Shown here one piece after another: positions 1 to 64,000 of a stretch of 64,000 bases of DNA. Positions within the stretch are counted from its first letter, which is position 1. The number at the start of each line of letters is the position of its first letter. Location of the stretch: positions 1,488,001 through 1,552,000 of the forward strand of contig NZ_CP048829.1 in assembly GCF_019355395.1 (NCBI RefSeq). Direction: 5' to 3'. A program made the position numbers and the translations under genes. Below the pieces are notes generated by a model that was given only the letters and a program-made list of their open reading frames with translations, was not told the origin of the DNA and did no database searches. The DNA comes from Chordicoccus furentiruminis (lineage in GTDB: Bacteria; Bacillota; Clostridia; Lachnospirales; Lachnospiraceae).

Positions 1-677
1 TTATTGACCGGAGAAATCGCAAGTCCGCAGAAGAACACGATCAGGAGCATGTAGAGATATGGCCTGATCCGGAACAATTCCTTCAGACTGCCGCTGCCGC
101 CTCCCGGAAGCCTGCTGTACGGTTCCTCCGGTGTCCGAAGCGCCAGCAGAAAAACCGCTGCCGCCAAAGTCAGCGTCATCCACAGAATCATCTGATATCC
201 GAACAGACGGATCAGCTGGCCTCCGACCAGCATCGCCGCCGCGTACCCGGCCGATCCCGTTCCCCTCGCGCGTCCGTACATCGCGCTGTCATGCCGGAAG
301 GAGCGCAGCATCCACGCGTCGAGATTCGTGCCCAGAGAGGAGACAAGAAAGCCGAGGGCCAGATAGAGAAAAGAGGAAAGCAGAAGGCTCCGTCCCGCCG
401 CGAGAAACGCCAGCGCGCTCAGAAGCGTTGCCGAGAAGAACACAGGCAGAAAAATCCGCCGGTTCGTCTCCTTCCGGTCGCACAGCCTTCCCCAGAAAAA
501 GGCTCCGCCGAAGGAAGTCAGCATATAGGCGGCCAGAAGAAGACTGAGCACACCCTCCGGCATGCCGCAGGCCAGCAGATAAGTGGGAATAAAACCGAAG
601 AAAGCGGCGCTGAACGCCCAGTAGAGTCCGTCCAGAATTCCGAAACGGGCGACGGATGCAGAAGAAGCCTGACGCAT
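1..677 (-). CDS. MFS transporter, C-terminal part beyond the left edge
   Basis: The minus-strand frame from ATG at 677 stays open to the window edge (225 codons). It reads MRQASSASVARFGILDGLYW and then alternates hydrophobic helices with short basic loops; about six membrane segments are visible. The loop after helix 2 (GRLCDRKETNRR) is the usual G-x-x-x-D-R cytoplasmic motif of major facilitator proteins. The best family match by eye is the MFS_1-like, LacY/nucleoside-symporter type, but the substrate cannot be inferred. It lies about 120 bp downstream of the ABC permease gene on the same strand, so it may end the cobI-NEAT-ABC operon. The other frames of this stretch contain only shadow ORFs. 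Confidence 0.75.
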   Translation of the reverse strand, partial: MRQASSASVARFGILDGLYWAFSAAFFGFIPTYLLACGMPEGVLSLLLAAYMLTSFGGAFFWGRLCDRKETNRRIFLPVFFSATLLSALAFLAAGRSLLLSSFLYLALGFLVSSLGTNLDAWMLRSFRHDSAMYGRARGTGSAGYAAAMLVGGQLIRLFGYQMILWMTLTLAAAVFLLALRTPEEPYSRLPGGGSGSLKELFRIRPYLYMLLIVFFCGLAISPVN

Positions 678-801
678 AGCACAATAACCTGTAAGAAGAG
701 ACGCTTGCCGCGTCCGGAAACGTCCGCCGCAAGCCGGCGGAAATCAGCGGAAAACCAGATCCTTCATGAAACCGGAGATTGTTCGGGCATTCCGAACAAT
801 C

Positions 802-1533
802 TCACAGATTCTTCTTCCGGTAGATGAACAGGACGGAAAGCGCCGTGAACGCGGCAAAATAAATCAGCAGCACAGCGATGCCCGTCCAGCCCGCCGGCCC
901 GCCCACCGAGATGCTCCGGACCATCTGAGATGTCTGGGAGAGCGGAAGGGCCTGCACAAACTGCCGGATGCCGTTCGGCATCTGGTCCGTCGAAAGGAAC
1001 GTATTACAGAGAAAGGACATCGGCACGATGATATACGCGTTGTACCGGGGCGCGTCCGAGTAGCTCTTCGCCAGAAAAGAAAGGACAAGCGCCATCGTCG
1101 AGAAGACCGTGCCGTTCAGAAAGAGGATCAGGCACGACAGACCGTTGAAAATCAGTCCGGTCCGGATCGGCAGAACCAGCAGGAGGATCATCCCCGCCGC
1201 GTACATACCTCTGAGCGCGCCGCCGATCACCTGACCGACGATAAACTGCCACAGCGGCGTCGGCGAAATCATCACCTGATCCAGCGCCTTCTCGTAGAGT
1301 CTCTGCACACTCATATTCTGCGCCACCGCGCTGAAGCTCCCGGTCATCGTTGCCATCGACACCACGCCGGGAATCAGGTAGTTGAGATACGGCTCACCGT
1401 GAGACGTCGTCTGAATCCCTAGACCGAAGATCATCAGATACATCAGCGGCGAGATCATCGCGGCCAGCGTGATCTTGAAGAAATCCCTGCGAAATTCAGT
1501 CCATTTTTCCCACAGAACCGTGATGATGCCCAA
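802..1533 (-). CDS. ABC-2 type transporter permease
   Basis: This 243-residue protein has six predicted membrane helices and the ABC2_membrane fold of DrrB/NodJ-type exporters: an N-terminal amphipathic stretch (WEKWTEFRRDFF), a first helix near residues 22-40 (MISPLMYLMIFGLGI) and a last helix ending in IYRKKNL. The start is a TTG at 1533 with GGAGGG about 6 nt upstream, and no better in-frame start is available. It is the membrane partner of the ATPase encoded upstream, separated by 188 bp in which I see no gene. Such pairs usually export drugs, lipids or peptides; the substrate here is unknown. The nearby NEAT-like protein and cobI hint at a link to metal or tetrapyrrole handling, but that is inference. 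Confidence 0.85.
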   Translation of the reverse strand: MGIITVLWEKWTEFRRDFFKITLAAMISPLMYLMIFGLGIQTTSHGEPYLNYLIPGVVSMATMTGSFSAVAQNMSVQRLYEKALDQVMISPTPLWQFIVGQVIGGALRGMYAAGMILLLVLPIRTGLIFNGLSCLILFLNGTVFSTMALVLSFLAKSYSDAPRYNAYIIVPMSFLCNTFLSTDQMPNGIRQFVQALPLSQTSQMVRSISVGGPAGWTGIAVLLIYFAAFTALSVLFIYRKKNL

Positions 1534-1721
1534 CCCGTTCCCTCCCGCTCCGCCGTGTGCCGCCGGATGCCGAGTGCATTGACCCGCACAAAACCTTCTC
1601 GTCCGTCCTGTTCTCCAAAGCTGCAGTCCGCGTCTTCTGTTTCTCCTGTCGTCCCACGTGAAGGCGCCGCACGCGTCTTCCGTTTATCCCGGTCTGCGGC
1701 GCATCCAAACCGCCCGCGCCG

Positions 1722-2561
1722 TCAGCTCTGCTTCCCGACCCGTTCCACGAAGACGTCCTCCAGCGTCGTTCTGCGGAACGCGGTCTGGCCGCCGTCCGGC
1801 AGCGACGAAAGATACGCGATCGCTTCTCCCCGGGTCTGAAAAAACCGGCTCCGCTGCCGTCCGTCCGTCACCTCATCGACCGCGAAACGGCCGAGCCGGC
1901 CGATCAGCGCGGCGGGCGTATCCACAACGTCGATCCGGCCTCGGTGAAGGAACGCGACCCGGTCGCAGAGCGCCTCCGCCTCCTCGATATAGTGCGTCGT
2001 CAGCACAATCGTGATGTTTCTCTGCTGCAGCTGCCGGAGCAGGTCCCACATCTGCCTCCGGGCGAACGCGTCCATCCCTGCCGTCGGTTCATCCAGCAGA
2101 ATGATCTGCGGATCCGTCATCAGCGCCCGGCAGATCATCAGCTTCCGTTTCATACCGCCCGAGAGATGACGTACAATCCGGTTCCGGGAATCCAGAAGCC
2201 CCGCGAAGGCGAGCAGCTCCTCCGTCTTCCGGCGCCTTTCCTTTCGGGGAAGAAAATACAGCCGACCCTGATAGTCCATCACCTCATCCATCGTCATATC
2301 CTGACGCATGGAATATTCCTGCGTGACGATCGCCAGCTTCCGCTTCTGCTCCGACGCCTTTCGCGTGATCCGCTCCCCGTCGATCCGGATCTCACCCTCC
2401 GTCGGCAGCAGCACGGTGGAAATCATGCTGATCGTGGTCGTCTTTCCGGCGCCGTTGGAGCCCAGAAGACCGAAGAACTCCCCGGTTCCGATCGTCAGAC
2501 TGAGGTGATCCACAGCTGTGAAACGGTCGAACCGCTTGGTCAGATTCCGAAGCTCAATCAT
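1722..2561 (-). CDS. ABC transporter ATP-binding protein (DrrA/CcmA-like)
   Basis: This 279-residue ATPase has all the cassette motifs: Walker A GSNGAGKTT (about residues 34-42), Q-loop VTQEYS, signature LSGGMKRK (about 133-140), Walker B IILLDEPT (about 153-160) and H-loop TTHY (about 189-192). The C-terminal tail ending TTLEDVFVERVG is typical of ABC-2 exporter ATPases. It lies 19 bp downstream of the NEAT-like gene and upstream of its permease, so the genes are probably cotranscribed. It powers the ABC-2 permease at the cytoplasmic face of the membrane. Substrate unknown. Confidence 0.92.
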   Translation of the reverse strand: MIELRNLTKRFDRFTAVDHLSLTIGTGEFFGLLGSNGAGKTTTISMISTVLLPTEGEIRIDGERITRKASEQKRKLAIVTQEYSMRQDMTMDEVMDYQGRLYFLPRKERRRKTEELLAFAGLLDSRNRIVRHLSGGMKRKLMICRALMTDPQIILLDEPTAGMDAFARRQMWDLLRQLQQRNITIVLTTHYIEEAEALCDRVAFLHRGRIDVVDTPAALIGRLGRFAVDEVTDGRQRSRFFQTRGEAIAYLSSLPDGGQTAFRRTTLEDVFVERVGKQS

Positions 2562-2580
2562 CGTCTGTACGCCTTTCCGC

Positions 2581-3966
2581 TTACCGGTACCGCATTTTCC
2601 GTGTAAGGAAGCTCAGCACCGCGCCGGCGGCGATGATCACCGCCGCGATCCGCAGCACCTTCCGTGCGGCCATCTGGGGAATCAGATCCGCGCTCCCGAT
2701 GGTATCATAATAGAAGCAGATCTGATAGCGGATCTCCACCGGATCCCCCATCGCGGTCGTATCCGCGGTCACCGCCACCGGTTCGTCAAAGGCTGTCACC
2801 GGGATCGTGAACGTGGATGCCCCGCCATCGTTCTCGTTATCGTACCGCTCGCCGCCGATCCGCATGTAATCGTAATAGCTGCTGCTCCAGACCAGCGTCG
2901 CGTATACGAGGCCGTTCTTCACCGTGAGCAGAGCAGGTGAGCTGACGGAAACCCGGCCGCTGCCTCCGGTCAGACTGACTTCCACGGAATAGGATCCATC
3001 CGGATAGGTCTCCATCTCCACCGGTTCTGGTTCGGATGACCCGGATGATGCGGTCTTCCAGGAGGCTGTGCCGCCCGTCTGCGCTTCCCCGGAAAGCGCC
3101 CCCGTCCGGCTGTCTGTTCCGCCGGATAAGCCGCCCGCTTGCCCGTCTGCCGCTCCTTCCGAACCGGATGCCGCGGTTTGTTCCGCCTCCGACGGCCCGG
3201 ACGAATCCGCAAGAGCCGGCGGATCCACGCCTTCCGCCTCGAAAGCCTTCCGGATCGCCTCATAGTCAGGAAGAGCAACATGCAGCGCGCCGGAAGGAAG
3301 CGAGGATGCCTCGATCAGAAGCGTGCGGTCGTACCACTTCTGCTTCTTTTTACTGAAAGCCGCGCAGGGAAAGGCCGCGTCCAGCGACGTCACCGGCATC
3401 TCAAAGACAGACCACCCTTCGTCGTCCTCCGACACAGTCAGGTAGTCCGAGGCCGGCGCCGCTGCGGCCTCCGCGCCGCTGCCCGCGTAGACAAGTTCAT
3501 AGCTTGCGCTGTCAAGCCGGATCCGGACGCTCATCTCGCCGTTCTTCACTGTAAGGCTTCCGTCGTGAATCCGGAAGAAGCGGGAACTCGACTCGACCGT
3601 CACATCATAGGTTCCGTCCTCGATGTCCCGCGGATAAATCGGCAGCATGCCATAAGATCCGACCTGAGAGGACTTCGCCGTCTCGCCCGCCGAAGCGACC
3701 TGACTGTGCGCCGGATCCGCCGAAACCGCTTCTCCGGCCACCAGCGTCAGCACAAGGGATACGGCCAGCAGCCAGCCAGCGCGGAAGACCCGCCGTCCCG
3801 AACGGCTGTCGCCTCTCCGCTCTTCCGCGATCCGCGCCGGACCGCGCCCGTCCTGTGTCTCCGGGCCAGTCCCGGCTCTCCGTTCTTCCATGGTCCGCAC
3901 AGGACCGCGCTCATCTGTTCTGACCGGATCAGTCCTCAGCTTCCTTACCTCCGCCCGTTTTCTCAT
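2581..3966 (-). CDS. Membrane-anchored protein with two NEAT-like (iron transport-associated) domains
   Basis: The product has 461 residues. The N-terminal 60 residues are Arg-rich with an imperfect internal repeat (DPVRTDERGPVRT, DGRGPARIAEERR). An export helix follows (GWLLAVSLVLTLVAGEAVSA), then two similar beta-rich domains. Domain 1 begins DGTYDVTVESSSRFFRIHDG (about residues 117-220). Domain 2 begins DGSYSVEVSLTGGSGRVSV and contains WSSSYYDYMRIGG (about 325-410). A Ser/Gly/Ala-rich linker joins them, and a membrane helix with a basic tail (LTRKMRYR) ends the protein. Both domains resemble the NEAT fold, whose YxxxY-type strand binds heme in Gram-positive surface proteins. Binding is not proven here. 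The ATG overlaps the cobI stop (ATGA), so translation is probably coupled. Confidence 0.7.
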   Translation of the reverse strand: MRKRAEVRKLRTDPVRTDERGPVRTMEERRAGTGPETQDGRGPARIAEERRGDSRSGRRVFRAGWLLAVSLVLTLVAGEAVSADPAHSQVASAGETAKSSQVGSYGMLPIYPRDIEDGTYDVTVESSSRFFRIHDGSLTVKNGEMSVRIRLDSASYELVYAGSGAEAAAAPASDYLTVSEDDEGWSVFEMPVTSLDAAFPCAAFSKKKQKWYDRTLLIEASSLPSGALHVALPDYEAIRKAFEAEGVDPPALADSSGPSEAEQTAASGSEGAADGQAGGLSGGTDSRTGALSGEAQTGGTASWKTASSGSSEPEPVEMETYPDGSYSVEVSLTGGSGRVSVSSPALLTVKNGLVYATLVWSSSYYDYMRIGGERYDNENDGGASTFTIPVTAFDEPVAVTADTTAMGDPVEIRYQICFYYDTIGSADLIPQMAARKVLRIAAVIIAAGAVLSFLTRKMRYR

Positions 3967-4646
3967 GGCTCCTTCGCGACGATCAGCGAAAAATAGCCCG
4001 CATCATCCGGAATCTCCTCCAGGTTCTGATAGATCCGCTCGTCCGGCATGCCGCAATTCTCCACCATCCGGACGCGCCGGCCCGAATCAGCCAGCATCTT
4101 CTTCGTCTCCGCCATCCGGCTTCCGGATTTCATCAGCACATAGGTGCCCGGCTGATCCAGCTTCGCATGGAGACTCTGACGGGCCGGGATCACATGGAGC
4201 TGCTCCTGCCAGGTTGTCAGCGGCACGTTCAGTTCCGCGGCCGCTGCGCAGAAAGACGGAATGCCGCTCACCAGCCGCGTCTCATACCCGTCCGCCTCCA
4301 CGATCTCCTGCAGATAGGAAAAAGTGGAATAGATGGTCGAGTCGCCCAGCGTGATAAACGCCACATCCCTCCCCGAATCAAGCACCGATTCGATCTGACG
4401 CGCGCCGCGGCGATGGTTCTCGCGCTGCTCCTCCTGATTCATCACCATCGGCATCCGAATCGGAAGAAGCTCCTTCCCCTCCATCTCCGGCACCGCCTGC
4501 ACGGCGATCCGGTATGCCATCGTTTCCCTGACGTCCTCGCCGGGCGCGGCGATCACCCCGGTTTCCCGGATCACCCGCACCGCTTTCAATGTCATCAGCT
4601 CCGGATCGCCCGGGCCTACGCCCACTCCATACAGTATTCCGGTCAT
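3963..4646 (-). CDS. cobI: Precorrin-2 C20-methyltransferase
   Basis: This 227-residue SAM-dependent methyltransferase belongs to the CobI/CbiL branch of the corrin-ring methylases. It opens with GILYGVGVGPGDPELMTLKA, the N-terminal glycine-rich motif of the tetrapyrrole methylase family, and has FITLGDSTIYSTFSYLQE and SGIPSFCAAAAELNVPL in the expected places. It methylates C20 of (cobalt-)precorrin-2 in cobalamin synthesis. No other cob/cbi gene is in the window. It is instead the first gene of a run with a NEAT-like surface protein and an ABC exporter. Only about 55 bp separate its start from the asnS terminator, and I see no cobalamin riboswitch there. Confidence 0.9.
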   Translation of the reverse strand: MTGILYGVGVGPGDPELMTLKAVRVIRETGVIAAPGEDVRETMAYRIAVQAVPEMEGKELLPIRMPMVMNQEEQRENHRRGARQIESVLDSGRDVAFITLGDSTIYSTFSYLQEIVEADGYETRLVSGIPSFCAAAAELNVPLTTWQEQLHVIPARQSLHAKLDQPGTYVLMKSGSRMAETKKMLADSGRRVRMVENCGMPDERIYQNLEEIPDDAGYFSLIVAKEP

Positions 4647-4701
4647 TCGCCCTGTTTCTCTCTTCCTCTGTCTGTTCTCAAGTCATCTGTTCCAAATGTC
4701 G

Positions 4702-4731
4702 AAAAAGCCGTTCTCCCGCAAAGAGAACGGC
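4702..4731 (-). terminator. Rho-independent terminator after asnS
   Basis: A 9-bp perfect stem GCCGTTCTC/GAGAACGGC (4707-4715 with 4723-4731) has a 7-nt loop and is followed on the minus strand by TTTTT. It lies about 80 bp past the asnS stop codon and just before cobI. Confidence 0.85.
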
Positions 4732-4809
4732 CTCCTGGATACAGCCCGCACGGTCCGCGGCGCGCTGCCGGCCCGAAGGCCGCCCGGCGCGCCGGCCGTC
4801 CCGCCGGTC

Positions 4810-6204
4810 TTACAGTTCGCAGTTTCCTACCGTTCTCGGGAACGGCAGCACGTCACGGATATTCTGCATACCGGTGAGATACATCACGCAGCGCTCGAAG
4901 CCGAGCCCGAAACCTGCATGGCGCGATGTGCCATACTTGCGGAGGTCCAGATAGAAATCGTACTGGCTCAGGTCCATATGAAGCTCCTTCATACGGGTCA
5001 GCAGCTTGTCATAATCTTCCTCTCTCTGACTTCCGCCGATGATCTCGCCGATTCCCGGGACGAGGCAGTCCATCGCGGCCACCGTCTTGCCGTCCGGGTT
5101 CTGCTTCATATAAAATGCCTTGCAGTCCTTCGGGTAGTTGATGACGAAAATCGGCTTCTTATAGACCTTTTCGGTGAGGTAACGCTCATGCTCGGTCTGC
5201 AGTTCCTTGCCCCACTCCGGCTTGTATTCGAAATCCGCACCCGATTTCTGCAGAATGTCGATGGCCTCGGTATACGTGATCCGCCCGAAGTCCGACGACG
5301 CGACGTGATGCAGCCGGTCCAGCAGTCCCTTGTCGATGAACTGATTGAAGAAATTCATCTCCTCCGGCGCCTGTTCCAGCACATAGCCGATGATGTACTT
5401 CAGCATCGACTCGGCCAGATCCATATCGTCCTCGAGATCTGCGAAGGAAATCTCCGGCTCGATCATCCAGAATTCGGCGGCATGCCTTGTCGTGTTGGAA
5501 TTTTCCGCCCGGAACGTCGGTCCGAAGGTATAGATATTGCGGAATGCCTGGGCGAACGTCTCGCCCTGCATCTGGCCGGACACGGTGAGATTCGTCGATT
5601 TTCCGAAGAAATCCTTCGCGAAATCGACCTTTCCCTCCTCCGTCTTCGGCACATTCATAAGATCCAGCGTCGTGACCTGGAACATCTCGCCCGCTCCCTC
5701 GGCATCCGATCCGGTGATCAGCGGCGTATGCACATAGACGAAGCCCCTCTCCTGAAAGAACTGATGAATGGCGTAGGCGATCAGCGACCGGACGCGGAAA
5801 GTCGCCTGAAACGTATTCGTGCGCACTCTGAGATGCGGAACCGTCCGAAGGTACTCAAGACTGTGCCTTTTTTTCTGCATCGGGTAATCCGGTGTGGAAG
5901 CTCCCTCCACCGTAACCGTCTCCGCCTGAATCTCAAAAGGCTGCTTCGCCTGCGGCGTCGCAACCAGCGTTCCCGTGACGATGACCGCCGTGCCGACATT
6001 GAGGTGCGCAATCTCGTCAAAATTGCTCATCCGGTCGTGGAACACCACCTGCAGCGTATTGAAATACGTGCCGTCATGAACGACCATGAATCCGAAAGCC
6101 TTGGAATCCCGGATACTCCGGACCCAGCCGCCGATCGAGATTTTCTGGTCGATGTACTTTGCCTGATCCCTGTAAATCTCCCTCACTGTGACAAGATCCT
6201 GCAT
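4810..6204 (-). CDS. asnS: Asparagine--tRNA ligase
   Basis: This 464-residue class IIb synthetase charges tRNA-Asn with asparagine. An N-terminal OB-fold ([20 protein letters not shown]) is followed by the catalytic core with motif 2 ([20 protein letters not shown]) and motif 3 ([15 protein letters not shown]) near the C terminus. I place the start at ATG 6204, 6 nt after GGAGG; the in-frame GTG at 6207 is less well spaced. A promoter lies directly upstream and a terminator downstream, so it is probably monocistronic. A 517-residue antisense ORF on the plus strand is a high-GC shadow. Confidence 0.97.
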
Positions 6205-6242
6205 CACGCACCTCCATTGGTTTGTCTGATTCCTGAAGCTTC

Positions 6243-6271
6243 ATTATAAGTCGTGTATCCGCCGTTGTCGA
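6243..6271 (-). promoter_or_regulatory. asnS promoter
   Basis: On the minus strand TCGACA (6271-6266), a 17-bp spacer and TATAAT (6248-6243) stand about 40 bp before the asnS start. The leader is too short for a T-box. Confidence 0.75.
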
Positions 6272-6311
6272 GCGTTTCCGCTGCGTGCTGCGAGACCTTG
6301 GGAAACAGTTT

Positions 6312-6968
6312 TCAGGATATCAGGACTGCCTTTTCCAGGTCTCCCTTGTTGATATCAAGTTCGATTCCCAGCCCGTTGAAGGACTGCATGATCTCTACAA
6401 ATTCATCGGCACTGTATGTTTCGCCGCTGGAGCCGCAGAAAATAGTATGATCATCATAGGTGACATCCAGAACCATATACTTTGAGCTGCCGGCCGAAAC
6501 AGATTCTGAATTCGCAGTATCAAATATACTTCCCCTTGCACTGTCTTCTGAAACGGATTCTGTACTGGTAATGTCAAATGTCCCGCCGAAAGTAATGGTA
6601 CCTCTCAGCGATTCGACTCTGTCAAGATAGGGCGTGATGCGGTATGAGCCTGCAAGACAGGATTTGTATATCCCACTGACTCCCATCGTGATCGGAAGAC
6701 CGGACTCTGGATCCATGATCTGAAAATAATTCTGATCATACTGTGTTCCCCCATCCGGATAAGCGGCTGCTGTCACGCCATAACCTGAGATGCCGTATCT
6801 CTCGCTTCCTTCCACCGCAATCCCGCCCATAAGAGCAGTGCATAACATCACGCCGCCGGCCATATATTTCCATGTCCTCAGGCTCTTCTTAGCGTCACGT
6901 CCTCTCTTTGCAGGTTTTCTCCTGTCATTCATACTGTTTCCTGAGCAATGATGATACAAATTGACCAT
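6312..6968 (-). CDS. Exported protein with Ser-rich repeats, function unknown
   Basis: The product has 218 residues from ATG 6968, chosen because GGAGGGG lies 8-9 nt upstream; a later ATG at 6932 is possible. The N terminus is very basic (NDRRKPAKRGRDAKKSLR) and is followed by one hydrophobic export or anchor helix (YMAGGVMLCTALMGGIAV). The mature part has a duplicated Ser-rich segment (ESVSEDSARGSIFD, ESVSAGSS) and beta-rich stretches (GTITFGGTFDITS, YMVLDVTYDDHTIF). I recognise no family. A basic tail before a single helix recurs in other exported proteins of this window. It stands alone between asnS and a gene-free stretch. Confidence 0.6.
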   Translation of the reverse strand: MVNLYHHCSGNSMNDRRKPAKRGRDAKKSLRTWKYMAGGVMLCTALMGGIAVEGSERYGISGYGVTAAAYPDGGTQYDQNYFQIMDPESGLPITMGVSGIYKSCLAGSYRITPYLDRVESLRGTITFGGTFDITSTESVSEDSARGSIFDTANSESVSAGSSKYMVLDVTYDDHTIFCGSSGETYSADEFVEIMQSFNGLGIELDINKGDLEKAVLIS

Positions 6969-7043
6969 TTCTGCACCCCTCCTGCTTTCATGTCGAACGC
7001 TGCGTTCTATATCGCACCGTCTGAATGATCTCCTCATTCTCAT

Positions 7044-7438
7044 CCGGTCATCGAAAAGAATCGTAAGCGGATGTGAACCATAAGCACATTGTTTCCTTAT
7101 AACGGATATACCCTGCTTTCTTTAAAAGATACAATCATTTTGTCATCTTCGCAACTGCTTCTGCCTTTCATTCTTTGCCCGCATCGCAGACCCTTATACC
7201 AGCCTGCTGACAGCATCAGATGATCCGGCCGCTGTATTCAGCCCATCACGCCACAGCAATCCGATGTGAGAAGGCGGGCCGGCATCAAAGCCCCTGGTCA
7301 GACATAGTAGATCAGTCTCCTTTTGCCATCTGTTGAAAACACCATATGACAAATGGTATGCAAGGCACAGGAGGCGGGATATCAGATCACCGCCTCCCGC
7401 CCGATCATATGCAGGGATGAGGACGGCGAAGACAATGG
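7044..7438. other. Gene-free stretch of about 395 bp
   Basis: I see no convincing coding frame. The left part is AT-rich and probably holds the promoter of the exported protein at 6312-6968. Near the right end an 8-bp hairpin (GGAGGCGG/CCGCCTCC, 7370-7397) lies just past the stop codon of the HAD phosphatase gene and may act as its terminator, although no U-tract follows. Confidence 0.5.
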
Positions 7439-9061
7439 TTATTTGTCCTGATGAGAATGATATCCTTCGTAATCCGCCGAGAAGCCGTAAGCGAAGCCCA
7501 GAACGTTATCCGCATCGTCTTCCGCTGTCTTCGGCGCGAAGGTATTGATCACTTCCTCCGTCGTCATGTTATGATCGATCATATACTGAAGCTGCGCCTC
7601 ATTCTCTTCGTTTTTGAACAGCTTCTCCTCCGTGGCTCCATAGGTCAGCGTGCGGTTGCTGCCGCGCAGGGTGCGGAGCCCGTTTTCATCCCGTCCCTGA
7701 AGGACATACAGGGTATCGCCGGCATCGCTGGCTTTCTTCAGATCGTACCCAAGCGTATCGCGCTGATAGATGGCCAACTCGCCGATCACACCGCCGCCGT
7801 CCGTCACCTTGCGGGATGCCCGGTTGAAGCAGATGACAAGCTTTAAGGAATCATAGACAGTGCAGAAATCGTAATCGCCGGTGGAATCCATGAAACCGGC
7901 GATCGGACCATGTCCGTACGAAGAGACAAGCACGTTGTCAATGGCCGTGACCTTTCCGGGTCCCTGCGTCTGAGCGCCGGTGGCCGTATCTCCGCGTTTC
8001 CAGCCGTCCTTCTCCTGAGTGTACCAGGCATAGCCGGTTTCATAATCATATTCGTTGACGTATTTGCCGTCTTTCACTTTATTGGTCATGGCGATCACGC
8101 CCGTCACGCAGTCATGCAGTCCCCAGACGTCCACGGCGGCCCGGATCGCGTCCGTGCAGGAGGCGGAGCAGATCCAGACATCGATTCCGCTTTCTGCATA
8201 GGCAGTGAACATTTCCCGGATATTTTCCGTGACCTGCGTACCGCTGGTCCATTCGTACTCCACCTGTCCGACGGCGGAGTCGATCTCCTCCGGCGAAACC
8301 CAGTCTACCGTAGAGGTCTCCACTTCCTTGTATGTGCTGTGGGAATCATAAGCCAAATGGTATACTTCGTCCTCGCTCAGCCCGGTGAACCAGTAGAGAA
8401 CCCACGGATACGCGACCGAAGCGGATTCATTGTCGTAAACCAGATCGTACATGGCCCGCATCTTAGCGGCGAATTCCATCCACTGTGGATCGCTCTGAAT
8501 CTCATCCAAGCCGGCCTTTCCGGAAGGTCCTTCCGCGGTAAAGGGGCCGTAGCTTTGGTACAGCTTGGTATAGGCCGCTGTGATATCTGAGATCCAGTCA
8601 CTGTAGGAATGAGCTTGCTCATCCAGCGCATACCCCTCACGCGGGGTTTCAAGGTCAGAGAGGCCTGTGGCCAGAATATCCGGCAGCTGCTCAGGCGTGA
8701 ATCCGAAGACCATCTGCTGCAGCTGATAAACCGCAAGCTGCTCCTCAACATCGAAGATGGAGCAGGTATTATCAAAATCGCTGACAACATAAGGCGTCTC
8801 ACTGTAGCCGGCCGACGTGTTCCCGTACTGTGCGATCAGTTCATTTACTGCTTTCTTCACGTCCGGGGCCCAGTCGTCTCTTTGAAGCTGGACTGCAGCA
8901 GCACGTTCGGCACCTTGCGTATCCTCCGATTCCGTAACGGCGGACATGATTTTGTCCGCAGCCGATCCGGGGCCCGCCTCCGCCAGTACGGGTGAAACGC
9001 CCGACAGAACAAGAGAGCAGATGATCAATGAGGTCAGTAAAGCGTTTGGTGTCTTTTTCAT
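7439..9061 (-). CDS. Secreted HAD-superfamily phosphatase
   Basis: This 540-residue protein has a clear signal peptide (MKKTPNALLTSLIICSLVLS, cleavage near VLA-EA). HAD motif I is DFDNTCSI (about residues 94-101). Motif II is the Ser in ICSASCTD (about 300). A late acidic motif IV is MDSTGDYDF (about 395-403). The large insert between motifs I and II is a cap domain, an organisation recalling exported phosphorylcholine or phosphoserine-type phosphatases. It should hydrolyse a phosphomonoester outside the cell or at the envelope; the substrate is unknown. The start has AGGAGGG 4 nt upstream. Its promoter is at 9126-9155. Confidence 0.8.
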   Translation of the reverse strand: MKKTPNALLTSLIICSLVLSGVSPVLAEAGPGSAADKIMSAVTESEDTQGAERAAAVQLQRDDWAPDVKKAVNELIAQYGNTSAGYSETPYVVSDFDNTCSIFDVEEQLAVYQLQQMVFGFTPEQLPDILATGLSDLETPREGYALDEQAHSYSDWISDITAAYTKLYQSYGPFTAEGPSGKAGLDEIQSDPQWMEFAAKMRAMYDLVYDNESASVAYPWVLYWFTGLSEDEVYHLAYDSHSTYKEVETSTVDWVSPEEIDSAVGQVEYEWTSGTQVTENIREMFTAYAESGIDVWICSASCTDAIRAAVDVWGLHDCVTGVIAMTNKVKDGKYVNEYDYETGYAWYTQEKDGWKRGDTATGAQTQGPGKVTAIDNVLVSSYGHGPIAGFMDSTGDYDFCTVYDSLKLVICFNRASRKVTDGGGVIGELAIYQRDTLGYDLKKASDAGDTLYVLQGRDENGLRTLRGSNRTLTYGATEEKLFKNEENEAQLQYMIDHNMTTEEVINTFAPKTAEDDADNVLGFAYGFSADYEGYHSHQDK

Positions 9062-9125
9062 AATCCCTCCTGATTTGTTGTCTTGTTGGTTATTGGTTTG
9101 CCCTTACCCTGCTATGATAGACAAT

Positions 9126-9155
9126 ATTATATGCAAAACATTGGAATAACAGCAA
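9126..9155 (-). promoter_or_regulatory. Promoter of the secreted HAD phosphatase
   Basis: Minus strand TTGCTG (9155-9150), an 18-bp spacer and TATAAT (9131-9126) lie about 65 bp upstream of the start codon. Confidence 0.6.
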
Positions 9156-9397
9156 CCGCGATGGCATAAACCGTAGTTATGCTCATAATTTATGTTTACA
9201 TTTGGTAAATGTGCTGAATTCCGGTCCAGTTACGTCTTTGCTGCGGCTCTTCGAGTGTCAAACATGTGTCGCTGATTGCCTCACAGCCCTTTATGAAAAC
9301 AGATTCCTGCCGTTCGTGATCTCAACGGCATTCAGATCGATACTGTGCGCGGGCGCTCCAGCTCATTCTTCCGCCCCATACACCCACCGCGAATCCG

Positions 9398-9456
9398 TTC
9401 TGTCCCTCCCTCCGAATCCTGCTATAATGGGACCATCAGGGAACGAAATCAGGAGG
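9398..9456 (+). promoter_or_regulatory. glgX promoter and ribosome binding site
   Basis: An extended -10 (TGCTATAAT, hexamer 9423-9428) has only a weak -35 (TTCTGT, 9398-9403). AGGAGG at 9451-9456 fixes the start at ATG 9463 rather than at the upstream start codon of the longer open frame. Confidence 0.65.
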
Positions 9457-9462
9457 TATCGG

Positions 9463-11586
9463 ATGACCAATTCAAATTCTGAGACCCATCAGCCCCCGGC
9501 GCCGCTCGAACGGATCGCCGGCTTCGACGTCCGTCCCGGCCTGTATCAGCTGAACGGAGCCACCGCGCTACCGGATGGAGCCGTGAATTTCACCGTCCAC
9601 TCCAGCGGCGCCACCGGCTGTGAGCTGCTGCTCTTCCGGCCAAGGGAGACGGAGCCATACGCGGTGATCCCGATCCCCAACCGCTACCGCATCGGGGATG
9701 TCTGGTCGATGATCGTCTATCATCTGGATATTGAGGAGTTCGAGTACGCCTACCGGCTGGACGGACCGTGGGATCCGAAGAACGGCCTGCGGTTCGACCG
9801 GCGAAATGTGCTCCTCGACATTTACGCCAAATCCGTCACCGGCCAGAACGTCTGGGGCCAGAAGCTGGATAAAAACGGCTTCTACAAGGCCCGCGTGGTG
9901 AAAAGCGGCTTCGACTGGGGCGACGCGGAGTTTTCCCGCCAGCCGATGGAGGATCTGATCATCTATGAACTTCATGTCCGGGGCTTCACTAAACACCCGT
10001 CCTCCGGAGTGGAAGGACGGGGGACATTCCACGGACTGATGGAAAAGATCCCGTATCTGAAGGATCTCGGAGTGAACGCGGTGGAGCTGATGCCGGTCTT
10101 CGAGTTCGACGAGACGCGGGACCAGCGCGAGGTGAACGGACGGACGCTGCTCGATTACTGGGGATACAATCCGATCAGCTTCTTCGCGCCGAACACCAGC
10201 TACGCAATGCGCCATGAGACCATTGAAAACGGCAACGAGCTGAAGGAACTGATCCGCGAGCTGAACCGGAACGGGATCGAATGCTTTCTCGATGTCGTCT
10301 TCAACCACACGGCCGAAGGCAACGAATACGGCCCCGTGATTTCCTTCAAAGGCTTTGACAACAACGTTTACTACATGCTGACGCCGGACGGATACTACTA
10401 CAACTTCAGCGGCTGCGGCAACACCCTCAACTGCAACCATCCCGTGATGCAGTCGATCATTCTGGACTGCCTCCGCTACTGGGTCACCGACTACCACGTG
10501 GCCGGCTTCCGCTTCGATCTCGCCAGCATCCTCGGGCGGGACGAAAACGGCGCGCCGCTCAGCAATCCGCCTCTTCTCAAGAATCTCGCGTATGACCCGA
10601 TCCTGAAAAACGTGAAGCTGATCGCCGAAGCATGGGACGCGGGCGGTCTCTATCAGGTCGGCTCTTTCCCGTCATGGAAGCGCTGGGCGGAGTGGAACGG
10701 ACGCTACCGCGATGATATGCGGAACTTCCTGAAGGGAGATCTCAGCCTTGGTTCAACCGCGGCCGCCCGGATCACGGGCTCCCGGGATCTCTACAATCCT
10801 GCTTTCCGCGGCGGGAACGCATCGGTCAACTTTCTCAACTGTCACGACGGCTTCACGCTGTGGGACATGTACAGCTACAGCCGGAAGCACAACGAGAGCA
10901 ACGGCTGGAAAAACCTCGACGGGACCGACGACAACCGGAGCTGGAACTGCGGAGCGGAAGGCCCGACCGACGACCCGGAGATCCGATCGCTGCGGCGGAA
11001 AATGTGCCGGAACGCCATGACGGTGCTTCTGATGAGCCGCGGCACGCCGATGTTCTTCGCCGGCGATGAATTTTTGAACTCCCAGCAGGGAAACAACAAC
11101 ACCTACTGTCAGGACAGCGAAATTTCCTGGCTCAACTGGCAGGATCTCGACCGGAACTATGACTTCTTCCAGTACGTCCGCCATCTGATCGCCTTCCGCC
11201 GCTCCCACCGCATTGTCCGCGCGTACGGGTCGGAGGGGGCCTTCGGCCTTCCGGATCTGAGCACGCGCTGCCCGGACAGCGCGTCCCAGATTCTCCGGGT
11301 CGTCTATGCGGGACTCGATGATGAGGGTGTGGAGGACGCGGTCTGCCTGCTGATCAATGTCTTCTGGGAGACGCAGTGGCTCGATCTTCCGTCCCTTCCG
11401 GGAAAGCGCGGCTGGTCGATTGCCTTTGATTCCTCCCTTCGCTATCTGAAGGAAGGCTACGCGCTGCCGGACAGCCGTCAATCCGTCCCGTCCGGCCAGT
11501 GGGTCGAAATGGAACCCCGCTCCGTGCTGGTGCTGACGCCGGCAGGAAAACCGGAGGAAACCGCACAGGAAGAGCCGGACTGCTGA
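9463..11586 (+). CDS. glgX: Glycogen debranching enzyme (GH13, isoamylase type)
   Basis: This 707-residue enzyme hydrolyses alpha-1,6 branch points of glycogen or limit dextrins. An N-terminal CBM48-like domain (about residues 20-120) precedes a GH13 barrel with conserved blocks: DVVFNHTAEG (region I), FRFDLASILG with the nucleophile Asp (region II), LIAEAWDAGG with the acid/base Glu (region III) and FLNCHDGFTLWD (region IV). The preferred start follows AGGAGG by 6 nt and makes the length normal for GlgX. The open frame reaches back to 9202, but that part has no family similarity. A terminator follows; no other glycogen gene is in the window. Confidence 0.93.
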   Translation: MTNSNSETHQPPAPLERIAGFDVRPGLYQLNGATALPDGAVNFTVHSSGATGCELLLFRPRETEPYAVIPIPNRYRIGDVWSMIVYHLDIEEFEYAYRLDGPWDPKNGLRFDRRNVLLDIYAKSVTGQNVWGQKLDKNGFYKARVVKSGFDWGDAEFSRQPMEDLIIYELHVRGFTKHPSSGVEGRGTFHGLMEKIPYLKDLGVNAVELMPVFEFDETRDQREVNGRTLLDYWGYNPISFFAPNTSYAMRHETIENGNELKELIRELNRNGIECFLDVVFNHTAEGNEYGPVISFKGFDNNVYYMLTPDGYYYNFSGCGNTLNCNHPVMQSIILDCLRYWVTDYHVAGFRFDLASILGRDENGAPLSNPPLLKNLAYDPILKNVKLIAEAWDAGGLYQVGSFPSWKRWAEWNGRYRDDMRNFLKGDLSLGSTAAARITGSRDLYNPAFRGGNASVNFLNCHDGFTLWDMYSYSRKHNESNGWKNLDGTDDNRSWNCGAEGPTDDPEIRSLRRKMCRNAMTVLLMSRGTPMFFAGDEFLNSQQGNNNTYCQDSEISWLNWQDLDRNYDFFQYVRHLIAFRRSHRIVRAYGSEGAFGLPDLSTRCPDSASQILRVVYAGLDDEGVEDAVCLLINVFWETQWLDLPSLPGKRGWSIAFDSSLRYLKEGYALPDSRQSVPSGQWVEMEPRSVLVLTPAGKPEETAQEEPDC

Positions 11587-11596
11587 GGCGGGCGGT

Positions 11597-11628
11597 CCGG
11601 GCATGCCTATGCTGCCCGGCTTTTCTTT
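11597..11628 (+). terminator. glgX terminator
   Basis: A 7-bp stem CCGGGCA/TGCCCGG (11597-11603 with 11613-11619) is followed by CTTTTCTTT, 10 nt after the glgX stop codon. Confidence 0.75.
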
Positions 11629-11899
11629 ACCATATCAGCTCTATCTGCTGGATTATCTGAAAAACAGCGGCAAAACCATCCTGATCGTCCTGCATGACCT
11701 GCATCTCGCTTCGGGATTCTGCGACCGTCTCTTCCTCCTCAAGGACGGGAAAAACGTGGCGGAGGGAACGCCGGAGGGCGTTCTGACCCCGGAACACGTC
11801 CGGGATGTGTTCCGGGTGAACGGTCATGCTGTCCGCAAAAGGGACAGAACCGATTTTGAATTGGATATGTCTCTGAACCTCTCCGACGGTTCCCTGTAG
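11629..11899 (+). pseudogene. C-terminal stump of an iron/cobalamin-type ABC ATPase
   Basis: From about 11629 the plus frame encodes the last part of a FecE/FhuC/BtuD-like ATPase: YLLDYLKNSGKTILIVLHDL, with the H-loop His, then ASGFCDRLFLLKDGKNVAEG and GVLTPEHVRDVF. Walker A, signature and Walker B are absent. Upstream the frame runs straight into the glgX terminator, which contains the only start codon. It is therefore the remains of an ABC importer gene whose 5' two thirds were deleted, not an expressed protein. Confidence 0.8.
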
Positions 11900-12026
11900 G
11901 GCGGCCTTCGCGCTCATTCCCCACGCGGGCTTCTTCCCAGTCTGACAGGTATTCTTCAGATCCGCAGGAAACGGATGTTCGTAAGCAAGATTCTTATTCA
12001 GTCCCTTGCTTTTCCCTCGTTTTAAT

Positions 12027-12992
12027 TCATTCCGCTCCGAAGTGCCGCCCGTGATACCAGAGCACCGTTGCATCAAACGCATCAAGTGTCTCCACGCCCG
12101 TATACCCCATCAGCTCTTTTAACTGGCAATTCATCTGCCGCATTTTCTTCTCGACGGCCGGCGCTCCCTCTTTTAGAAGCCCCGGCAGGATGGCACGCCC
12201 GGTTGAGACGGCATCGGCCCCAAGCGCCATAAGCTTGTAGGCATCTCTTCCGTCATCGACAGAACAGTCAGCGAAAATCTTCATTTTCCCTGTAACTTTT
12301 CGGATATCCGGGAGAATCATCGCCGGCGGTACGGCAAAAGGCAGTCTCCCGTGATGATGGCTGACCACAATGGCATCCGCGCCTGCTTTCTCGCAGATAG
12401 CGGCATCTCTTGAGCTGAGAACGCCCTTTGCCACAAACGGAACGCCCAGTTTATGTGCAAACTCCGCAAATCCTTCAATATCCCGACCCGTCAGTGTTCC
12501 GAGTCTTTCACCGTCGACCACATCCGTTTCACCGTCTGTCCCGATGCTGTGATCAATATCGATGCCGACCGCAAAAGCCCGATGTCTCACGGCAAAGTCC
12601 ATCTGCGCCCTGATCTTTTCACTGTCTGCAAAAGGCTTGATGATGCGGATTGTCTCAGCACCGGCTTCGGCAATTTTCGCGTAGTCTGCATCGGATTCCA
12701 TTCCGACCCAGTTGACAATTCCCAGGCTCTTTGCCGCCTGCGCGTATTCTTCCATCGGGCTATGATCGAGCCCGGCTTTGTTGAGATGCGAAAAGGCCGG
12801 CATCATGATCGGCGACGCGAAACGCTTTCCCCAGAGCTGCATCGAGATATCCGCCACGTGCGTCCCGATGATACGCTCCTCGATGAGGATTTCATCCAGA
12901 AACCGCCTTGTATGCCAGCTTGCGTTCGACGCGTCCTTAGGCAGCGCCGGGATAAGTCCCTCCGGTCCCGGCCAGTTTGCTTCTCTTTCCAT
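12027..12992 (-). CDS. FMN-dependent alpha-hydroxy-acid dehydrogenase family protein (divergent)
   Basis: This 321-residue TIM-barrel protein is related to lactate/glycolate oxidases and isopentenyl-diphosphate isomerase-like FMN enzymes. SPIMMPAFSHLN, VGIDIDHSIGTDGETD, FVAKGVLSSRDAAICEKAGA and ALGADAVSTGRAIL match the FMN_dh fold. The family signature SNHGGRQLD reads SHHHGRLPF here: the catalytic His and the Arg remain, but the neighbouring residues differ. Substrate unknown. The start has AGGAGG 8 nt upstream. It appears to be a single-gene unit. Confidence 0.8.
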   Translation of the reverse strand: MEREANWPGPEGLIPALPKDASNASWHTRRFLDEILIEERIIGTHVADISMQLWGKRFASPIMMPAFSHLNKAGLDHSPMEEYAQAAKSLGIVNWVGMESDADYAKIAEAGAETIRIIKPFADSEKIRAQMDFAVRHRAFAVGIDIDHSIGTDGETDVVDGERLGTLTGRDIEGFAEFAHKLGVPFVAKGVLSSRDAAICEKAGADAIVVSHHHGRLPFAVPPAMILPDIRKVTGKMKIFADCSVDDGRDAYKLMALGADAVSTGRAILPGLLKEGAPAVEKKMRQMNCQLKELMGYTGVETLDAFDATVLWYHGRHFGAE

Positions 12993-13335
12993 AGTCTCGG
13001 CCTCCTCTCATCTGTCGATTTTTCATTTGACTGCATATGCTGCAAATCCAGAATTTTCACCAATCATTCTCCGGCTCACCAATCCCTGATAGCCGGCAAG
13101 AAATAAACTGTATTTTACAGCCTTTCTATGATCAACAATACCGTTTGTTTCGCATTCCGGCAAGGTAAAGATTTCAGTACACTTTGATTCATCCTCAGTT
13201 GGGCAGACACGCAGAGCAAAGCCTGTCCTTTCATCACAGCCCATACGGAAATCCTCATATGTTCAGCCAAGCGTGCCCTCGTAAACTCCGGAGGAGCGTA
13301 AGACATAAGGCCGCCTGTCTGCCTCAAAGCAGCGT
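12993..13335. other. Stretch without a recognisable gene
   Basis: Between the FMN enzyme and the thiamine operon promoter there are two overlapping minus-strand frames of 73 and 95 codons. Neither has a recognised family or a good ribosome binding site, and the longer one overlaps the thi promoter. I see nothing else. Confidence 0.45.
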
Positions 13336-13364
13336 TTGACATCGTGCTCCCGGAGGGGTAAACT
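13336..13364 (+). promoter_or_regulatory. Promoter of the thiamine salvage operon
   Basis: TTGACA (13336-13341), a 17-bp spacer and TAAACT (13359-13364) place the transcription start near 13371, about 40 nt before the riboswitch. Confidence 0.75.
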
Positions 13365-13407
13365 GGTAGACGTTTTAAAGCCATTTTCAACTGAATATCC
13401 ATATTTC

Positions 13408-13490
13408 TGCTAGGGGCGCATATGCTGAGACCGGTGAATCTTCACCGGACCCTTATCACTTGAACCGGATAATACCGGCGTAAGGAAGCT
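13408..13490 (+). ncRNA. TPP riboswitch (THI element)
   Basis: The conserved thi-box blocks are present in order: AGGGGCGC, GCTGAGA, ACCCT, TGAACCGGATAATACCGGCG and TAAGGAAGC. The pyrimidine-sensor helix with CTGAGA and the pyrophosphate-sensor helix are both recognisable. It binds thiamine pyrophosphate and should switch off the downstream thiM-thiE-thiW-thiD-cytX genes when TPP is plentiful. Its expression platform is the hairpin at 13538-13561. Confidence 0.95.
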
Positions 13491-13537
13491 GAAATTTTCT
13501 GCTTTTGATTTCACACGATTTTCAGCACCTGTCCGCC

Positions 13538-13561
13538 CCTCCCTGAACGGGAGGTTTTTTT
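13538..13561 (+). terminator. Riboswitch terminator hairpin that contains the thiM Shine-Dalgarno
   Basis: A stem CCTCCC/GGGAGG (13538-13543 with 13549-13554) and a 5-nt loop precede seven T residues that run directly into the thiM ATG at 13562. The 3' arm GGGAGG is also the only ribosome binding site for thiM (7-nt spacing). The same hairpin can therefore end transcription and hide the ribosome site. Confidence 0.85.
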
Positions 13562-14386
13562 ATGCCATTTTTCTCAGAAACAGGCACCGCCATCTTCAGA
13601 AGCATACGCCGGACCCGGCCGCTGATTCATCTGATCACCAATCCAGTGACAATGAATGACGTCGTCAATCTCGTTCTTGCCTCAGGCGCGACCGCAATCT
13701 GTGCGGATTCCCCGAAAGAGGCGGCAGAGATTTCAGGGCTGGCCGACGCGACGGTTCTGAATATCGGCATGCCTTCTGAATCAAAAGCGGAGGCGATGCT
13801 GGCCGCCGGAGAGAAAGCCAACGAACTCGGACATCCGCTGATTCTGGATCCGGTCGGCGCCGGCGCTTCCGATTTCCGGCAGCGCATTCTGAAAACGCTG
13901 CTAGAGCGGCTTCATTTCACCTGCATCCGCGGCAATCAGTCGGAAATGGCCGCCTTGCTCGGAGTCTCTTATCCTTCCCGCGGCGTGGAGGAAGCCGGAG
14001 TTTGTCTGGAGCCTGACCGTCTGCAGGAGCTGTCGGAGCGATACGATACAGTCCTTGCCGTCACCGGTGAAACGGATCTCACCGTCAGCAAAGAACGGAT
14101 TCTGGTCAGTCATACCGGGACGCCTCTTCAGAAGAGGATCACCGGGAGCGGCTGTATGCTGTCAGGGCTACTCGCGGCCGCTTTGGCCGGATCGACGGCA
14201 CCGTCTTCGGGTCCGACGCTCCGCCTCGGCGACACATCGGGAATCGCCTCGCTTGTCCATGAAACGGTGAAAGCGTACGGATGCCTTGCCAGTGAAGCCG
14301 AGAAGGAGATGGAAGCCTCTTCCAGCCATGGAACGATGGCGTTCCGCAGCCGCCTGATCGATGCCGTCAGCACAGCCGGATTATGA
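13562..14386 (+). CDS. thiM: Hydroxyethylthiazole kinase
   Basis: The 274-residue kinase phosphorylates 4-methyl-5-(2-hydroxyethyl)thiazole for thiamine salvage. It shows the ThiM/ribokinase-like pattern PLIHLITNPVTMNDVVNLVL near the N terminus, HPLILDPVGAGAS in the middle, CIRGNQSEMAAL, and the anion-hole motif RITGSGCMLSGLLAA with the catalytic Cys region near residue 200. It is the first gene of the operon and its start is set by GGGAGG within the riboswitch hairpin. Confidence 0.95.
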   Translation: MPFFSETGTAIFRSIRRTRPLIHLITNPVTMNDVVNLVLASGATAICADSPKEAAEISGLADATVLNIGMPSESKAEAMLAAGEKANELGHPLILDPVGAGASDFRQRILKTLLERLHFTCIRGNQSEMAALLGVSYPSRGVEEAGVCLEPDRLQELSERYDTVLAVTGETDLTVSKERILVSHTGTPLQKRITGSGCMLSGLLAAALAGSTAPSSGPTLRLGDTSGIASLVHETVKAYGCLASEAEKEMEASSSHGTMAFRSRLIDAVSTAGL

Positions 14387-14434
14387 GAACCGGAAGTCCG
14401 ACCCCCTCAGAGAATGCGGAAAAGGAGGATCCTG

Positions 14435-15067
14435 ATGAAATTTGAACGAAAGATGCTGCAGCTGTATGCGGTGACGGACCGAAGGTGGCTGTCCGGACGG
14501 ACGCTGGAAGAGGCGGTCGAAGAGGCGCTTGCCGCCGGCGTCACGATGGTGCAGCTGCGGGAGAAGAACATGGAACCGGATCGGCTGCTGGAAGAGGCCC
14601 GCTCTCTTCGGGTGCTCTGCCACCGGTATCATGTTCCGCTTCTGATCAATGACAGCCCCGATATCTGCATCCGAGCCGATGCGGACGGCGTGCATGTCGG
14701 TCAGGACGACATGTCGGTCCGGAAGGCCCGGGCGCTTCTTGGCCCCGATAAAATCATCGGGGCGACCGCTCACAACGTCGCGGAAGCGCGGACGGCGGAA
14801 CGCCTCGGTGCTGACTATCTGGGATGCGGAGCTGCATTTGGTTCCCATACCAAAGAGAACGCCCGGCCAATCGACCGGGAAACGTACCGTGATATCACTT
14901 CTGCGGTTCATATTCCGGTCTGCGCGATCGGAGGAATCACGGAAGAAAACATCGGAGAGCTCCGGCACCTGGGTCTGTCCGGCGTCGCGGTCATCTCCGG
15001 TATCTTTGCTTCCGATCAGATCGGAGCATCCTGCAGAAAGCTGCTCGATGTCAGCAGCCGCCTGTAA
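14435..15067 (+). CDS. thiE: Thiamine-phosphate synthase
   Basis: The 210-residue TIM-barrel enzyme joins HMP-pyrophosphate and thiazole phosphate to give thiamine phosphate. Family motifs are LQLYAVTDRRWL at the N terminus, GVTMVQLREKNM (diphosphate/HMP pocket), LLINDSPDICIRADADGVHV, GQDDMSV and IGATAHNVAEA, ending with VCAIGGITEENI. I use ATG 14435, preceded by AGGAGG, rather than the in-frame start 21 nt upstream, which has no ribosome site. It takes the products of ThiM and ThiD in the same operon. Confidence 0.95.
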   Translation: MKFERKMLQLYAVTDRRWLSGRTLEEAVEEALAAGVTMVQLREKNMEPDRLLEEARSLRVLCHRYHVPLLINDSPDICIRADADGVHVGQDDMSVRKARALLGPDKIIGATAHNVAEARTAERLGADYLGCGAAFGSHTKENARPIDRETYRDITSAVHIPVCAIGGITEENIGELRHLGLSGVAVISGIFASDQIGASCRKLLDVSSRL

Positions 15068-15097
15068 CATATCTGCAGTAACAGAAAGGAGCTCATC

Positions 15098-15610
15098 ATG
15101 AAACATGAACATCTGAAAAAACTGGTCACATCGGCACTGCTTGTCGCGGTCATCATCGCGCTCTCCAGCTTCTACATTCCCGTCGGCGCGTCAAAATGCT
15201 TCCCGATCCAGCATATGGTCAACATTCTGTCCGCCGTCCTCCTCGGGCCCGGCTGGGGTGTCGTGATTGCCTTCGTGGCTTCTCTCATCCGGAACCTGAT
15301 GGGAACCGGCTCTCTGATGGCCTTCCCGGGCAGCATGGTCGGCGCTTTGTGCTGTGGGCTGATGTTCAGGGCTACGAAGAAGTACCTTCCGACCTGTCTT
15401 GCCGAGATTATCGGGACCGGCCTCTTCGGCGACATGCTCGCCTACCCTGTCGCCTCTCTCCTGATGGGAAACAGCCAGGCCGCTCTGTTCACCTATGTCG
15501 TGCCCTTCTTCATCAGCACGGCAGGCGGAACCCTTCTGGCGGCAGTCCTGATTTCCATTCTGGACAAGACGAAGGCAATGCAGTACATGCGTCAGGTCCT
15601 TTCCGCATGA
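15098..15610 (+). CDS. thiW: ECF transporter S component ThiW (thiazole uptake)
   Basis: The 170-residue integral membrane protein has about five to six helices and the ThiW block VGASKCFPIQHMVNILSAVL. ThiW is the substrate-binding subunit of an energy-coupling-factor importer thought to take up the thiamine thiazole moiety, which ThiM then phosphorylates. The ATPase and T subunits are not in this window, so it probably uses a shared ECF module encoded elsewhere. AAGGAG precedes the start by 7 nt. It lies between thiE and thiD. Confidence 0.92.
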   Translation: MKHEHLKKLVTSALLVAVIIALSSFYIPVGASKCFPIQHMVNILSAVLLGPGWGVVIAFVASLIRNLMGTGSLMAFPGSMVGALCCGLMFRATKKYLPTCLAEIIGTGLFGDMLAYPVASLLMGNSQAALFTYVVPFFISTAGGTLLAAVLISILDKTKAMQYMRQVLSA

Positions 15611-15653
15611 TGCCGTCCGGGTCCGGAATTCCACCAAGAAAAGGAGAAAACGA

Positions 15654-16487
15654 ATGAGAACTGCATTGTCAATCGCCGGTTCAGACTCAAGCGGCGGCGC
15701 CGGCATTCAGGCGGATATCAAGACCATGATGGCCAACGGTGTCTACGCGATGTCCGCCATCACGGCCATGACGGCTCAGAATACAACCGGTGTCACCGCC
15801 ATCATGAATGCGACGCCGGAGTTTCTGAAAGCGGAACTGGACGAGGTCTTCACGGATATTTTCCCGGATGCCGTGAAGATCGGCATGGTATCGGACAGCC
15901 GTCTGATCCGGGTGATCGCGGATCGCCTCCGGTATTACAAGCCGGCTTACATCGTCGTCGACCCGGTCATGGTCGCCACCAGCGGCGCCAGACTGATCAG
16001 CGAGGACGCGATCGGGACGCTGAAGCAGGAGCTTCTGCCTCTCTCCACCGTCCTGACGCCCAACATTCCGGAAGCTGAGGTCCTCTCCGAAATGCCGATC
16101 CGGTCTGAGGAAGAGATGATCACGGCCGCGGCCTGCATCAGTGACCGGTATCACTGCGCCGTGCTCTGCAAAGGCGGCCACCAGATCAGCGATGCCAACG
16201 ACCTCCTGTACCGAAGCGGCAGCTTCCGCTGGTTCAGAGGAAAACGCATCTGCAACCCGAATACCCATGGCACCGGATGCACGCTGTCAAGCGCGATCGC
16301 CGCCAATCTGGCAAAAGGCTTCGGTCTTGATCGCTCCGTGCAGAGAGCCAAGGACTATATCAGCGGCGCTCTGTCGGCGATGCTGGATCTCGGACACGGC
16401 AGCGGTCCGATGAATCACGCGTTCTGCTTCACCGGCCCCTACATGGAATTTGCCCGTCCCCAGTCAGAGAGTGAGGTATCAGAATGA
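15654..16487 (+). CDS. thiD: Hydroxymethylpyrimidine/phosphomethylpyrimidine kinase
   Basis: The 277-residue ribokinase-fold enzyme phosphorylates HMP twice to HMP-pyrophosphate. It starts ALSIAGSDSSGGAGIQADIK, the ThiD signature, contains VDPVMVATSGA and LTPNIPEAEVL, and ends its catalytic core with NTHGTGCTLSSAIAA (anion hole and catalytic base). The start has AAGGAG upstream. Its stop overlaps the cytX start (ATGA), so the kinase and the presumed HMP importer are translationally linked. Confidence 0.95.
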   Translation: MRTALSIAGSDSSGGAGIQADIKTMMANGVYAMSAITAMTAQNTTGVTAIMNATPEFLKAELDEVFTDIFPDAVKIGMVSDSRLIRVIADRLRYYKPAYIVVDPVMVATSGARLISEDAIGTLKQELLPLSTVLTPNIPEAEVLSEMPIRSEEEMITAAACISDRYHCAVLCKGGHQISDANDLLYRSGSFRWFRGKRICNPNTHGTGCTLSSAIAANLAKGFGLDRSVQRAKDYISGALSAMLDLGHGSGPMNHAFCFTGPYMEFARPQSESEVSE

Positions 16488-17689
16488 GTAATCAGGAAAA
16501 TAACAGCAGCGGATCCGGCCGCTTTCACATGACCGTTCTCCAGTCCGGCCTCGTCTGGTTCGGCGCCGGCGTCTCGATCGCCGAAATCCTGACCGGCACC
16601 TATCTCGCGCCGCTTGGCTTTTGGAAGGGACTGGCTGCGATCCTGACCGGCCATCTGATCGGCTGCCTGATGATGTATTTCGCGGGCATCATCGGCGGGC
16701 GCACCCGCCGAAGCGCCATGGAAACCACCCGTATGAGCTTCGGCCGTCTCGGCGGAATCTTCTTCGCCCTTCTGAATATTCTTCAGCTCGTCGGATGGAC
16801 GGCCATCATGATCTACGACGGTGCAGGAGCCGTCAACGAACTTTTCAAAGCCGGCATCTGGGTCTGGGCACTGGTCATTGGCGGCCTGATTCTGCTCTGG
16901 ATCCTGGTCGGTCTCACCAATCTGGGCTGGATCAACCGGATCGCGATGTCGGCGCTCTTCATCCTGACGCTGGTTCTGAGCGGCGTGGTCTTCCGGCACG
17001 GCATGCTCCCGGAAGCCGCCCAGCCTTCCTCCATCTCCTTCGGCGCGGCTGTGGAGCTCTCCGTCGCGATGCCGCTTTCCTGGCTTCCGCTGATCAGCGA
17101 TTACACCCGGGAAGCGGAGGCACCCGGACGGGCCACGCTGGCAAGTGTTCTGGTCTACGGCCTCGTCTCTGTCTGGATGTATGTGATCGGACTGGGCGCT
17201 GCGCTGTTTACCGGCCAGTCCGACATCGCAGGGATTATGGCAAAGGCAGGTCTTGGCGTCGCAGCCCTGATCATCCTGATTCTCTCCACCGTCACGACTA
17301 CCTTTCTGGATGCCTGGTCCGCCGGCATTTCAGCCGAGTCTCTGGACGGCCGGCTGAGCGGAAAAGGGAAGACGATCGCCGCGGTCGTCACGGTCATCGG
17401 GACACTCGGCGCCGCCCTCTTCAACATGGACGACATCACCGGCTTCCTTTATCTGATCGGCTCTGTCTTCGCCCCGATGATTGCCATCCAGATTGCAGAC
17501 TTCTTCATTCTGAAGAAGAATCATGATGCCGAAAAAATAAATCTTCGGAATCTGATCATCTGGGCCATCGGCTTTGCCCTTTACCGTTTCCTGATGACAA
17601 CCGATCTGCCCCTCGGCAATACCCTGCCGGACATGCTTCTGACGATCCTGCTCTGTCTGACTGTACAGAAAATCGCCGGACACAAATAA
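16484..17689 (+). CDS. cytX: Putative hydroxymethylpyrimidine transporter CytX (NCS1 family)
   Basis: The 401-residue protein has about twelve membrane helices and NCS1 features: LVWFGAGVSIAEILTGTYLA in helix 1, and LGFWKGLAAILTGHLIGCL. CytX proteins occur under TPP riboswitches and are thought to import HMP, which ThiD phosphorylates. It is the last gene of the operon. Its 3' end (17520-17679) is repeated almost exactly at 25138-25297, so either this end or the second one has been replaced by recombination; here the protein ends QKIAGHK. Confidence 0.92.
   Translation: MSNQENNSSGSGRFHMTVLQSGLVWFGAGVSIAEILTGTYLAPLGFWKGLAAILTGHLIGCLMMYFAGIIGGRTRRSAMETTRMSFGRLGGIFFALLNILQLVGWTAIMIYDGAGAVNELFKAGIWVWALVIGGLILLWILVGLTNLGWINRIAMSALFILTLVLSGVVFRHGMLPEAAQPSSISFGAAVELSVAMPLSWLPLISDYTREAEAPGRATLASVLVYGLVSVWMYVIGLGAALFTGQSDIAGIMAKAGLGVAALIILILSTVTTTFLDAWSAGISAESLDGRLSGKGKTIAAVVTVIGTLGAALFNMDDITGFLYLIGSVFAPMIAIQIADFFILKKNHDAEKINLRNLIIWAIGFALYRFLMTTDLPLGNTLPDMLLTILLCLTVQKIAGHK
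17520..17679 (+). repeat. Direct repeat copy 1: 3' end of cytX
   Basis: 160 bp matching 25138-25297 in the same orientation with a single difference (T at 17656, C at 25274). The match starts one base before TCATGATGCC and stops after AAATCGCCGG; outside it the two sites have no similarity. The two copies lie 7,618 bp apart and bracket the accessory segment. Confidence 0.95.
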
Positions 17690-17724
17690 TCCTTTATTGC
17701 TTTCTTGCAAGTTTCGTAAAGCCT

Positions 17725-19410
17725 TCAGCCGGCAAACACCGGTCCGTCGAAAAGCGCCTCCAGTTCGAAACCACAGACCTGCTGCGGCCAGTCTGAGAAA
17801 TCGACGCTCACCCGCGCGATCTCATCTCCTCCTGCTGCAGGTCTCAGATCCACCACCCCGGCGCCATCTGTCCTCAGAATCGTGAACACGGTGCCCTCAG
17901 GGTAAGAGGCCTTTCCGGTCTGCTCGCCGCTTTCCGATACGGTCTCAAATTCGGCCGCCTGTTTCAATGTCAGCCAGATGTGTTCTGCGTCTGCCTGATA
18001 ATAAGGTTCGCTGCTGAGCGGATACCCCTCCCCAGCCGAATAGGATTTATACGCCTGATAGGTGCTCATGGCATCCATCCGGGTCGAAAGCCGCATGCTG
18101 TCCGGATCGGTCAATGCATCCGTCTCATAATGGTATGCACACTCATTGCGGCCGCTTTGGTCAGTCTCTTCCGCCTCATCCCCGCCATCGGTTCCGAACG
18201 ATCTCACTCCGAGATTGTACGGATCCTGCCTTTCCTCATCTGCAGGAGGCGGCGTCTGCTCAGCCGGTTCCCCATTTCCAAGTGAGAATACTTTCAGGAT
18301 CTGGTAATCATTATCCGACTTGCAGAAAGCATAAAGCTGATAGCGGGCGTTCGACCTGATGAGATAAAGCTCCGTGCTGTAATATGGAAATTCTGAAAGC
18401 GTCAGCGCCTGGTCGTTCACACTGACGGTGAAATTCCGGTATGCACCGGTCTCGTCTATATCCCCGCTGACTGCGATGCGGTCAACTGCTCCATCCCCTG
18501 TGACATCCGCCCAGATGCCCGTATCCCGGTCAAACGGAACGACAAACGTCTCCGGGATCCGGCTGTATCTCGGGTTAAACAGACCCGGATCCTCCTCGAA
18601 GGAAAGCTGGATCTCCTGCTGCCCTTCCGCATAGCATCCCAGACTGTAAGGTGGAAAGGTAAGATGCACGCCAAGTGAGGTCAGATACCAGTGAAAAAGA
18701 ACCGGCTGATCCTGTCCGGCATCCTTCTGCTTCATGGAAGAAGCCAGCTTTTCCTTCTCCGGCGGACTGCTCAGCGCCGGATATTCCTGCGAGAGCTTTT
18801 GCACAACACGCTCCGCTGCCGCGTCGCAGTCCTGCACCACATCGGAGAACGCAAGGAGCTGTCCGCGCTCACTGTCATAAGTCACTCCGCTTTTCTCGTA
18901 GTAGCCGTGAGCCCCTCCCAGATATTCTGATTCGTTTTCGATGACGCTGAAAGCGATCTGATCCGCCCTGGCAATCTGCGCTTCGCATCCCTGGAAGCAG
19001 CAAAGATCCGTGTCGCCATTCCTGTGGATTTCTTTCGCCGACTCTGCCAGTGTCCTCAATGTCTCAAGGCTGGACGCCTCCTTCTGACTGTTATACCGGG
19101 AAAGCGCACTGCTCAGGGCAGAAAAGCGCGTCTCTTCCTGCGGGATATGAATCTCCGGGTATGAAATCCGAGCCAGAAGTTCCTCTCCGCTCTGCCCGCT
19201 GGCATCCCTGGCGTGACTTCGAAGCGTCGGATGAAGCAGTAAGGCAGTCTCCGCCCCCGTTTCCATCTCAGCGTCCGTCTCCGCTCCACAGGTCATCATG
19301 TCTGCGGATGCCAGGATGACTGCTTCCGGTCCCGCCACGAAACTCCAAACGATCAGCCCTGTGCAAAGAACTTCCGTGATCAGGCGGCCTGTACGTTTTT
19401 TGTCTGCCAT
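17725..19410 (-). CDS. Exported DUF3298/RsiV-like protein
   Basis: The product has 561 residues. A basic start and hydrophobic export helix (LITEVLCTGLIVWSFVAGPE) precede an extracellular part. The core ISYPEIHIPQ...YLGGAHGYYEKSGVTYDSER...LLAFSDVVQD (about residues 85-190) is the DUF3298 pattern found in RsiV and PdaC-type proteins. A longer C-terminal half with an Asp/Glu-rich linker (about 390-430) has no assigned family. RsiV-type domains can bind lysozyme, but nothing in the sequence shows that here, and there is no adjacent sigma factor. The start follows GGAGAGAAGG. It converges with cytX and lies at the left end of the repeat-bracketed segment. Confidence 0.75.
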   Translation of the reverse strand: MADKKRTGRLITEVLCTGLIVWSFVAGPEAVILASADMMTCGAETDAEMETGAETALLLHPTLRSHARDASGQSGEELLARISYPEIHIPQEETRFSALSSALSRYNSQKEASSLETLRTLAESAKEIHRNGDTDLCCFQGCEAQIARADQIAFSVIENESEYLGGAHGYYEKSGVTYDSERGQLLAFSDVVQDCDAAAERVVQKLSQEYPALSSPPEKEKLASSMKQKDAGQDQPVLFHWYLTSLGVHLTFPPYSLGCYAEGQQEIQLSFEEDPGLFNPRYSRIPETFVVPFDRDTGIWADVTGDGAVDRIAVSGDIDETGAYRNFTVSVNDQALTLSEFPYYSTELYLIRSNARYQLYAFCKSDNDYQILKVFSLGNGEPAEQTPPPADEERQDPYNLGVRSFGTDGGDEAEETDQSGRNECAYHYETDALTDPDSMRLSTRMDAMSTYQAYKSYSAGEGYPLSSEPYYQADAEHIWLTLKQAAEFETVSESGEQTGKASYPEGTVFTILRTDGAGVVDLRPAAGGDEIARVSVDFSDWPQQVCGFELEALFDGPVFAG

Positions 19411-19519
19411 TTTCCTTCTCTCCTTTCCTCAATTTCCCTCTGTCAGCAGAGACAGTCTCCGCGCCCGGATCGCCTTCTATTCTCCTCCCTTCCCACTTAC
19501 GCCCTCTGGTGCTGCCGAC

Positions 19520-20701
19520 TTACGCTTCGAAGGTTCTCCGGATCCGCTCCATCGCCTCCTCGAGGGTAGCGCGCTGGCAGGCGGTGTTGATCCGCTGAAA
19601 GCCTTTTCCGGCACTTCCGAAAATCTTTCCGGAATCCAGCCACAGCTTTGCCTCATAGATGATCTTCTGGTCAATCTCCCCGGACGACAGTCCCGTCCCC
19701 CGAAAATCCAGCCACATCAGATAGGTGCCCTCCAGATGGACCACCCGGATCTTTTTGAAATGCTCCTGCGCGTAGCGATACACATACTCGATATTTCCCC
19801 TTACATAGGAAAGCATCGCCTGATACCACTGTTCCCCGTGCTCATATGCCGCCTGGCAGGCCGTCAGTCCAAAGGCTGACAAAAGGCTCACTCCTGCTGC
19901 ACTGACCTCCCTCAGAAAACGCTTTCGCAGATGGACATCCGGAATAAAGATATTCGACAGCATCATCGCGGCGAGGTTGAAGGTCTTGCTGGGCGCCGTG
20001 CAGATGACTGAAATCTGTTCAAGCTCAGGGCTCAGCGTCGCAAAAACATGGTGCTCTCCCTCGAATATGAAGTCGTTGTGGATCTCATCACTGACGACAA
20101 TGACGTTGTGACGGACGCAGATCTCCCCGATCTTCATCAGCTCATCGCGTGTCCAGACTCTTCCGACCGGATTGTGCGGACTGCACATCAGAAACAGGCC
20201 GATGTCGTTCTTTTCAATCTTGCGCTCGAAATCCTCAAAGTCGATGTGGTAGCGATTGTCCTCTCCAAGGTAGAGATCGCTGCTGACCGCATTTCTCCCA
20301 TTCTCCAGAATCACCTCGCTGAACGGATAGTAGACCGGCTGCTGAATGAGGACGTTATCTCCTTCCCTCGTGAAGGCCCTGACTGCCATCGCCAGCGCGA
20401 ACACAACGCCAGGTGTCTTGATCAGATACTCCTGTCGAACCTTCCAGCTGTGGTGGCGCTCCATCCAGCCGGCGACCGCCTGAAAATAATCCTCCCCGGA
20501 CTCAGTGTATCCGAACACGCCGTTTTTTGCGCGCTCCACCAGAGCTTCCTCCACATAGGACGAGGTTCGAAAATCCATGTCCGCAACCCAGAGCGGGAGC
20601 ACATCCTCCGGCAGCCCTCTGCGCTTTGCGAAGTCATATTTCAGGCAGTCAGTGTTTCTGCGATCCACATACATGTTAAAATCGAGGTTTCTCTCCGCCA
20701 T
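19520..20701 (-). CDS. patB: PatB/MalY-type pyridoxal-phosphate C-S lyase
   Basis: This 393-residue fold-type I aminotransferase-like enzyme belongs to the MalY/PatB branch (cystathionine beta-lyase activity). Markers are LPLWVADMDF near the N terminus, FLMCSPHNPVGRVWT, VIVVSDEIHNDF, the PLP lysine in CTAPSKTFNLA (about residue 235) and GTYLMWLDFR. I choose ATG 20701, 7 nt after GGAGG; ATG 20704 is too close to it and the longer frame has no ribosome site. It probably cleaves cystathionine or other cysteine S-conjugates. A 7-bp hairpin (AAGGGTG/CACCCTT, 20736-20753) lies in its leader. Confidence 0.92.
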   Translation of the reverse strand: MAERNLDFNMYVDRRNTDCLKYDFAKRRGLPEDVLPLWVADMDFRTSSYVEEALVERAKNGVFGYTESGEDYFQAVAGWMERHHSWKVRQEYLIKTPGVVFALAMAVRAFTREGDNVLIQQPVYYPFSEVILENGRNAVSSDLYLGEDNRYHIDFEDFERKIEKNDIGLFLMCSPHNPVGRVWTRDELMKIGEICVRHNVIVVSDEIHNDFIFEGEHHVFATLSPELEQISVICTAPSKTFNLAAMMLSNIFIPDVHLRKRFLREVSAAGVSLLSAFGLTACQAAYEHGEQWYQAMLSYVRGNIEYVYRYAQEHFKKIRVVHLEGTYLMWLDFRGTGLSSGEIDQKIIYEAKLWLDSGKIFGSAGKGFQRINTACQRATLEEAMERIRRTFEA

Positions 20702-21006
20702 CATCAATCCTCCGTCTGTCCTGTATGTACCGGTTAAGGGTGCAGCCACCCTTCTTTGATCTCATCATAACATGAATGCTCTTCCCTATGCTCGAAGAAA
20801 TTGACACAGTGACGCAGCGATGAGCATGCACGTTGAAAATTCAATAGTTCAGCCTTTTTCTTCCTGGTTCCGGTTTTCTCTGGCAGCACATCCTTCTCCA
20901 TGTAAAGCTTCCTTCCCCTTGCAGAGGCAAGGATTCAATCCGAAAGCTGTGGAATATCCCTGCATTTGCGGGAGATCTCCTTAAAAATCTCAACAGGCTT
21001 TGTCCT

Positions 21007-21309
21007 TCACTCATATAGTCCCACTCTTGCGCCTGCTTTCTGTTCCTCGGTTCCACAGCATAGTGTTTCAATCCATTCCCGTCTTTCAATCACCGCCAGC
21101 CAGTTCGCCGGAATATCTTCATAACCGTAAAAGAGCCCGGCCAATCCACCGCAGATTGCGCCGACTGTACCAGTATCCTCGCCCAGGTTTACTGCTGTGA
21201 GCAGTGCATCCGCCCTCAGAATCTCTCTGACCATGAAGGAATACAAGCCGCAGCCGATCACGGCGCCCATGATCCCGTCAAGCCATATCCCGTTCTTGTT
21301 TTTATTCAT
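21007..21309 (-). pseudogene. ADP-ribosylglycohydrolase gene with a large internal deletion
   Basis: A good ribosome site (AGGGAGGAG) precedes ATG 21309. The reading starts like the N terminus of an ADP-ribosylglycohydrolase (GIWLDGIMGAVIGCGL). After about 25 residues it jumps to the C-terminal block ADALLTAVNLGEDTGTVGAI, then CGGLAGLFYGYEDIPANW. Family members have about 250-300 residues; this frame encodes 100. The middle of the gene, including one of the metal-binding regions, is missing. The frame is still open, so a short protein could be made but should not be active. Confidence 0.7.
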
Positions 21310-21359
21310 CCGGCTCCTCCCTTTTCTCAGTACCGACAGCATCTCCCTGACATACCATC

Positions 21360-21680
21360 TTACTTCCGGTGTTTCTTCTTATAATCCTGCCGGATCGGTT
21401 CCAGAATCGCCTCATCGTCCAGGGCCTCTGACATCTGTGCCGCGGACGTTGCACACCTTGCAAAGCGGACCGCTTTCTCCAACACTTCAAAGTTCAGCTG
21501 TGTCCCTGCACTGTCATGCTCATACCGGACAGCACGGTTTGCCCGGATTCCGAACCGGTCGGCCACAGATACTGCATCGATATCAGCTCCCAGGAACAGA
21601 AACTCCCAGTGGCACTTCTCCTTCTGGTGCTCAATCATCCGGTCCTGCAGGATTCCTATAAGCTGGTCCTGAAGCTTAAG
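21360..21680 (-). pseudogene. C-terminal fragment of a VWA-domain protein
   Basis: The frame encodes the end of a von Willebrand A-type protein of the YegL kind: WEFLFLGADIDAVSVADRFG, IRANRAVRYEHDSAGTQLNF and EVLEKAVRFAR. The first about 130 residues, including the metal-ion-binding DxSxS, are absent. The only start is a TTG at the break, at about 21680, where a transposition ATPase stump on the other strand begins. It lies 50 bp upstream of the ADP-ribosylglycohydrolase remnant on the same strand, and the two look like a former two-gene unit. Confidence 0.6.
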
Positions 21681-22089
21681 CAAAGACGATGGCGCTGTAC
21701 AAATCCTGAACTACCGCTTTGACTCGGAGAGTCCTATGGCGCTGGTGCTGGTCGGACAGACTGAGCTCTGGAATAATAAGCTTAAACTTCAGCGGTATGC
21801 AGCAATCCGGCAGAGAATCGATATGTACTGCACGCTGCCTCCACTGGACCGGGCAGACTGTGAAAGATACATACAGACGCATCTGGGGTATGCCGGCTGC
21901 CGGCAGGATATCTTCACCGACACCGCCATTGACCGGGTGTTCCAGATCTCCACCGGTATTCCGAGGATGATTAACCGCGTATGCGATAAGAGTCTGATGT
22001 ATGCGTACCAGAACCAGAAACGTCTGATCGATGACCACATGGTCAGCTATGTGGCTGAGCATGAAATGCTGGCCGCTAAAAATGAATAA
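21680..22089 (+). pseudogene. C-terminal stump of a TniB/ExeA-like transposition ATPase
   Basis: The open plus frame from about 21680 reads ILNYRFDSESPMALVLVGQT, then ELWNKLKLQRYAAIRQRI (with one extra N), then DRVFQISTGIPRMINRVCDK. This is the sensor and lid half of the AAA+ ATPase that partners DDE transposases in Tn7/Tn5053-like and ExeA-type transposons. Walker A and B are absent. The natural C terminus is present, followed by a hairpin and short direct repeats typical of a transposon end. No transposase gene is nearby. Confidence 0.75.
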
Positions 22090-22094
22090 TGATT

Positions 22095-22128
22095 TTTTCC
22101 GCCGGGGATTTTGTTCTCCGGCGGAAAA
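22095..22128. terminator. Hairpin after the TniB-like stump
   Basis: An 11-bp perfect inverted repeat TTTTCCGCCGG/CCGGCGGAAAA (22095-22105 with 22118-22128) has a 12-nt loop and T/A flanks. It lies 5 nt after the stop codon and could terminate in either direction. Confidence 0.6.
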
Positions 22129-22142
22129 CTGCAAAAATGTAA

Positions 22143-22213
22143 TGACACAAACATGAGCAGATCAGTGACAGCCTGTGAAAGCAGTTGCGTGACAGTTCAT
22201 GAAATCAGTAACA
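22143..22213. repeat. Short direct repeats at a probable transposon end
   Basis: TGACA occurs at 22143, 22166 and 22190, and the variant TAACA at 22209, spaced 23, 24 and 19 bp apart with partly similar flanks (CATGAGCAG, GTGAAAGCAG, CATGAAATCAG). They follow directly after the TniB-like stump. Repeats of this kind usually bind the transposase of Tn7-like elements. Confidence 0.45.
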
Positions 22214-22482
22214 CATGATCCTCCATGATCTCCATCTCTTTTATGATCCTGAAGGCCACATTATCTTCCAGGTCTATGGACATGATCAATATCTGCGCCT
22301 TATCGCCATCCCCGGCCGCTTTGTCCCGGATTAAGGCTTTGACATTTCTCATTTTCCTGAATCAGAAATACGCGCCGATCCCGGTGCATCCCGACCGCGA
22401 TGACTTCCGCATCTTCGGGAAGGTGTGCAGGGTTACCCGGTAAGGAGCGAAACAGATCAGTCAGAATTATATGGGGGAGGTG
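22214..22482. other. Stretch without a firm gene
   Basis: The only frame of note is a 51-codon minus ORF (start near 22352) reading MRNVKALIRDKAAGDGDKAQ, with no recognised family and a poorly spaced ribosome site. The composition suggests decayed coding sequence. I see no promoter or RNA element. Confidence 0.35.
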
Positions 22483-22683
22483 ATGCAGTTTGGACGAAAA
22501 GCCGAACAACCTGTTTTTTCCAATTCAAACAGGGTATTAACCCCATGCCGCACGCAGAAAGGAAGTGTAAGTGTGGTAAAAGACGGAACCTACCGCGGCG
22601 GCTGGCGAATACGGGTCGGAAGCAAGCCAGACTCCGCCGCGGAAGAAAATCAAAAACGGGCAGACACCCCGCGTCATGAATAA
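22483..22683 (+). pseudogene. Fragment resembling the N terminus of a P27-type phage terminase small subunit
   Basis: GGGGGAGGTG precedes ATG 22483. The 66-codon frame contains VVKDGTYRGGWRIRVGSKPD followed by SAAEENQKR. This resembles the KDGT-x-RGG-x-R-x-G-x-KP start of P27-family terminase small subunits in clostridial prophages. It then stops, and no other phage gene is present. The assignment rests on one short motif and may be wrong. Confidence 0.3.
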
Positions 22684-22765
22684 CGACATCCCGGAACTTT
22701 TGAAAAAAGAATACTCAAAGCCTACCACTTTCCTGCCGAAAACCTACCTTTTTCAAAAATTTGTA

Positions 22766-23491
22766 TCATCCGCAATAGATCTGTATCGCCCGGTGAGTAA
22801 ATTCAGCAGTTCCTTCTCCGCCCATCTTATTAATGTTCTCGGTGAATTCGCCGCCACCGGCATACATCTTACCGAGACTTGAAAGAATCTCCTTAGTACA
22901 TTTATAAAAATGCTCGGTAATAAAGCCCTGCAGCTTCCTTACCTGATCCTGAACTTCTGCAGAAGCAGGATCCTGATCCTTCCTAGCTCCGAACTCTTCA
23001 AAGATTTTCATGAAATCGGTCATAATACTTTCTTCCTCGCTCTTTGAACGCTTACCGTTCTTCTCTTCGAATTCCTTATATTCCGGAGTATTACCCCACT
23101 GTTCTTTTGCACGCTTAGCGTATTCGTCTAATTTGCTTGAATCAAATGCTGTAAAATCCAAATGTCTCACTCCTCTCATTCTTAAACCACGGCACATACT
23201 GATCAGATTTTCGATATGTTCCTTCTTTAATTCAAGAAGTTCTATCTGCTGATCAAGTGCCAATCTCTTGTCAAAATCAGATCTGGTTACGATATCCTTG
23301 ATATCCTTAAGCGGAAATTCAAGCTCACGAAACAGTAAAATCTGCTGAAGTCTCTCCAGCGCCGCATCGTCATACAGCCTGTATCCGGACTCGGTATACT
23401 CCGCCGGTTTTAAGAGTCCTATTTTATCGTAATACTGCAGTGTGCGTATACTCACTCCCGTCAGCTTACTCACTTCATTTACTGTCTTCAT
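22766..23491 (-). CDS. MerR-family transcriptional regulator (TipA-like)
   Basis: The 241-residue protein has an N-terminal MerR winged helix-turn-helix (VNEVSKLTGVSIRTLQYYDK, IGLLKP, SGYRLYDDAALERLQQIL), a coiled dimerisation helix (about residues 75-105) and a C-terminal alpha-helical domain of the TipAS kind (EQWGNTPEYKEFEEK, AEVQDQVRKLQGFITEHFY). TipAS domains bind small hydrophobic peptides or antibiotics and switch the regulator. I place the start at ATG 23491, 9 nt after AAGGAG; earlier in-frame starts lack a site. No drug exporter is next to it, so its target is unknown. The AT-richer composition than the flanks suggests acquired DNA. Confidence 0.9.
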   Translation of the reverse strand: MKTVNEVSKLTGVSIRTLQYYDKIGLLKPAEYTESGYRLYDDAALERLQQILLFRELEFPLKDIKDIVTRSDFDKRLALDQQIELLELKKEHIENLISMCRGLRMRGVRHLDFTAFDSSKLDEYAKRAKEQWGNTPEYKEFEEKNGKRSKSEEESIMTDFMKIFEEFGARKDQDPASAEVQDQVRKLQGFITEHFYKCTKEILSSLGKMYAGGGEFTENINKMGGEGTAEFTHRAIQIYCG

Positions 23492-23530
23492 GACGATCAT
23501 CTCCTTCACGTGTGATCGCATCATAAACTA

Positions 23531-23755
23531 TTACGTTACGTCATAGTCAAGCAAAAAATATATAATTCTGCAAAAGAGATCGGCATCAAATCCATTTCTG
23601 AACTCTTTGCCGATCCTCTGCTTTTCTTTCTTTCGATTGTAAGTCTTTCCACTCGGTACGCTCCTTGTCACGGGATTAAGTTCACCCCAGGTGCGTCTCT
23701 GCTTCGCGTGATACTCGCACTGATCCTTCTTACTTCGCTTATCCAGCGATAACAT
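23531..23755 (-). CDS. Small basic protein, conserved hypothetical
   Basis: The frame has 74 codons with GGAG just before ATG 23755. The block RRTWGELNPVTRSVPSGKTY, followed by NRKKEKQR, resembles small basic proteins common in clostridial genomes and mobile elements. Many Lys/Arg residues suggest nucleic-acid contact, but no function is known. The C-terminal tail (DADLFCRIIYFLLDYDVT) is less typical and may come from a shifted frame. It ends just upstream of merR. Confidence 0.5.
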   Translation of the reverse strand: MLSLDKRSKKDQCEYHAKQRRTWGELNPVTRSVPSGKTYNRKKEKQRIGKEFRNGFDADLFCRIIYFLLDYDVT

Positions 23756-23949
23756 ACTCTCCGAGATTCAATTTTTCTCGCTTCACTTTATCTCCTCCCG
23801 AAGAAATCTTTTGAAATCCATGTAATGCCAGTCCACAGGCCATATCCATGGATATCGTTCTATCAACTTTTTGTTTCTTAGCCTTTCAGCTTTTCTTTTT
23901 TCGCTTCACCTTTTCTGCTCATACATAACGCTCCCTGAACTTACAAATA

Positions 23950-24615
23950 TCAGTCCCACAAAGAAAAAAAGTATTCCTTCAACATGTCAATTGCCTCGTC
24001 CTTGCATTCTTCTCTGTATTTTTCAAGCTTTTCGTCCTCTACCCGATGCTTCTCATAGATTTCTTTGTATTCAGGTATTTCATCCATGAAATGGATTGTT
24101 CCTCCGCCACCCCGTTTTTTGTTTTCTTCCAGTTCGGCTTTCGTCTGTAGCTTTTCGCCAAGAAAACCGTACTTTTCATCAAATTCAGAGAACGCTTTCA
24201 TATACTCATCTTCGTACGGATTCTTTTTGGAGCAGGTTTCTTCAACGGTTTGCCTCCAAAGAAAAATCATCCGATCGAGTATTTGATCCCATTCGGCATG
24301 ACAGGTGTCATTCACAAGGATCCCATCTTCATTTGTATAATTCTCCCCAAGGTAACTTGGTGAACCATGACGATTATCCTTCAAATGCCGGAGCATGTCA
24401 GGCATCAGTTCCTGCAAATATGAAAACATACTCCATACATCACAATCAGCATACCCTCGGACAACCCTCTGTCTGCTCCATTTCAGACACCTCCCGAAAT
24501 GCTTGATCATCGCAATTATCCTGCTCTTTTCACCAAGTCCTGCCATAGCAAAATCGTGGCGGTTCCATATGTTTATGGTACGCTCCGGTAATCTCTTTTT
24601 TCGCTTAAAACACAT
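23950..24615 (-). CDS. Hypothetical protein, mobile-element type
   Basis: The 221-residue soluble, charged protein has no signal peptide. The segment RVVRGYADCDVWSMFSYLQE, followed by LMPDMLRHLK, and later EWDQILDRMIFLW, resemble proteins of unknown function found in clostridial phages and integrated elements. The C-terminal third is a charged helical stretch (about residues 150-215). The start ATG 24615 has GAGGGA upstream. A small frame ends 4 bp before it, so the two may be cotranscribed. Confidence 0.6.
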   Translation of the reverse strand: MCFKRKKRLPERTINIWNRHDFAMAGLGEKSRIIAMIKHFGRCLKWSRQRVVRGYADCDVWSMFSYLQELMPDMLRHLKDNRHGSPSYLGENYTNEDGILVNDTCHAEWDQILDRMIFLWRQTVEETCSKKNPYEDEYMKAFSEFDEKYGFLGEKLQTKAELEENKKRGGGGTIHFMDEIPEYKEIYEKHRVEDEKLEKYREECKDEAIDMLKEYFFSLWD

Positions 24616-24618
24616 TTA

Positions 24619-24804
24619 CTATCCCTCATTCTTCAAAAGGTATTTGTTGCTCACAACCTTCATGGAAAGAGCAGCACTGATCCTTTCATGAAATACCGGT
24701 TCCGTTGGACGTATTGCAATACCTTCCTTCTTTCCGCCCCTCTGATATTCTCCATCTGCCCTTTCAAACAGTACCTCCACTCCTTTCATACCTTTAATGT
24801 CCAA
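24619..24804 (-). CDS. Possible small protein or gene fragment
   Basis: A frame of 61 codons ends 4 bp before the 221-residue gene. It includes GVEVLFERADGEYQRGGKKE and AALSMKVVSNKYLLKNEG. I recognise no family and no well-spaced ribosome site. It may be a remnant. Confidence 0.25.
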   Translation of the reverse strand: MDIKGMKGVEVLFERADGEYQRGGKKEGIAIRPTEPVFHERISAALSMKVVSNKYLLKNEG

Positions 24805-25137
24805 ACATTTTCATCATATCGTCAATGCCGGATACGATGCCGAGTGCCTTGGCTCCATTTTCTTTGACCTGTGGCAAAAGTGGCTTCTTTATCTTTTACT
24901 TTTACAGCAGACTCCAACAGACCGATCTGACACGCTTATTGCTTTCAAGAGATGTGGTTGATAAGATCGTCATGAGAGCTCCTTTCTCTGGTGTTTTGTT
25001 GATCTTCGAACAATCACATTTTACCAGATATCGAGCTCTTTTTTATGTTCACTTATCAGATGAAAGCAAAAGCTTAAAAAACAAAGCAACTATGCGGCTT
25101 TCAGCCGCAATCATCGTGTAACGGTGAATAATTCAGG
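24805..25137. other. Decayed coding fragments, no intact gene
   Basis: The minus strand holds short broken frames. One has a ribosome site (AAGGAGCTCTC) before ATG and reads MTILSTTSLESNKRV, reminiscent of the N terminus of IS1380-type transposases, then runs into a stop. Another ends VKENGAKALGIVSGIDDMMK. The frames do not connect. I read this as degraded mobile-element DNA at the right end of the repeat-bracketed segment. Confidence 0.35.
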
Positions 25138-25297
25138 ATCATGATGCCGAAAAAATAAATCTTCGGAATCTGATCATCTGGGCCATCGGCTTTGCCCTTT
25201 ACCGTTTCCTGATGACAACCGATCTGCCCCTCGGCAATACCCTGCCGGACATGCTTCTGACGATCCTGCTCTGCCTGACTGTACAGAAAATCGCCGG
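25138..25297 (+). repeat. Direct repeat copy 2: detached 3' end of cytX
   Basis: This stretch encodes the last about 52 residues of CytX (AEKINLRNLIIWAIGFALYR onward) without the rest of the gene. The frame then ends differently, with PAQETRHS and a stop near 25324, instead of HK. It is 159/160 identical to 17520-17679. It is a pseudogene fragment, and also the right border of the accessory segment. Confidence 0.95.
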
Positions 25298-25487
25298 GCC
25301 GGCGCAGGAGACCCGACACAGCTGAACGATTCAAATACCCCCTCTTGTCAACGGCAGCCGCTGCCATCACCCCGCACCCGTTTGCGTTATCTCCGGGCAA
25401 GACGTGATGATGGCCGGCCGCCTTCCTTGTTGAAAAAATTCCCCGAGTCCCGACTCCATGGCTAAATGAAGTCGCAACTCGTAATCC

Positions 25488-25515
25488 TTGCCTGCTGCCT
25501 CGATGAGCGTATAAT
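25488..25515 (+). promoter_or_regulatory. ldh promoter
   Basis: TTGCCT (25488-25493), a 16-bp spacer and TATAAT (25510-25515) lie about 75 bp upstream of the ldh start. The leader has no recognisable regulatory RNA. The rest of 25324-25487 contains nothing I can assign. Confidence 0.65.
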
Positions 25516-25589
25516 GGAGCCAAAACAACCGGGTTTATACGCGGGACATGCATTACGCTTCCCGGCGAACCCGAAAACAGGAGGAGTAT

Positions 25590-26543
25590 ATGAGTTTCAA
25601 GGACTCGAAGGTTGTGGTCATCGGAACCGGAAACGTAGGTTCGACGACTGCATACAGCATCCTGAATCAGGGCCTTTGCGAAGAGGTGGTCCTGATCGAT
25701 GTCAACAGGGACAAGGCTTACGCGGAGGCGCTGGACATGGCGCATTCGGTTTATTTCATGAACCGGAATATCGATGTTCACGCAGGCGACTACAAGGACT
25801 GCGCGGATGCGGATGTCGTCATCATCACCGCGTCCGCTCCCATGCCGAAGGACTCAACGAACCGGCTTGAGATGCTTGCTCCGAGCATGCGGATCATGAA
25901 GAGCATCGTGAGCAGCGTGATGGCAAGCGGTTTTGACGGCATCATTCTCGTGATCTCCAATCCGGTCGACATCATGACCTATTACGCCTGGAAGATCTCA
26001 GGACTTCCGGCAAAGCAGGTCATCGGCAGCGGCACGAATCTGGACAGCGCCAGACTGTGCTGCGAGCTCGCAAAGCTCTATGATCTGGACGCGAAGAGTG
26101 TCTCGGCCTTTGTCTGCGGAGAGCACGGGGACAGCGAATTCGTCGTATGGAATTCCGCCACGATCGGCGGAAAGAAAATCGATGATGTGATGAACGACAA
26201 CGCGCCGCGCACAGGCACGGCGACAAAGCAGAGCCTGCTGAAGATGACGGCGCAGTCCGGATGGGAAATCTTCAACCGCAAGGGCAATACCTGCTACGGC
26301 ATAGCCGCATCGGCCACCTCCATCGTAAAATCCATCCTGTTCAATGAGAACCAGATCTATCCGGTCTCCGTAAACGTGGACGGCGCGTACGGGTTAAGCG
26401 GCGTGTTCCTGTCCGTTCCGACCATTATCGACAAGACAGGAGCTAAAGAGGTCGTCGAGATCAAGCTGCAGCCGGACGAGGAAGCCGCGCTTCAGAAGTC
26501 AGCCGGCGTGCTGAAGTCGTTTTATAAAGAACTTGAGATGTAA
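25590..26543 (+). CDS. ldh: L-lactate dehydrogenase-family enzyme
   Basis: This 317-residue NAD-dependent 2-hydroxyacid dehydrogenase of the lactate/malate family carries the Rossmann motif VVVIGTGNVGSTTAYSILN (residues 9-27), Asp in LIDVNRDKA (adenosine ribose), the substrate Arg/Asn block VISNPVDIMTYYAW, GSGTNLDSARL and the catalytic His in CGEHGDSEFVVW (about 178). It should interconvert pyruvate and L-lactate with NADH. The substrate-specificity loop reads APMPKDSTNRLEM, one residue longer than the usual APQKPGETRL, so a different 2-oxoacid is possible. The start has GGAGG upstream. It is probably a single-gene unit. Confidence 0.85.
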   Translation: MSFKDSKVVVIGTGNVGSTTAYSILNQGLCEEVVLIDVNRDKAYAEALDMAHSVYFMNRNIDVHAGDYKDCADADVVIITASAPMPKDSTNRLEMLAPSMRIMKSIVSSVMASGFDGIILVISNPVDIMTYYAWKISGLPAKQVIGSGTNLDSARLCCELAKLYDLDAKSVSAFVCGEHGDSEFVVWNSATIGGKKIDDVMNDNAPRTGTATKQSLLKMTAQSGWEIFNRKGNTCYGIAASATSIVKSILFNENQIYPVSVNVDGAYGLSGVFLSVPTIIDKTGAKEVVEIKLQPDEEAALQKSAGVLKSFYKELEM

Positions 26544-26568
26544 AGGCAGCCGGATAAGCGCCCGGAAC

Positions 26569-26600
26569 GGAAGCGGCGGCAGATTCCTGCTGCCGCTTCC
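26569..26600 (+). terminator. Strong hairpin after ldh
   Basis: A 14-bp stem GGAAGCGGCGGCAG/CTGCTGCCGCTTCC (one G-T pair) with loop ATTC lies 25 bp after the ldh stop. The nearest T-run (TTTTTT) starts about 20 nt further on. Confidence 0.55.
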
Positions 26601-26779
26601 CTGCGCTTCCGAAATCGATTTTTTATCGTTTCGCGCCTTACTGTCGATCCATGCGTGATCTCTGAATTCAACAGGAAGCCAAAGACGCACCTCACCGATT
26701 GATCTGAGATTGTTGTTTCGGCTGCTTTTCTTTTCATCCTGAATTCTGCAATATGTTTTTTGTTTTCAAGGAGCTGTTT

Positions 26780-27487
26780 ATGAAAGCCAAAGCTTTTAAA
26801 GCTGCCTTCCCATACACCCTTCCGATTTTTGCCGGGTTCTGGTTTCTGGCGCTTGCCTATGGGATTCTGATGAATGTAAACGGCTTTTCCTTCATCTATC
26901 CGATGTTTATGAGCCTGTTTATCTATGGCGGCTCGCTGGAATTTCTCGTTGTCTCGATGCTGATGTCTTCATTTGCTCCATTATCCGCTCTGGCTGTCAC
27001 ACTGCTTGTGCAGTCCAGACATCTGTTTTATGGGATCGCCATGCTGGATCGTTTCAAAGGCATGGGATGGAAAAAACCATATCTGATATTCGGAATGTGT
27101 GATGAAACCTTCTCGATCAACTACACAGCGAATATTCCGGAAGATGTGGATCGTGGATGGTTTATGTTTTTTGTCACGCTCCTGAACCATTGTTACTGGG
27201 TTTCCGGTGCAACGATCGGCGGATTAATCGGATCGCTTCTGAAATTCGATACGAAGGGGCTTGACTTTGTGATGACCGCTATGTTTGTGACGATCTTCAT
27301 GAATCAGTGGATGAAAGAAGAGAAAAAATACACCGGGATGATCGGCATCGGCGCAGCCGCCATATGTCTCATGATGTTCGGTCCTGATTCCTTTATGGTG
27401 CCGGCCATGCTGGCGATACTGACACTGCTGACCGCTTTCAGAAAACCGATCGAAAAATCTTATGCAGAAGGAGAAGATCAAATATGA
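26780..27487 (+). CDS. azlC: Branched-chain amino acid exporter, large subunit AzlC
   Basis: The 235-residue membrane protein has the AzlC fold: [40 protein letters not shown] and [20 protein letters not shown], the last being the family hallmark. AzlC and AzlD together export leucine-like amino acids or their analogues. I use ATG 26780 with AAGGAG 7 nt upstream. Its stop overlaps the azlD start (ATGA). Confidence 0.93.
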
Positions 27488-27819
27488 GTCCTATGACCAT
27501 ATCCGAACAAATCATCACGATCGTGATCTGCGTTCTCGGCACCATGCTGACACGCTTTCTGCCGTTTCTCGTCTTTTCTTCAAAGAAACCGACGCCAAAG
27601 TATATTGTCTATCTGGGAAAAGCGCTTCCCTGTGCCGTCTTTGGAATGCTTGTGGTCTACTGTCTGAAAAATGTTTCCCTGCTCTCCGGTACACACGGCA
27701 TCCCGGAGCTGATTGCGATCGGAATAACAGCCGGTCTTCATCTTTGGAAAAAGCAGATGCTGTTATCCATCGCCGGAGGAACGATTGCATATATGCTGCT
27801 CGTGCAACTTGTTTTTTAA
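27484..27819 (+). CDS. azlD: Branched-chain amino acid exporter, small subunit AzlD
   Basis: The 111-residue protein has three to four helices. [17 protein letters not shown]-like sequence at the N terminus, [20 protein letters not shown] in the middle and a C-terminal hydrophobic helix are typical of AzlD. It is translationally coupled to azlC and needed for the same export function. No regulator is adjacent. Confidence 0.92.
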
Positions 27820-28016
27820 GCCGGAAGACCATGCTTTTCGTACTATCCTTCTTTCGGAAACTTTTTTATATCTTCCATTAATGTATCATATGGCATCATT
27901 TTCTCCTCTCACTGCATCTAAACCACGAGCTCTATTATCATCTTAACACATGGACAAAAGGAAGACCGCGAAACCTCATAACATACTACAGAAAAATAAT
28001 CTCTTCCATTAACGTT

Positions 28017-30314
28017 TCAGCGGTATTTCAATGGAATCTCAGAACCAATCCGTCTCTGTTCTTCCTCATCCACCAATATATCTTCCAGATACTTTCGAAG
28101 GGGATACAGCGCATCGGTTTTATGCCGGCTTCCGTCATCCATGACAAGTGTATTTCCCTCAAAAGAAAAGGACAGTTTTTCTGCCGGGAAGCAGATCTCC
28201 ACGTGCAGACCGTCGTCCGAAGATGCTTCATCTGACGGCGCTTCAAGAGTGATCGCTGAGAGCAGCTGGCAGATTGTCCTGATGGACTCAGGATCGGTGA
28301 CCTCGGCGCTCCGTACACCGCCTTCCGTGGAAAAAGAAAACCGTATGTTCTCAATATCGGACAGGTTCGAGGATGCTAACGCAGTCTGTGCGGCCCACAC
28401 TCCAGTGTAACCGGCTGTCTGATCGGATGAATTATCTTCCAGTCTCCTGACCGGCTGCGTGTAATTCAGTCCCTTCATGCCGAGCGTCTGCTTGAGATCA
28501 CAGTCGACCACGTAGACAAAACCACCGTCAGAGGCGGCTTCCTGCTCTTTTTCAGACAAATAGGCTGCCCAGTCCTCATTTGAATACAGCCGGGCGAACC
28601 GGTCCAGCTCTGTCTCCGTGGCTTCAAAAGGCAGCATCGTCGTCTCCAGCAGCAGATACTGATGGGAATCATGCCAGGTCTCGATGGCAACCTGTGCGTG
28701 TCCCGGCGTAAAAATGATGCAGGGATGCATGCCGGCTGACATCAGTGCGCTGGCCATCAGGATGGATGTCTCGATACAGATGCCGGATCCCCCGGCAAGA
28801 ACCGCGTCAGGCGTGAGCACGCGCTGGTCATCCACAAAGGAATAGGAACCGTTTACGTACCGGACGCCCAGATCACTGAGCGCCACCTGAAGGGCCGCCG
28901 CCTGGAAGTAAGCAATATTCGCATCGCCGGCATCATATCCGTAAGAGCTCTGGTATCCGGGCAGGACCGCATAGGAGTCACCCAGAACGCTGCCGAGCCA
29001 GTCAGCTGCCTTTCTTCGCAGCGTCAGCATGCCTTCGGATTCCGGTGTCAGCCAGGCAAGGATATTGTCATTGGTGACAAAACCGAAATCATCCGTATAA
29101 ATCCGGTAATCATAGACGCTCTCTAATGTAATCGTTTTTGATTCCTGCGCGATCACATGCCCCATATCCGCTTCTTTCACTTCCATTCTGAGCTGGGTCT
29201 CTCTGGATGAGCCCAGATCCGGCAGATCGGTAAGGACCGGCGGCTTGATCATATAAAACGCGGCTTCCGGTGTGACCGTCATCTTCCGCTCATATGTCTG
29301 TGTGAATCCGTTGATCACAATGGATATCAGGACGTCCTTTGTCCCATGATCGGTGTACAGGGTAAGATTGACGGCGGAATCTGTTGAGGGATAGACGTTC
29401 GGCATCACTTCATCGATCAGATCATATTCCGCTGTGACCGATATATCCGAGTCTGAAAGCGTGTCCGCCTTTGACAGGTTCCCGCAGACTTCGATCATGC
29501 GGCTTCTTTTTCCCGCGAGCCGTTCTGTCAGAATGTTCCGGGCATGTGCCATCGCGATGCCCGTCTGGCTGACCATCCGACCGTCATAGTCGGAGAAAAA
29601 TTCAGAAGACCGTTCAACGAGCTGAATCGCGGTGTACTGGGCAAGTACATCGTCATAGCTGAACGCCTGATACTGAGACCGCATGCATTCTTCCATTCCT
29701 GCCATCTTGCTCTGATAGCAGTCCCACAGAGACCCGATGGCCGGGGGCGCTTCCACCGTTTCCAGTGCGTCCATGGAATCCGTCAGACAATCAAAGGCCG
29801 CATAGAGGTAGTCCACTTTATTCTCGTAATCCGTGTTCTGCATTCCTTCCAGAAGCATCTGATTGATGGCATACCGGTTGATTGTGAAATCGATCAGTTC
29901 CCGCATACTCCGCATGCATGCAAACGCTTCCGAATTATATTCTTCCCAGGCTTTTTCGAGCTTTTTCTCATCTTCGGAAAGACTCTCTCCGCTGCTTTCA
30001 GCAAGTTGTTTTTGGATTGACTGCAGGGCCGCGATGTCCTTGTCGAGTGCATTTTCCTGCTTCACAGCATACTTTCCGAAGGAAGCATAGCTGTAGCCGG
30101 CGTATGTATAGCTTTTGTAGTCCGAAGCAAGCTGGTCGGCAAAATCCGAGGCGATGTCTCCGGCGTCTTCCAGGTATGGCTGCGCCTCTTCAAGTGCATT
30201 CTGTAAAGCCCCGGCATAATCCGTACCTTTTTCGGCGGGGGAATTTCCGCTGACCGTTATGGAAATGGATAACATCGTCAGTACCGAAATGGCGGCTGTT
30301 ATGATCTTATTCAT
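28017..30314 (-). CDS. Exported transglutaminase-like protein, 765 residues
   Basis: A signal peptide (MNKIITAAISVLTMLSISIT) is followed by a long helical region (about residues 30-280; rich in E/K/Q, coiled-coil-like), a beta-rich middle (about 290-420) and a transglutaminase-like core. The core has a Cys in GGSGICIETSILMASALMSA (about 512), a His in FTPGHAQVAIE (about 543) and an acidic third position in QYLLLETTML. The C-terminal about 150 residues are beta-rich. It could cross-link or hydrolyse peptides at the cell surface; activity is unproven. Its start overlaps the end of the upstream gene by 8 bp, so the three exported proteins probably form one operon. Confidence 0.75.
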   Translation of the reverse strand: MNKIITAAISVLTMLSISITVSGNSPAEKGTDYAGALQNALEEAQPYLEDAGDIASDFADQLASDYKSYTYAGYSYASFGKYAVKQENALDKDIAALQSIQKQLAESSGESLSEDEKKLEKAWEEYNSEAFACMRSMRELIDFTINRYAINQMLLEGMQNTDYENKVDYLYAAFDCLTDSMDALETVEAPPAIGSLWDCYQSKMAGMEECMRSQYQAFSYDDVLAQYTAIQLVERSSEFFSDYDGRMVSQTGIAMAHARNILTERLAGKRSRMIEVCGNLSKADTLSDSDISVTAEYDLIDEVMPNVYPSTDSAVNLTLYTDHGTKDVLISIVINGFTQTYERKMTVTPEAAFYMIKPPVLTDLPDLGSSRETQLRMEVKEADMGHVIAQESKTITLESVYDYRIYTDDFGFVTNDNILAWLTPESEGMLTLRRKAADWLGSVLGDSYAVLPGYQSSYGYDAGDANIAYFQAAALQVALSDLGVRYVNGSYSFVDDQRVLTPDAVLAGGSGICIETSILMASALMSAGMHPCIIFTPGHAQVAIETWHDSHQYLLLETTMLPFEATETELDRFARLYSNEDWAAYLSEKEQEAASDGGFVYVVDCDLKQTLGMKGLNYTQPVRRLEDNSSDQTAGYTGVWAAQTALASSNLSDIENIRFSFSTEGGVRSAEVTDPESIRTICQLLSAITLEAPSDEASSDDGLHVEICFPAEKLSFSFEGNTLVMDDGSRHKTDALYPLRKYLEDILVDEEEQRRIGSEIPLKYR

Positions 30315-31038
30315 CTGCTATCTCCAGAGATCCGATAAAATGAATGGCATACAGATTGACCTGATCGGAATTTTCACCCTTCTCAACCGTAGCGGTCATG
30401 ACATTGGTGCTGCCGACGTGATAAGTATAGATAAAAAGGGTATATTCACTGCTGCCACGTGTGAACGTATAACCCTTCCCGTACACAGTCTTCCCGTTTA
30501 CATCTGCCTGTGTCAGTGGCTGGATCATCCGCGGCTCATCGTTCTTCAGCATGGTGGATGCATAATAATTCAGCAGGAGAATGCATTCGTCCTCTCCACC
30601 GGCGTAGAACTGAAATTCAAGTGCCGGGAAGCCGTCAGAGACTGAAGCGTCCTGCGCAACATAGAGATCTCCCGAAGTGATATAGCTGTAACCTTTCGGA
30701 ATCTCCACAGTCGCCTTACCTATGATAAACGTATCATAACTTCCGATATCTGCTTCATAAGCGGACTGTCCGCCGTTCCTGTACCGCTGCATGCGTGAGG
30801 CAAATTCATCGGACACCTGGCTGGTATCGTCATCCGTCGAAGAAAAATCCGAACGAAAAGTTGAAGCACTGCTCTCCGACGACCCATTTTGAGAGACGTC
30901 CTGTCCGGATATGGCCGTCGCAGTGCCTGCCAGAGCTATTGCCGCAGTCAAAAACAGCCAGACCCACTTCGTGCCTTTTATTCTGTGCGCCTTCCGCATC
31001 TGTTCCGGTGATTGCCTTTCTGTTTCTCGTGCCATCAT
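30307..31038 (-). CDS. Membrane-anchored exported protein with a PsbP-like domain
   Basis: The product has 243 residues. A charged N terminus and one helix (WVWLFLTAAIALAGTATAIS) precede a Ser/Asp-rich linker (about residues 50-75). A compact C-terminal domain (about 95-243) begins TFIIGKATVEIPKGYSYITS and contains ALEFQFYAGGEDECILLLNY. The IPKGY start resembles the VPEGW start of PsbP/DUF1795-like domains, and the next gene upstream has a similar motif. The function is unknown. It is overlapped by the transglutaminase-like gene and lies about 100 bp downstream of the 569-residue gene. Confidence 0.65.
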   Translation of the reverse strand: MMARETERQSPEQMRKAHRIKGTKWVWLFLTAAIALAGTATAISGQDVSQNGSSESSASTFRSDFSSTDDDTSQVSDEFASRMQRYRNGGQSAYEADIGSYDTFIIGKATVEIPKGYSYITSGDLYVAQDASVSDGFPALEFQFYAGGEDECILLLNYYASTMLKNDEPRMIQPLTQADVNGKTVYGKGYTFTRGSSEYTLFIYTYHVGSTNVMTATVEKGENSDQVNLYAIHFIGSLEIADE

Positions 31039-31141
31039 CTCGTCACCTCCGTTTCATCCGTTCCGCTTCTGAGCTGACGGTTCCGGTCCTGTTCCGGTCG
31101 ACTGCCATTTCGCGAATTACGGAAAGCCTGTTCTCTTATGA

Positions 31142-32851
31142 TCAGCGTGCGGATGAGTTCGCCTCGATGTCATCCAGCTCATTAAAAAGCTCGTTATACT
31201 CGCTGAAGACATCTGCATCGTCCGTATACGCCTGCACGTCTGTCGGAAGGTACAGATAGGCCTGCCCTTGGTCATGCGTCTCTCCCAGCTCATAATAGCT
31301 GGGGAGTTCCTTGTAACTGTCATCGTGGCTCATGCCGACGGAGAACAGGAGTCCGCCCGTGTAGCCCTCTTTCTGCCACGCGTCATAACTCCCGATATGA
31401 TAAAACGCCAGCGTGGTCCCCGTGTCTTCCACATAGTACTTTCCATACCAGTCAGCCGGGAGCATGAGAAGGAAGTAAGCCGACTTGTACTCCAGGCGGC
31501 CGTCCTGATAGATGGTGTATGTGACATCCGAAAAGGCTGTCGTGTCGTAAGTTTCCTGATAATAAATATCACTGCCACTGTCAGCATCCGGCTCTTTCGT
31601 GGCGTCGGCTGTATCGGAAGCAGAATCGGAATCCGGCCGGATGCTCACATCCTGGTCAGAGATATCCGTTCCCTCCACAAGGCGAAAAATCCCTTTGCCG
31701 TCATAATACGTTGCCGTCCCGGTCGCAGATGCATTTTCAGAGATGCTCACCTTTCTGAAGGAAACCAGGGAGGATGAACCTGTCCCGGATTCCCTGACAA
31801 TCTCACCGGACGTCGCCTTAAGGTACATATCGTCCGTGACAGGCGCAAATCTTGTGCCGCTGTAGTCATCCGTAAACCCGTTGTAGGCTTTGTAGACGTC
31901 CCCGGTCTCCGTGTCATAGACTCTCTCAAATCCAAGCGTCGCGTCACTCTGCTTCTGGGACAAAATGTCATAGGTCGTATTGCGGTTTTCCCAGGAACTC
32001 ATGACCATATCACTGATTTCACTTGCGGTCTGCATGAAATAGGAACTCGCAGCCATAGTCTGCTTCCACTCCTGCCTCCGTGCGGACAGGAAAGAATCCG
32101 TGAACTGAATCGACGAGAGAACCGATTCAAGCACCGGCTGCCAGTCGAGAAATTCATTTGCCGGCACCGCTTCCATGATAACGGAATAAGCCGTGCAGTA
32201 TCCGACATCGATCATCTCCGAGTAGATGTCATAAGGCACGGAATTCACCATATACTCATAATCCGTCACCCAGGCCGAGAACAGTCCCGACACTTCAGCG
32301 CTGCTGCTGCCGGAAAGATAAGTCCCCTCGAGGAGATCCCCGCCGTTTCCGATCCGGCCAAGTGCATTTCCAACCGTAAAATCGGAATATCCGTAGAGAT
32401 CACCCATGCCCTGGAAGAAACCTTCCGTGGTGACAGACGGCAGGACCGGCATATCCGCCCAGTAAGAACCCGAATAAGCGATATGCCAGTCCTTTGCTGC
32501 CTGGCTTTTCAGCATACCGGCACAGTTCAAGTTCAGATAGACCATTCTGTCAGGTGCAGACGGATCGTAGATCTTCACCGCGTAGCTGATATAATCCAGG
32601 CCGCCGCTCCCCATGAGCCCGGGCCGGACCGTCCAACCTTCCGGCACCATAGCAGTGAAATTGCCGGCCGGGTCACTGTAGTTCACCAGACGTGCCTGAC
32701 TCGCCTCATTTTCCACGATTCTGACATCCGGTGCTGCAGATACGGCTCCCCCTGTGATGGCACCGGCTGCCACGTTTCCGCATGTCATGAGGGTCAGTGA
32801 CAAAATAAGAGCTGTCGCTGCCACGCAGTTCTGCTTTCGTTTCCGGTTCAT
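31142..32851 (-). CDS. Secreted protein, 569 residues, function unknown
   Basis: A signal peptide (NCVAATALILSLTLMTCGNV) precedes a long extracellular protein. An N-terminal PsbP-like unit starts SDPAGNFTAMVPEGWTVRPG (about residues 59-250). A middle part has FERVYDTETGDVYKAYNGFT, a motif I have seen in other secreted clostridial proteins. An Asp/Ser-rich linker (about 410-435) leads to a second PsbP-like unit (AYFLLMLPADWYGKYYVEDT). The start has AAGGAG upstream. It is the first gene of the three-gene exported cluster and is divergent from the 573-residue regulator-like gene. Confidence 0.7.
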   Translation of the reverse strand: MNRKRKQNCVAATALILSLTLMTCGNVAAGAITGGAVSAAPDVRIVENEASQARLVNYSDPAGNFTAMVPEGWTVRPGLMGSGGLDYISYAVKIYDPSAPDRMVYLNLNCAGMLKSQAAKDWHIAYSGSYWADMPVLPSVTTEGFFQGMGDLYGYSDFTVGNALGRIGNGGDLLEGTYLSGSSSAEVSGLFSAWVTDYEYMVNSVPYDIYSEMIDVGYCTAYSVIMEAVPANEFLDWQPVLESVLSSIQFTDSFLSARRQEWKQTMAASSYFMQTASEISDMVMSSWENRNTTYDILSQKQSDATLGFERVYDTETGDVYKAYNGFTDDYSGTRFAPVTDDMYLKATSGEIVRESGTGSSSLVSFRKVSISENASATGTATYYDGKGIFRLVEGTDISDQDVSIRPDSDSASDTADATKEPDADSGSDIYYQETYDTTAFSDVTYTIYQDGRLEYKSAYFLLMLPADWYGKYYVEDTGTTLAFYHIGSYDAWQKEGYTGGLLFSVGMSHDDSYKELPSYYELGETHDQGQAYLYLPTDVQAYTDDADVFSEYNELFNELDDIEANSSAR

Positions 32852-33079
32852 GCGCTCTCCTTTCTGCTGAGGGTTCCCTTCCGTGACCGGTCATGTCACG
32901 CAGACATGGTATAATTTCGCTTATATTTTTCCTTATGAACCATGTATTCTTGTGCATAAATTATAATATTCGGGTATGGTCATTTGAACGCATCTTCCCG
33001 ATATGTCATTGACAATCCGGAAATGAATAGAGACAATGAACTGAAAGCACCTTGTAAAAATAAGTCGGGGAGACTTGCC

Positions 33080-34801
33080 ATGGATGTGAAATTTGACGAT
33101 CTTCTGAACCGTTACATCACAAAACTTGGATGTACAGGAAAGGCTCTTTCGCTCGCATCCAATCTGTCAGAAGGCACGATCAGCCGATACCGCGCAGGCA
33201 GACGTGTACCGGAGGATGGCAGCCCGGAACTTCGGGCCCTGTGCAGAGGGATCGCTCAAATCGCCCGGGAGAAGAACATTTCCGGTATAACGGAAGAAAC
33301 CGTCATGGAGACGTTATCTCAGGCAGTATTAAAAAACGCAGCCGATCCGGAAGCTCTGCAGAAAAATTTCAACACACTGATTACAGCTTTGACCATCAAT
33401 GTATCCGACCTGTCGCATTTTCTGAATTACGACCCGTCTTATCTTTCTCTGATCCGGAACGGAAAGCGTTTTCCCTCAGATCCGGGGGCTTTTGCGACCG
33501 CTGTTGCCGATTTTGTCGTCCGATTTTATCCGGACCGGACAGGAATTTCAGAATTGACAGGTACAGACCCGGAGGCGATTGCGGACCATGATGCATATCG
33601 GGAATGCGTCGCCCATTTTCTGACCGGCCGACATGCCGGAGAGGGCCCTCTTCCCCGTTTTCTGAAGAAAATGGATGCATTTGACCTGAATGACTATCTT
33701 CGCGTCATCCGCTTCGATACATTCAAGGTTCCGTCCGCTCCGTTCCAGCTTCCGACCTCAAAGCAGTATTTCGGCCTGTCCGCCATGATGGAAGGCGAAC
33801 TGGACTTCATAAAGGCTGTTGTCCTCTCAAAATCGATGGCGCCTGTCACGATGTACAGCGATATGCCGATGGAAGAGATGGCGGAAGACCCGGATTTTCC
33901 TAAGAAATGGCTGTTCGGGATGGCACTCATGCTGAAGAAGGGGCTTCATTTCAACCAGCTCCACAGTATCGACCGGTCATTTGAAGAGATGATGCTCGGG
34001 CTTACGAGCTGGATTCCGATGTATATGACAGGCCAGGTATCGCCCTGGTATCTGCCGGGGGCATCGGGCAGCCCGTTTCTGAACCTCCTGAAAGTTTCCG
34101 GGACCGCTGCTCTTTCGGGTGAGGCGGTCCGGGGCTTTCATGCCGAAGGGAAATACATGCTCACGCTGAAGAAAACGGAAGTAGCCTATTATCAGAAAAG
34201 GGCAGAGCGTCTCCTCTCACGCGCAAAACCCCTGATGGAAATATTCCGTGAGGACAGCCGGCAGTCCTTCCAGTCATTTCTGAAAAATGACGCGAGGCAG
34301 CCCGGCCAACGCCGCATCATCCTGTCCTCTCTGCCTCTGTTTACAGCCTCTTCCGATCTTCTGAAACAGTTTTCTTCCGACAGCATGACGGACTCTCAAC
34401 TTGCAGGCTTTTCGGAAGCCCAGCGCGACAGGGTCGAGCAGATCTTGAGCCACAGCCAGGTCACGATGGAAATCCCTGCTCTGAAAAGAGGGGTTTTTGA
34501 AAGTGCTCCTCTTCGTCTTCCGCTCGCGGAATTTTTCCATGAAGAGGACCTGTTCTACACCTGGGACATGTACCAGGAACACCTGGAAGAGACGGATGCA
34601 TTTGCATCAAAACACGAAAACCTCACGCTCATACGAAATGAAAACCCGCCATTCTCAAATATTCAGATCCTGGTCCGACAGGGAAAATGGGTGGTGGTCT
34701 CGAAAGAGAAATCTCCGGCGGTCCATTTCCTGATCCGTCATCCGAACATGTGCAGGGCATTTGAGAATATCATGGTTCCGATCGCGGAAGACAGGAGCTA
34801 G
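33080..34801 (+). CDS. Large regulator-like protein with two tandem helix-turn-helix regions
   Basis: The product has 573 residues from ATG 33080 (GGGGAG upstream; the longer frame to 32984 has no site). The N terminus looks like an XRE-type HTH (GKALSLASNLSEGTISRYRA, GRRVP; about residues 17-45). A second similar unit follows (LTINVSDLSHFLNYDPSYLS, LIRNGKRFP; about 115-145). The remaining about 400 residues are mixed alpha/beta with no family I know and no membrane segment. It probably senses a signal through this part and controls the divergent exported-protein genes. TATAAT at 32962-32967 may be its -10. GTGCCAGGCAC follows the stop codon. Confidence 0.6.
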   Translation: MDVKFDDLLNRYITKLGCTGKALSLASNLSEGTISRYRAGRRVPEDGSPELRALCRGIAQIAREKNISGITEETVMETLSQAVLKNAADPEALQKNFNTLITALTINVSDLSHFLNYDPSYLSLIRNGKRFPSDPGAFATAVADFVVRFYPDRTGISELTGTDPEAIADHDAYRECVAHFLTGRHAGEGPLPRFLKKMDAFDLNDYLRVIRFDTFKVPSAPFQLPTSKQYFGLSAMMEGELDFIKAVVLSKSMAPVTMYSDMPMEEMAEDPDFPKKWLFGMALMLKKGLHFNQLHSIDRSFEEMMLGLTSWIPMYMTGQVSPWYLPGASGSPFLNLLKVSGTAALSGEAVRGFHAEGKYMLTLKKTEVAYYQKRAERLLSRAKPLMEIFREDSRQSFQSFLKNDARQPGQRRIILSSLPLFTASSDLLKQFSSDSMTDSQLAGFSEAQRDRVEQILSHSQVTMEIPALKRGVFESAPLRLPLAEFFHEEDLFYTWDMYQEHLEETDAFASKHENLTLIRNENPPFSNIQILVRQGKWVVVSKEKSPAVHFLIRHPNMCRAFENIMVPIAEDRS

Positions 34802-34897
34802 GTGCCAGGCACCGTAAATGTATAGCAGTGGTGTGCTTCGGTATGACCTGCTTTAGTTTCGGATACCAGTTCGGATGCCGGGATAACGATAAAGACA

Positions 34898-34939
34898 CAA
34901 AAAATGACCGCCCTCAGCCTCGCAAACTTGAGCGGTCAT
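34898..34939 (-). terminator. Terminator after the cyclophilin-like remnant
   Basis: Stem ATGACCGC/GCGGTCAT (34904-34911 with 34932-34939) has further pairing inside. On the minus strand it is followed by TTTTTT. Confidence 0.7.
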
Positions 34940-35017
34940 CGTTTTAGGATAATAGGCTAACCGTCTATCGGTAGTGCCCTCTTGTATCTCTTTAATATAG
35001 CGACCTGGACGTTTTTG

Positions 35018-35335
35018 TCAAATGGCAGTCTCATTCGGATCTGCCATTTTGTCCTTTTCCTTCCCTGCCAGACCAAGGTAGCAGAAGGCAGCCAGAGCAC
35101 TTCCGAGAAGCGGTGCTGCGATAAAAACCCATTTTCCGGAGTATAGTACAATGTCACCTGAAGTCGTTGTTGTCTGCTTATCATCTCGCGGCAAGTTCTG
35201 TCCTAATGAGCCTGCCTGCTCAAAACCTCCATACATTGACATCTGGATTGTAACATCACCTTCTCTGGCCATATCCCGTAGTGCTGCTACAGCCTGGTTG
35301 TCTTCCCAATTCACATTTATTTTTGTATCGCCAAT
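35018..35335 (-). pseudogene. Truncated and hybrid cyclophilin-like gene
   Basis: The frame enters from the IS30 end without a start codon and encodes a cyclophilin-like domain (VNWEDNQAVAALRDMAREGD, VTIQMSMYGGFEQAGSLGQN, GDIVLYSG). Where this domain normally continues with its last strands it changes to a membrane helix and basic tail (WVFIAAPLLGSALAAFCYLG). The N terminus was removed by the IS30 insertion at 35336. The C terminus looks like a join with another membrane protein gene. An internal start at 35314 is possible but unsupported. Confidence 0.65.
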
Positions 35336-36204
35336 TGTAAAATGAAGTTGGACATCTGAATAAAATAAAGATCCATGGCGGGTTCTTTGGTAGAATGTCA
35401 GTCACCACAACAAACTTTCTACAGGAGAATCGCCACCATGGAATACTTTCATTCTACCACAACTTCCCATAAGAAAGGTAAACATCTTTCATATGAGGAA
35501 CGAGTTCTTATTCAGATTCGTTTTAAAGACAACTGCTCCATTCGGGCAATTGCCCGTGAGATCGGCTGCTCACCGAGCACTGTCTCGAATGAAATAGCAC
35601 GTGGTTCCGTTGCCTTATATAACGGCCGCGTGACCCGTTATAAGGCTTCTGCCGGTCAGAAAGCCTATGAGGACAACCGAAAGCACAGTTGCCGGCATTA
35701 TGACTTCCTGAGCAAATCAGCGTTTCTGGAGTATGTATTGAAACACTTTACAGAAGACGGCTGGTCATTAGACGCCTGTGCTGGACGCGCTATTCTCGAT
35801 GGTCAATTTACCAGAGAACAGATCGTCTGCACAAAAACGCTTTACCGCTATGTTGATCTTGGCTTCTTTGACATCAGAAACCATAACCTTCCTGAAAAGC
35901 TGAAGCGTAAGTCCAAGAAACATAGATCTCGGATCAACAAGAAAAGGCTGGGCCGCAGCATTGAGGAACGTCCCAGAGAGATCGAATCCCGTGAGGAATT
36001 CGGACACTGGGAATGCGACCTCGTATTGGGCGCTAAGACCCAGGATGACCAGGTCCTGCTCACTCTTACTGAACGCAAAAGCCGTGAGTTCCTGATGCTT
36101 CCTATTGCTGACAAGACATCAGTGTGTGTCATGGAGGCAATCAAACAACTTCAGGAGATTTACAGCGAACACTTCAGCGAAGTGTTCAAAACCATCACGA
36201 CCGA
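35336..36204 (+). mobile_element. IS30-family element, copy A, left part only
   Basis: The left end TGTAAAATGAAGTTGGACAT matches the left end of copy B at 42041. The sequence is nearly the same as copy B up to CACGACCGA at 36204, where it stops abruptly at the repeat ACTATGCCGAAG. About 310 bp of the 3' part are missing from this place. Confidence 0.9.
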
Positions 36205-36250
36205 CTATGCCGAAGAAAAAACTATGCCGAAGTTTTTCTTTGTTGCTTGA
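35438..36250 (+). pseudogene. IS30 transposase, truncated
   Basis: A normal start (AGGAGA before ATG 35438) and 255 matching residues include the HTH (SIRAIAREIGCSPSTVSNEI) and the first catalytic Asp (GHWECDLVLG). The frame leaves the element right after TITTD, the second catalytic Asp, and ends 15 residues later. The DDE Glu is lost, so it is inactive; a DNA-binding fragment could still be made. Confidence 0.9.
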
Positions 36251-36285
36251 GTTTTCTTCGATGTCGAAAGATTCTTCGGCATAGT
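36204..36285 (+). repeat. ACTATGCCGAAG repeats at the left end of a recombinase element
   Basis: ACTATGCCGAAG occurs at 36204-36215 and 36221-36232 as direct copies and at 36274-36285 inverted (CTTCGGCATAGT), with an imperfect palindrome (CTTCGATGTCGAAAG) between. The first copy sits at the break in IS30 copy A. They are plausible core sites for the tyrosine recombinase encoded next. Confidence 0.75.
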
Positions 36286-36326
36286 ATTTTATACTTGAAG
36301 CATCAGTTCTAAGGAGGTGCTTCAAG

Positions 36327-36731
36327 ATGGATATAGATACTGTCTGCATGTTACTTATCAATGCTTTGAAAGATGCCGGATATAATGATTCCACCATTTT
36401 TAATTACCAAGGTGCTGTACGAAGGTTTAAGACATTCTGCAAAGAACACAATGCTGCGGAGTATAACCATGAAATCGGCAAGCTTTATGCTGATTCTGTA
36501 ATCAGTCCCAAAACCGGAAAGTTCAGTAAAGAGCGTTATCATCTTCAAGGCCGTTTTATCAGGCTTATTGACTCGTACATCAGGACCGGTCAGTTTGTTT
36601 TTACGACCACTTCAAGGTCAAGATTGCAACCGGAGAATGCGTATTATCGAAAAGTCTACACGGATTACTGTTTCTATCTAAAAGATGAGTATGAAAACGA
36701 GAACACTCGCCATTTTTATGAGTATGGGTAA
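36327..36731 (+). pseudogene. N-terminal part of a tyrosine recombinase
   Basis: AAGGAGGT precedes the start. The 134 codons encode a SAM-like core-binding domain (LINALKDAGYNDSTIFNYQG, AVRRFKTFCKEH). The catalytic domain with R-H-R-Y is absent because the IS66 left end interrupts the gene; the stop codon lies in the IS66 inverted repeat. With the stump at 41789 it may come from an element that carries several recombinases in a row. Confidence 0.7.
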
Positions 36732-36785
36732 CTGTTCAGAACCCCCTGCACTGACATAGTTTTACATAATAGTGACACGTAACAT

Positions 36786-36840
36786 TTGATATTTTTCCTT
36801 AATAGTAATACAATATAATAAAAGTAACACTATTAAGGAG
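36786..36840 (+). promoter_or_regulatory. IS66 promoter and inverted repeat covering its ribosome site
   Basis: TTGATA (36786-36791), a 17-bp spacer and TACAAT (36809-36814) drive the accessory ORF. A perfect 10-bp inverted repeat CCTTAATAGT (36797-36806) / ACTATTAAGG (36829-36838) has its 3' arm in the Shine-Dalgarno AAGGAG, while its 5' arm lies upstream of the expected transcription start. Confidence 0.65.
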
Positions 36841-36848
36841 ACAGATTC

Positions 36849-37229
36849 ATGGCAATCGTAAAGGTTCATAATAAAGCTCGCAATATAACATATGTCTATG
36901 AGTCTGTTTCCTATTGGGATAAGGAGCTGAAGCAGCCCCGTTCCCACCGCAAGCTGATTGGCCGCATCGATCCTGCCACAGGCGATATTGTCCCGACGGG
37001 AAAGCGGACAAAGGCAGATGCTGCTTCCCTGACCCATAGTGATACAGACTATAGGGCATTGTATGAGCAGGCTCTGGCAACAATAGCGCAGAAGGATGCC
37101 CTTATTGCAGAGCTTCGTAGTCAGCTTACCGCCGCAGAAGGCGAAACCCGTTTCTGCCGCTGTTCGATGAAAAAGGCTTGTGATATCCTGATGGATACCG
37201 CTTCCGGAAAGGAGCGGGTCAATGGATGA
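36849..37229 (+). CDS. IS66 accessory protein
   Basis: The 126-residue protein starts MAIVKVHNKARNITYVYESV and contains KQPRSHRKLIGRIDPATGDI, then a helical, Gln/Leu-rich C-terminal half (about residues 65-100). Similar small genes precede transposases of some clostridial IS66 elements; their role is not established. It overlaps the transposase start by 8 bp, which suggests coupled translation. AAGGAG precedes ATG 36849. Confidence 0.7.
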   Translation: MAIVKVHNKARNITYVYESVSYWDKELKQPRSHRKLIGRIDPATGDIVPTGKRTKADAASLTHSDTDYRALYEQALATIAQKDALIAELRSQLTAAEGETRFCRCSMKKACDILMDTASGKERVNG

Positions 37230-38169
37230 CAAAGATCTTATTATCGAAACAATGGCAAAACAGAATGCGGATCTCACCGCACTTGTGCAATCACTGACGG
37301 AAACCATCAAGGAATTAGAGGAAACTATCCGAGAGCTCCAGCGCCAGCTGAATCAGAACTCCCAGAACAGTTCCAAGCCACCTTCCAGTGATGGTTTCAA
37401 TAAACCAAAGCCTCAAAGTCAGCGGCAGAAATCCGGCAAGAAGCAGGGCGGACAGAAGGGGCATCCGGGCTCCCATATGTCGATCCCGCATGAACCGGAT
37501 GAATACAGCAAACATTTGCCGAAAAAGTGCCTTTCCTGCCCGCGGCTGAACGAGTGCGTCATGAGCGGCAAAGTATTTACCTGCGGTGAGAAGCGTTATG
37601 AAGTCAATGCAGTCATCACAACCAGGGTGACAGAGCACCAGTCCATCCAGGTGGCATCATGTCCATGTACGGGGGAAGCCCTGGCCGGGGAATTCCCTGA
37701 GGGAATCCGGGCATATGTACAGTATGGCGATTCCGTTTCCGTACTTGCCGGATTGCTGAGCACCTATGGAGCAGTCAGCACAATGCGGATCCATGTCCTG
37801 CTGGGAAGCCTTCTCGGGATCAGCCTGTCCACCGGGACGATCACCTCCATGGTGTCGAAGTGCGCCCAAAAAGTGGGCGGTACACTTGAGACTATAAAGT
37901 CCATGCTGATCGGGTCGAAGGTCGCCAACTTTGATGAGACCGGCACCGACGTGAATGGAAAAACCATCTGGGTGCATAATTCATCCACTTCGGATCTGAC
38001 CTATCAGACGATCAGCACCAAACGTGGCCAGATCGGCATGGAGGGGAATGGTGTGCTCACCAAGTTTGGCGGTATTGCTGTACATGACTGCTGGTCTCCA
38101 TACTGGAAGTATGACGATATCACACACGCAGTTTGCAATGGACATCTGCTGCGCGAACTGACCGGTGTT
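37222..38169 (+). pseudogene. IS66 transposase, 5' part (split by IS21)
   Basis: There are 316 codons before the IS21 insertion. They cover a leucine-zipper-like N terminus (LIIETMAKQNADLTALVQSL, then ETIKELEETIRELQRQL), a basic linker, a Cys-rich zinc-binding stretch and the first catalytic residues (VANFDETGTDV and VHDCWSPYW). Read through the insertion it joins 40654-41157 in frame to give 483 residues, a normal IS66 length. As it stands, the protein stops within IS21. Confidence 0.9.
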
Positions 38170-38245
38170 TGTATATTGTCAATAGGTAATCCTCAAAATT
38201 GTCATCAAAATTCCCTGTTTTTGGAAAGGGAATTCCTTGTTGTTG

Positions 38246-39025
38246 TCAGGACACGATTTCTTCATTCCGGGGTACTGTCTGGCGCATCAATGCATGCTGC
38301 ATCCGATAACTTTTCCCGTCGAACATGATTAAGTGTCCATGATGGACGAGACGGTCAATCATCGCGGCAGCCATCTGTTCATCCGTAAAGATGCCTCCCC
38401 ATTTTGAAAATTCGATATTTGTGGTCAGAATCAGACTCCTGCTTTCGTAGCTGTCCGATATCACCTGAAAAAGCAGCTCGGATCCATCCCGATCTACCGG
38501 CACATACCCCCACTCATCGAGGATCAGCAGGTCCTGTTGGTTAAGAGTTGTTCTCAGGCGCTCCAGCGTACCGTTTTTTCGCGCCTCGGCGAGTTTCAGA
38601 ACCAATTCAGTCACCGTATAGAAACGCACCTTATAGCCTTTTTTGCAGGCCAGTACGCCTGCGGCGATTGCCATGTGTGTCTTCCCAAGCCCCACTGGTC
38701 CATAGAGAACCAGGTTCTGCTTCTTTTCGATGAAAGAGACATTTAACAGATCCTCTTTTGCCAGAGCTGGAGGCAGTTTGGTTTGGCAAAAGTCATAGCC
38801 ATCAAAGGTTTTATAAACGGGGAAGCAGGCTCGTTTGATCAGCCGGTGGATGTGATTGATCTCCCGATTTTCGATTTCCTTTTTGAGGGCATCGCGCAGA
38901 TACTCGATCTGCTTAGGGGTACCATCCGTCTGGCACATTTCTGGGATTGCTGCCGTGAAAAACAGTTTTTTGCAGTAACCGTTGATGTCGTCGAGTATCC
39001 CGGTCTGTTCCTTTGCTGTCATCAT
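38246..39025 (-). CDS. istB: IS21 helper ATPase
   Basis: The 259-residue AAA+ protein stimulates the IstA transposase and chooses targets. Walker A is GPVGLGKTHM (about residues 108-117), Walker B LLILDEWGYVP (about 170-180), and sensor 1 is ILTTNIEFSKW. The N-terminal IstB domain (EIENREINHIHRLIKRACF) is present. It overlaps istA by 4 bp. It is full length. Confidence 0.95.
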   Translation of the reverse strand: MMTAKEQTGILDDINGYCKKLFFTAAIPEMCQTDGTPKQIEYLRDALKKEIENREINHIHRLIKRACFPVYKTFDGYDFCQTKLPPALAKEDLLNVSFIEKKQNLVLYGPVGLGKTHMAIAAGVLACKKGYKVRFYTVTELVLKLAEARKNGTLERLRTTLNQQDLLILDEWGYVPVDRDGSELLFQVISDSYESRSLILTTNIEFSKWGGIFTDEQMAAAMIDRLVHHGHLIMFDGKSYRMQHALMRQTVPRNEEIVS

Positions 39026-40491
39026 GATGCCTCATCCTCCCTTCCTGGACCCAAAAACGCCCTATCATACACTTCTAAAGATGGTCCTGACTCCGGAGGA
39101 GTATCAATACCATAGCCTGTGATGCGTTGCGCAATAATCGTGGCATCGGATGAATTAACATCTCCGTTTTTAAGGGACATAGTCATGGCATCCACAGCCG
39201 CTCTGTAACCATACTCATCGTTAAGCCCGCTCATAAGTCTGAGCTTTTCCTTAAGCTCCGGTTTTTCCAGTCCGTCCAGGTAATCCCTGAGCGGATCCGG
39301 AAGTTCCTTCCGTATACCGCTGTTGTTCCAGGCACCGGCATTTCGGGAAAGTACACTGAGTGTCGTGCTGTAATCAGAAACGTCGGTCCGTACATCGCCG
39401 TATTGACGTCGGTGCCGTACGATCAACTGACCATTTTCCTCGAGAACATCAATGTAATGAGCTCTGATACCGATTAACACTTTCTGATTATGGAGTTCAG
39501 GTTTGGTTGAATAGTAATGCTTTCCGTCAATGCATACCTTGCCGTAGCCATCCGCCTTGAACCAATCATACCGACATACATCAAATGGCCTTGATGGAAG
39601 GGACAGGAACTGCTTCTGATCTTCTTTGAAGAGATCTTTGATCAGCTGCAACTTCTTGTAATGAGGCTTGGCAGCCTTGCGCTCATTCATTGGGAGCAGA
39701 GTCTTGTTATATTCGACCATGTCATGATAGTGTGGCGCTGGCACAAAGAGGTTTCTCCGGATCGTCCCTACTTTATTCTCGACATTGCCCTTTTCCCAGC
39801 CGGATTCCGGATTACAGTACCTGACCTGAAAGCGGTATTGAGCACGGAACTTTTTAAACATCTCGGTTTCGATGACTTTGTCATGTACCCGATGGCCGAC
39901 TCCGGTAGCATTGTCGAAGATCAGGACCGGCGGAACTCCTCCGATGTGGGTAAAGATATCCTCAAGTCCCTGACAGACGCACTCTGCGTTTTCACCACAG
40001 AAGAGCTGAGTATAGGAGTCATTGCTGAACGGAAACGAAACGACCAGATATTTCCTGCGGACGCAACGGTTGTCCTCATAGAAATCCGCCTCTCCGAAAT
40101 CCACTTGAGCATAGCCGGGATCCCAGACCAGTTCCTGCGAAGCTTTGTTCTGGACATCCTTACGGATCTTTTTCAGATACCGCTGTACTGTCTCATAGCT
40201 GCCTGTATAACCTTGTTCCTCAACCAGCCGGTCGTAGACCCGCTGTGCTGTATGATGTTGTTTGCACCAGTGTTTTCGGTCCTCTTCAAGCCACTGCCTG
40301 ATCACCGGTTTAAACGGATCAAGAATGGATGCCTTTGGCGAAACCGTAACTGGGTTGTCCGAAAAATCCTCCTTCTCCAGGTATTTCTTTATGGTTTTTG
40401 GATCAGCACCGGTTTTTTTATGAATTTCACTGATCTTATAGCCACTTTGGTATAAATCTCTGATATGATTGATATCGGACATGCTGAGCAT
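39022..40491 (-). CDS. istA: IS21 transposase
   Basis: The 489-residue DDE transposase starts with an HTH (INHIRDLYQSGYKISEIHKK). Its catalytic core has Asp in YAQVDFGEADF, Asp in LIFDNATGVG and Glu in KGNVENKVGT; a C-terminal beta-barrel domain follows. GGGAGG lies 8 nt upstream of ATG 40491. The gene is intact and probably functional with istB. Confidence 0.95.
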   Translation of the reverse strand: MLSMSDINHIRDLYQSGYKISEIHKKTGADPKTIKKYLEKEDFSDNPVTVSPKASILDPFKPVIRQWLEEDRKHWCKQHHTAQRVYDRLVEEQGYTGSYETVQRYLKKIRKDVQNKASQELVWDPGYAQVDFGEADFYEDNRCVRRKYLVVSFPFSNDSYTQLFCGENAECVCQGLEDIFTHIGGVPPVLIFDNATGVGHRVHDKVIETEMFKKFRAQYRFQVRYCNPESGWEKGNVENKVGTIRRNLFVPAPHYHDMVEYNKTLLPMNERKAAKPHYKKLQLIKDLFKEDQKQFLSLPSRPFDVCRYDWFKADGYGKVCIDGKHYYSTKPELHNQKVLIGIRAHYIDVLEENGQLIVRHRRQYGDVRTDVSDYSTTLSVLSRNAGAWNNSGIRKELPDPLRDYLDGLEKPELKEKLRLMSGLNDEYGYRAAVDAMTMSLKNGDVNSSDATIIAQRITGYGIDTPPESGPSLEVYDRAFLGPGREDEAS

Positions 40492-40653
40492 CTTCCTTTC
40501 CTCCCTTATCTATTGGTTGTGCTTTAGATAAAGGATAATTTTGATGGGTTGGTGTTTCAACGTGTCCTTTCCATTTATAAGGAATTCCTTTTCCGATTTC
40601 AGGGATTTTTATTTCCAATTCCTGGTATTATTAGTTTACAACATACAGGTGTT

Positions 40654-41157
40654 GAACAGTATAGTCCGGGACACATGTGGGCGCCGGGGTTCAAGACCCT
40701 CCTCCGTTCCATGAAAAAGGCCCGTGATAAAGCGGTGGTCAAAGGCAAAACGGAACTCAGCTACTATCACCTTCATAAGTTTGACACAGAGTATGACAGG
40801 CTTATGATGATGGCAAATGAGGAATGTCCTCTTTCCCCAGATCCGCTAAAGAAAAAGAAAGGGCGGAAGAAAAAAGGGAAAGAGCGGTCGCTCATCGAAC
40901 GCCTTATGGCACTCAAGGCATCAGTCTGCCTTTTTATCAGGGACTTCGATGTTCCCTTTGATAACAACCAGGCGGAGCGCGATGTCCGCAATGTCAAAAC
41001 AAAAACCAAGGTGTCCGGATGTTTCCGTACAGAAAGTGGGGCGCAGGATTATCTGGACATCATGTCATACATTAGCACAGGCAGGAAGCACGGTATCAGC
41101 GCTTATGAAGCTTTGACAGCTGCTTTTACTGGGAACGCTGAGATCGTCCTGCAGTAA
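40654..41157 (+). pseudogene. IS66 transposase, 3' part
   Basis: The frame continues after the IS21 target duplication with EQYSPGHMWAPGFKTLLRSM and ends with the catalytic Glu region DNNQAERDVRNVKTKTKVSG, then CFRTESGAQDYLDIMSYIST. It has no start of its own in the element. Removing IS21 and one GGTGTT restores a continuous gene. Confidence 0.9.
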
Positions 41158-41178
41158 GCAGGGGTTCTGAACAGTTAC

Positions 41179-41736
41179 AAGAGAACAAAGAACGCCATCG
41201 CTTATCAGGCATTGGTTCGGATCGCGGCGATGTACAAGATTGAAGATACTCTCCGGGATCTTTCAGCAGAGGAACGGATCAGGGAGCGGCAGAAGTCAAT
41301 TGCCCCGCTTGTTGATGAGTTTTTCATGTGGGTAAAGAAATGCGTCAGTGATACCACAGTCCTTCCGCGTGGAAAAACGGCTGAGGGCCTGAACTACTGC
41401 ATCGACAAGGAGAAATATCTCCGCGTCTTCCTGACAAACGGGTATGTCCCGATGGACAACTCGGCCTCGGAACGTGCCATCCGGCCGTTTACGATCGGAA
41501 GGAAGAACTGGGTCATCATTGATTCCATACGTGGAGCCCAGGCCAGTGCGGTTATCTATTCAATTGTAGAGACTGCGAAGCTCAATAAACTCAACGTCTT
41601 CTGCTATCTGGAACACCTCCTGACTGAGCTGCCAAAGCTCGCCGATGAAAAAGGAGATATCGGCACATCAAAGCTTGAACCATTGTTACCATGGTCAGAT
41701 CAGCTTCCCGAAAAGTGTCACAAACCGCGCCGCTGA
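41179..41736 (+). pseudogene. C-terminal fragment of a second, different IS66 transposase
   Basis: The frame is open from the IS66 right end with no start codon. It encodes AYQALVRIAAMYKIEDTLRD, SASERAIRPFTIGRKNWVII and a C-terminal IS66 tail (LNKLNVFCYLEHLLTELPKL), from a subfamily different from the complete element. A hairpin GCCGCTGA/TCAGCGGC follows the stop. The 5' two thirds are gone, probably deleted together with the left neighbour of the intact IS66. Confidence 0.85.
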
Positions 41737-41788
41737 TGAAAGTCAGCGGCATTTCTTTCGTCCAGGGCGAATGGTTTGACGTTTACCG

Positions 41789-42040
41789 ATGAAGTATAAG
41801 AGGAAGAAAGATAAAGACTTCTGGCAGATGGCACGGGCATATCTTCATGATTTTATGCCTGCGGTACGCAACCAGTCGGACAAGTCTGTTGCAGCTTATA
41901 AACAGTCCCTGAATTCCTATCTATTATTTTTGGAAAGTGAGAAAAGATTAAGGGAAGATCAGGTGACATTTGAGGCATTCAACCGAAGTAATGTTAAGGA
42001 CTTTGTTGAATGGCTCCGCGAAAAAAAGTACGCCGCCGAT
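41789..42040 (+). pseudogene. N-terminal part of another tyrosine recombinase
   Basis: There are 84 codons of an integrase SAM-like domain (DFWQMARAYLHDFMPAVRNQ, SDKSVAAYKQSLNSYLLFLE) before IS30 copy B interrupts it. It differs from the recombinase stump at 36327. Both are N-terminal, in the same orientation, and may be the first and last genes of one multi-recombinase element. Confidence 0.7.
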
Positions 42041-42093
42041 TGTAAAATGAAGTTGGACATCTGAATAAAATAAAGATCCATGGCAGGATCTTT

Positions 42094-42163
42094 GGTAGAA
42101 TGTAAGTCACCACAACAAACTTTCTACAGGAGAATCGCCACCATGGACTACTCTCATTCTACC
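42094..42163 (+). promoter_or_regulatory. Inverted repeat spanning the IS30 ribosome site and start codon
   Basis: GGTAGAATG (42094-42102) and CATTCTACC (42155-42163) are perfect 9-bp inverted copies around AGGAG (42128-42132) and ATG 42143. Copy A has the same pair. A folded transcript would hold the ribosome site in a long loop. Confidence 0.5.
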
Positions 42164-43195
42164 ACAACTTCCCATATAAAAGGCAAACATCTTTCGTATG
42201 AGGAACGGGTTCTTATTCAGATTCGTCTTAAAGACCACTACTCCATCCGGGCAATTGCCCGTGAGATCGGCTGCTCACCGAGCACTGTCTCGAACGAAAT
42301 AGCACGTGGTTCAGTTGCCTTGTATAACGGCCACGTGACCCGTTATAAGGCGTCTGCCGGTCAGAAAGCCTATGAGGACAACCGGAAGAACAGTTGCCGG
42401 CATTATGACTTCCTGAGCAGATCAGCGTTTCTTAAGTATGTGCTTAAACACTTTACAGAAGATGGCTGGTCATTGGACGCCTGCGCCGGACGCGCTGTTC
42501 TCGATGGTGAATTTACCAGAGAGCAGATCGTCTGCACAAAAACGCTTTACCGTTATGTTGATCTTGGCCTCTTTGGCATCAGGAACCATAACCTTCCTGA
42601 AAAGCTGAAGCGTAAATCCAGGAAACATAGATCTCGGATCAACAAGAAAAAGCTGGGCCGCAGCATTGAGGAACGTCCCAGAGAAATCGAATCCCGTGAG
42701 GAATTCGGGCACTGGGAATGTGACCTCGTATTGGGCGCCAAGACCCGGGATGACCAGGCCCTGCTCACTCTTGCTGAACGCAAAAGCCGTGAGCTCCTGA
42801 TGCTTCCTATTGCAGACAAGACATCAGCGTGTGTCATGAAGGCAATCAAACAACTTCAGAAGACTTACAGCGAACACTTCGGCGAAGTGTTCAAAACGAT
42901 CACGACCGATAACGGTTCGGAATTCGCCGACCTTTCAGAACTTGAGAAGATGGCTGATACACTTGTCTACTATGCCCATCCCTACACATCCTGCGATAAG
43001 GGAACCGTAGAGCGGCATAACGGCCTGATCAGAAGGTTCATACCAAAGGGTAAGCGGATTGATGACTTTACCGGCCAGCAGATCTCCGATGTGGAGACCT
43101 GGTGTAACTGTCTCCCGAGGAAGATCCTGGGTTACAGAACCCCGGATGAAATCTTCGAGGAGGAAATCGACCGAATCTACCAGGCTACTGCCTAG
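42143..43195 (+). CDS. IS30 transposase, full length
   Basis: The 350-residue DDE transposase has an N-terminal HTH (SIRAIAREIGCSPSTVSNEI), catalytic Asp in GHWECDLVLGAKT, Asp in TITTDNGSEF and Glu in SCDKGTVERHNGLIRRFIPK. The start follows AGGAGA. It ends 26 bp before the right end of the element. Likely active. Confidence 0.95.
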   Translation: MDYSHSTTTSHIKGKHLSYEERVLIQIRLKDHYSIRAIAREIGCSPSTVSNEIARGSVALYNGHVTRYKASAGQKAYEDNRKNSCRHYDFLSRSAFLKYVLKHFTEDGWSLDACAGRAVLDGEFTREQIVCTKTLYRYVDLGLFGIRNHNLPEKLKRKSRKHRSRINKKKLGRSIEERPREIESREEFGHWECDLVLGAKTRDDQALLTLAERKSRELLMLPIADKTSACVMKAIKQLQKTYSEHFGEVFKTITTDNGSEFADLSELEKMADTLVYYAHPYTSCDKGTVERHNGLIRRFIPKGKRIDDFTGQQISDVETWCNCLPRKILGYRTPDEIFEEEIDRIYQATA

Positions 43196-43223
43196 CAGAG
43201 GGTGTCCAACTTGTTATTGCAAT

Positions 43224-43388
43224 TTACGCATCATATTTTTTGCGTTCTTCAGCGGACTTCATATTATAGCCTGTTAAGAAGTTCGCTGCTTTCCCGTTTG
43301 ATCTGTAAAACAAGAACCCAATCAAAAAGAAAATGGCAGCCATTGCCAGGTCCAGGATTATGCAGGATTCCTTTAACGACATATTCAT
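43224..43388 (-). pseudogene. DUF3784-type membrane protein, C terminus cut off by IS30
   Basis: From ATG 43388 (or 43382, better spaced from AGGGG) the 54 codons read NMSLKESCIILDLAMAAIFF, then LIGFLFYRSNGKAANFLTGY, NMKSAEERKKYDA and a stop that falls at the IS30 border. DUF3784 proteins are about 100 residues with the TGYN-x-x-x-EE-x-x-KYD motif after the first helix; the rest is missing. Confidence 0.7.
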
Positions 43389-43469
43389 TTACCCCTGCTT
43401 CTCCATTCACTTACACTGACTATGTATCATGTACCACGCTCGTGATCACTGCTCTTGCAATCTCTCAAA

Positions 43470-43498
43470 GCTTGAGGTCGCAATTTGCGGCCTCAAGC
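43470..43498. terminator. Hairpin upstream of the DUF3784 remnant
   Basis: A 13-bp stem GCTTGAGGTCGCA/TGCGGCCTCAAGC (one G-T pair) has the loop ATT. There is no good U-tract on either side. The rest of 43389-43594 shows no gene. Confidence 0.4.
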
Positions 43499-43594
43499 GA
43501 TTTCGTCTACAAGTCAAACATACCATAAAGCGCCCAGGGGGAGAATGAATACTTCTCACTTTGCCTTTTCTCAAAGAGAAGGATCTATCCGTCA

Positions 43595-43945
43595 TCAACC
43601 ATCTGAACTGTTTTCCAAACCTTCGCCATCTTCTTCCAAATTGCCGTCATCCTCCAGTTCTTTCAGATAGTCTTCCTCTTCGCCCTCCTGATAATCCGCG
43701 TCCGGATCCGGCCGGCTATCCTTCTTATTTTTCTTTCCGATCTTCTTATACACGTAGGCACCAATGGCCGCAAAGCCTGTCAAAACAAGCAGTACCAGCG
43801 TTCCAACCGGAACCGATGGCGTCTTCTTCTCCATCCGGTACAGCGCGCCCGCCGCTTCCTGATAGCGAAGAAACTTTTTACGCAGCTTCTTCACCTCTTC
43901 CCGGACTTCTCTTGGCCTTGTAATGTCCTGATACTCCTGTTCCAT
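43595..43945 (-). CDS. Small single-helix membrane protein, function unknown
   Basis: The product has 116 residues from ATG 43945, chosen for AGGAGGG 5-6 nt upstream. A basic helical N terminus (REVREEVKKLRKKFLRYQEA) is followed by one membrane helix (VPVGTLVLLVLTGFAAIGAY) and an acidic C-terminal tail rich in Asp/Glu. No family recognised. It stands alone downstream of lysS on the same strand, after the lysS terminator. Confidence 0.7.
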   Translation of the reverse strand: MEQEYQDITRPREVREEVKKLRKKFLRYQEAAGALYRMEKKTPSVPVGTLVLLVLTGFAAIGAYVYKKIGKKNKKDSRPDPDADYQEGEEEDYLKELEDDGNLEEDGEGLENSSDG

Positions 43946-44063
43946 ACGTTCCCTCCTTGTGGATTTGTGTGCAGATGCCCGAATAATAAGCATCTGCGTC
44001 ATCGGACTGCTATTCAAACAGGGATGAAAGGCTTTTCAGCCTCTTTTCCTGCTGTCTGCACGC

Positions 44064-44107
44064 AAAAAGGCACCCCCTCTCAGAGTGATTCTGAAAAGGA
44101 GTGCCTT
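44064..44107 (-). terminator. Terminator after lysS
   Basis: Stem AAGGCAC(T)CC with GGGGTGCCTT (44098-44107 with 44067-44076) is followed on the minus strand by a T-run, about 55 bp past the lysS stop. Confidence 0.75.
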
Positions 44108-44163
44108 GAAGGTTTTTGGAACTGGGATGTGTGTCAGGTTTTCCGCCCGTGATTTTCCCCGGA

Positions 44164-46128
44164 TCAATATAGCTTTGCGCCGGCCGGGATGTGGTTGTCC
44201 ACCATCAGAAGATGGAGCTCTTCCTCGCCGTTTCTCTCGTTCACCGCGGACAGGAGCATGCCGCAGGAGTCGATCCCCATCATGGCTCTCGGCGGGAGAT
44301 TCGTGATGGCGATCAGGGTCTTTCCGACCAGTTCTTCCGGCTCGTAATAGGCGTGAATACCGCTTAATATCACGCGATCCGTGCCCGTACCGTCATCCAG
44401 AACGAACTTTAAGAGCTTCTTACTCTTCGGAACAGCCGAGCATTCCTTGACCTTCACCGCCCGGAAATCAGACTTGCTGAAGGTGTCGAAATCCACGAAA
44501 TCCTGGAACAGCGGCTCGATCTTTACACCGGTAAAATCGATCTTTTCGTTCGGGGTAAAGAACCCGGATGCTTCAGAAACAGCCTCGGAACTCTTCTCTT
44601 CGCCGGCTTTTCCGCCCTCTTGTGCTTCATTGTTTTCAGACTTGAGGGTCTTCATTGTCGGGAAGAGCAGCACGTCGCGAATTGTCTCCGCTCCGGTCAG
44701 CAGCATGCACATCCGGTCGATGCCGTAGCCGATGCCGCCCGTCGGAGGCATGCCGATCTCCAGCGCGTTGAGGAAGTCCTCGTCAGTGTGATTAGCCTCC
44801 TCGTCACCCTGAGCCAGCAGCTCCTCCTGCGCGCGGAAGCGCTCCCGCTGATCGATCGGATCGTTCAGCTCGGAGTAGGCGTTACACATCTCCCAGCCGT
44901 TGACATACATCTCGAAACGGAGTACCTTGCCCGGATGCTCCGGATCCTTCTTGGTGAGCGGGGAAATTTCGATCGGGTGTCCGGTGATGAAGGTCGGCTG
45001 AATCAGATGCTCCTCCACGAACGCGTCGAAGAACAGATTCAGGATATCGCCGACCGCGTGGCGGTCCTCATACTCCACGTTGTGCGCTCTGGCAGCTGCA
45101 CGCGCTTCCTCCACCGTGTGAATCTGATCGAAGTCAACGCCGCTGTACTGCTTCACCGCCTCTGTCATCGTCATTCTCGCGAACGGCTTTCCAAGGTCGA
45201 TCTCATTTCCCTTGTAGACAATCTTCGTCGTGCCGTTGACCTCCTGGCAGACATGACGGTACATGTCCTCCGTCAGATCCATCATGCCGTTATAATCGGT
45301 GTAGGCCTGATAGAGTTCCATCAGCGTGAACTCCGGATTGTGCTTCATGTCGAGGCCTTCGTTCCGGAAAACGCGGCCGATCTCATAAACCCGCTCAAGA
45401 CCGCCGACGATCAGGCGCTTCAGATACAGCTCCAGCGAGATCCGGAGCTTCTTGTCCTCATCCAGCGCGTTGAAGTGGGTGACGAACGGACGCGCCGCCG
45501 CGCCGCCGGCGTTGTCCACCAGCATCGGCGTCTCCACCTCGATGAAATCCCGGGCGTCCAGATAACGGCGGATCGAAGCGATAATCTTCGACCTCTTGAT
45601 GAACACCGTCCTGACCTCCGGATTCATGATCAGGTCCACATAGCGCTGACGGTAGCGGATATCCGTATCCGTCAGGCCGTGAAACTTCTCCGGAAGAATC
45701 TGCAGCGATTTCGAAAGCAATGTGACGGAAGCGGCGTGAACGGAAATCTCGCCCATCTTCGTCGTGAAGACGCGGCCTTTCACGCCGACAAGGTCGCCGA
45801 CATCCAGGTGCTTGAATTTCGCGTACGCCTCGTCTCCCAGGTCGTCGCGGGAGACATAGATCTGAATCTGGCCGTCACGGTCCTGCACATGTCCGAAGCT
45901 GGCCTTGCCCATCACACGCTTCGACATCAGGCGGCCCGCGATGGAAACCTCCTGATTCTCGTAGTCGGCATAGTGTTCCTTAATCTGCCGGCTGTGCGCG
46001 TTCTGGTCATAGGTCACGATTTCGTAGGGATTCTCCCCCGCGTCAATCAGCGTCTGCAGCTTCTCGCGGCGCACTTTGCGCAGCTGATTCAGATCCTGGG
46101 GTTTGCTGTCCTGCATTCTTCCCGGCAT
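44164..46128 (-). CDS. lysS: Lysine--tRNA ligase with C-terminal tRNA-binding domain
   Basis: The product has 654 residues, about 150 more than a standard class II LysRS. The N-terminal OB-fold (VSIAGRLMSKRVMGKASFGH) is at about residues 60-165. The core has motif 2 (YEIGRVFRNEGLDMKHNPEF) and motif 3 (GIGYGIDRMCMLLTGAETIR). After a Glu/Ser-rich linker (about 510-535) a Trbp111/EMAP-like domain (DFDTFSKSDFRAVKVKECSA to the C terminus) follows, of the kind found at the end of MetRS. It should increase tRNA affinity. The gene lies 29 bp after greA and is probably cotranscribed. The 522-residue antisense ORF is a shadow. Confidence 0.96.
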   Translation of the reverse strand: MPGRMQDSKPQDLNQLRKVRREKLQTLIDAGENPYEIVTYDQNAHSRQIKEHYADYENQEVSIAGRLMSKRVMGKASFGHVQDRDGQIQIYVSRDDLGDEAYAKFKHLDVGDLVGVKGRVFTTKMGEISVHAASVTLLSKSLQILPEKFHGLTDTDIRYRQRYVDLIMNPEVRTVFIKRSKIIASIRRYLDARDFIEVETPMLVDNAGGAAARPFVTHFNALDEDKKLRISLELYLKRLIVGGLERVYEIGRVFRNEGLDMKHNPEFTLMELYQAYTDYNGMMDLTEDMYRHVCQEVNGTTKIVYKGNEIDLGKPFARMTMTEAVKQYSGVDFDQIHTVEEARAAARAHNVEYEDRHAVGDILNLFFDAFVEEHLIQPTFITGHPIEISPLTKKDPEHPGKVLRFEMYVNGWEMCNAYSELNDPIDQRERFRAQEELLAQGDEEANHTDEDFLNALEIGMPPTGGIGYGIDRMCMLLTGAETIRDVLLFPTMKTLKSENNEAQEGGKAGEEKSSEAVSEASGFFTPNEKIDFTGVKIEPLFQDFVDFDTFSKSDFRAVKVKECSAVPKSKKLLKFVLDDGTGTDRVILSGIHAYYEPEELVGKTLIAITNLPPRAMMGIDSCGMLLSAVNERNGEEELHLLMVDNHIPAGAKLY

Positions 46129-46157
46129 TCTCTTCCGTCCTTCCTCGTCTGCTTCTG

Positions 46158-46652
46158 TCAGCTTCTTGTAATCTCCAGAATCTTATAGGAATCGGTGTCG
46201 TCGCCGACCTCGACCTGAACCACATCGCCGACCTTCTGGCCGATCAGCGCGTGTCCCACCGGCGATTCATTGGAAATTTTGCCCTGCAGCGGGCTCGCCT
46301 CCGTCGAACCGACGATGCTGAACCAGTTCTCCTCATTATACGTCATATCGAGGATCCGGACACGACAGCCGATATTGACCTTATCCGTGCCGCCTTCCTC
46401 CTCATCGACGACCTCCGCGTTCTTCAGAATGCCCTCGATTTCCTCGATCCGGGCCTGGATATCGCGCTGCTCGTCCTTCGCTGCGTCGTACTCCGCGTTC
46501 TCCGAAAGATCGCCCTGCTCGCGGGCTTCTCCGATTTTTTTGGAGATCTCCTGCATTTTATTGACCTTGAGATCGTTCAGCTCATCCTCAAGCTTCTTCA
46601 GCCCGGCGCGGGTGAGAATATTTTTCTTCGAAGACAATGTTTCTTCCGCCAT
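46158..46652 (-). CDS. greA: Transcription elongation factor GreA
   Basis: The 164-residue factor rescues backtracked RNA polymerase by stimulating transcript cleavage. Its N-terminal coiled coil (LTRAGLKKLEDELNDLKVNK to GDLSENAEYDAAKDEQRDIQ) carries the acidic tip residues (D/E in SENAEYDAAK), and the C-terminal FKBP-like domain includes SPVGHALIGQKVGDVVQVEV. ATG 46652 follows GGAGG by 7 nt; a longer frame begins upstream without a site. It has its own consensus promoter, with a terminator hairpin between promoter and gene. Confidence 0.96.
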   Translation of the reverse strand: MAEETLSSKKNILTRAGLKKLEDELNDLKVNKMQEISKKIGEAREQGDLSENAEYDAAKDEQRDIQARIEEIEGILKNAEVVDEEEGGTDKVNIGCRVRILDMTYNEENWFSIVGSTEASPLQGKISNESPVGHALIGQKVGDVVQVEVGDDTDSYKILEITRS

Positions 46653-46707
46653 GCATGTACCTCCCTGGCACGCGGGCGCATCTTTGACGCCCTGATCTGT
46701 ATATACC

Positions 46708-46742
46708 AAAAAATCGCGTGACGAACTGTGTCTTCGTCACGC
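46708..46742 (-). terminator. Intrinsic terminator in the greA leader (also after dusB)
   Basis: A perfect 10-bp stem GCGTGACGAA/TTCGTCACGC with a 7-nt loop (46716-46742) is followed on the minus strand by GATTTTTTGG. It lies downstream of the greA promoter and about 55 nt before the greA start, and also ends transcripts coming from dusB. Confidence 0.9.
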
Positions 46743-46760
46743 CGTGCAATCAATTACCCT

Positions 46761-46789
46761 ATTATACGCATCCGATGCGTCCTTGTCAA
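46761..46789 (-). promoter_or_regulatory. Perfect-consensus promoter upstream of greA
   Basis: Minus strand TTGACA (46789-46784), 17 bp and TATAAT (46766-46761): both hexamers and the spacing are ideal. The expected start is near 46754. The spacer carries the palindrome ACGCATCGGATGCGT, and the half-motif ACGCATCCGA recurs at 46823-46832. Confidence 0.9.
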
Positions 46790-46852
46790 GAAACCTGCAG
46801 CCGCCGTTCCGGGCCGTCACGGACGCATCCGAAGCAAACTCTTCCGGCCGGA

Positions 46853-47890
46853 TCACACGGGCGCATGCACCCGTCTCTCCGCGCTGTCTGCCCAGTCGTC
46901 GAGGATCTGTTTCAGCTCCGCGAATGAGGCCGCCTGATTGATCCGCGCGCGCACCTTCGCCGAATCCGGGAAGCCGGAGGTGTACCAGGCGATATGCTTC
47001 CGCATCTGGCAGATCCCCATGTAGTCACCCTTCGCCTCCAGCTGCATCCGGGCGTGCCGCAGCATCATCGCGTATACGTCCCGGACAGCAGGCTCCGGAC
47101 CGCCGGTCAGAATCCGCCGGAAGAGCCACGGATTGCCCCGCGCGGCCCGGGCGATCATGACATAATCACAGCCGGTTTCCCGCTGCATCGCACGGGCGGC
47201 CTCCGGGGAATCCACGTCGCCGTTCCCGATCACCGGAATCGACACAGCCTCCTTCACCCGCCGGATCACGGACCAGTCCGCCTTTCCGGCGTAGTACTGC
47301 TCTCTGGTGCGGCCGTGCACCGCCACGGCGGCCGCACCGGCCGCTTCGCACCGCTTCGCGAGCTCCGGCGCGTTGACCGTATCGGCGGTGAAGCCGGCTC
47401 TCATCTTGACCGTCACCGGCCGGCTGCTGACCCGGACAAGGGCACGGACGATGGCTTCGGCCCGCGCCGGATCCCGCATCAGCGCGGAGCCTTCTCCGTT
47501 GTTGACGATCTTGGGTACCGGGCATCCCATATTGATATCCAGAAGGTCGAAGGGCTCATCCGCCAGCGCTTCCGCCGCATAGGCCATCGTCTCCGGATCC
47601 GCTCCGAAGAGCTGCATGGAAACCGGGTGCTCGTCACCGTGAATATCCAGCAGTTCCCTTGTCTTACGGTTGCCGTGCCGCACCGCGTTCGCGCTGACCA
47701 TCTCCGTCGCGACCAGCGCCGCGCCCATCTCATGACAGATCCGGCGGAACGGGCTGTCCGTCACGCCGGCCATCGGACCGAGCAGAAGGCGGTTCTGCAG
47801 CATCACATTCCCGATCCGTCCTGGTCGGGCGAGTGCATTCTCATCGGAACCAGCGGTTTCTCCACGCGCCATCGGGTTATTCGGTTCCAT
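46853..47890 (-). CDS. dusB: tRNA-dihydrouridine synthase
   Basis: The 345-residue FMN enzyme reduces uridine to dihydrouridine in the tRNA D-loop. It shows LLLGPMAGVTDSPFRRICHE at the N terminus, DINMGCPVPKIVNNGEGSAL with the catalytic Cys (about residue 100), VKMRAGF, AVHGRTREQYYAGKADW and IGNGDVDSPEAARAM. The start ATG 47890 has GGAGG 6 nt upstream and lies within the end of the preceding gene (14-bp overlap). It is the last gene of the six-gene run from pfkA; the neighbourhood dusB-greA-lysS is common in clostridia. Confidence 0.95.
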   Translation of the reverse strand: MEPNNPMARGETAGSDENALARPGRIGNVMLQNRLLLGPMAGVTDSPFRRICHEMGAALVATEMVSANAVRHGNRKTRELLDIHGDEHPVSMQLFGADPETMAYAAEALADEPFDLLDINMGCPVPKIVNNGEGSALMRDPARAEAIVRALVRVSSRPVTVKMRAGFTADTVNAPELAKRCEAAGAAAVAVHGRTREQYYAGKADWSVIRRVKEAVSIPVIGNGDVDSPEAARAMQRETGCDYVMIARAARGNPWLFRRILTGGPEPAVRDVYAMMLRHARMQLEAKGDYMGICQMRKHIAWYTSGFPDSAKVRARINQAASFAELKQILDDWADSAERRVHAPV

Positions 47891-48245
47891 CCGGTTCCTC
47901 CGGCGCCGCAAGACCGAGCTGCTCCGGCGTCATATGAAGAATGAAGATACGGTAGTAAAGGGCAAGGCTCTGCATCAGCTCCGTCTCCTCGGTCTGCATT
48001 TTCTCAATCGCGATCTTCGAGGCGAGCTCGCTGAACTCCGTGTCGCTCTGCGCGGTTCGGACCGTAAAGTGAGGCGTCCCGTCAAATCCGAAATCAATCG
48101 TGAAAATGCCGCCTACATCCTCCGTAAACCCGATGCAGAGCTTCTTCAGCGCCTGTTTCACGTCATCGGGCAGCCGGTCGAACTGCGGATTGAAAAAATA
48201 TTTATGATTGTAGTGGCTTGCGCCGCATAGTGTAATTTCTGCCAT
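47877..48245 (-). CDS. DUF6145-type small protein
   Basis: The 122-residue soluble protein reads LCGASHYNHKYFFNPQFDRL, then LCIGFTEDVGGIFTIDFGFD and ELMQSLALYYRIFI. This matches what I know of the DUF6145 family, found mainly in Lachnospiraceae next to birA and dusB; no function is established. Its ATG overlaps the birA stop and its end overlaps dusB, so it is embedded in the operon and probably expressed with it. Confidence 0.75.
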   Translation of the reverse strand: MAEITLCGASHYNHKYFFNPQFDRLPDDVKQALKKLCIGFTEDVGGIFTIDFGFDGTPHFTVRTAQSDTEFSELASKIAIEKMQTEETELMQSLALYYRIFILHMTPEQLGLAAPEEPDGTE

Positions 48246-49066
48246 CAGATATACCCGTACAATCCGCGGACGGAGACCTCACCGGCGGTCACACACCGTA
48301 TCCCGCCATCCGCGCGGCGGACCAGAAGACCGCCTCCTTTGTCGATGCCGAGGGAAACGGCCGTGTAGGGCGCGCGCGGATCCTCGATCCGCACCTCCCG
48401 GCCCCGGCTCACCAGCAGATCGTCATACGCGTTGCTGAGACCGCTCAGATCGGCCGTCCGCCTGTAAATCCTGTCATTCTCATAAAAATGCGCAAGGGCC
48501 GACGCGACCACCGCCGCCCGTGAAACAGGGCAGCCGCCGTTCTCGATGCGAAGGGAAGTGGCGACCTCGGCGATACCCGGATCAAAGGACGCGTTATTCA
48601 CATTGATTCCCGTGCCGATGATCACATAATCCAGCCTGTCCCCGTCCGCCAGCGCCTCCGTGAGAATTCCGCAGATTTTCCGGTGGCTGATCACAATATC
48701 GTTCGGCCATTTGATTCCGGCGGGAAGGCCGCAGACTTCCCGCACAGCCTGCGCGACGGACAGACCCATCACCAGCGTGAGCGACGGCGCGTGCGACGGC
48801 GCGAAATCCGGTCTCAGAAGAAAAGAGAAGTAAGCCGCTTCTCCTCCCGGGCTGACCCATGTTCTTCCGCTGCGTCCGCGCCCCGCCGTCTGCTGTTCCG
48901 CTACGGCCAGAAAGCCTTCCGGCGCGCCTTCGGCATAGTGCCGTTTGCATTCCTCATTCGTGGAGTCCACCGTCTCATAGAAATGCATCCGATAGAACCG
49001 GTCCGTTCCGTCCGACCGGAGCCGTTCCTCCAGTTCGCGCCCCCAGTCCGAATCTGCCGTCTTCAT
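48245..49066 (-). CDS. birA: Biotin--[acetyl-CoA-carboxylase] ligase, without HTH domain
   Basis: The 273-residue monofunctional ligase attaches biotin to carboxylase carrier domains. It carries [20 protein letters not shown], the biotinyl-AMP loop [40 protein letters not shown] and [10 protein letters not shown]. The N-terminal DNA-binding domain of bifunctional BirA is missing, so it should not act as a repressor. Its ATG overlaps the argF stop (ATGA). Confidence 0.94.
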
Positions 49067-50070
49067 GGCTGCCAGCCCAGCGTCGCCGCCATCACAGCCT
49101 TGATCGTATGCATCCGGTTCTCCGCCTCGTCAAATACCACGGACTGCTTCGACTCAAAAACCTCATCGGTGACTTCCATCTCGGTGATGCCGTACTTCTC
49201 CGCGATCGTCCGGCCGATCTTCGTCCCGAGATCGTGGAAGGAGGGAAGGCAGTGCAGGAAGATGGCGCCGTCGGCTGCATTTCTCATGCAGTCCATGGTG
49301 ACACGGTACGGCGTGAGGTCGTGAATCCGCTGCGACCAGACCTCATCCGGCTCGCCCATCGACACCCAGACGTCCGTGCAGAGCACATCCGCGTCCTTTG
49401 TGCCGGCGTTCACATCCTCCGTCAGCGTGACGGACCCGCCGCTCTCCTGCGCCCATTCCTCACACTGCGCCACAAGCGCGGCGTCCGGGAAGTAGGCCTT
49501 CGGCGCGCAGGCGGTGAAATGCATGCCAAGCTTCGAGCAGACGACCATGTAGGAATTGCCCATATTGTAGCGCGCATCGCCCAGATAGGTAAGGCGGACG
49601 CCCTTCAGCCGTCCGAGATGCTCGCGGATCGTCAGCATATCGGCCAGCATCTGCGTCGGATGGAACTCATTGGTAAGGCCGTTCCAGACCGGCACGCCGG
49701 CGTTCTTTGCCAGTTCCTCGACGACGGACTGGCCGAAGCCGCGGTACTCGATCCCCTCGAACATCCTTCCCAGCACCCGCGCGGTGTCCTCGATGCTCTC
49801 CTTCTTCCCGATCTGGGAGCCGGTCGGGTCAAGATAGGTCGTCCCCATCCCCAGATCATGGGCCGCCACCTCAAAGGCGCAGCGGGTCCGGGTGCTGGTC
49901 TTCTCGAAGATCAGCGCCACATTCCGGCCTTTAAGCGAATCGACGCTCTCATGATGCTTCTTTCTGTCCTTCAGAAACGAGGCGAGATCCAGAAGATTCA
50001 CGATCTCCTTCGCCGTAAAATCCTTCAGTGTCAGAAAATCCCTTCCGCGCAAACTGTCCAGTATCTGCAT
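49063..50070 (-). CDS. argF: Ornithine carbamoyltransferase
   Basis: The 335-residue enzyme makes citrulline from ornithine and carbamoyl phosphate. The carbamoyl-phosphate loop is [15 protein letters not shown] (about residues 53-67), followed by [20 protein letters not shown] and the catalytic Cys loop [13 protein letters not shown] (about 270). ATG 50070 follows GGAGAG; the upstream in-frame start lies inside trmH and is unlikely. Arginine synthesis or the catabolic arc pathway are both possible; no other arg gene is near. Confidence 0.95.
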
Positions 50071-50083
50071 GTCTTTTCTCTCC

Positions 50084-50851
50084 TTACAGCCGTCTCTGTC
50101 TCTGTGCCTCATACATCAGGATACCCGCGGCCATCGCCGCGTTCAGCGATTCGACCCGGCCCATCATCGGGATGCGGATCAGCGTACCGGCTGCCCTCGC
50201 TGTCTCATCCGTGATGCCGTTTCCTTCATTGCCGATGATAAATGCACTCCCTGACCGGTAGGAGCAGTCCGTGTAGCTCCGGACGCCGTGAAGATGCGCC
50301 GCGTAGGACGCGATTCCCCGCTCCGAAAGCTCCCGGAGGAATGACACCGCGTCCGGCTCGTAGAAATGCGGAACCCGGTAGATTGATCCCATCGTGGCCC
50401 TCGTGGTTTTAGGGCTGTAGAGATCCACCGACCCTTCCGTCAGAAAGACGGCCGTCACGCCGGCCGCCTCCGCCGTGCGGAGGATGGTGCCCGCGTTGCC
50501 CGGATCCTGCAGGTTCTCCAGCAGGAGAATCAGCGGACAGGCCCGGGCGAACACCTGCTCCCGGTCGAAGGTCTGCTGTCGCAGCACCGTCAGAATCCCC
50601 TGCGGCGTCCGCGTATCCGAAAGAGAGGCGAACCGCCCATCGTCGATATCGCTCATCACGTCCGCTCCCGGCGGAATCTTTTCAAGATACTCCGGATGGA
50701 GCTCTGCAAAGGAGCGGGACATGAGCACTGCCTCGATGGCGCCGCACGGCGCCTCCAGAAACAGCTTTCTTCCTTCCGCGACAAAAAGGCCCTGCGTATC
50801 GCGGGCCTTCTTGTTCTTCAGCAGAAATTTGATATCCTTGATTGAAAGCAT
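50084..50851 (-). CDS. TrmH/SpoU-family RNA methyltransferase
   Basis: The 255-residue SPOUT-fold enzyme has an N-terminal substrate-binding part ([20 protein letters not shown]) and the knotted SAM domain: motif 1 [20 protein letters not shown], motif 2 [10 protein letters not shown] and motif 3 [20 protein letters not shown]. It is probably a 2'-O-methyltransferase of 23S rRNA or tRNA; the exact target is unknown. It lies 24 bp after pfkA and 13 bp before argF in the same operon. Confidence 0.92.
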
Positions 50852-50875
50852 TCGTCTCCGTCCCGGCAGCGCCTC

Positions 50876-51907
50876 TTACAGAGACTCGTCCCGTATGACC
50901 TTCTTCTGCGTTTCCTTCTGGTAGCCGCCGGACATCGCCAGTGCGATCTCGTACTCATACTCATCGATGCCCTTCGTCATCGCGAGCGCCTCATCGATGT
51001 CGAAGTCCTGGAACTTTCCGTTCTTGTAGCCGACCACACGCTCGGTCTTGCCTGCGATCAGAAGGTCCACGGCCATGCTTCCCATAATCGTCGCATAGAC
51101 CCGGTCCTTCGCCGTCGGGCTGCCGCCGCGCTGCATGTGGCCGAGGATCGTCGCCCTCGTCTCGATACCGGTCGCCGCCTCAATCCGTCTCGCCATCGAG
51201 GCGGAGTGGCCCACGCCTTCCGCGTTGACAATAATATGATGTTTCTTGCCGCGCCGTCTGGAATCGATAATGTTGTCAATGATCTTCTGCTCGTCGTAAT
51301 CGTACTTCTCGGGAAGAAGGATGTCCTCCGCACCGTTGGCGATGCCGCACCAGAGGGCAAGATAACCTGCATTTCTCCCCATGACCTCGATGATCGAGCA
51401 CCGCTCGTGGGAGGTCGACGTATCGCGGACCTTGTCGATGGCTTCCATCGCCGTGTTGACGGACGTGTCGAAGCCGATGGTGTATTCCGTGCAGGAGATG
51501 TCTAGATCGATCGTTCCGGGAAGCCCGACGACGTTGATGCCCTGATGGGCCAGCGTCTGGGCGCCGCGGTAAGATCCGTCGCCGCCGATGACGACCAGTC
51601 CGTCGATTCCGAACTTCCGGCAGGTTTCCGCTGCCTTCTTCTGGCCTTCCGGCGTGCGCATCTCCGCGCATCGTGCGGTGTAGAGGATCGTCCCGCCGCG
51701 CTGAATCGTATCGGAAACGTCCTGCGCGTGCATTTCTTTGACATCCTCTTCCATCAGGCCGTCATAACCGCGGTAGATGCCGTAGACTTTCAGACCCTTG
51801 CCGAGGGCGCGCCGAACCACTGCGCGGATCGCCGCGTTCATGCCGGGCGCGTCACCACCGCTGGTCAGGACGCCGATCGTCGTTACCTTCTTCTTCTCTT
51901 CTGCCAT
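50876..51907 (-). CDS. pfkA: 6-phosphofructokinase (ATP-dependent)
   Basis: The 343-residue glycolytic kinase has IGVLTSGGDAPGMNAAIRAV at the N terminus, GGDGSYRGAQ (the Gly typical of ATP rather than pyrophosphate use), LPGTIDLDISCTEYTIGFDT with the catalytic Asp region, VMGRNAGYLAL and ILGHMQRGGSPTAKDR. AGGAGG precedes the start. It is the first gene of the run ending with dusB and has its own promoter. Confidence 0.96.
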   Translation of the reverse strand: MAEEKKKVTTIGVLTSGGDAPGMNAAIRAVVRRALGKGLKVYGIYRGYDGLMEEDVKEMHAQDVSDTIQRGGTILYTARCAEMRTPEGQKKAAETCRKFGIDGLVVIGGDGSYRGAQTLAHQGINVVGLPGTIDLDISCTEYTIGFDTSVNTAMEAIDKVRDTSTSHERCSIIEVMGRNAGYLALWCGIANGAEDILLPEKYDYDEQKIIDNIIDSRRRGKKHHIIVNAEGVGHSASMARRIEAATGIETRATILGHMQRGGSPTAKDRVYATIMGSMAVDLLIAGKTERVVGYKNGKFQDFDIDEALAMTKGIDEYEYEIALAMSGGYQKETQKKVIRDESL

Positions 51908-51966
51908 CTCAAAGCCTCCTGCATCTATGGCGAGACAAATATACTTTCGTCGCTCAAACCAACCTC

Positions 51967-51995
51967 ATTTTATGACACGATACCTCATTTTTCAA
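51967..51995 (-). promoter_or_regulatory. pfkA operon promoter
   Basis: Minus strand TTGAAA (51995-51990), 17 bp and TAAAAT (51972-51967), just past the dnaE stop and about 60 bp before pfkA. Confidence 0.75.
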
Positions 51996-52006
51996 TAATA
52001 AAAGCT

Positions 52007-55000
52007 TCATCGCCGCGCGGACACCCGCACGGTCACGCTGTCCGCGCCGAAGAGGGCGGCGCATGCCTCCTTTGCCTCCGGTGTCACCGTGATGCCGCCG
52101 GGAAGACGCCGGAACCGCTTCGTGTCGCGAAGGTAGATGAGCACGGCGTCCCGTCCGTCCGATTCCCCGAGCAGTTCCTGAAGCTCCGTCTCCTTCGCCT
52201 GATACGTCTTCAGATCGGGAAAGGCGATCCACAGCTCCCGCGTCACCTCGCTGAACGGCGTCATGCGCTCACAGATCAGCTTGCTCGCCTTGTCGTCCTC
52301 CGCCGAGACGCGGCCTTCGACGAAAACCTTGTTATCCTCCTCCAGGAGAGGCCGGTACTGCTCATAAACCTTCGGGAAAACCAGCACCTCCACCGATCCG
52401 ACCAGATCCTCGACGGTGATGAAGGCCATCACCTGATTGTTCTTCGTGTACTTGATCGTTTTCGAGACAATCATGCCGCCGATGGTCCGTCGGGCGTCCC
52501 CTGGAACCCGGGATGCGCCGGTCTCCTCATCCAGCGCGAAGTCGGCGGACGTCGCGTCGATGCGGCTCTTCCAGATGTCCTCGTAATCCTCCAGCGGATG
52601 ACCGCTCAGATAGACGCCGAGCACCTCTTTTTCAAAGGCGAGCTTCGTCTCCCGGGAATATTCGCCCACGTCCGGCAGCGTGATCTCAAAGGCTTTCTTG
52701 TCCTCCGGCTGCATCAGATCAAAAAGCGACATCTGGCCGCTGATCATCTCCTTGCTCTCGTAGGATGCCTGATCCAGCAGCATCGGGCTGACCTGCATCA
52801 TCTGCTTTCTCGTGCCGCCGAAGCAGTCCAGCGCGCCTCCCTTGATCAGATTCTCGAGTGCCCGCCGGTTCATCTCACGCCCGTATGTCCGCGCGATGAA
52901 GTCACGGATGGATCGGTACGGGCCGTTCGCCCGTTCCGCCACAATGTGATCGATGAGGCTCCTCCCCACCGATTTGATCGCGTACATGCCGCAGCGGATC
53001 GACCCGTTCTCGGTCGTGAAGCGTCCCTCCCCTGAATTGACGGACGGAGGAAGGATCGGGATCCCCACTGAGCGGCAGTGGAGAAGGTACTCGGCGCATT
53101 TGTCCGGATGGTCGATTACGGAGGTCATCAGCGCCGCCATGTACTCCACCGGATAATAGCATTTCAGATAAGCCGTCTGGAACGAGACCACCGCATAGCA
53201 GGCCGCGTGGGATTTGTTGAACGCGTACTTCGCAAAATCCGTCATCTCGTCGAAGATGTGGCTCGCCACCGTCTCCGGAATCCCGTTGGCAATGCAGCCC
53301 GGCACGCCGGCCTCCTTGTTGCCGTAAATGAAGTTCCGGCGTTCCTCCGCCATCACCTTCTCTTTCTTCTTCGACATCGCGCGGCGCACCAGATCCGACC
53401 GCCCCATGCTGTAGCCGGCGAGATCACGCACGATCTGCATGACCTGCTCCTGATAGACGATGCATCCGTAGGTGGGCTTCAGGATCGGCTCCATCTTCGG
53501 CGTGTCAAACCGCACCGTCTCCGGGTGCTCCTTGCCCTTAATGTAGCGGGGAATGAAGTCCATCGGTCCCGGCCGGTAAAGCGCGATACCCGCGATGATA
53601 TCCTCAAAGGCCGACGGCTTCAGCTCCTTCATGAACGACTTCATGCCGCTGCTCTCAAGCTGGAACACGCCTTCGCAGCGTCCCCGGCCGATCATCTCCA
53701 TCACCTTCGGATCGTTATAATCGATGGCGTCAAGATCGATGTCATGGCCGGCCGCGCGGACCAGACGGACGGCGTCCTGAATCACCGTCAGTGTCCGGAG
53801 TCCGAGAAAGTCCATCTTGAGAAGCCCCAGCTCCTCCAGTGTCGTCATCGTGTACTGCGTCGTGATGGAGCCGTCCTGCGCCCTTGACAGCGGCACATAA
53901 TCCACCACCGGCCGGCCGCAGATGACGACCCCGGCCGCGTGCATGGAAGTATTCCGCGGAAGGCCCTCCAGCCTTCTCGACATATCAATCAGATAATGCA
54001 CCTGCTGGTCCGAGTCGTAGAGCTGTCTCAGCTCCGGGTTCATCTTCAGCGCCTTATCCAGCGTGATGCCCAGCTCCTTCGGAATCATCTTGGAGATCCG
54101 GTCGCATTCGCTGTAAGGAAGATCCAGCGCACGGCCCACATCACGGATGACGCCGCGCGCCGCCATCGTGCCGAAGGTGACGATCTGAACCACGCGGTCC
54201 CGTCCGTACTTGGAAACCACGTAGTCGATGACCTCCTGTCTGCGCTCGAATCCGAAGTCCACGTCGATATCCGGCATCGACACCCGTTCCGGATTGAGGA
54301 AGCGCTCGAAGATCAGGCTGTAGCGGATCGGGTCAAGCTCGGTGATGTCAAGCGCGTAGGAGACAAGGGAACCGGCCGCGGATCCACGGCCCGGACCGAC
54401 CATGATGTCATGGGCCTTGGCGAAGTGCACATAGTCCCATACGATCAGGAAATAGTCCACGAAGCCCATGCTGTGGATCGTATCGAGCTCATAGGTCAGA
54501 CGCTCCGCCAGCTCCGGGCGGGACGTGCGGTAGTCCGCCCCGTAGTGGCGCCGCATGCCTTCCTCACAGAGGCGGTTGAGATACGTCCAGGAGGTAAAGC
54601 CTTCCGGCACATCATAGGCGGGGATTTTCCTCTCTCCGAACACGATTTCGACGCGGCACCGGTCCGCGATCCGCTGCGTATTCTCAAGGGCTTCCGGGAT
54701 ATAGCCGAAAAGTGCGCGCATCTCGTCCTCAGACTTCACGTAGTACTGTCCGCCCTCGTAGCGCATCCGGTCCTCGTCGGTCACCTTCTTCTGTGTCTGA
54801 ATGCAGAGGAGGATGTCATGAGATTCGGCGTCCTCGGCCCGGGTATAATGAACGTCGTTCGTGCAGACCAGCGGGATGCCGGTTTCCTCGTGCATCCGGA
54901 GCAGCATCTGATTGACGTGCTTTTGCTCCGGGATGCCGTGATCCTGCAGCTCAAGATAATAATTTCCATCTCCGAACAGGTCCCGGTACTCCAGTGCAGC

Positions 55001-55471
55001 CTTCTTCGCGCCCTCATAGTCACCCATGGTAATATGGCGGGGAACCTCGCCGGCAAGACAGGCGGACAGGGCGATAAGTCCCTCGTGATAGCGGGACAGC
55101 AGTTCCTTGTCGACTCTCGGGCGATAGTAGAAGCCTTCGGTGAAGCCGGCGGACACGATATGCATCAGGTTCTCGTAGCCGCGGTTGTTTTCAGCGAGAA
55201 GGACCAGGTGATAGTAGCGGTCGTCCGATGCGGCGTAATCCCGGTCAAAACGACTCCCCGGAGATACATAGACCTCGCACCCGAGGATCGGCCGGATCCC
55301 CTGTGCGAGGGCCTCTTTGTAAAAATCAATGCAGCCGTACATGACGCCGTGATCCGTGATGGCCGCGGCGGTCTGACCCAGCTCTTTGACCCGGGACACA
55401 TATTCCCGGATCTTGTTGGATCCGTCCAGCAGCGAATATTCCGTATGAACATGAAGATGAACGAAGGCCAT
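52007..55471 (-). CDS. dnaE: DNA polymerase III subunit alpha
   Basis: The 1,154-residue replicative polymerase is of the DnaE class. An N-terminal PHP domain (FVHLHVHTEYSLLDGSNKIR) is followed by the palm with GPGRGSAAGSLVSYALDITE and the catalytic Asp pair in MPDIDVDFGFERRQEVIDYV (about residue 400), fingers, a helix-hairpin-helix region, and a C-terminal OB-fold (GMIVSKTIKYTKNNQVMAFI). The length is normal for Gram-positive DnaE. It ends the run fatA-cvfB-DUF4203-dnaE, 6 bp after the DUF4203 gene. Firmicutes also have PolC for leading-strand synthesis; that gene is not here. Confidence 0.97.
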   Translation of the reverse strand: MAFVHLHVHTEYSLLDGSNKIREYVSRVKELGQTAAAITDHGVMYGCIDFYKEALAQGIRPILGCEVYVSPGSRFDRDYAASDDRYYHLVLLAENNRGYENLMHIVSAGFTEGFYYRPRVDKELLSRYHEGLIALSACLAGEVPRHITMGDYEGAKKAALEYRDLFGDGNYYLELQDHGIPEQKHVNQMLLRMHEETGIPLVCTNDVHYTRAEDAESHDILLCIQTQKKVTDEDRMRYEGGQYYVKSEDEMRALFGYIPEALENTQRIADRCRVEIVFGERKIPAYDVPEGFTSWTYLNRLCEEGMRRHYGADYRTSRPELAERLTYELDTIHSMGFVDYFLIVWDYVHFAKAHDIMVGPGRGSAAGSLVSYALDITELDPIRYSLIFERFLNPERVSMPDIDVDFGFERRQEVIDYVVSKYGRDRVVQIVTFGTMAARGVIRDVGRALDLPYSECDRISKMIPKELGITLDKALKMNPELRQLYDSDQQVHYLIDMSRRLEGLPRNTSMHAAGVVICGRPVVDYVPLSRAQDGSITTQYTMTTLEELGLLKMDFLGLRTLTVIQDAVRLVRAAGHDIDLDAIDYNDPKVMEMIGRGRCEGVFQLESSGMKSFMKELKPSAFEDIIAGIALYRPGPMDFIPRYIKGKEHPETVRFDTPKMEPILKPTYGCIVYQEQVMQIVRDLAGYSMGRSDLVRRAMSKKKEKVMAEERRNFIYGNKEAGVPGCIANGIPETVASHIFDEMTDFAKYAFNKSHAACYAVVSFQTAYLKCYYPVEYMAALMTSVIDHPDKCAEYLLHCRSVGIPILPPSVNSGEGRFTTENGSIRCGMYAIKSVGRSLIDHIVAERANGPYRSIRDFIARTYGREMNRRALENLIKGGALDCFGGTRKQMMQVSPMLLDQASYESKEMISGQMSLFDLMQPEDKKAFEITLPDVGEYSRETKLAFEKEVLGVYLSGHPLEDYEDIWKSRIDATSADFALDEETGASRVPGDARRTIGGMIVSKTIKYTKNNQVMAFITVEDLVGSVEVLVFPKVYEQYRPLLEEDNKVFVEGRVSAEDDKASKLICERMTPFSEVTRELWIAFPDLKTYQAKETELQELLGESDGRDAVLIYLRDTKRFRRLPGGITVTPEAKEACAALFGADSVTVRVSARR

Positions 55472-55477
55472 CGGTCT

Positions 55478-56092
55478 TCAGTCCTTTCTGGTCGAGACAA
55501 ACTGACAGATGATCCCGATTACGCCGAGGATGAGTCCTGTTCCCAGCCGGACCAGCGTCTCGGTCTGGGCGTTCCAGCGGACCTGAATCAGATAGCTGAA
55601 GATCTGATCCGCGAAAAGAAGGCCGCCCATCAGTCCTGTGGTCACGATGATCACCGGTTTCAGGAAGATGACGGCGAGAATCGCGAAGATCAGTCCCGCG
55701 GCCAGCGCGATCACGAAACCGATCAGTTCATCCAGCTGCACATAGTTCAGCAGAAGAGAGGAAACCACGCTGCTCGTGACAAAAAAAACCGCGACGAAAA
55801 CGCTGAGCCTGAAGAGGAAAAAGTTCAGAACCGCAAAGACCACACCGACGAGAATCGGCATGATCACAGGAAGCGGCGAGCTGAACTGGAACTCTCCGGT
55901 CAAAACATAGCCGACCAGAAGGCCGATGAAAAATCCCACCGCTGTCGTGATCGCCTTCACGGACCGGTAGCCGGCAAAGCAGTACAGCAGCCCGAAAAGC
56001 GCGGTGAGAATGACCACCACCGTGCCGGCTCCCTGAATCGCGGGCTCGGACACTTCGAAGAACCGGGCCAGCTCATTGATGACATCGATCAT
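55478..56092 (-). CDS. DUF4203-type membrane protein
   Basis: The 204-residue protein has seven predicted helices, for example VVVILTALFGLLYCFAGYRS and VGFFIGLLVGYVLTG, and GLMGGLLFADQIFSYLI near the end. The pattern fits the DUF4203/TM7S3-TM198-like family of unknown function. It lies between cvfB (20 bp) and dnaE (6 bp) and is very probably cotranscribed with them. Confidence 0.8.
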   Translation of the reverse strand: MIDVINELARFFEVSEPAIQGAGTVVVILTALFGLLYCFAGYRSVKAITTAVGFFIGLLVGYVLTGEFQFSSPLPVIMPILVGVVFAVLNFFLFRLSVFVAVFFVTSSVVSSLLLNYVQLDELIGFVIALAAGLIFAILAVIFLKPVIIVTTGLMGGLLFADQIFSYLIQVRWNAQTETLVRLGTGLILGVIGIICQFVSTRKD

Positions 56093-56112
56093 GTAATTCT
56101 CCCTCCTTCATT

Positions 56113-57048
56113 TCAGAAGCGCTTCCGCGAAGAGCCCGAAGACGCGCTTCCTCCGGCCGCTCCGGCGCCCGGCTCAGGGGCCGGATTCTCTTTCTCCTGA
56201 CGTTTCCCGGTCAGACGAATCTTCCCGTCTCCCAGCGTGATCATCCGCTCCCGGTACAGTCCGCCGACCGCCCGCTTGAACGCGGCCTTTGACAGCCCGA
56301 ACACGTCCCGGATCATCTCCGGGTCCGCACGGTCGTCAAAGGGAAGAACTCCCTGATAGCGGTCCCGGATCGTTTCCAGCACCGCGCCGCCGTCGGTGCG
56401 CATCTGAAGATACGCCTTCTCATGCGGCGAAAGATCCAGTTTTCCATCCGGTCTGACCTTCGTCACGCGGAGCGTAAGACTCTGGCCGATCGAGTAATGC
56501 CCCTGCGCCTCCTGCTTCGGGATCAGTCCTGCGTAGAGGTCGTCCACGGCCACGAATACGCCGTAGTCATCCGTGATTTCGTAGACATACCCTTCCACGC
56601 TGTCTCCTTCATGATAGGACGAATCGCTCCGGAGGTAGGGATAGATCTTCATGGTGGCCGCCAGACGTCCGCTCTTGTCAAGATAAAGCGCCGCCAGCAC
56701 CTGCTCACCGGGTTTCACCCGTCGCGTCTGCTCCTGAAACGGAAGGAACAGATCCTTCTCCAGTCCCCAGTTCAGGAAGGCTCCGATACCGGTCGTCTGG
56801 GCCACGCGCAGCCGCGCCACCTGATGAAGTGTCAGCGCGGGAGCCGCCGTGGTGGCGATCAGACGGTCGGAGGAATCCCGGTAGACGAAGACACGCAGCT
56901 TATCCCCCGCTTCCGTTCCTTCCGGAACCTGCTTCTTCGGCAGCAGCACTCTCTCCATACGGTCCGCGTCTTCCTTCTCGCCGAGATAGACGCCCTGTTC
57001 CTTGAGAGAAACGACGGTAAGCTCCTGATAGATTCCGATTTCGATCAT
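56113..57048 (-). CDS. cvfB: CvfB-like S1-domain RNA-binding protein
   Basis: The 311-residue protein has successive S1-type beta-barrels: YQELTVVSLKEQGVYLGEKE at the N terminus, GIGAFLNWGLEKDLFLPFQE, and VEGYVYEITDDYGVFVAVDD. A C-terminal winged-helix domain (IRDVFGLSKAAFKRAVGGLY) and a disordered tail follow. CvfB of staphylococci binds RNA and affects virulence-gene expression; the role in other Firmicutes is not settled. About 115 bp separate it from the thioesterase gene. Confidence 0.9.
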   Translation of the reverse strand: MIEIGIYQELTVVSLKEQGVYLGEKEDADRMERVLLPKKQVPEGTEAGDKLRVFVYRDSSDRLIATTAAPALTLHQVARLRVAQTTGIGAFLNWGLEKDLFLPFQEQTRRVKPGEQVLAALYLDKSGRLAATMKIYPYLRSDSSYHEGDSVEGYVYEITDDYGVFVAVDDLYAGLIPKQEAQGHYSIGQSLTLRVTKVRPDGKLDLSPHEKAYLQMRTDGGAVLETIRDRYQGVLPFDDRADPEMIRDVFGLSKAAFKRAVGGLYRERMITLGDGKIRLTGKRQEKENPAPEPGAGAAGGSASSGSSRKRF

Positions 57049-57164
57049 AGATTCTTTCTGCCGGCTGAGCGCCCGGCCCGCTGTCCGATGGTTCCGCGGC
57101 TGCCTGCCGGCTTCTCCGGGAGGGAGCGTCCGGCGGCTGCATGTCCCGCATCATATCGGTTTCA

Positions 57165-57872
57165 TCATATCATAAACTCACAGATTGCGCACGGTGTTCC
57201 TTCGCTGTCCGCAAGCGAGACATAGAAGGCGTCCGGTGTCCGCCAGGTCAGCGGCCGGACGAGATCCCCCAGCCGCATCTGCCGCGCGTACTCCACCCGC
57301 AGCTCGCGGACATGAAAACCGGCAGGAAGAAAGCCCAGCGCCATATCGATGTACTGCAGATTGTTGACATGCTGGTTCGTATCAAGGTTCGTCCGCACGA
57401 CATGGAAGGATTCGCACTCGACCGGCTCCTCCTCCGGCAGTGCGATCTTCCGCGGCGCACTGAGTCCCTCCGGCTTCGCCTCCATTCCGTAGCCTTCCAC
57501 CTGCTCCGCCGGCACTCTGAGCAGTTTCCGCTCAGCCAGATCGTACCATGCCCAGCGGGTATTGGCTTCCGCCAGAAGCTGTCCGTCCGCCGCGTACATC
57601 GCGAAGGCCCTGTCCCCTTCGCAGATATGGAAACGGTATGTCCAGGTGCGCGTCGTCACCGCATCTCCGAACTTCGGATAACGGTGCACCACGATCTGCC
57701 AGGACAGAATGATCCAGCCCTGATGGCTGATCATCCACTGCAGCGGTCCGCATCCGATCGCCTCGGAATGAAAGACGCAGCAGTCCTGCATACGCGCCGC
57801 GATGGCGGAAAGCCTCATATTGCCGTTCTGCCCGATTTCCGAGTACCGGACACGGGATGTAAACTCGTACAT
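57165..57872 (-). CDS. Acyl-ACP thioesterase
   Basis: The 235-residue double hotdog-fold protein is of the FatA/FatB type. TSRVRYSEIGQNGNMRLSAI begins the first hotdog, RMQDCCVFHSEAIG and GWIILSWQIVVHRYPKFGDA follow, and the second hotdog has VRTNLDTNQHVNNLQYIDMA with the catalytic Asn/His pair. It releases fatty acids from acyl carrier protein and may set chain length. I use ATG 57872, 5 nt after AGAGG; the GTG at 57878 overlaps that site. Confidence 0.93.
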   Translation of the reverse strand: MYEFTSRVRYSEIGQNGNMRLSAIAARMQDCCVFHSEAIGCGPLQWMISHQGWIILSWQIVVHRYPKFGDAVTTRTWTYRFHICEGDRAFAMYAADGQLLAEANTRWAWYDLAERKLLRVPAEQVEGYGMEAKPEGLSAPRKIALPEEEPVECESFHVVRTNLDTNQHVNNLQYIDMALGFLPAGFHVRELRVEYARQMRLGDLVRPLTWRTPDAFYVSLADSEGTPCAICEFMI

Positions 57873-57922
57873 ATCCACCTCTTCGTAAAGGATCCGGCGG
57901 AGAACGCCGCTCCCCCCTTCTG

Positions 57923-57962
57923 CCGTGAACCGGGCCGCCGCAAACCGCGGCCCGGTTCACGG
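57923..57962. repeat. Perfect 16-bp inverted repeat with an 8-nt loop
   Basis: CCGTGAACCGGGCCGC (57923-57938) and its exact complement (57947-57962) stand between the tRNA-Gln terminator and the thioesterase gene. Neither strand has a U-tract after it. Confidence 0.8.
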
Positions 57963-57965
57963 CTC

Positions 57966-58012
57966 AAAAAAAATGTCCACAGAACCTTACTCAGGTCATT
58001 CTGTGGACATTT
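57966..58012 (-). terminator. tRNA-Gln terminator
   Basis: A perfect 14-bp stem AAATGTCCACAGAA/TTCTGTGGACATTT (57971-57984 with 57999-58012) is followed on the minus strand by a run of T, directly after the tRNA. Confidence 0.9.
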
Positions 58013-58015
58013 GCG

Positions 58016-58087
58016 CTGGGCTAGGAGGATTCGAACCTTCAAATGACGGAGTCAGAGTCCGTTGCCTTACCATTTGGCGATAGCCCA
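58016..58087 (-). tRNA. tRNA-Gln (anticodon CUG)
   Basis: The minus strand folds as a cloverleaf: acceptor TGGGCTA/TAGCCCA, D-arm GCCAAATGGTAAGGC, anticodon stem ACGGA/TCCGT with loop CTCTGAC (anticodon CTG), and T-arm with GGTTCGAATCC. The discriminator is G. CCA is not encoded. It has its own promoter and terminator. Confidence 0.95.
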
Positions 58088-58104
58088 ATATTGCGACGCA
58101 AATC

Positions 58105-58133
58105 AGTGTACCGCAGTGCGCCGCAGAATGCAA
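58105..58133 (-). promoter_or_regulatory. tRNA-Gln promoter
   Basis: Minus strand TTGCAT (58133-58128), 17 bp and TACACT (58110-58105), 17 bp upstream of the tRNA 5' end. Confidence 0.75.
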
Positions 58134-58166
58134 GTATTTTTTAAATTTTTCTCGATTTACTCAAAT

Positions 58167-59630
58167 TCAGCTGACGCCCGCCGACATCTCCTCAAGGAGA
58201 TTCTTCTTGATCGCGTACAGACGGTCCGAGAGATCGACATAGACATTGTGCGGATTGACCAGCCGTTTCGTCTCGTCCCACAGCGTATCCTGCTCCTGCC
58301 TGCACCGTTCACGGAGCTCCATTGTCGTCGCCGTATCGTCATAGACGCAGGTGCCGTGGTCAAACACCGGCTTCAGAATTTCGCGGAGCCGGAACGTGCC
58401 CGCCCTGACCTTCGTCTTCTTCCACGGTTCCATCGGGTCAAACAGGCGGATATCCTGATCCTCGGTGAAGACTTCATCGTTGAGACAGATCAGATCGGCG
58501 CGGACCTTGCCGGTTTCACGGTCATAGATCCGGTAAATCTTCTTATTGCCCGGATTCGTGATCTTCTCCGAGTTCTCGGAAAGCTTGATCTTCGGTGTGA
58601 AGTCCTGATCTCCGCTGTTCCGGATGGCGGCGAGCTTGTAGACGCCGCCGAAGGCCGGCCATCCCTTCGAGGTGATGAGGCTGGTTCCGACGCCCCAGGA
58701 ATTGATCTTCGCGCCCTGCTCCTTGAGCGAATTGATCAGATACTCATCCAGATCGGAGGAAGCGCAGATCGTCGCATCTCCGAATCCGGCCGTATCCAGC
58801 ATCTCATAGGCCTTCTTCGAGAGATAGGCGAGGTCTCCGGAATCGATCCGGATTCCGTAGTGCTTCAGCGGAATCCCTTCCTCGCGCATCTCGCGGAAGA
58901 CGCGGATCGCGTTCGGCACGCCGGACTCCAGCACATTGTAGGTATCGACGAGTAAAATGCAGTTGCCGGGATACAGCTTCGCATAGGCCCGGAACGCTTC
59001 GTACTCCGTCGGGAAGCTCATGATCCAGCTGTGAGCATGCGTTCCCAGCACCGGGACGCCGAACATCTCGCCGGTCAGCACCACCGATGTGCCCGCGCAT
59101 CCGCCGATCACCGCCGCCCGGGCGCCGTAGATGCCCGCGTCCGGTCCCTGCGCGCGGCGCAGTCCGAACTCCATCACACCGTCGCCCTTCGCCGCATGGC
59201 AGACACGCGAAGCCTTCGTCGCGATCAGCGACTCATGGTTCAGCATATTGAGCACCGCCGGCTCGATCAGCTGCGCCTCCATGATCGGTGCGATCACCTT
59301 CAGCATCGGCTCCCGCGGGAACATCACGGTTCCCTCCGGAATCGCCCAGATGCTGCCGGTAAAATGAAAGCCGGCCAGGTATTCCAGAAAATCATCCTCA
59401 AAAAGACCAAGGCTCTTCAGGTATTGAATATCTTCATAAGAGAAATGCAGTCCTTTGACATATTCGATGACCTCGTTGAGTCCGCAGCTGATCGCGTAGC
59501 CTCCGCCGTACGGGTTTTCTCTGTAGAACGCGTCGAAGACGACGGTCTGATCCGTCGGATTCTTGAAATAGCCCTGCATCATCGTAAGCTCATACAGGTC
59601 GGTCATAAGCGTCAGATTGGTTGCTCGCAT
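58167..59630 (-). CDS. pncB: Nicotinate phosphoribosyltransferase
   Basis: The 487-residue enzyme makes nicotinate mononucleotide from nicotinate for NAD salvage. It starts TNLTLMTDLYELTMMQGYFK, a typical PncB opening, and contains DAFYRENPYGGGYAISCGLN, EFGLRRAQGPDAGIYGARAA, GTHAHSWIMSFPTEYEAFRA with the catalytic His and IRIDSGDLAYLSKKAYEMLD. GGGAGG precedes ATG 59630. No other NAD gene is adjacent. Confidence 0.96.
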   Translation of the reverse strand: MRATNLTLMTDLYELTMMQGYFKNPTDQTVVFDAFYRENPYGGGYAISCGLNEVIEYVKGLHFSYEDIQYLKSLGLFEDDFLEYLAGFHFTGSIWAIPEGTVMFPREPMLKVIAPIMEAQLIEPAVLNMLNHESLIATKASRVCHAAKGDGVMEFGLRRAQGPDAGIYGARAAVIGGCAGTSVVLTGEMFGVPVLGTHAHSWIMSFPTEYEAFRAYAKLYPGNCILLVDTYNVLESGVPNAIRVFREMREEGIPLKHYGIRIDSGDLAYLSKKAYEMLDTAGFGDATICASSDLDEYLINSLKEQGAKINSWGVGTSLITSKGWPAFGGVYKLAAIRNSGDQDFTPKIKLSENSEKITNPGNKKIYRIYDRETGKVRADLICLNDEVFTEDQDIRLFDPMEPWKKTKVRAGTFRLREILKPVFDHGTCVYDDTATTMELRERCRQEQDTLWDETKRLVNPHNVYVDLSDRLYAIKKNLLEEMSAGVS

Positions 59631-59792
59631 GGTTCCCTCCCGGAACTGTGTTCCCTGTCGGTCTGCCGGCAGATCCCGTTTTTCAAAGGCCGCCGGCTTT
59701 CTTCTCCGCCTGCAGCCTGTTCTGCTCCGCCGGCTTCATACCGATCCGGCGGAGACGGCCGCGGATTGCCCCGCGCCGATGAAACTTTCTTC

Positions 59793-59821
59793 ATATTAAC
59801 ACCGGGCGAAAGAGGTGGCAA
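59793..59821 (-). promoter_or_regulatory. pncB promoter
   Basis: Minus strand TTGCCA (59821-59816), 17 bp and TAATAT (59798-59793). The leader of about 155 nt is GC-rich with several possible hairpins, but I recognise no known riboswitch. Confidence 0.65.
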
Positions 59822-59951
59822 CGTCTTTTGACCCTGGAAAAAGCGGCATGCGGAGAAGCCGGACGGAGTCTCCGGACTTTTCCGGACAGGTGAGGATTGC
59901 GGCATGCAGGGCCAGTATCCAGCGAAAAACGCGTCCATACGCGGATGATGA

Positions 59952-59981
59952 TTGACTAACTCCGCCAGAGACCGCTATAAA
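59952..59981 (+). promoter_or_regulatory. Promoter ending at the start codon of the cation efflux gene
   Basis: TTGACT (59952-59957), an 18-bp spacer and TATAAA (59976-59981). The expected transcription start, 7-8 nt further, is at or next to the ATG at 59989. Confidence 0.65.
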
Positions 59982-59988
59982 TGAAACC

Positions 59989-61158
59989 ATGATGATCGAT
60001 ACCATGCTCCGGCATTTCGTGAAAGACGATCCCGGACAGAACAGCTTTATTTACCGCTATCACGTGAACCGATTCGCCAGCATCGTCGGCATTCTGTGCA
60101 ATGTGATGCTGTTCGCGGTCAAATTCCTCACCGGTCTGGCAGTCCGCTCCATCTCCATCACGGCGGACTCCTTCAACAACCTGTCGGACGCGTCGTCCAA
60201 CATCATCTCGCTGATCGGCGCGAAACTGGCGAGCCGGCCGGCGGACCGGGAGCATCCCTTCGGGCACGGCCGCTACGAATATCTCGCCGCTCTGATCGTC
60301 GCCATCGTGATCATCGAAGTCGGCATCAGCATCTTCCGCGACTCCCTCGGAAAAATCCGCCATCCGGAGGTCACGGCCTTCTCATGGGCGGCCGTCGTCC
60401 TCCTCGTGCTCTCTGTGCTGATCAAGCTCTGGATGGCGCATTTCTACCGGACTGTGGGCCGGAAGATCGATTCGACGCTGCTGACCGCCACCGCCGCCGA
60501 TTCGAGAAACGACGTGCTGGTCACTTCCGCCACCATCGCGGTTCTGCTCATCGAGCACTTCGTCCCCGTGCATATCGACGGCTGGGCCGGCCTTGCCGTC
60601 TCACTCTTCGTCATCTGGTCCGGCTTCGGCATCGCGAAGGATACCATGCTGCCTCTGATCGGCGAACGGGAGGATCCGGATCTGGCGGGCCGGATCCGGA
60701 AAATTGTTCTTCGCCAGAAGGGAATCATCGGCGTGCACGACCTGATTATTCACAACTACGGGCCGGACCGGAATATGGCCCAGATCCACGCCGAGGTCCC
60801 CGCTTCCATGAGCCTTGAGGAAGCCCATACCATCGCCGATCAGGCGGAACGGGACGTGCGGGACCGGCTCGGCGTGCAGACGACGATTCATATCGATCCG
60901 GTCGAAACCGACGACGCGCGGACCAAAACGGCCCGGGGCCAGCTGAAAAGCGTGCTCCGCTCGCTGGATTCACGGCTTACATTTCACGATTTCCGTATTG
61001 TGATGGGAAATTACCACATCAACCTTGTCTTCGACCTCGTGGTCCCGTACGAATACAGCGATGAACAGCGTGAGCAGCTCGTCTATGAGGTTCAGTCCCG
61101 GATGCGCGCGGCAAGCCCCCGCTATCACTGCCATATCCACTGTGAGACCGCGTTCTGA
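59989..61158 (+). CDS. Cation diffusion facilitator family transporter
   Basis: The 389-residue metal-proton antiporter is probably for Zn, Fe, Mn or Co efflux. The N-terminal domain has six helices with the family metal site in ITADSFNNLSDASSNIISLI (helix 2) and HPFGHGRYEYLAALIVAIVI, and the second half of the site in LTATAADSRNDVLVTSATIA (helix 5). The C-terminal domain (about residues 215-389) has a ferredoxin-like fold and a further part ending CHIHCETAF. No Shine-Dalgarno precedes any of the first ATG codons, and the promoter abuts the start. Confidence 0.93.
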   Translation: MMIDTMLRHFVKDDPGQNSFIYRYHVNRFASIVGILCNVMLFAVKFLTGLAVRSISITADSFNNLSDASSNIISLIGAKLASRPADREHPFGHGRYEYLAALIVAIVIIEVGISIFRDSLGKIRHPEVTAFSWAAVVLLVLSVLIKLWMAHFYRTVGRKIDSTLLTATAADSRNDVLVTSATIAVLLIEHFVPVHIDGWAGLAVSLFVIWSGFGIAKDTMLPLIGEREDPDLAGRIRKIVLRQKGIIGVHDLIIHNYGPDRNMAQIHAEVPASMSLEEAHTIADQAERDVRDRLGVQTTIHIDPVETDDARTKTARGQLKSVLRSLDSRLTFHDFRIVMGNYHINLVFDLVVPYEYSDEQREQLVYEVQSRMRAASPRYHCHIHCETAF

Positions 61159-61200
61159 GCATGCTCTGACCCGGGCGCTGCGCGTCCGGCACGCATTCTG

Positions 61201-62502
61201 TCAGGGTGCCATCGGCGCGCGCTCCGCTCCGGCCGGCAGCAGATCCGCAAGATCAAATACCAGCACCCTGTCGATGCAGAGTACCGGCTGGGCACGGTAG
61301 GCATAGGCTCCCGACTCAAAGAGACAGTAGAGCTGGCCGTCCGCCGCTTCGATCTGCTCCAGCTTCTGCGGAAAACGATGAATCACCTCAGAGTCACCGT
61401 CCCGGTACGAACGCTTCCCGTCCTCCAGCTCATGAATCTGGAGCACGGAATCGAACGGTCCGAAGGACTTGGACAGAAGAAGATAGCGGCCGCTGACGGC
61501 GACGGACTGTATTTCCCCGGATGTCGTCGCGCTGAAGTCGCTGGCCACGATTTCCAGCATCGACGAATAGGTCGCCTTCATCTCGCCTTTGAGTCCGCCG
61601 TCCTCCGTCATATGAAACCAGTCCAGCTGTGACAGTCCGCCGTACCGGTAGAGTCCCACCAGCAGCGAACCGTCACTGTAATTCATGTAGGAGTTCCTGA
61701 TAATCGTAGCCAGCGTATAGTTATGAATCGCGGTCAGCGTCCGGTCACGGCGAAGGTCATAGGCTTCGATGGCGTCCAGTGAATAGCAGACCGCCTTGGC
61801 CGCACCCAGCGTGCCGCCCGATACCCAGACATTCCGGTGCACCGGGTCATAGGCCAGTCCGCCTACATGTGCCATCGTCGGAAGTACAATCGTCTTGATG
61901 AGATTGCCGCTTGTGCGGTCCAGCATATACAGGACGGAATTATGCTGGTGCGCGTGACAGTACGCCGAGATGAAGAGATACTTCTCCGTCACGCACATCC
62001 CCTGCGGTGTCATCGAGGTGCAGATCGAAACCGAACGGAACTCTCCTCTGTAGGTTTCCGTGGCCCGCAGTCCGGGTATCACGTAGGTGCGGCGCAGATG
62101 ACCCGCCAGTCCGGGAAATGCAGCCGCCATCGCCCGCCTCATGCCCAGCTCCGTCCGGTAGCGCAGCGGCGCTGCACTGGTGGTTCTCCACTGTGTGTCC
62201 GGCTCTCCCATCGACCGGAGAACGAACGCGTAGAGAAGATAGAAAAGACAGACCAGGATAAAAGAAGCGTAACCGATCCGAACAGCCCGGCGGCGCAGCC
62301 GGAAGGCTTCCGCCGGCGTCCGTTCCCGCCTCCCGCACCTTGAAAGGCGCGGCTCCTCCTGCGGTTCGCCGACCTTCCGGCCCCCGCATCCGGACCGGCG
62401 CGGTCCGTTCGCCTGTTCTCCGGCGTCCCGTCTCCCGCGTCCGCGTCTGCGCAGAAATCCGTTTCTTTTACCGCCTCTCCGGCCTCCTCTGCCTGTCCGC
62501 AA
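61201..62502 (-). CDS. Membrane-anchored protein with a probable beta-propeller domain
   Basis: The product has 433 residues from a TTG start at 62502 (GGAAGGA upstream); a later start is possible. Residues 1-70 are extremely Arg/Gly-rich. One membrane helix follows (YASFILVCLFYLLYAFVLRS, about 78-97). The outer part has repeated strand pairs such as YLFISAYCHAHQHNSVLYML, HVGGLAYDPVHRNVWVSGG and SVAVSGRYLLLSKSFG, like a six- or seven-bladed propeller of the WD40/NHL kind. No catalytic motif seen. Divergent from recQ. Confidence 0.65.
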   Translation of the reverse strand: MRTGRGGRRGGKRNGFLRRRGRGRRDAGEQANGPRRSGCGGRKVGEPQEEPRLSRCGRRERTPAEAFRLRRRAVRIGYASFILVCLFYLLYAFVLRSMGEPDTQWRTTSAAPLRYRTELGMRRAMAAAFPGLAGHLRRTYVIPGLRATETYRGEFRSVSICTSMTPQGMCVTEKYLFISAYCHAHQHNSVLYMLDRTSGNLIKTIVLPTMAHVGGLAYDPVHRNVWVSGGTLGAAKAVCYSLDAIEAYDLRRDRTLTAIHNYTLATIIRNSYMNYSDGSLLVGLYRYGGLSQLDWFHMTEDGGLKGEMKATYSSMLEIVASDFSATTSGEIQSVAVSGRYLLLSKSFGPFDSVLQIHELEDGKRSYRDGDSEVIHRFPQKLEQIEAADGQLYCLFESGAYAYRAQPVLCIDRVLVFDLADLLPAGAERAPMAP

Positions 62503-62568
62503 GCTGCATTCCTTCCTTTAGTCCCGTATCATCATGATGTTTTCATCATAGCACACAAGGAGACGGCT

Positions 62569-64000
62569 ATGGACCAAAAACTCGCTGTTCTCAACCGCTG
62601 GTTCGGTTATTCCTCCTTCCGCCCCGGTCAGGACCGCCTGATCGACGCGATTCTCGCCGGCCGGGACGTTCTCGGCATCCTTCCGACCGGTGGCGGAAAA
62701 TCTCTCTGCTATCAGGTTCCCGCCATGATGCTCCCCGGTCTCACGCTGGTGATATCCCCGCTTCTTTCCCTGATGGCGGATCAGGTCAGCCGGCTGAGCA
62801 GCCGGGGGATCCCCGCGGCGGCTCTGACCTCCGATCAGACGCCATCCCGGCGCCGCTTCATCCTGCGTGAAGCCGCAGCCGGCCAGCTCCGTCTGCTCTA
62901 TCTTTCCCCCGAACGGCTGGAGCATACGGAATTCCTTTCTTTTCTTCCTTCGCTTTCCATCTCACTCGTCGCAATCGACGAGGCGCACTGCATCTCCCAG
63001 TGGGGTCCCGAGTTTCGTCCGGCTTACCGCCGGATCCCCGCTTTTCTTTCGCGTCTGACGCCCCGTCCTGTAACAGCGGCCTTCACCGCCACCGCCACGC
63101 CCGAGGTCCGCGCGGACATCATCGAGGCCGCCGGCCTGATTCATCCCTTCTGCCTGACAAGCGGCTTCGACCGGCCGAATCTCTACTACGAGGTGCGTCA
63201 TGTAAGAGACAAGAGATCGGAGCTCCTTGCGCTTCTCCGGCACTACCGCGGATTCACCGGCATTGTGTACTGCCAGACCCGTGCCTCTGTGGACGCCGTC
63301 GCAAAATTTCTCCTTCGGCACCGGATCCCGGCGGCTGCCTTCCACGCCGGACTGTCCGCCTCCGTACGCACCGGTGCGCTGAAAAGCTGGCTCACGGACA
63401 GCGTCACGGTGATGGTGGCGACCAACGCCTTCGGCATGGGGATCGACAAGCCTGACGTCCGGTATGTGATTCACTACAGTCTTCCCTGCGATCCGGAAAG
63501 CTACTATCAGGAAGCCGGGCGGGCCGGCCGGGACGGTCTGCCCGCCGACTGCATCCTTCTCGTATCGCCCCGGGATGTCGCGATCGTGCGCTTCTTCATC
63601 GCCCGGACTGCCTCGCCCGCTCTACGGGCACTGATGGAGCGCCGGCTGTCCGCCATGCGCTCCTACGCCTCGGGCTCCCGCTGCCTGCGCGCCTCCCTGC
63701 TGACCTATTTCGGCGAACACGCGGGAAGATGGTGCGGCGCCTGCTCCGTCTGCCTTCGGACGGGTCCCTTTCGCGTCCGGGTGCCGACCGGTCAGGAAGA
63801 CCCGGATCTCTATGCTGCTCTCCTCTCTATCCGCAAAAATATGGCGGCACAGCGCGGCCAGCCAGCCTGTCGGATTCTTTCCGATCGGGCGCTGCATGAT
63901 CTTGCCGTACAGCGGCCGCTCAGCCGCAGCGAAATGGCCGCCATAGAAGGGATCGGACTGATCCGGACTCTCCGGTCTGGCAATGCATTCCTCGAGGAGA
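62569..64000 (+). CDS. recQ: RecQ-type ATP-dependent DNA helicase (3' end beyond the window)
   Basis: ATG 62569 follows AAGGAG by 6 nt and the frame is open to the edge (477 codons). Superfamily 2 motifs are in order: motif 0 FGYSSFRPGQ, Walker A ILPTGGGKSLCYQ, DEAH box VAIDEAHCISQWG, motif III AFTATATP, motif V VATNAFGMGIDKPDV and motif VI YYQEAGRAGRDG. A zinc-binding set (SRCLRASLL, WCGACSVC) follows, then the start of an HRDC domain (LYAALLSIRKNMAAQ). The usual HDFRP of RecQ reads GPEFRP here. It unwinds DNA in recombination and repair. Confidence 0.95.
   Translation, partial: MDQKLAVLNRWFGYSSFRPGQDRLIDAILAGRDVLGILPTGGGKSLCYQVPAMMLPGLTLVISPLLSLMADQVSRLSSRGIPAAALTSDQTPSRRRFILREAAAGQLRLLYLSPERLEHTEFLSFLPSLSISLVAIDEAHCISQWGPEFRPAYRRIPAFLSRLTPRPVTAAFTATATPEVRADIIEAAGLIHPFCLTSGFDRPNLYYEVRHVRDKRSELLALLRHYRGFTGIVYCQTRASVDAVAKFLLRHRIPAAAFHAGLSASVRTGALKSWLTDSVTVMVATNAFGMGIDKPDVRYVIHYSLPCDPESYYQEAGRAGRDGLPADCILLVSPRDVAIVRFFIARTASPALRALMERRLSAMRSYASGSRCLRASLLTYFGEHAGRWCGACSVCLRTGPFRVRVPTGQEDPDLYAALLSIRKNMAAQRGQPACRILSDRALHDLAVQRPLSRSEMAAIEGIGLIRTLRSGNAFLEE

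Follow-up and report, generated by a model that had tools for sequence, protein, structure and literature searches.

The window, by which we mean the whole 64,000-nt stretch of DNA that was analysed, carries on its minus strand the gene for the transcription elongation factor GreA (greA, 164 aa, 46158..46652; NF001263 and TIGR01462 above cut-off), with the ATG at 46652 and a ribosome-binding site GGGAGG, recognised by eye, at 46660..46665. On the same strand, and after a gap of 29 nt, follows lysS (44164..46128; NCBIfam), which encodes a lysine--tRNA ligase with a C-terminal tRNA-binding domain and likely lies on the same transcript as greA. The C-terminal domain is of the MetG type (residues ~540-652), with TIGR00399 slightly below its cut-off. 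Upstream of greA lies the co-directional gene dusB (46853..47911, minus strand; NCBIfam), the stop codon of which is 63 nt ahead of the greA -35 box. Elsewhere in the window, a TPP riboswitch was found at 13402-13503 on the plus strand (72.8 bits).

Between dusB and greA, a SigA-type promoter of the form TTGACA-17-TATAAT (46789-46761, minus strand) agrees with the consensus at 12/12 positions, the -35 box being at 46789-46784 and the -10 box, after a spacer of 17 nt, at 46766-46761. Judging from the -10 box, which lies 7 nt upstream, transcription is predicted to start at 46754, within 1-2 nt. The greA promoter is one of 26 perfect promoters in the genome (16-18 nt spacers), compared with 3 for a reversed-pattern control. 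In a promoter scan of 44000-50000, no further promoter-like site was found between the hairpin described below and greA, and polymerases should therefore have to get past that hairpin for greA to be expressed. Most of the promoter spacer is occupied by a perfect 15-nt palindrome (46780-46766, minus strand), one half of which, GGATGCGT, recurs 57 nt upstream at 46830-46823. The possibility that this palindrome is a regulon operator was rejected for lack of evidence: it has no second exact copy in the genome, and the single site with one mismatch falls, by eye, within a coding region, at its start.

Directly behind the promoter, a hairpin at 46742-46716 consists of a perfect 10-bp stem with 6 G-C pairs (5' arm 46733..46742, 3' arm 46716..46725, both on the minus strand and supported by scan, fold and covariation in the genus) and a 7-nt loop (46732-46726). 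It is immediately followed by GATTTTTTGG, which includes a T6 run at 46713-46708 (minus strand). Relative to the predicted start, the hairpin occupies +13 to +39 and the greA AUG is at +103. The T6 run is the predicted end of a ~47-nt RNA, as judged from the sequence and from T enrichment in 18 leaders, and it ends ~47 nt from the predicted start and 55 nt upstream of the greA start codon. Promoter, 10-bp hairpin and a T-run ahead of the greA ribosome-binding site had all been described in the first-pass annotation, and all were confirmed in the sequence, with the start at 46754 predicted from the -10 box.

For the predicted RNA from +1 to +48, the best fold is the hairpin alone, at -17.1 kcal/mol, as compared with -9.8 kcal/mol for shuffled RNA (z -3.1; 2/200 shuffles equally good). 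Ahead of the stem there are only 12 nt, counted by eye from the predicted start and dependent on it, another start changing the count; this would probably leave no room for a classical antiterminator. Within the genome, the exact stem core, with 3-12 nt allowed for the loop, has no second occurrence. An RNA model built from the genus matched this genome at greA with E 6e-10 and had no other match below E 0.1 among the 144 of 1457 first-look candidates that were scored; one of three weaker matches, at E 0.14 to 0.59, is the opposite strand of the greA hairpin. By eye, no similar leader was seen in the stretch adjoining a GreA-like paralogue at G000:C1:1275830.

How often such an arrangement stands behind a perfect promoter was gauged with a control set of 56 perfect promoters from three genomes, namely the 26 of this genome and 30 from two relatives (31 listed, one without a locus; spacers of 17-18 nt in G024 and G012, and of 16-18 nt in G000). 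L357 and L369, with one perfect promoter in each, are truncated by the ends of their contigs. At 4/56 promoters, which are both greA promoters and 2/54 others, a hairpin with a T-run starts no more than 60 nt downstream. By the stem rule alone, 6/56 promoters pass, two of them at greA (4/54 others), so that a stem on its own is not rare after a perfect promoter. Both of the non-greA promoters with hairpin and T-run precede genes for ribosomal protein L13, identified by Pfam in L358 and by its closely similar translation in L132. At these two loci (L132, G000:C1:338243-338272; L358, G024:C42:84419-84448), the perfect promoter is followed immediately by a GCGAC hairpin, with a T-run that is clear in L358 and weak in L132, and then by the L13 gene. 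Neither hairpin was matched in Rfam up to E 1. In many bacteria, the leaders of ribosomal-protein genes are subject to regulation.

The leader hairpin within the genus

Among 42 genomes of the genus, greA was found at E 1e-30 or better in 30 (14/18 of the best assemblies), and the 12 genomes with no greA at this level were left out of the counts. Under a rule that requires a stem of 7 bp or more and a stem start no later than +20, with the expectation taken from dinucleotide shuffles, 18 of the 29 distinct leaders in the genus carry a hairpin, compared with 1.03 expected, as do 4 of 78 leaders from outside the genus, compared with 0.48 expected. The outside leaders comprise 73 from the genome collection, mostly titled Lachnospiraceae, plus five that represent other families in the order; most keep a near-consensus promoter and are without the hairpin. 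Not counted on either side were L033, L034, L083 and L100, which are copies of genus contigs, the duplicates L018 and L091, and L082 and L090, which have weak promoters. Two further hairpins were added by eye, in L005 (13-nt loop) and L012 (one mismatch), and together with the duplicate L018 they bring the total to 21/30 genus leaders.

In the relatives, the stem starts at +6 to +17 from the predicted start. Eight of the 30 genus leaders (L020-L023, L026, L027, L029 and L127) lack such a hairpin here, and in L008 a similar hairpin is displaced far downstream, so that greA can evidently do without it. In the GreA tree, the hairpin-bearing leaders make up two adjacent groups within the genus (20/22 rows; labels set by hand); since the genus fork is not resolved, the tree does not establish a single origin of these leaders. 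Beyond greA, R1 matches in relatives were found at G006:C174 (E 6e-5) and G035:C97 (E 7e-4), along with weaker ones, and the R1 match L296 is not positioned before greA.

In many of the genus leaders the stem reads GCGTGACG/CGTCACGC, and compensatory forms include GCGCGGCG/CGCCGCGC, GCGTGGCG/CGCCACGC and GCGTGCTG/CAGCACGC. Covariation was assessed in an alignment of 16 of the 21 hairpin-bearing genus leaders, from which L016-L018, with their different, shorter stem, and L014 and L128, which nearly duplicate L013 and L006, had been removed. Here 98.4% of the stem cells were paired and 10 cells were changed on both sides; each of these values was reached in 0/500 shuffles and in none of the slid controls, where at most 1 pair and 2 cells were changed on both sides. 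Two other measures were 3/8 pairs changed on both sides (29/500 shuffles as high) and 8 further pair types (15/500 shuffles as high). The covariation argues strongly, if not absolutely, for a conserved RNA hairpin, given that related sequences can exceed such shuffles. Within the genus, good conservation is confined to the stem, whereas the loop and the 5' tail are variable.

The letters behind the stem are also biased. In 18 leaders, near-copies included and L008 and L012 set aside because the rule found no stem there, the 9 nt after the stem contain a mean of 5.06 T, compared with 1.92 later in the same leader, and the T count after the stem is above the leader's own mean in 18/18. Runs of at least 5 consecutive T were seen by eye in 10 of the 21 hairpin-bearing genus leaders (the window and two near-copies included), the others having a mixed tail. 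The T-run is therefore conserved less well than the hairpin, and with 11/21 tails mixed, the proposal in the first-pass annotation that most transcripts should stop here is unequally plausible across the genus leaders.

The fact that the stem is kept despite a poor T-run, for example in L007, L013, L014, L015 and L016-L018, could also mean that the hairpin serves chiefly to stabilise the 5' end of the greA mRNA or to pause the polymerase, such that the T-run is secondary and release is rare. A stem that starts so close to the predicted start would suit such a role. However, T is enriched right behind the stem in every leader tested, and in the window a stem at +13 would leave a free 5' end of 12 nt, which should be poor for end protection. 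We regard this as an unlikely account of the hairpin's main function; in the species with a weak T-run, a pause or mRNA-protection role is possible, since the stem persists there.

Promoter, hairpin and the upstream gene

If the hairpin is an intrinsic terminator, as we prefer to read it, it could still belong to the transcription unit upstream, as the terminator of dusB that has come to stand after the greA promoter by chance. In our scan, no other terminator-like site was found between dusB and the greA promoter, and the hairpin would also stop dusB read-through. The order of the elements in relatives bears on this point. In the genus, a terminator-like hairpin starts no more than 60 nt after the predicted start in 18/29 leaders and lies in the 150 nt before the -35 box in 3/29. 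Outside the genus the corresponding counts are 2/78 and 3/78, and in a survey of the class they are 9/98 and 1/98; the order counts left out 2 and 11 weak promoters, plus duplicates. The order of promoter and then terminator, for which a comparison of relatives had been proposed, thus recurs in the genus, and the three genus leaders with a hairpin before the promoter have it as an additional one; a shift of the hairpin to the upstream side of the promoter was not seen among these relatives.

The hairpin also stays close behind the promoter though the upstream genes of the relatives differ. Among these upstream genes are those for a flavoprotein (L009), a methyltransferase (L010), a beta-propeller protein (L019), a SpoU methylase (L124) and a MIP channel (L025). 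The hairpin is also retained in L005, L016, L017 and L018, where the first gene found on the upstream side is divergent from greA; according to Pfam, these divergent genes encode a family 9 glycosidase, a cupin/HTH protein and DUF285/LRR proteins. In these leaders the hairpin is unlikely to serve as the terminator of an upstream gene read in the greA direction, even if the gaps of ~100 to 550 nt to the divergent genes have room for a small unseen gene. L005 is the strongest of these cases because it has a T5 run, whereas L016-L018 are close relatives of each other with weak tails. In E. coli, greA is likewise divergent from its upstream gene. With other or divergent genes upstream in the relatives, the suggestion that the hairpin merely ends dusB transcripts is disfavoured, and we take it to be very unlikely.

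Relation to GraL and a proposed mechanism

An early terminator in the greA leader, which is what we take the hairpin to be, is known from E. coli. According to PMC6829880, about two thirds of greA transcripts stop at the GraL terminator, and in vivo GreA with intact cleavage function acts via the leader to lower greA expression, an effect that was not reproduced in vitro; the same paper places the E. coli hairpin at +19 to +48 and the AUG at +150. With the same script that was used for the window, E. coli greA gave a hairpin at ~+17 to +45 followed by T7, with the start estimated from a weak promoter match, as against +13 to +39 in the window. The GraL-like layout proposed in the first-pass annotation therefore holds: the gene is the same, and in both cases the promoter is followed by a terminator-like hairpin within 50 nt and then by a longer leader before the start codon. 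The two differ in that E. coli has two overlapping promoters, one of them SigmaE-dependent, whereas a single SigA-type promoter was seen by scan in the window, and in that GreA dependence and action in trans are known for E. coli only.

The Rfam family RF01769, the Enterobacteria greA leader, is likewise a cis-regulatory greA leader with a terminator at its end. As a positive control, it matches E. coli greA at 127.5 bits; it had no match to the window up to E 10 and none up to E 0.5 in the 20 loci scanned. As far as Rfam can tell, then, the sequence is unrelated to the E. coli leader, as had been supposed. Two low-scoring Rfam matches, far below their gathering scores, were taken as chance.

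In 2010, Naville and Gautheret (PMC2965389) predicted attenuators of the greA/rnk type, some of which precede clostridial greA genes, and an early greA terminator is for that reason of a kind already known. A clear antiterminator is reported for each of those attenuators, whereas in the window there are only 12 nt ahead of the stem. The stem found here, its covariation and the GCACTG stem described below are not named in the literature searched, including sources consulted in part, which is no proof of absence; on greA, the part of PMC7438776 consulted contains nothing, and the word is absent from PMC11109978.

GraL is reported to act in trans on nudE (PMC6829880), and a GraL-like layout might suggest the same here. 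That the predicted short RNA is made chiefly for such action is very unlikely, in view of a loop and 5' tail that vary in the genus while the stem alone is well conserved.

We consider it probable that the hairpin is a promoter-proximal intrinsic terminator that throttles greA, and with it probably lysS, in cis, in a layout like that of E. coli GraL. The sequences show the anatomy of the site, its recurring order in the genus, the covariation and the T enrichment; termination at the site, its strength and the role of GreA as the signal are inferred. The greA(-lysS) unit would start at the consensus SigA promoter and meet the predicted intrinsic terminator ~40-47 nt downstream, where many or most polymerases would release the ~47-nt leader RNA and the remainder would read through into greA and lysS. 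The combination of a strong promoter with a leaky stop could result in a steady, modest output, the level of which would be tunable in cis. If E. coli GraL is a guide, active GreA or a partner factor may increase termination and thereby restrict the supply of GreA. Since a classical antiterminator would probably have no room, control, if any, would come from the polymerase itself or from a protein, for which the Gre factors, NusA, NusG or Rho are possible candidates.

Leader hairpins in other Clostridia

The class survey covered 109 leaders from 205 matched genomes, made up of 29 of the best-scoring loci and 80 picked down the list. The promoter score was at least 11.5 of 12.5 in 95/109 of them. 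After removal of 14 weak promoters and 27 short leaders, 68 were testable, and in 26 of these a hairpin with 6 bp or more begins no later than +45, compared with 4.1 expected. A fixed stem, GCACTG/CAGTGC, follows the greA promoter in 15/109 leaders from ten clostridial families, starting at +5 to +35 in 14 (L194, L196, L197, L205, L207, L212, L213, L218, L225, L254, L255, L256, L258 and L259) and at +96 in L195; the tail behind it is rich in U but interrupted. Because its core letters are invariant, this is sequence conservation and not proof of an RNA fold, and in the covariation test 71/500 shuffles were as high. A slightly longer GCACTG pattern had 17 sites in 12 of these genomes, 8 at greA and 9 elsewhere, and a reversed control had 0. 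The 14 of the 15 GCACTG leaders that were scanned had no match in Rfam up to E 0.5. R2 matches were found in 91/147 genomes, most of them weaker, and the R2 match L318 is not positioned before greA. We propose the GCACTG hairpin as a candidate new leader motif.

A tentative extension of these findings, which we hold possible but doubtful, is that a terminator or pause hairpin right after a consensus promoter is a recurring greA device, realised by unrelated hairpins in enterobacteria (GraL), in the genus (the GCGTGACG stem) and across ten further clostridial families (the GCACTG stem). A stop or pause in the first 50 nt would let the cell read Gre activity and set its own level. If this is true, early termination of greA would be a device that returns with different sequences rather than an enterobacterial oddity, and the unsolved mechanism of GraL could be tested by comparing unrelated leaders, in which the shared features (promoter distance, hairpin and U-rich tail) would be the ones that matter. 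It would also tie the supply of lysS to the same valve in this genome.

A separate motif, RCATATATTATC, is conserved in 24/109 greA leaders of the class, for example in L203, L216, L256 and L258; it lies 43-240 nt upstream of greA, and in several leaders it is preceded, by eye, by GAATAAA. It resembles a sporulation sigma-type promoter, which would presumably bypass the hairpin upstream of it.
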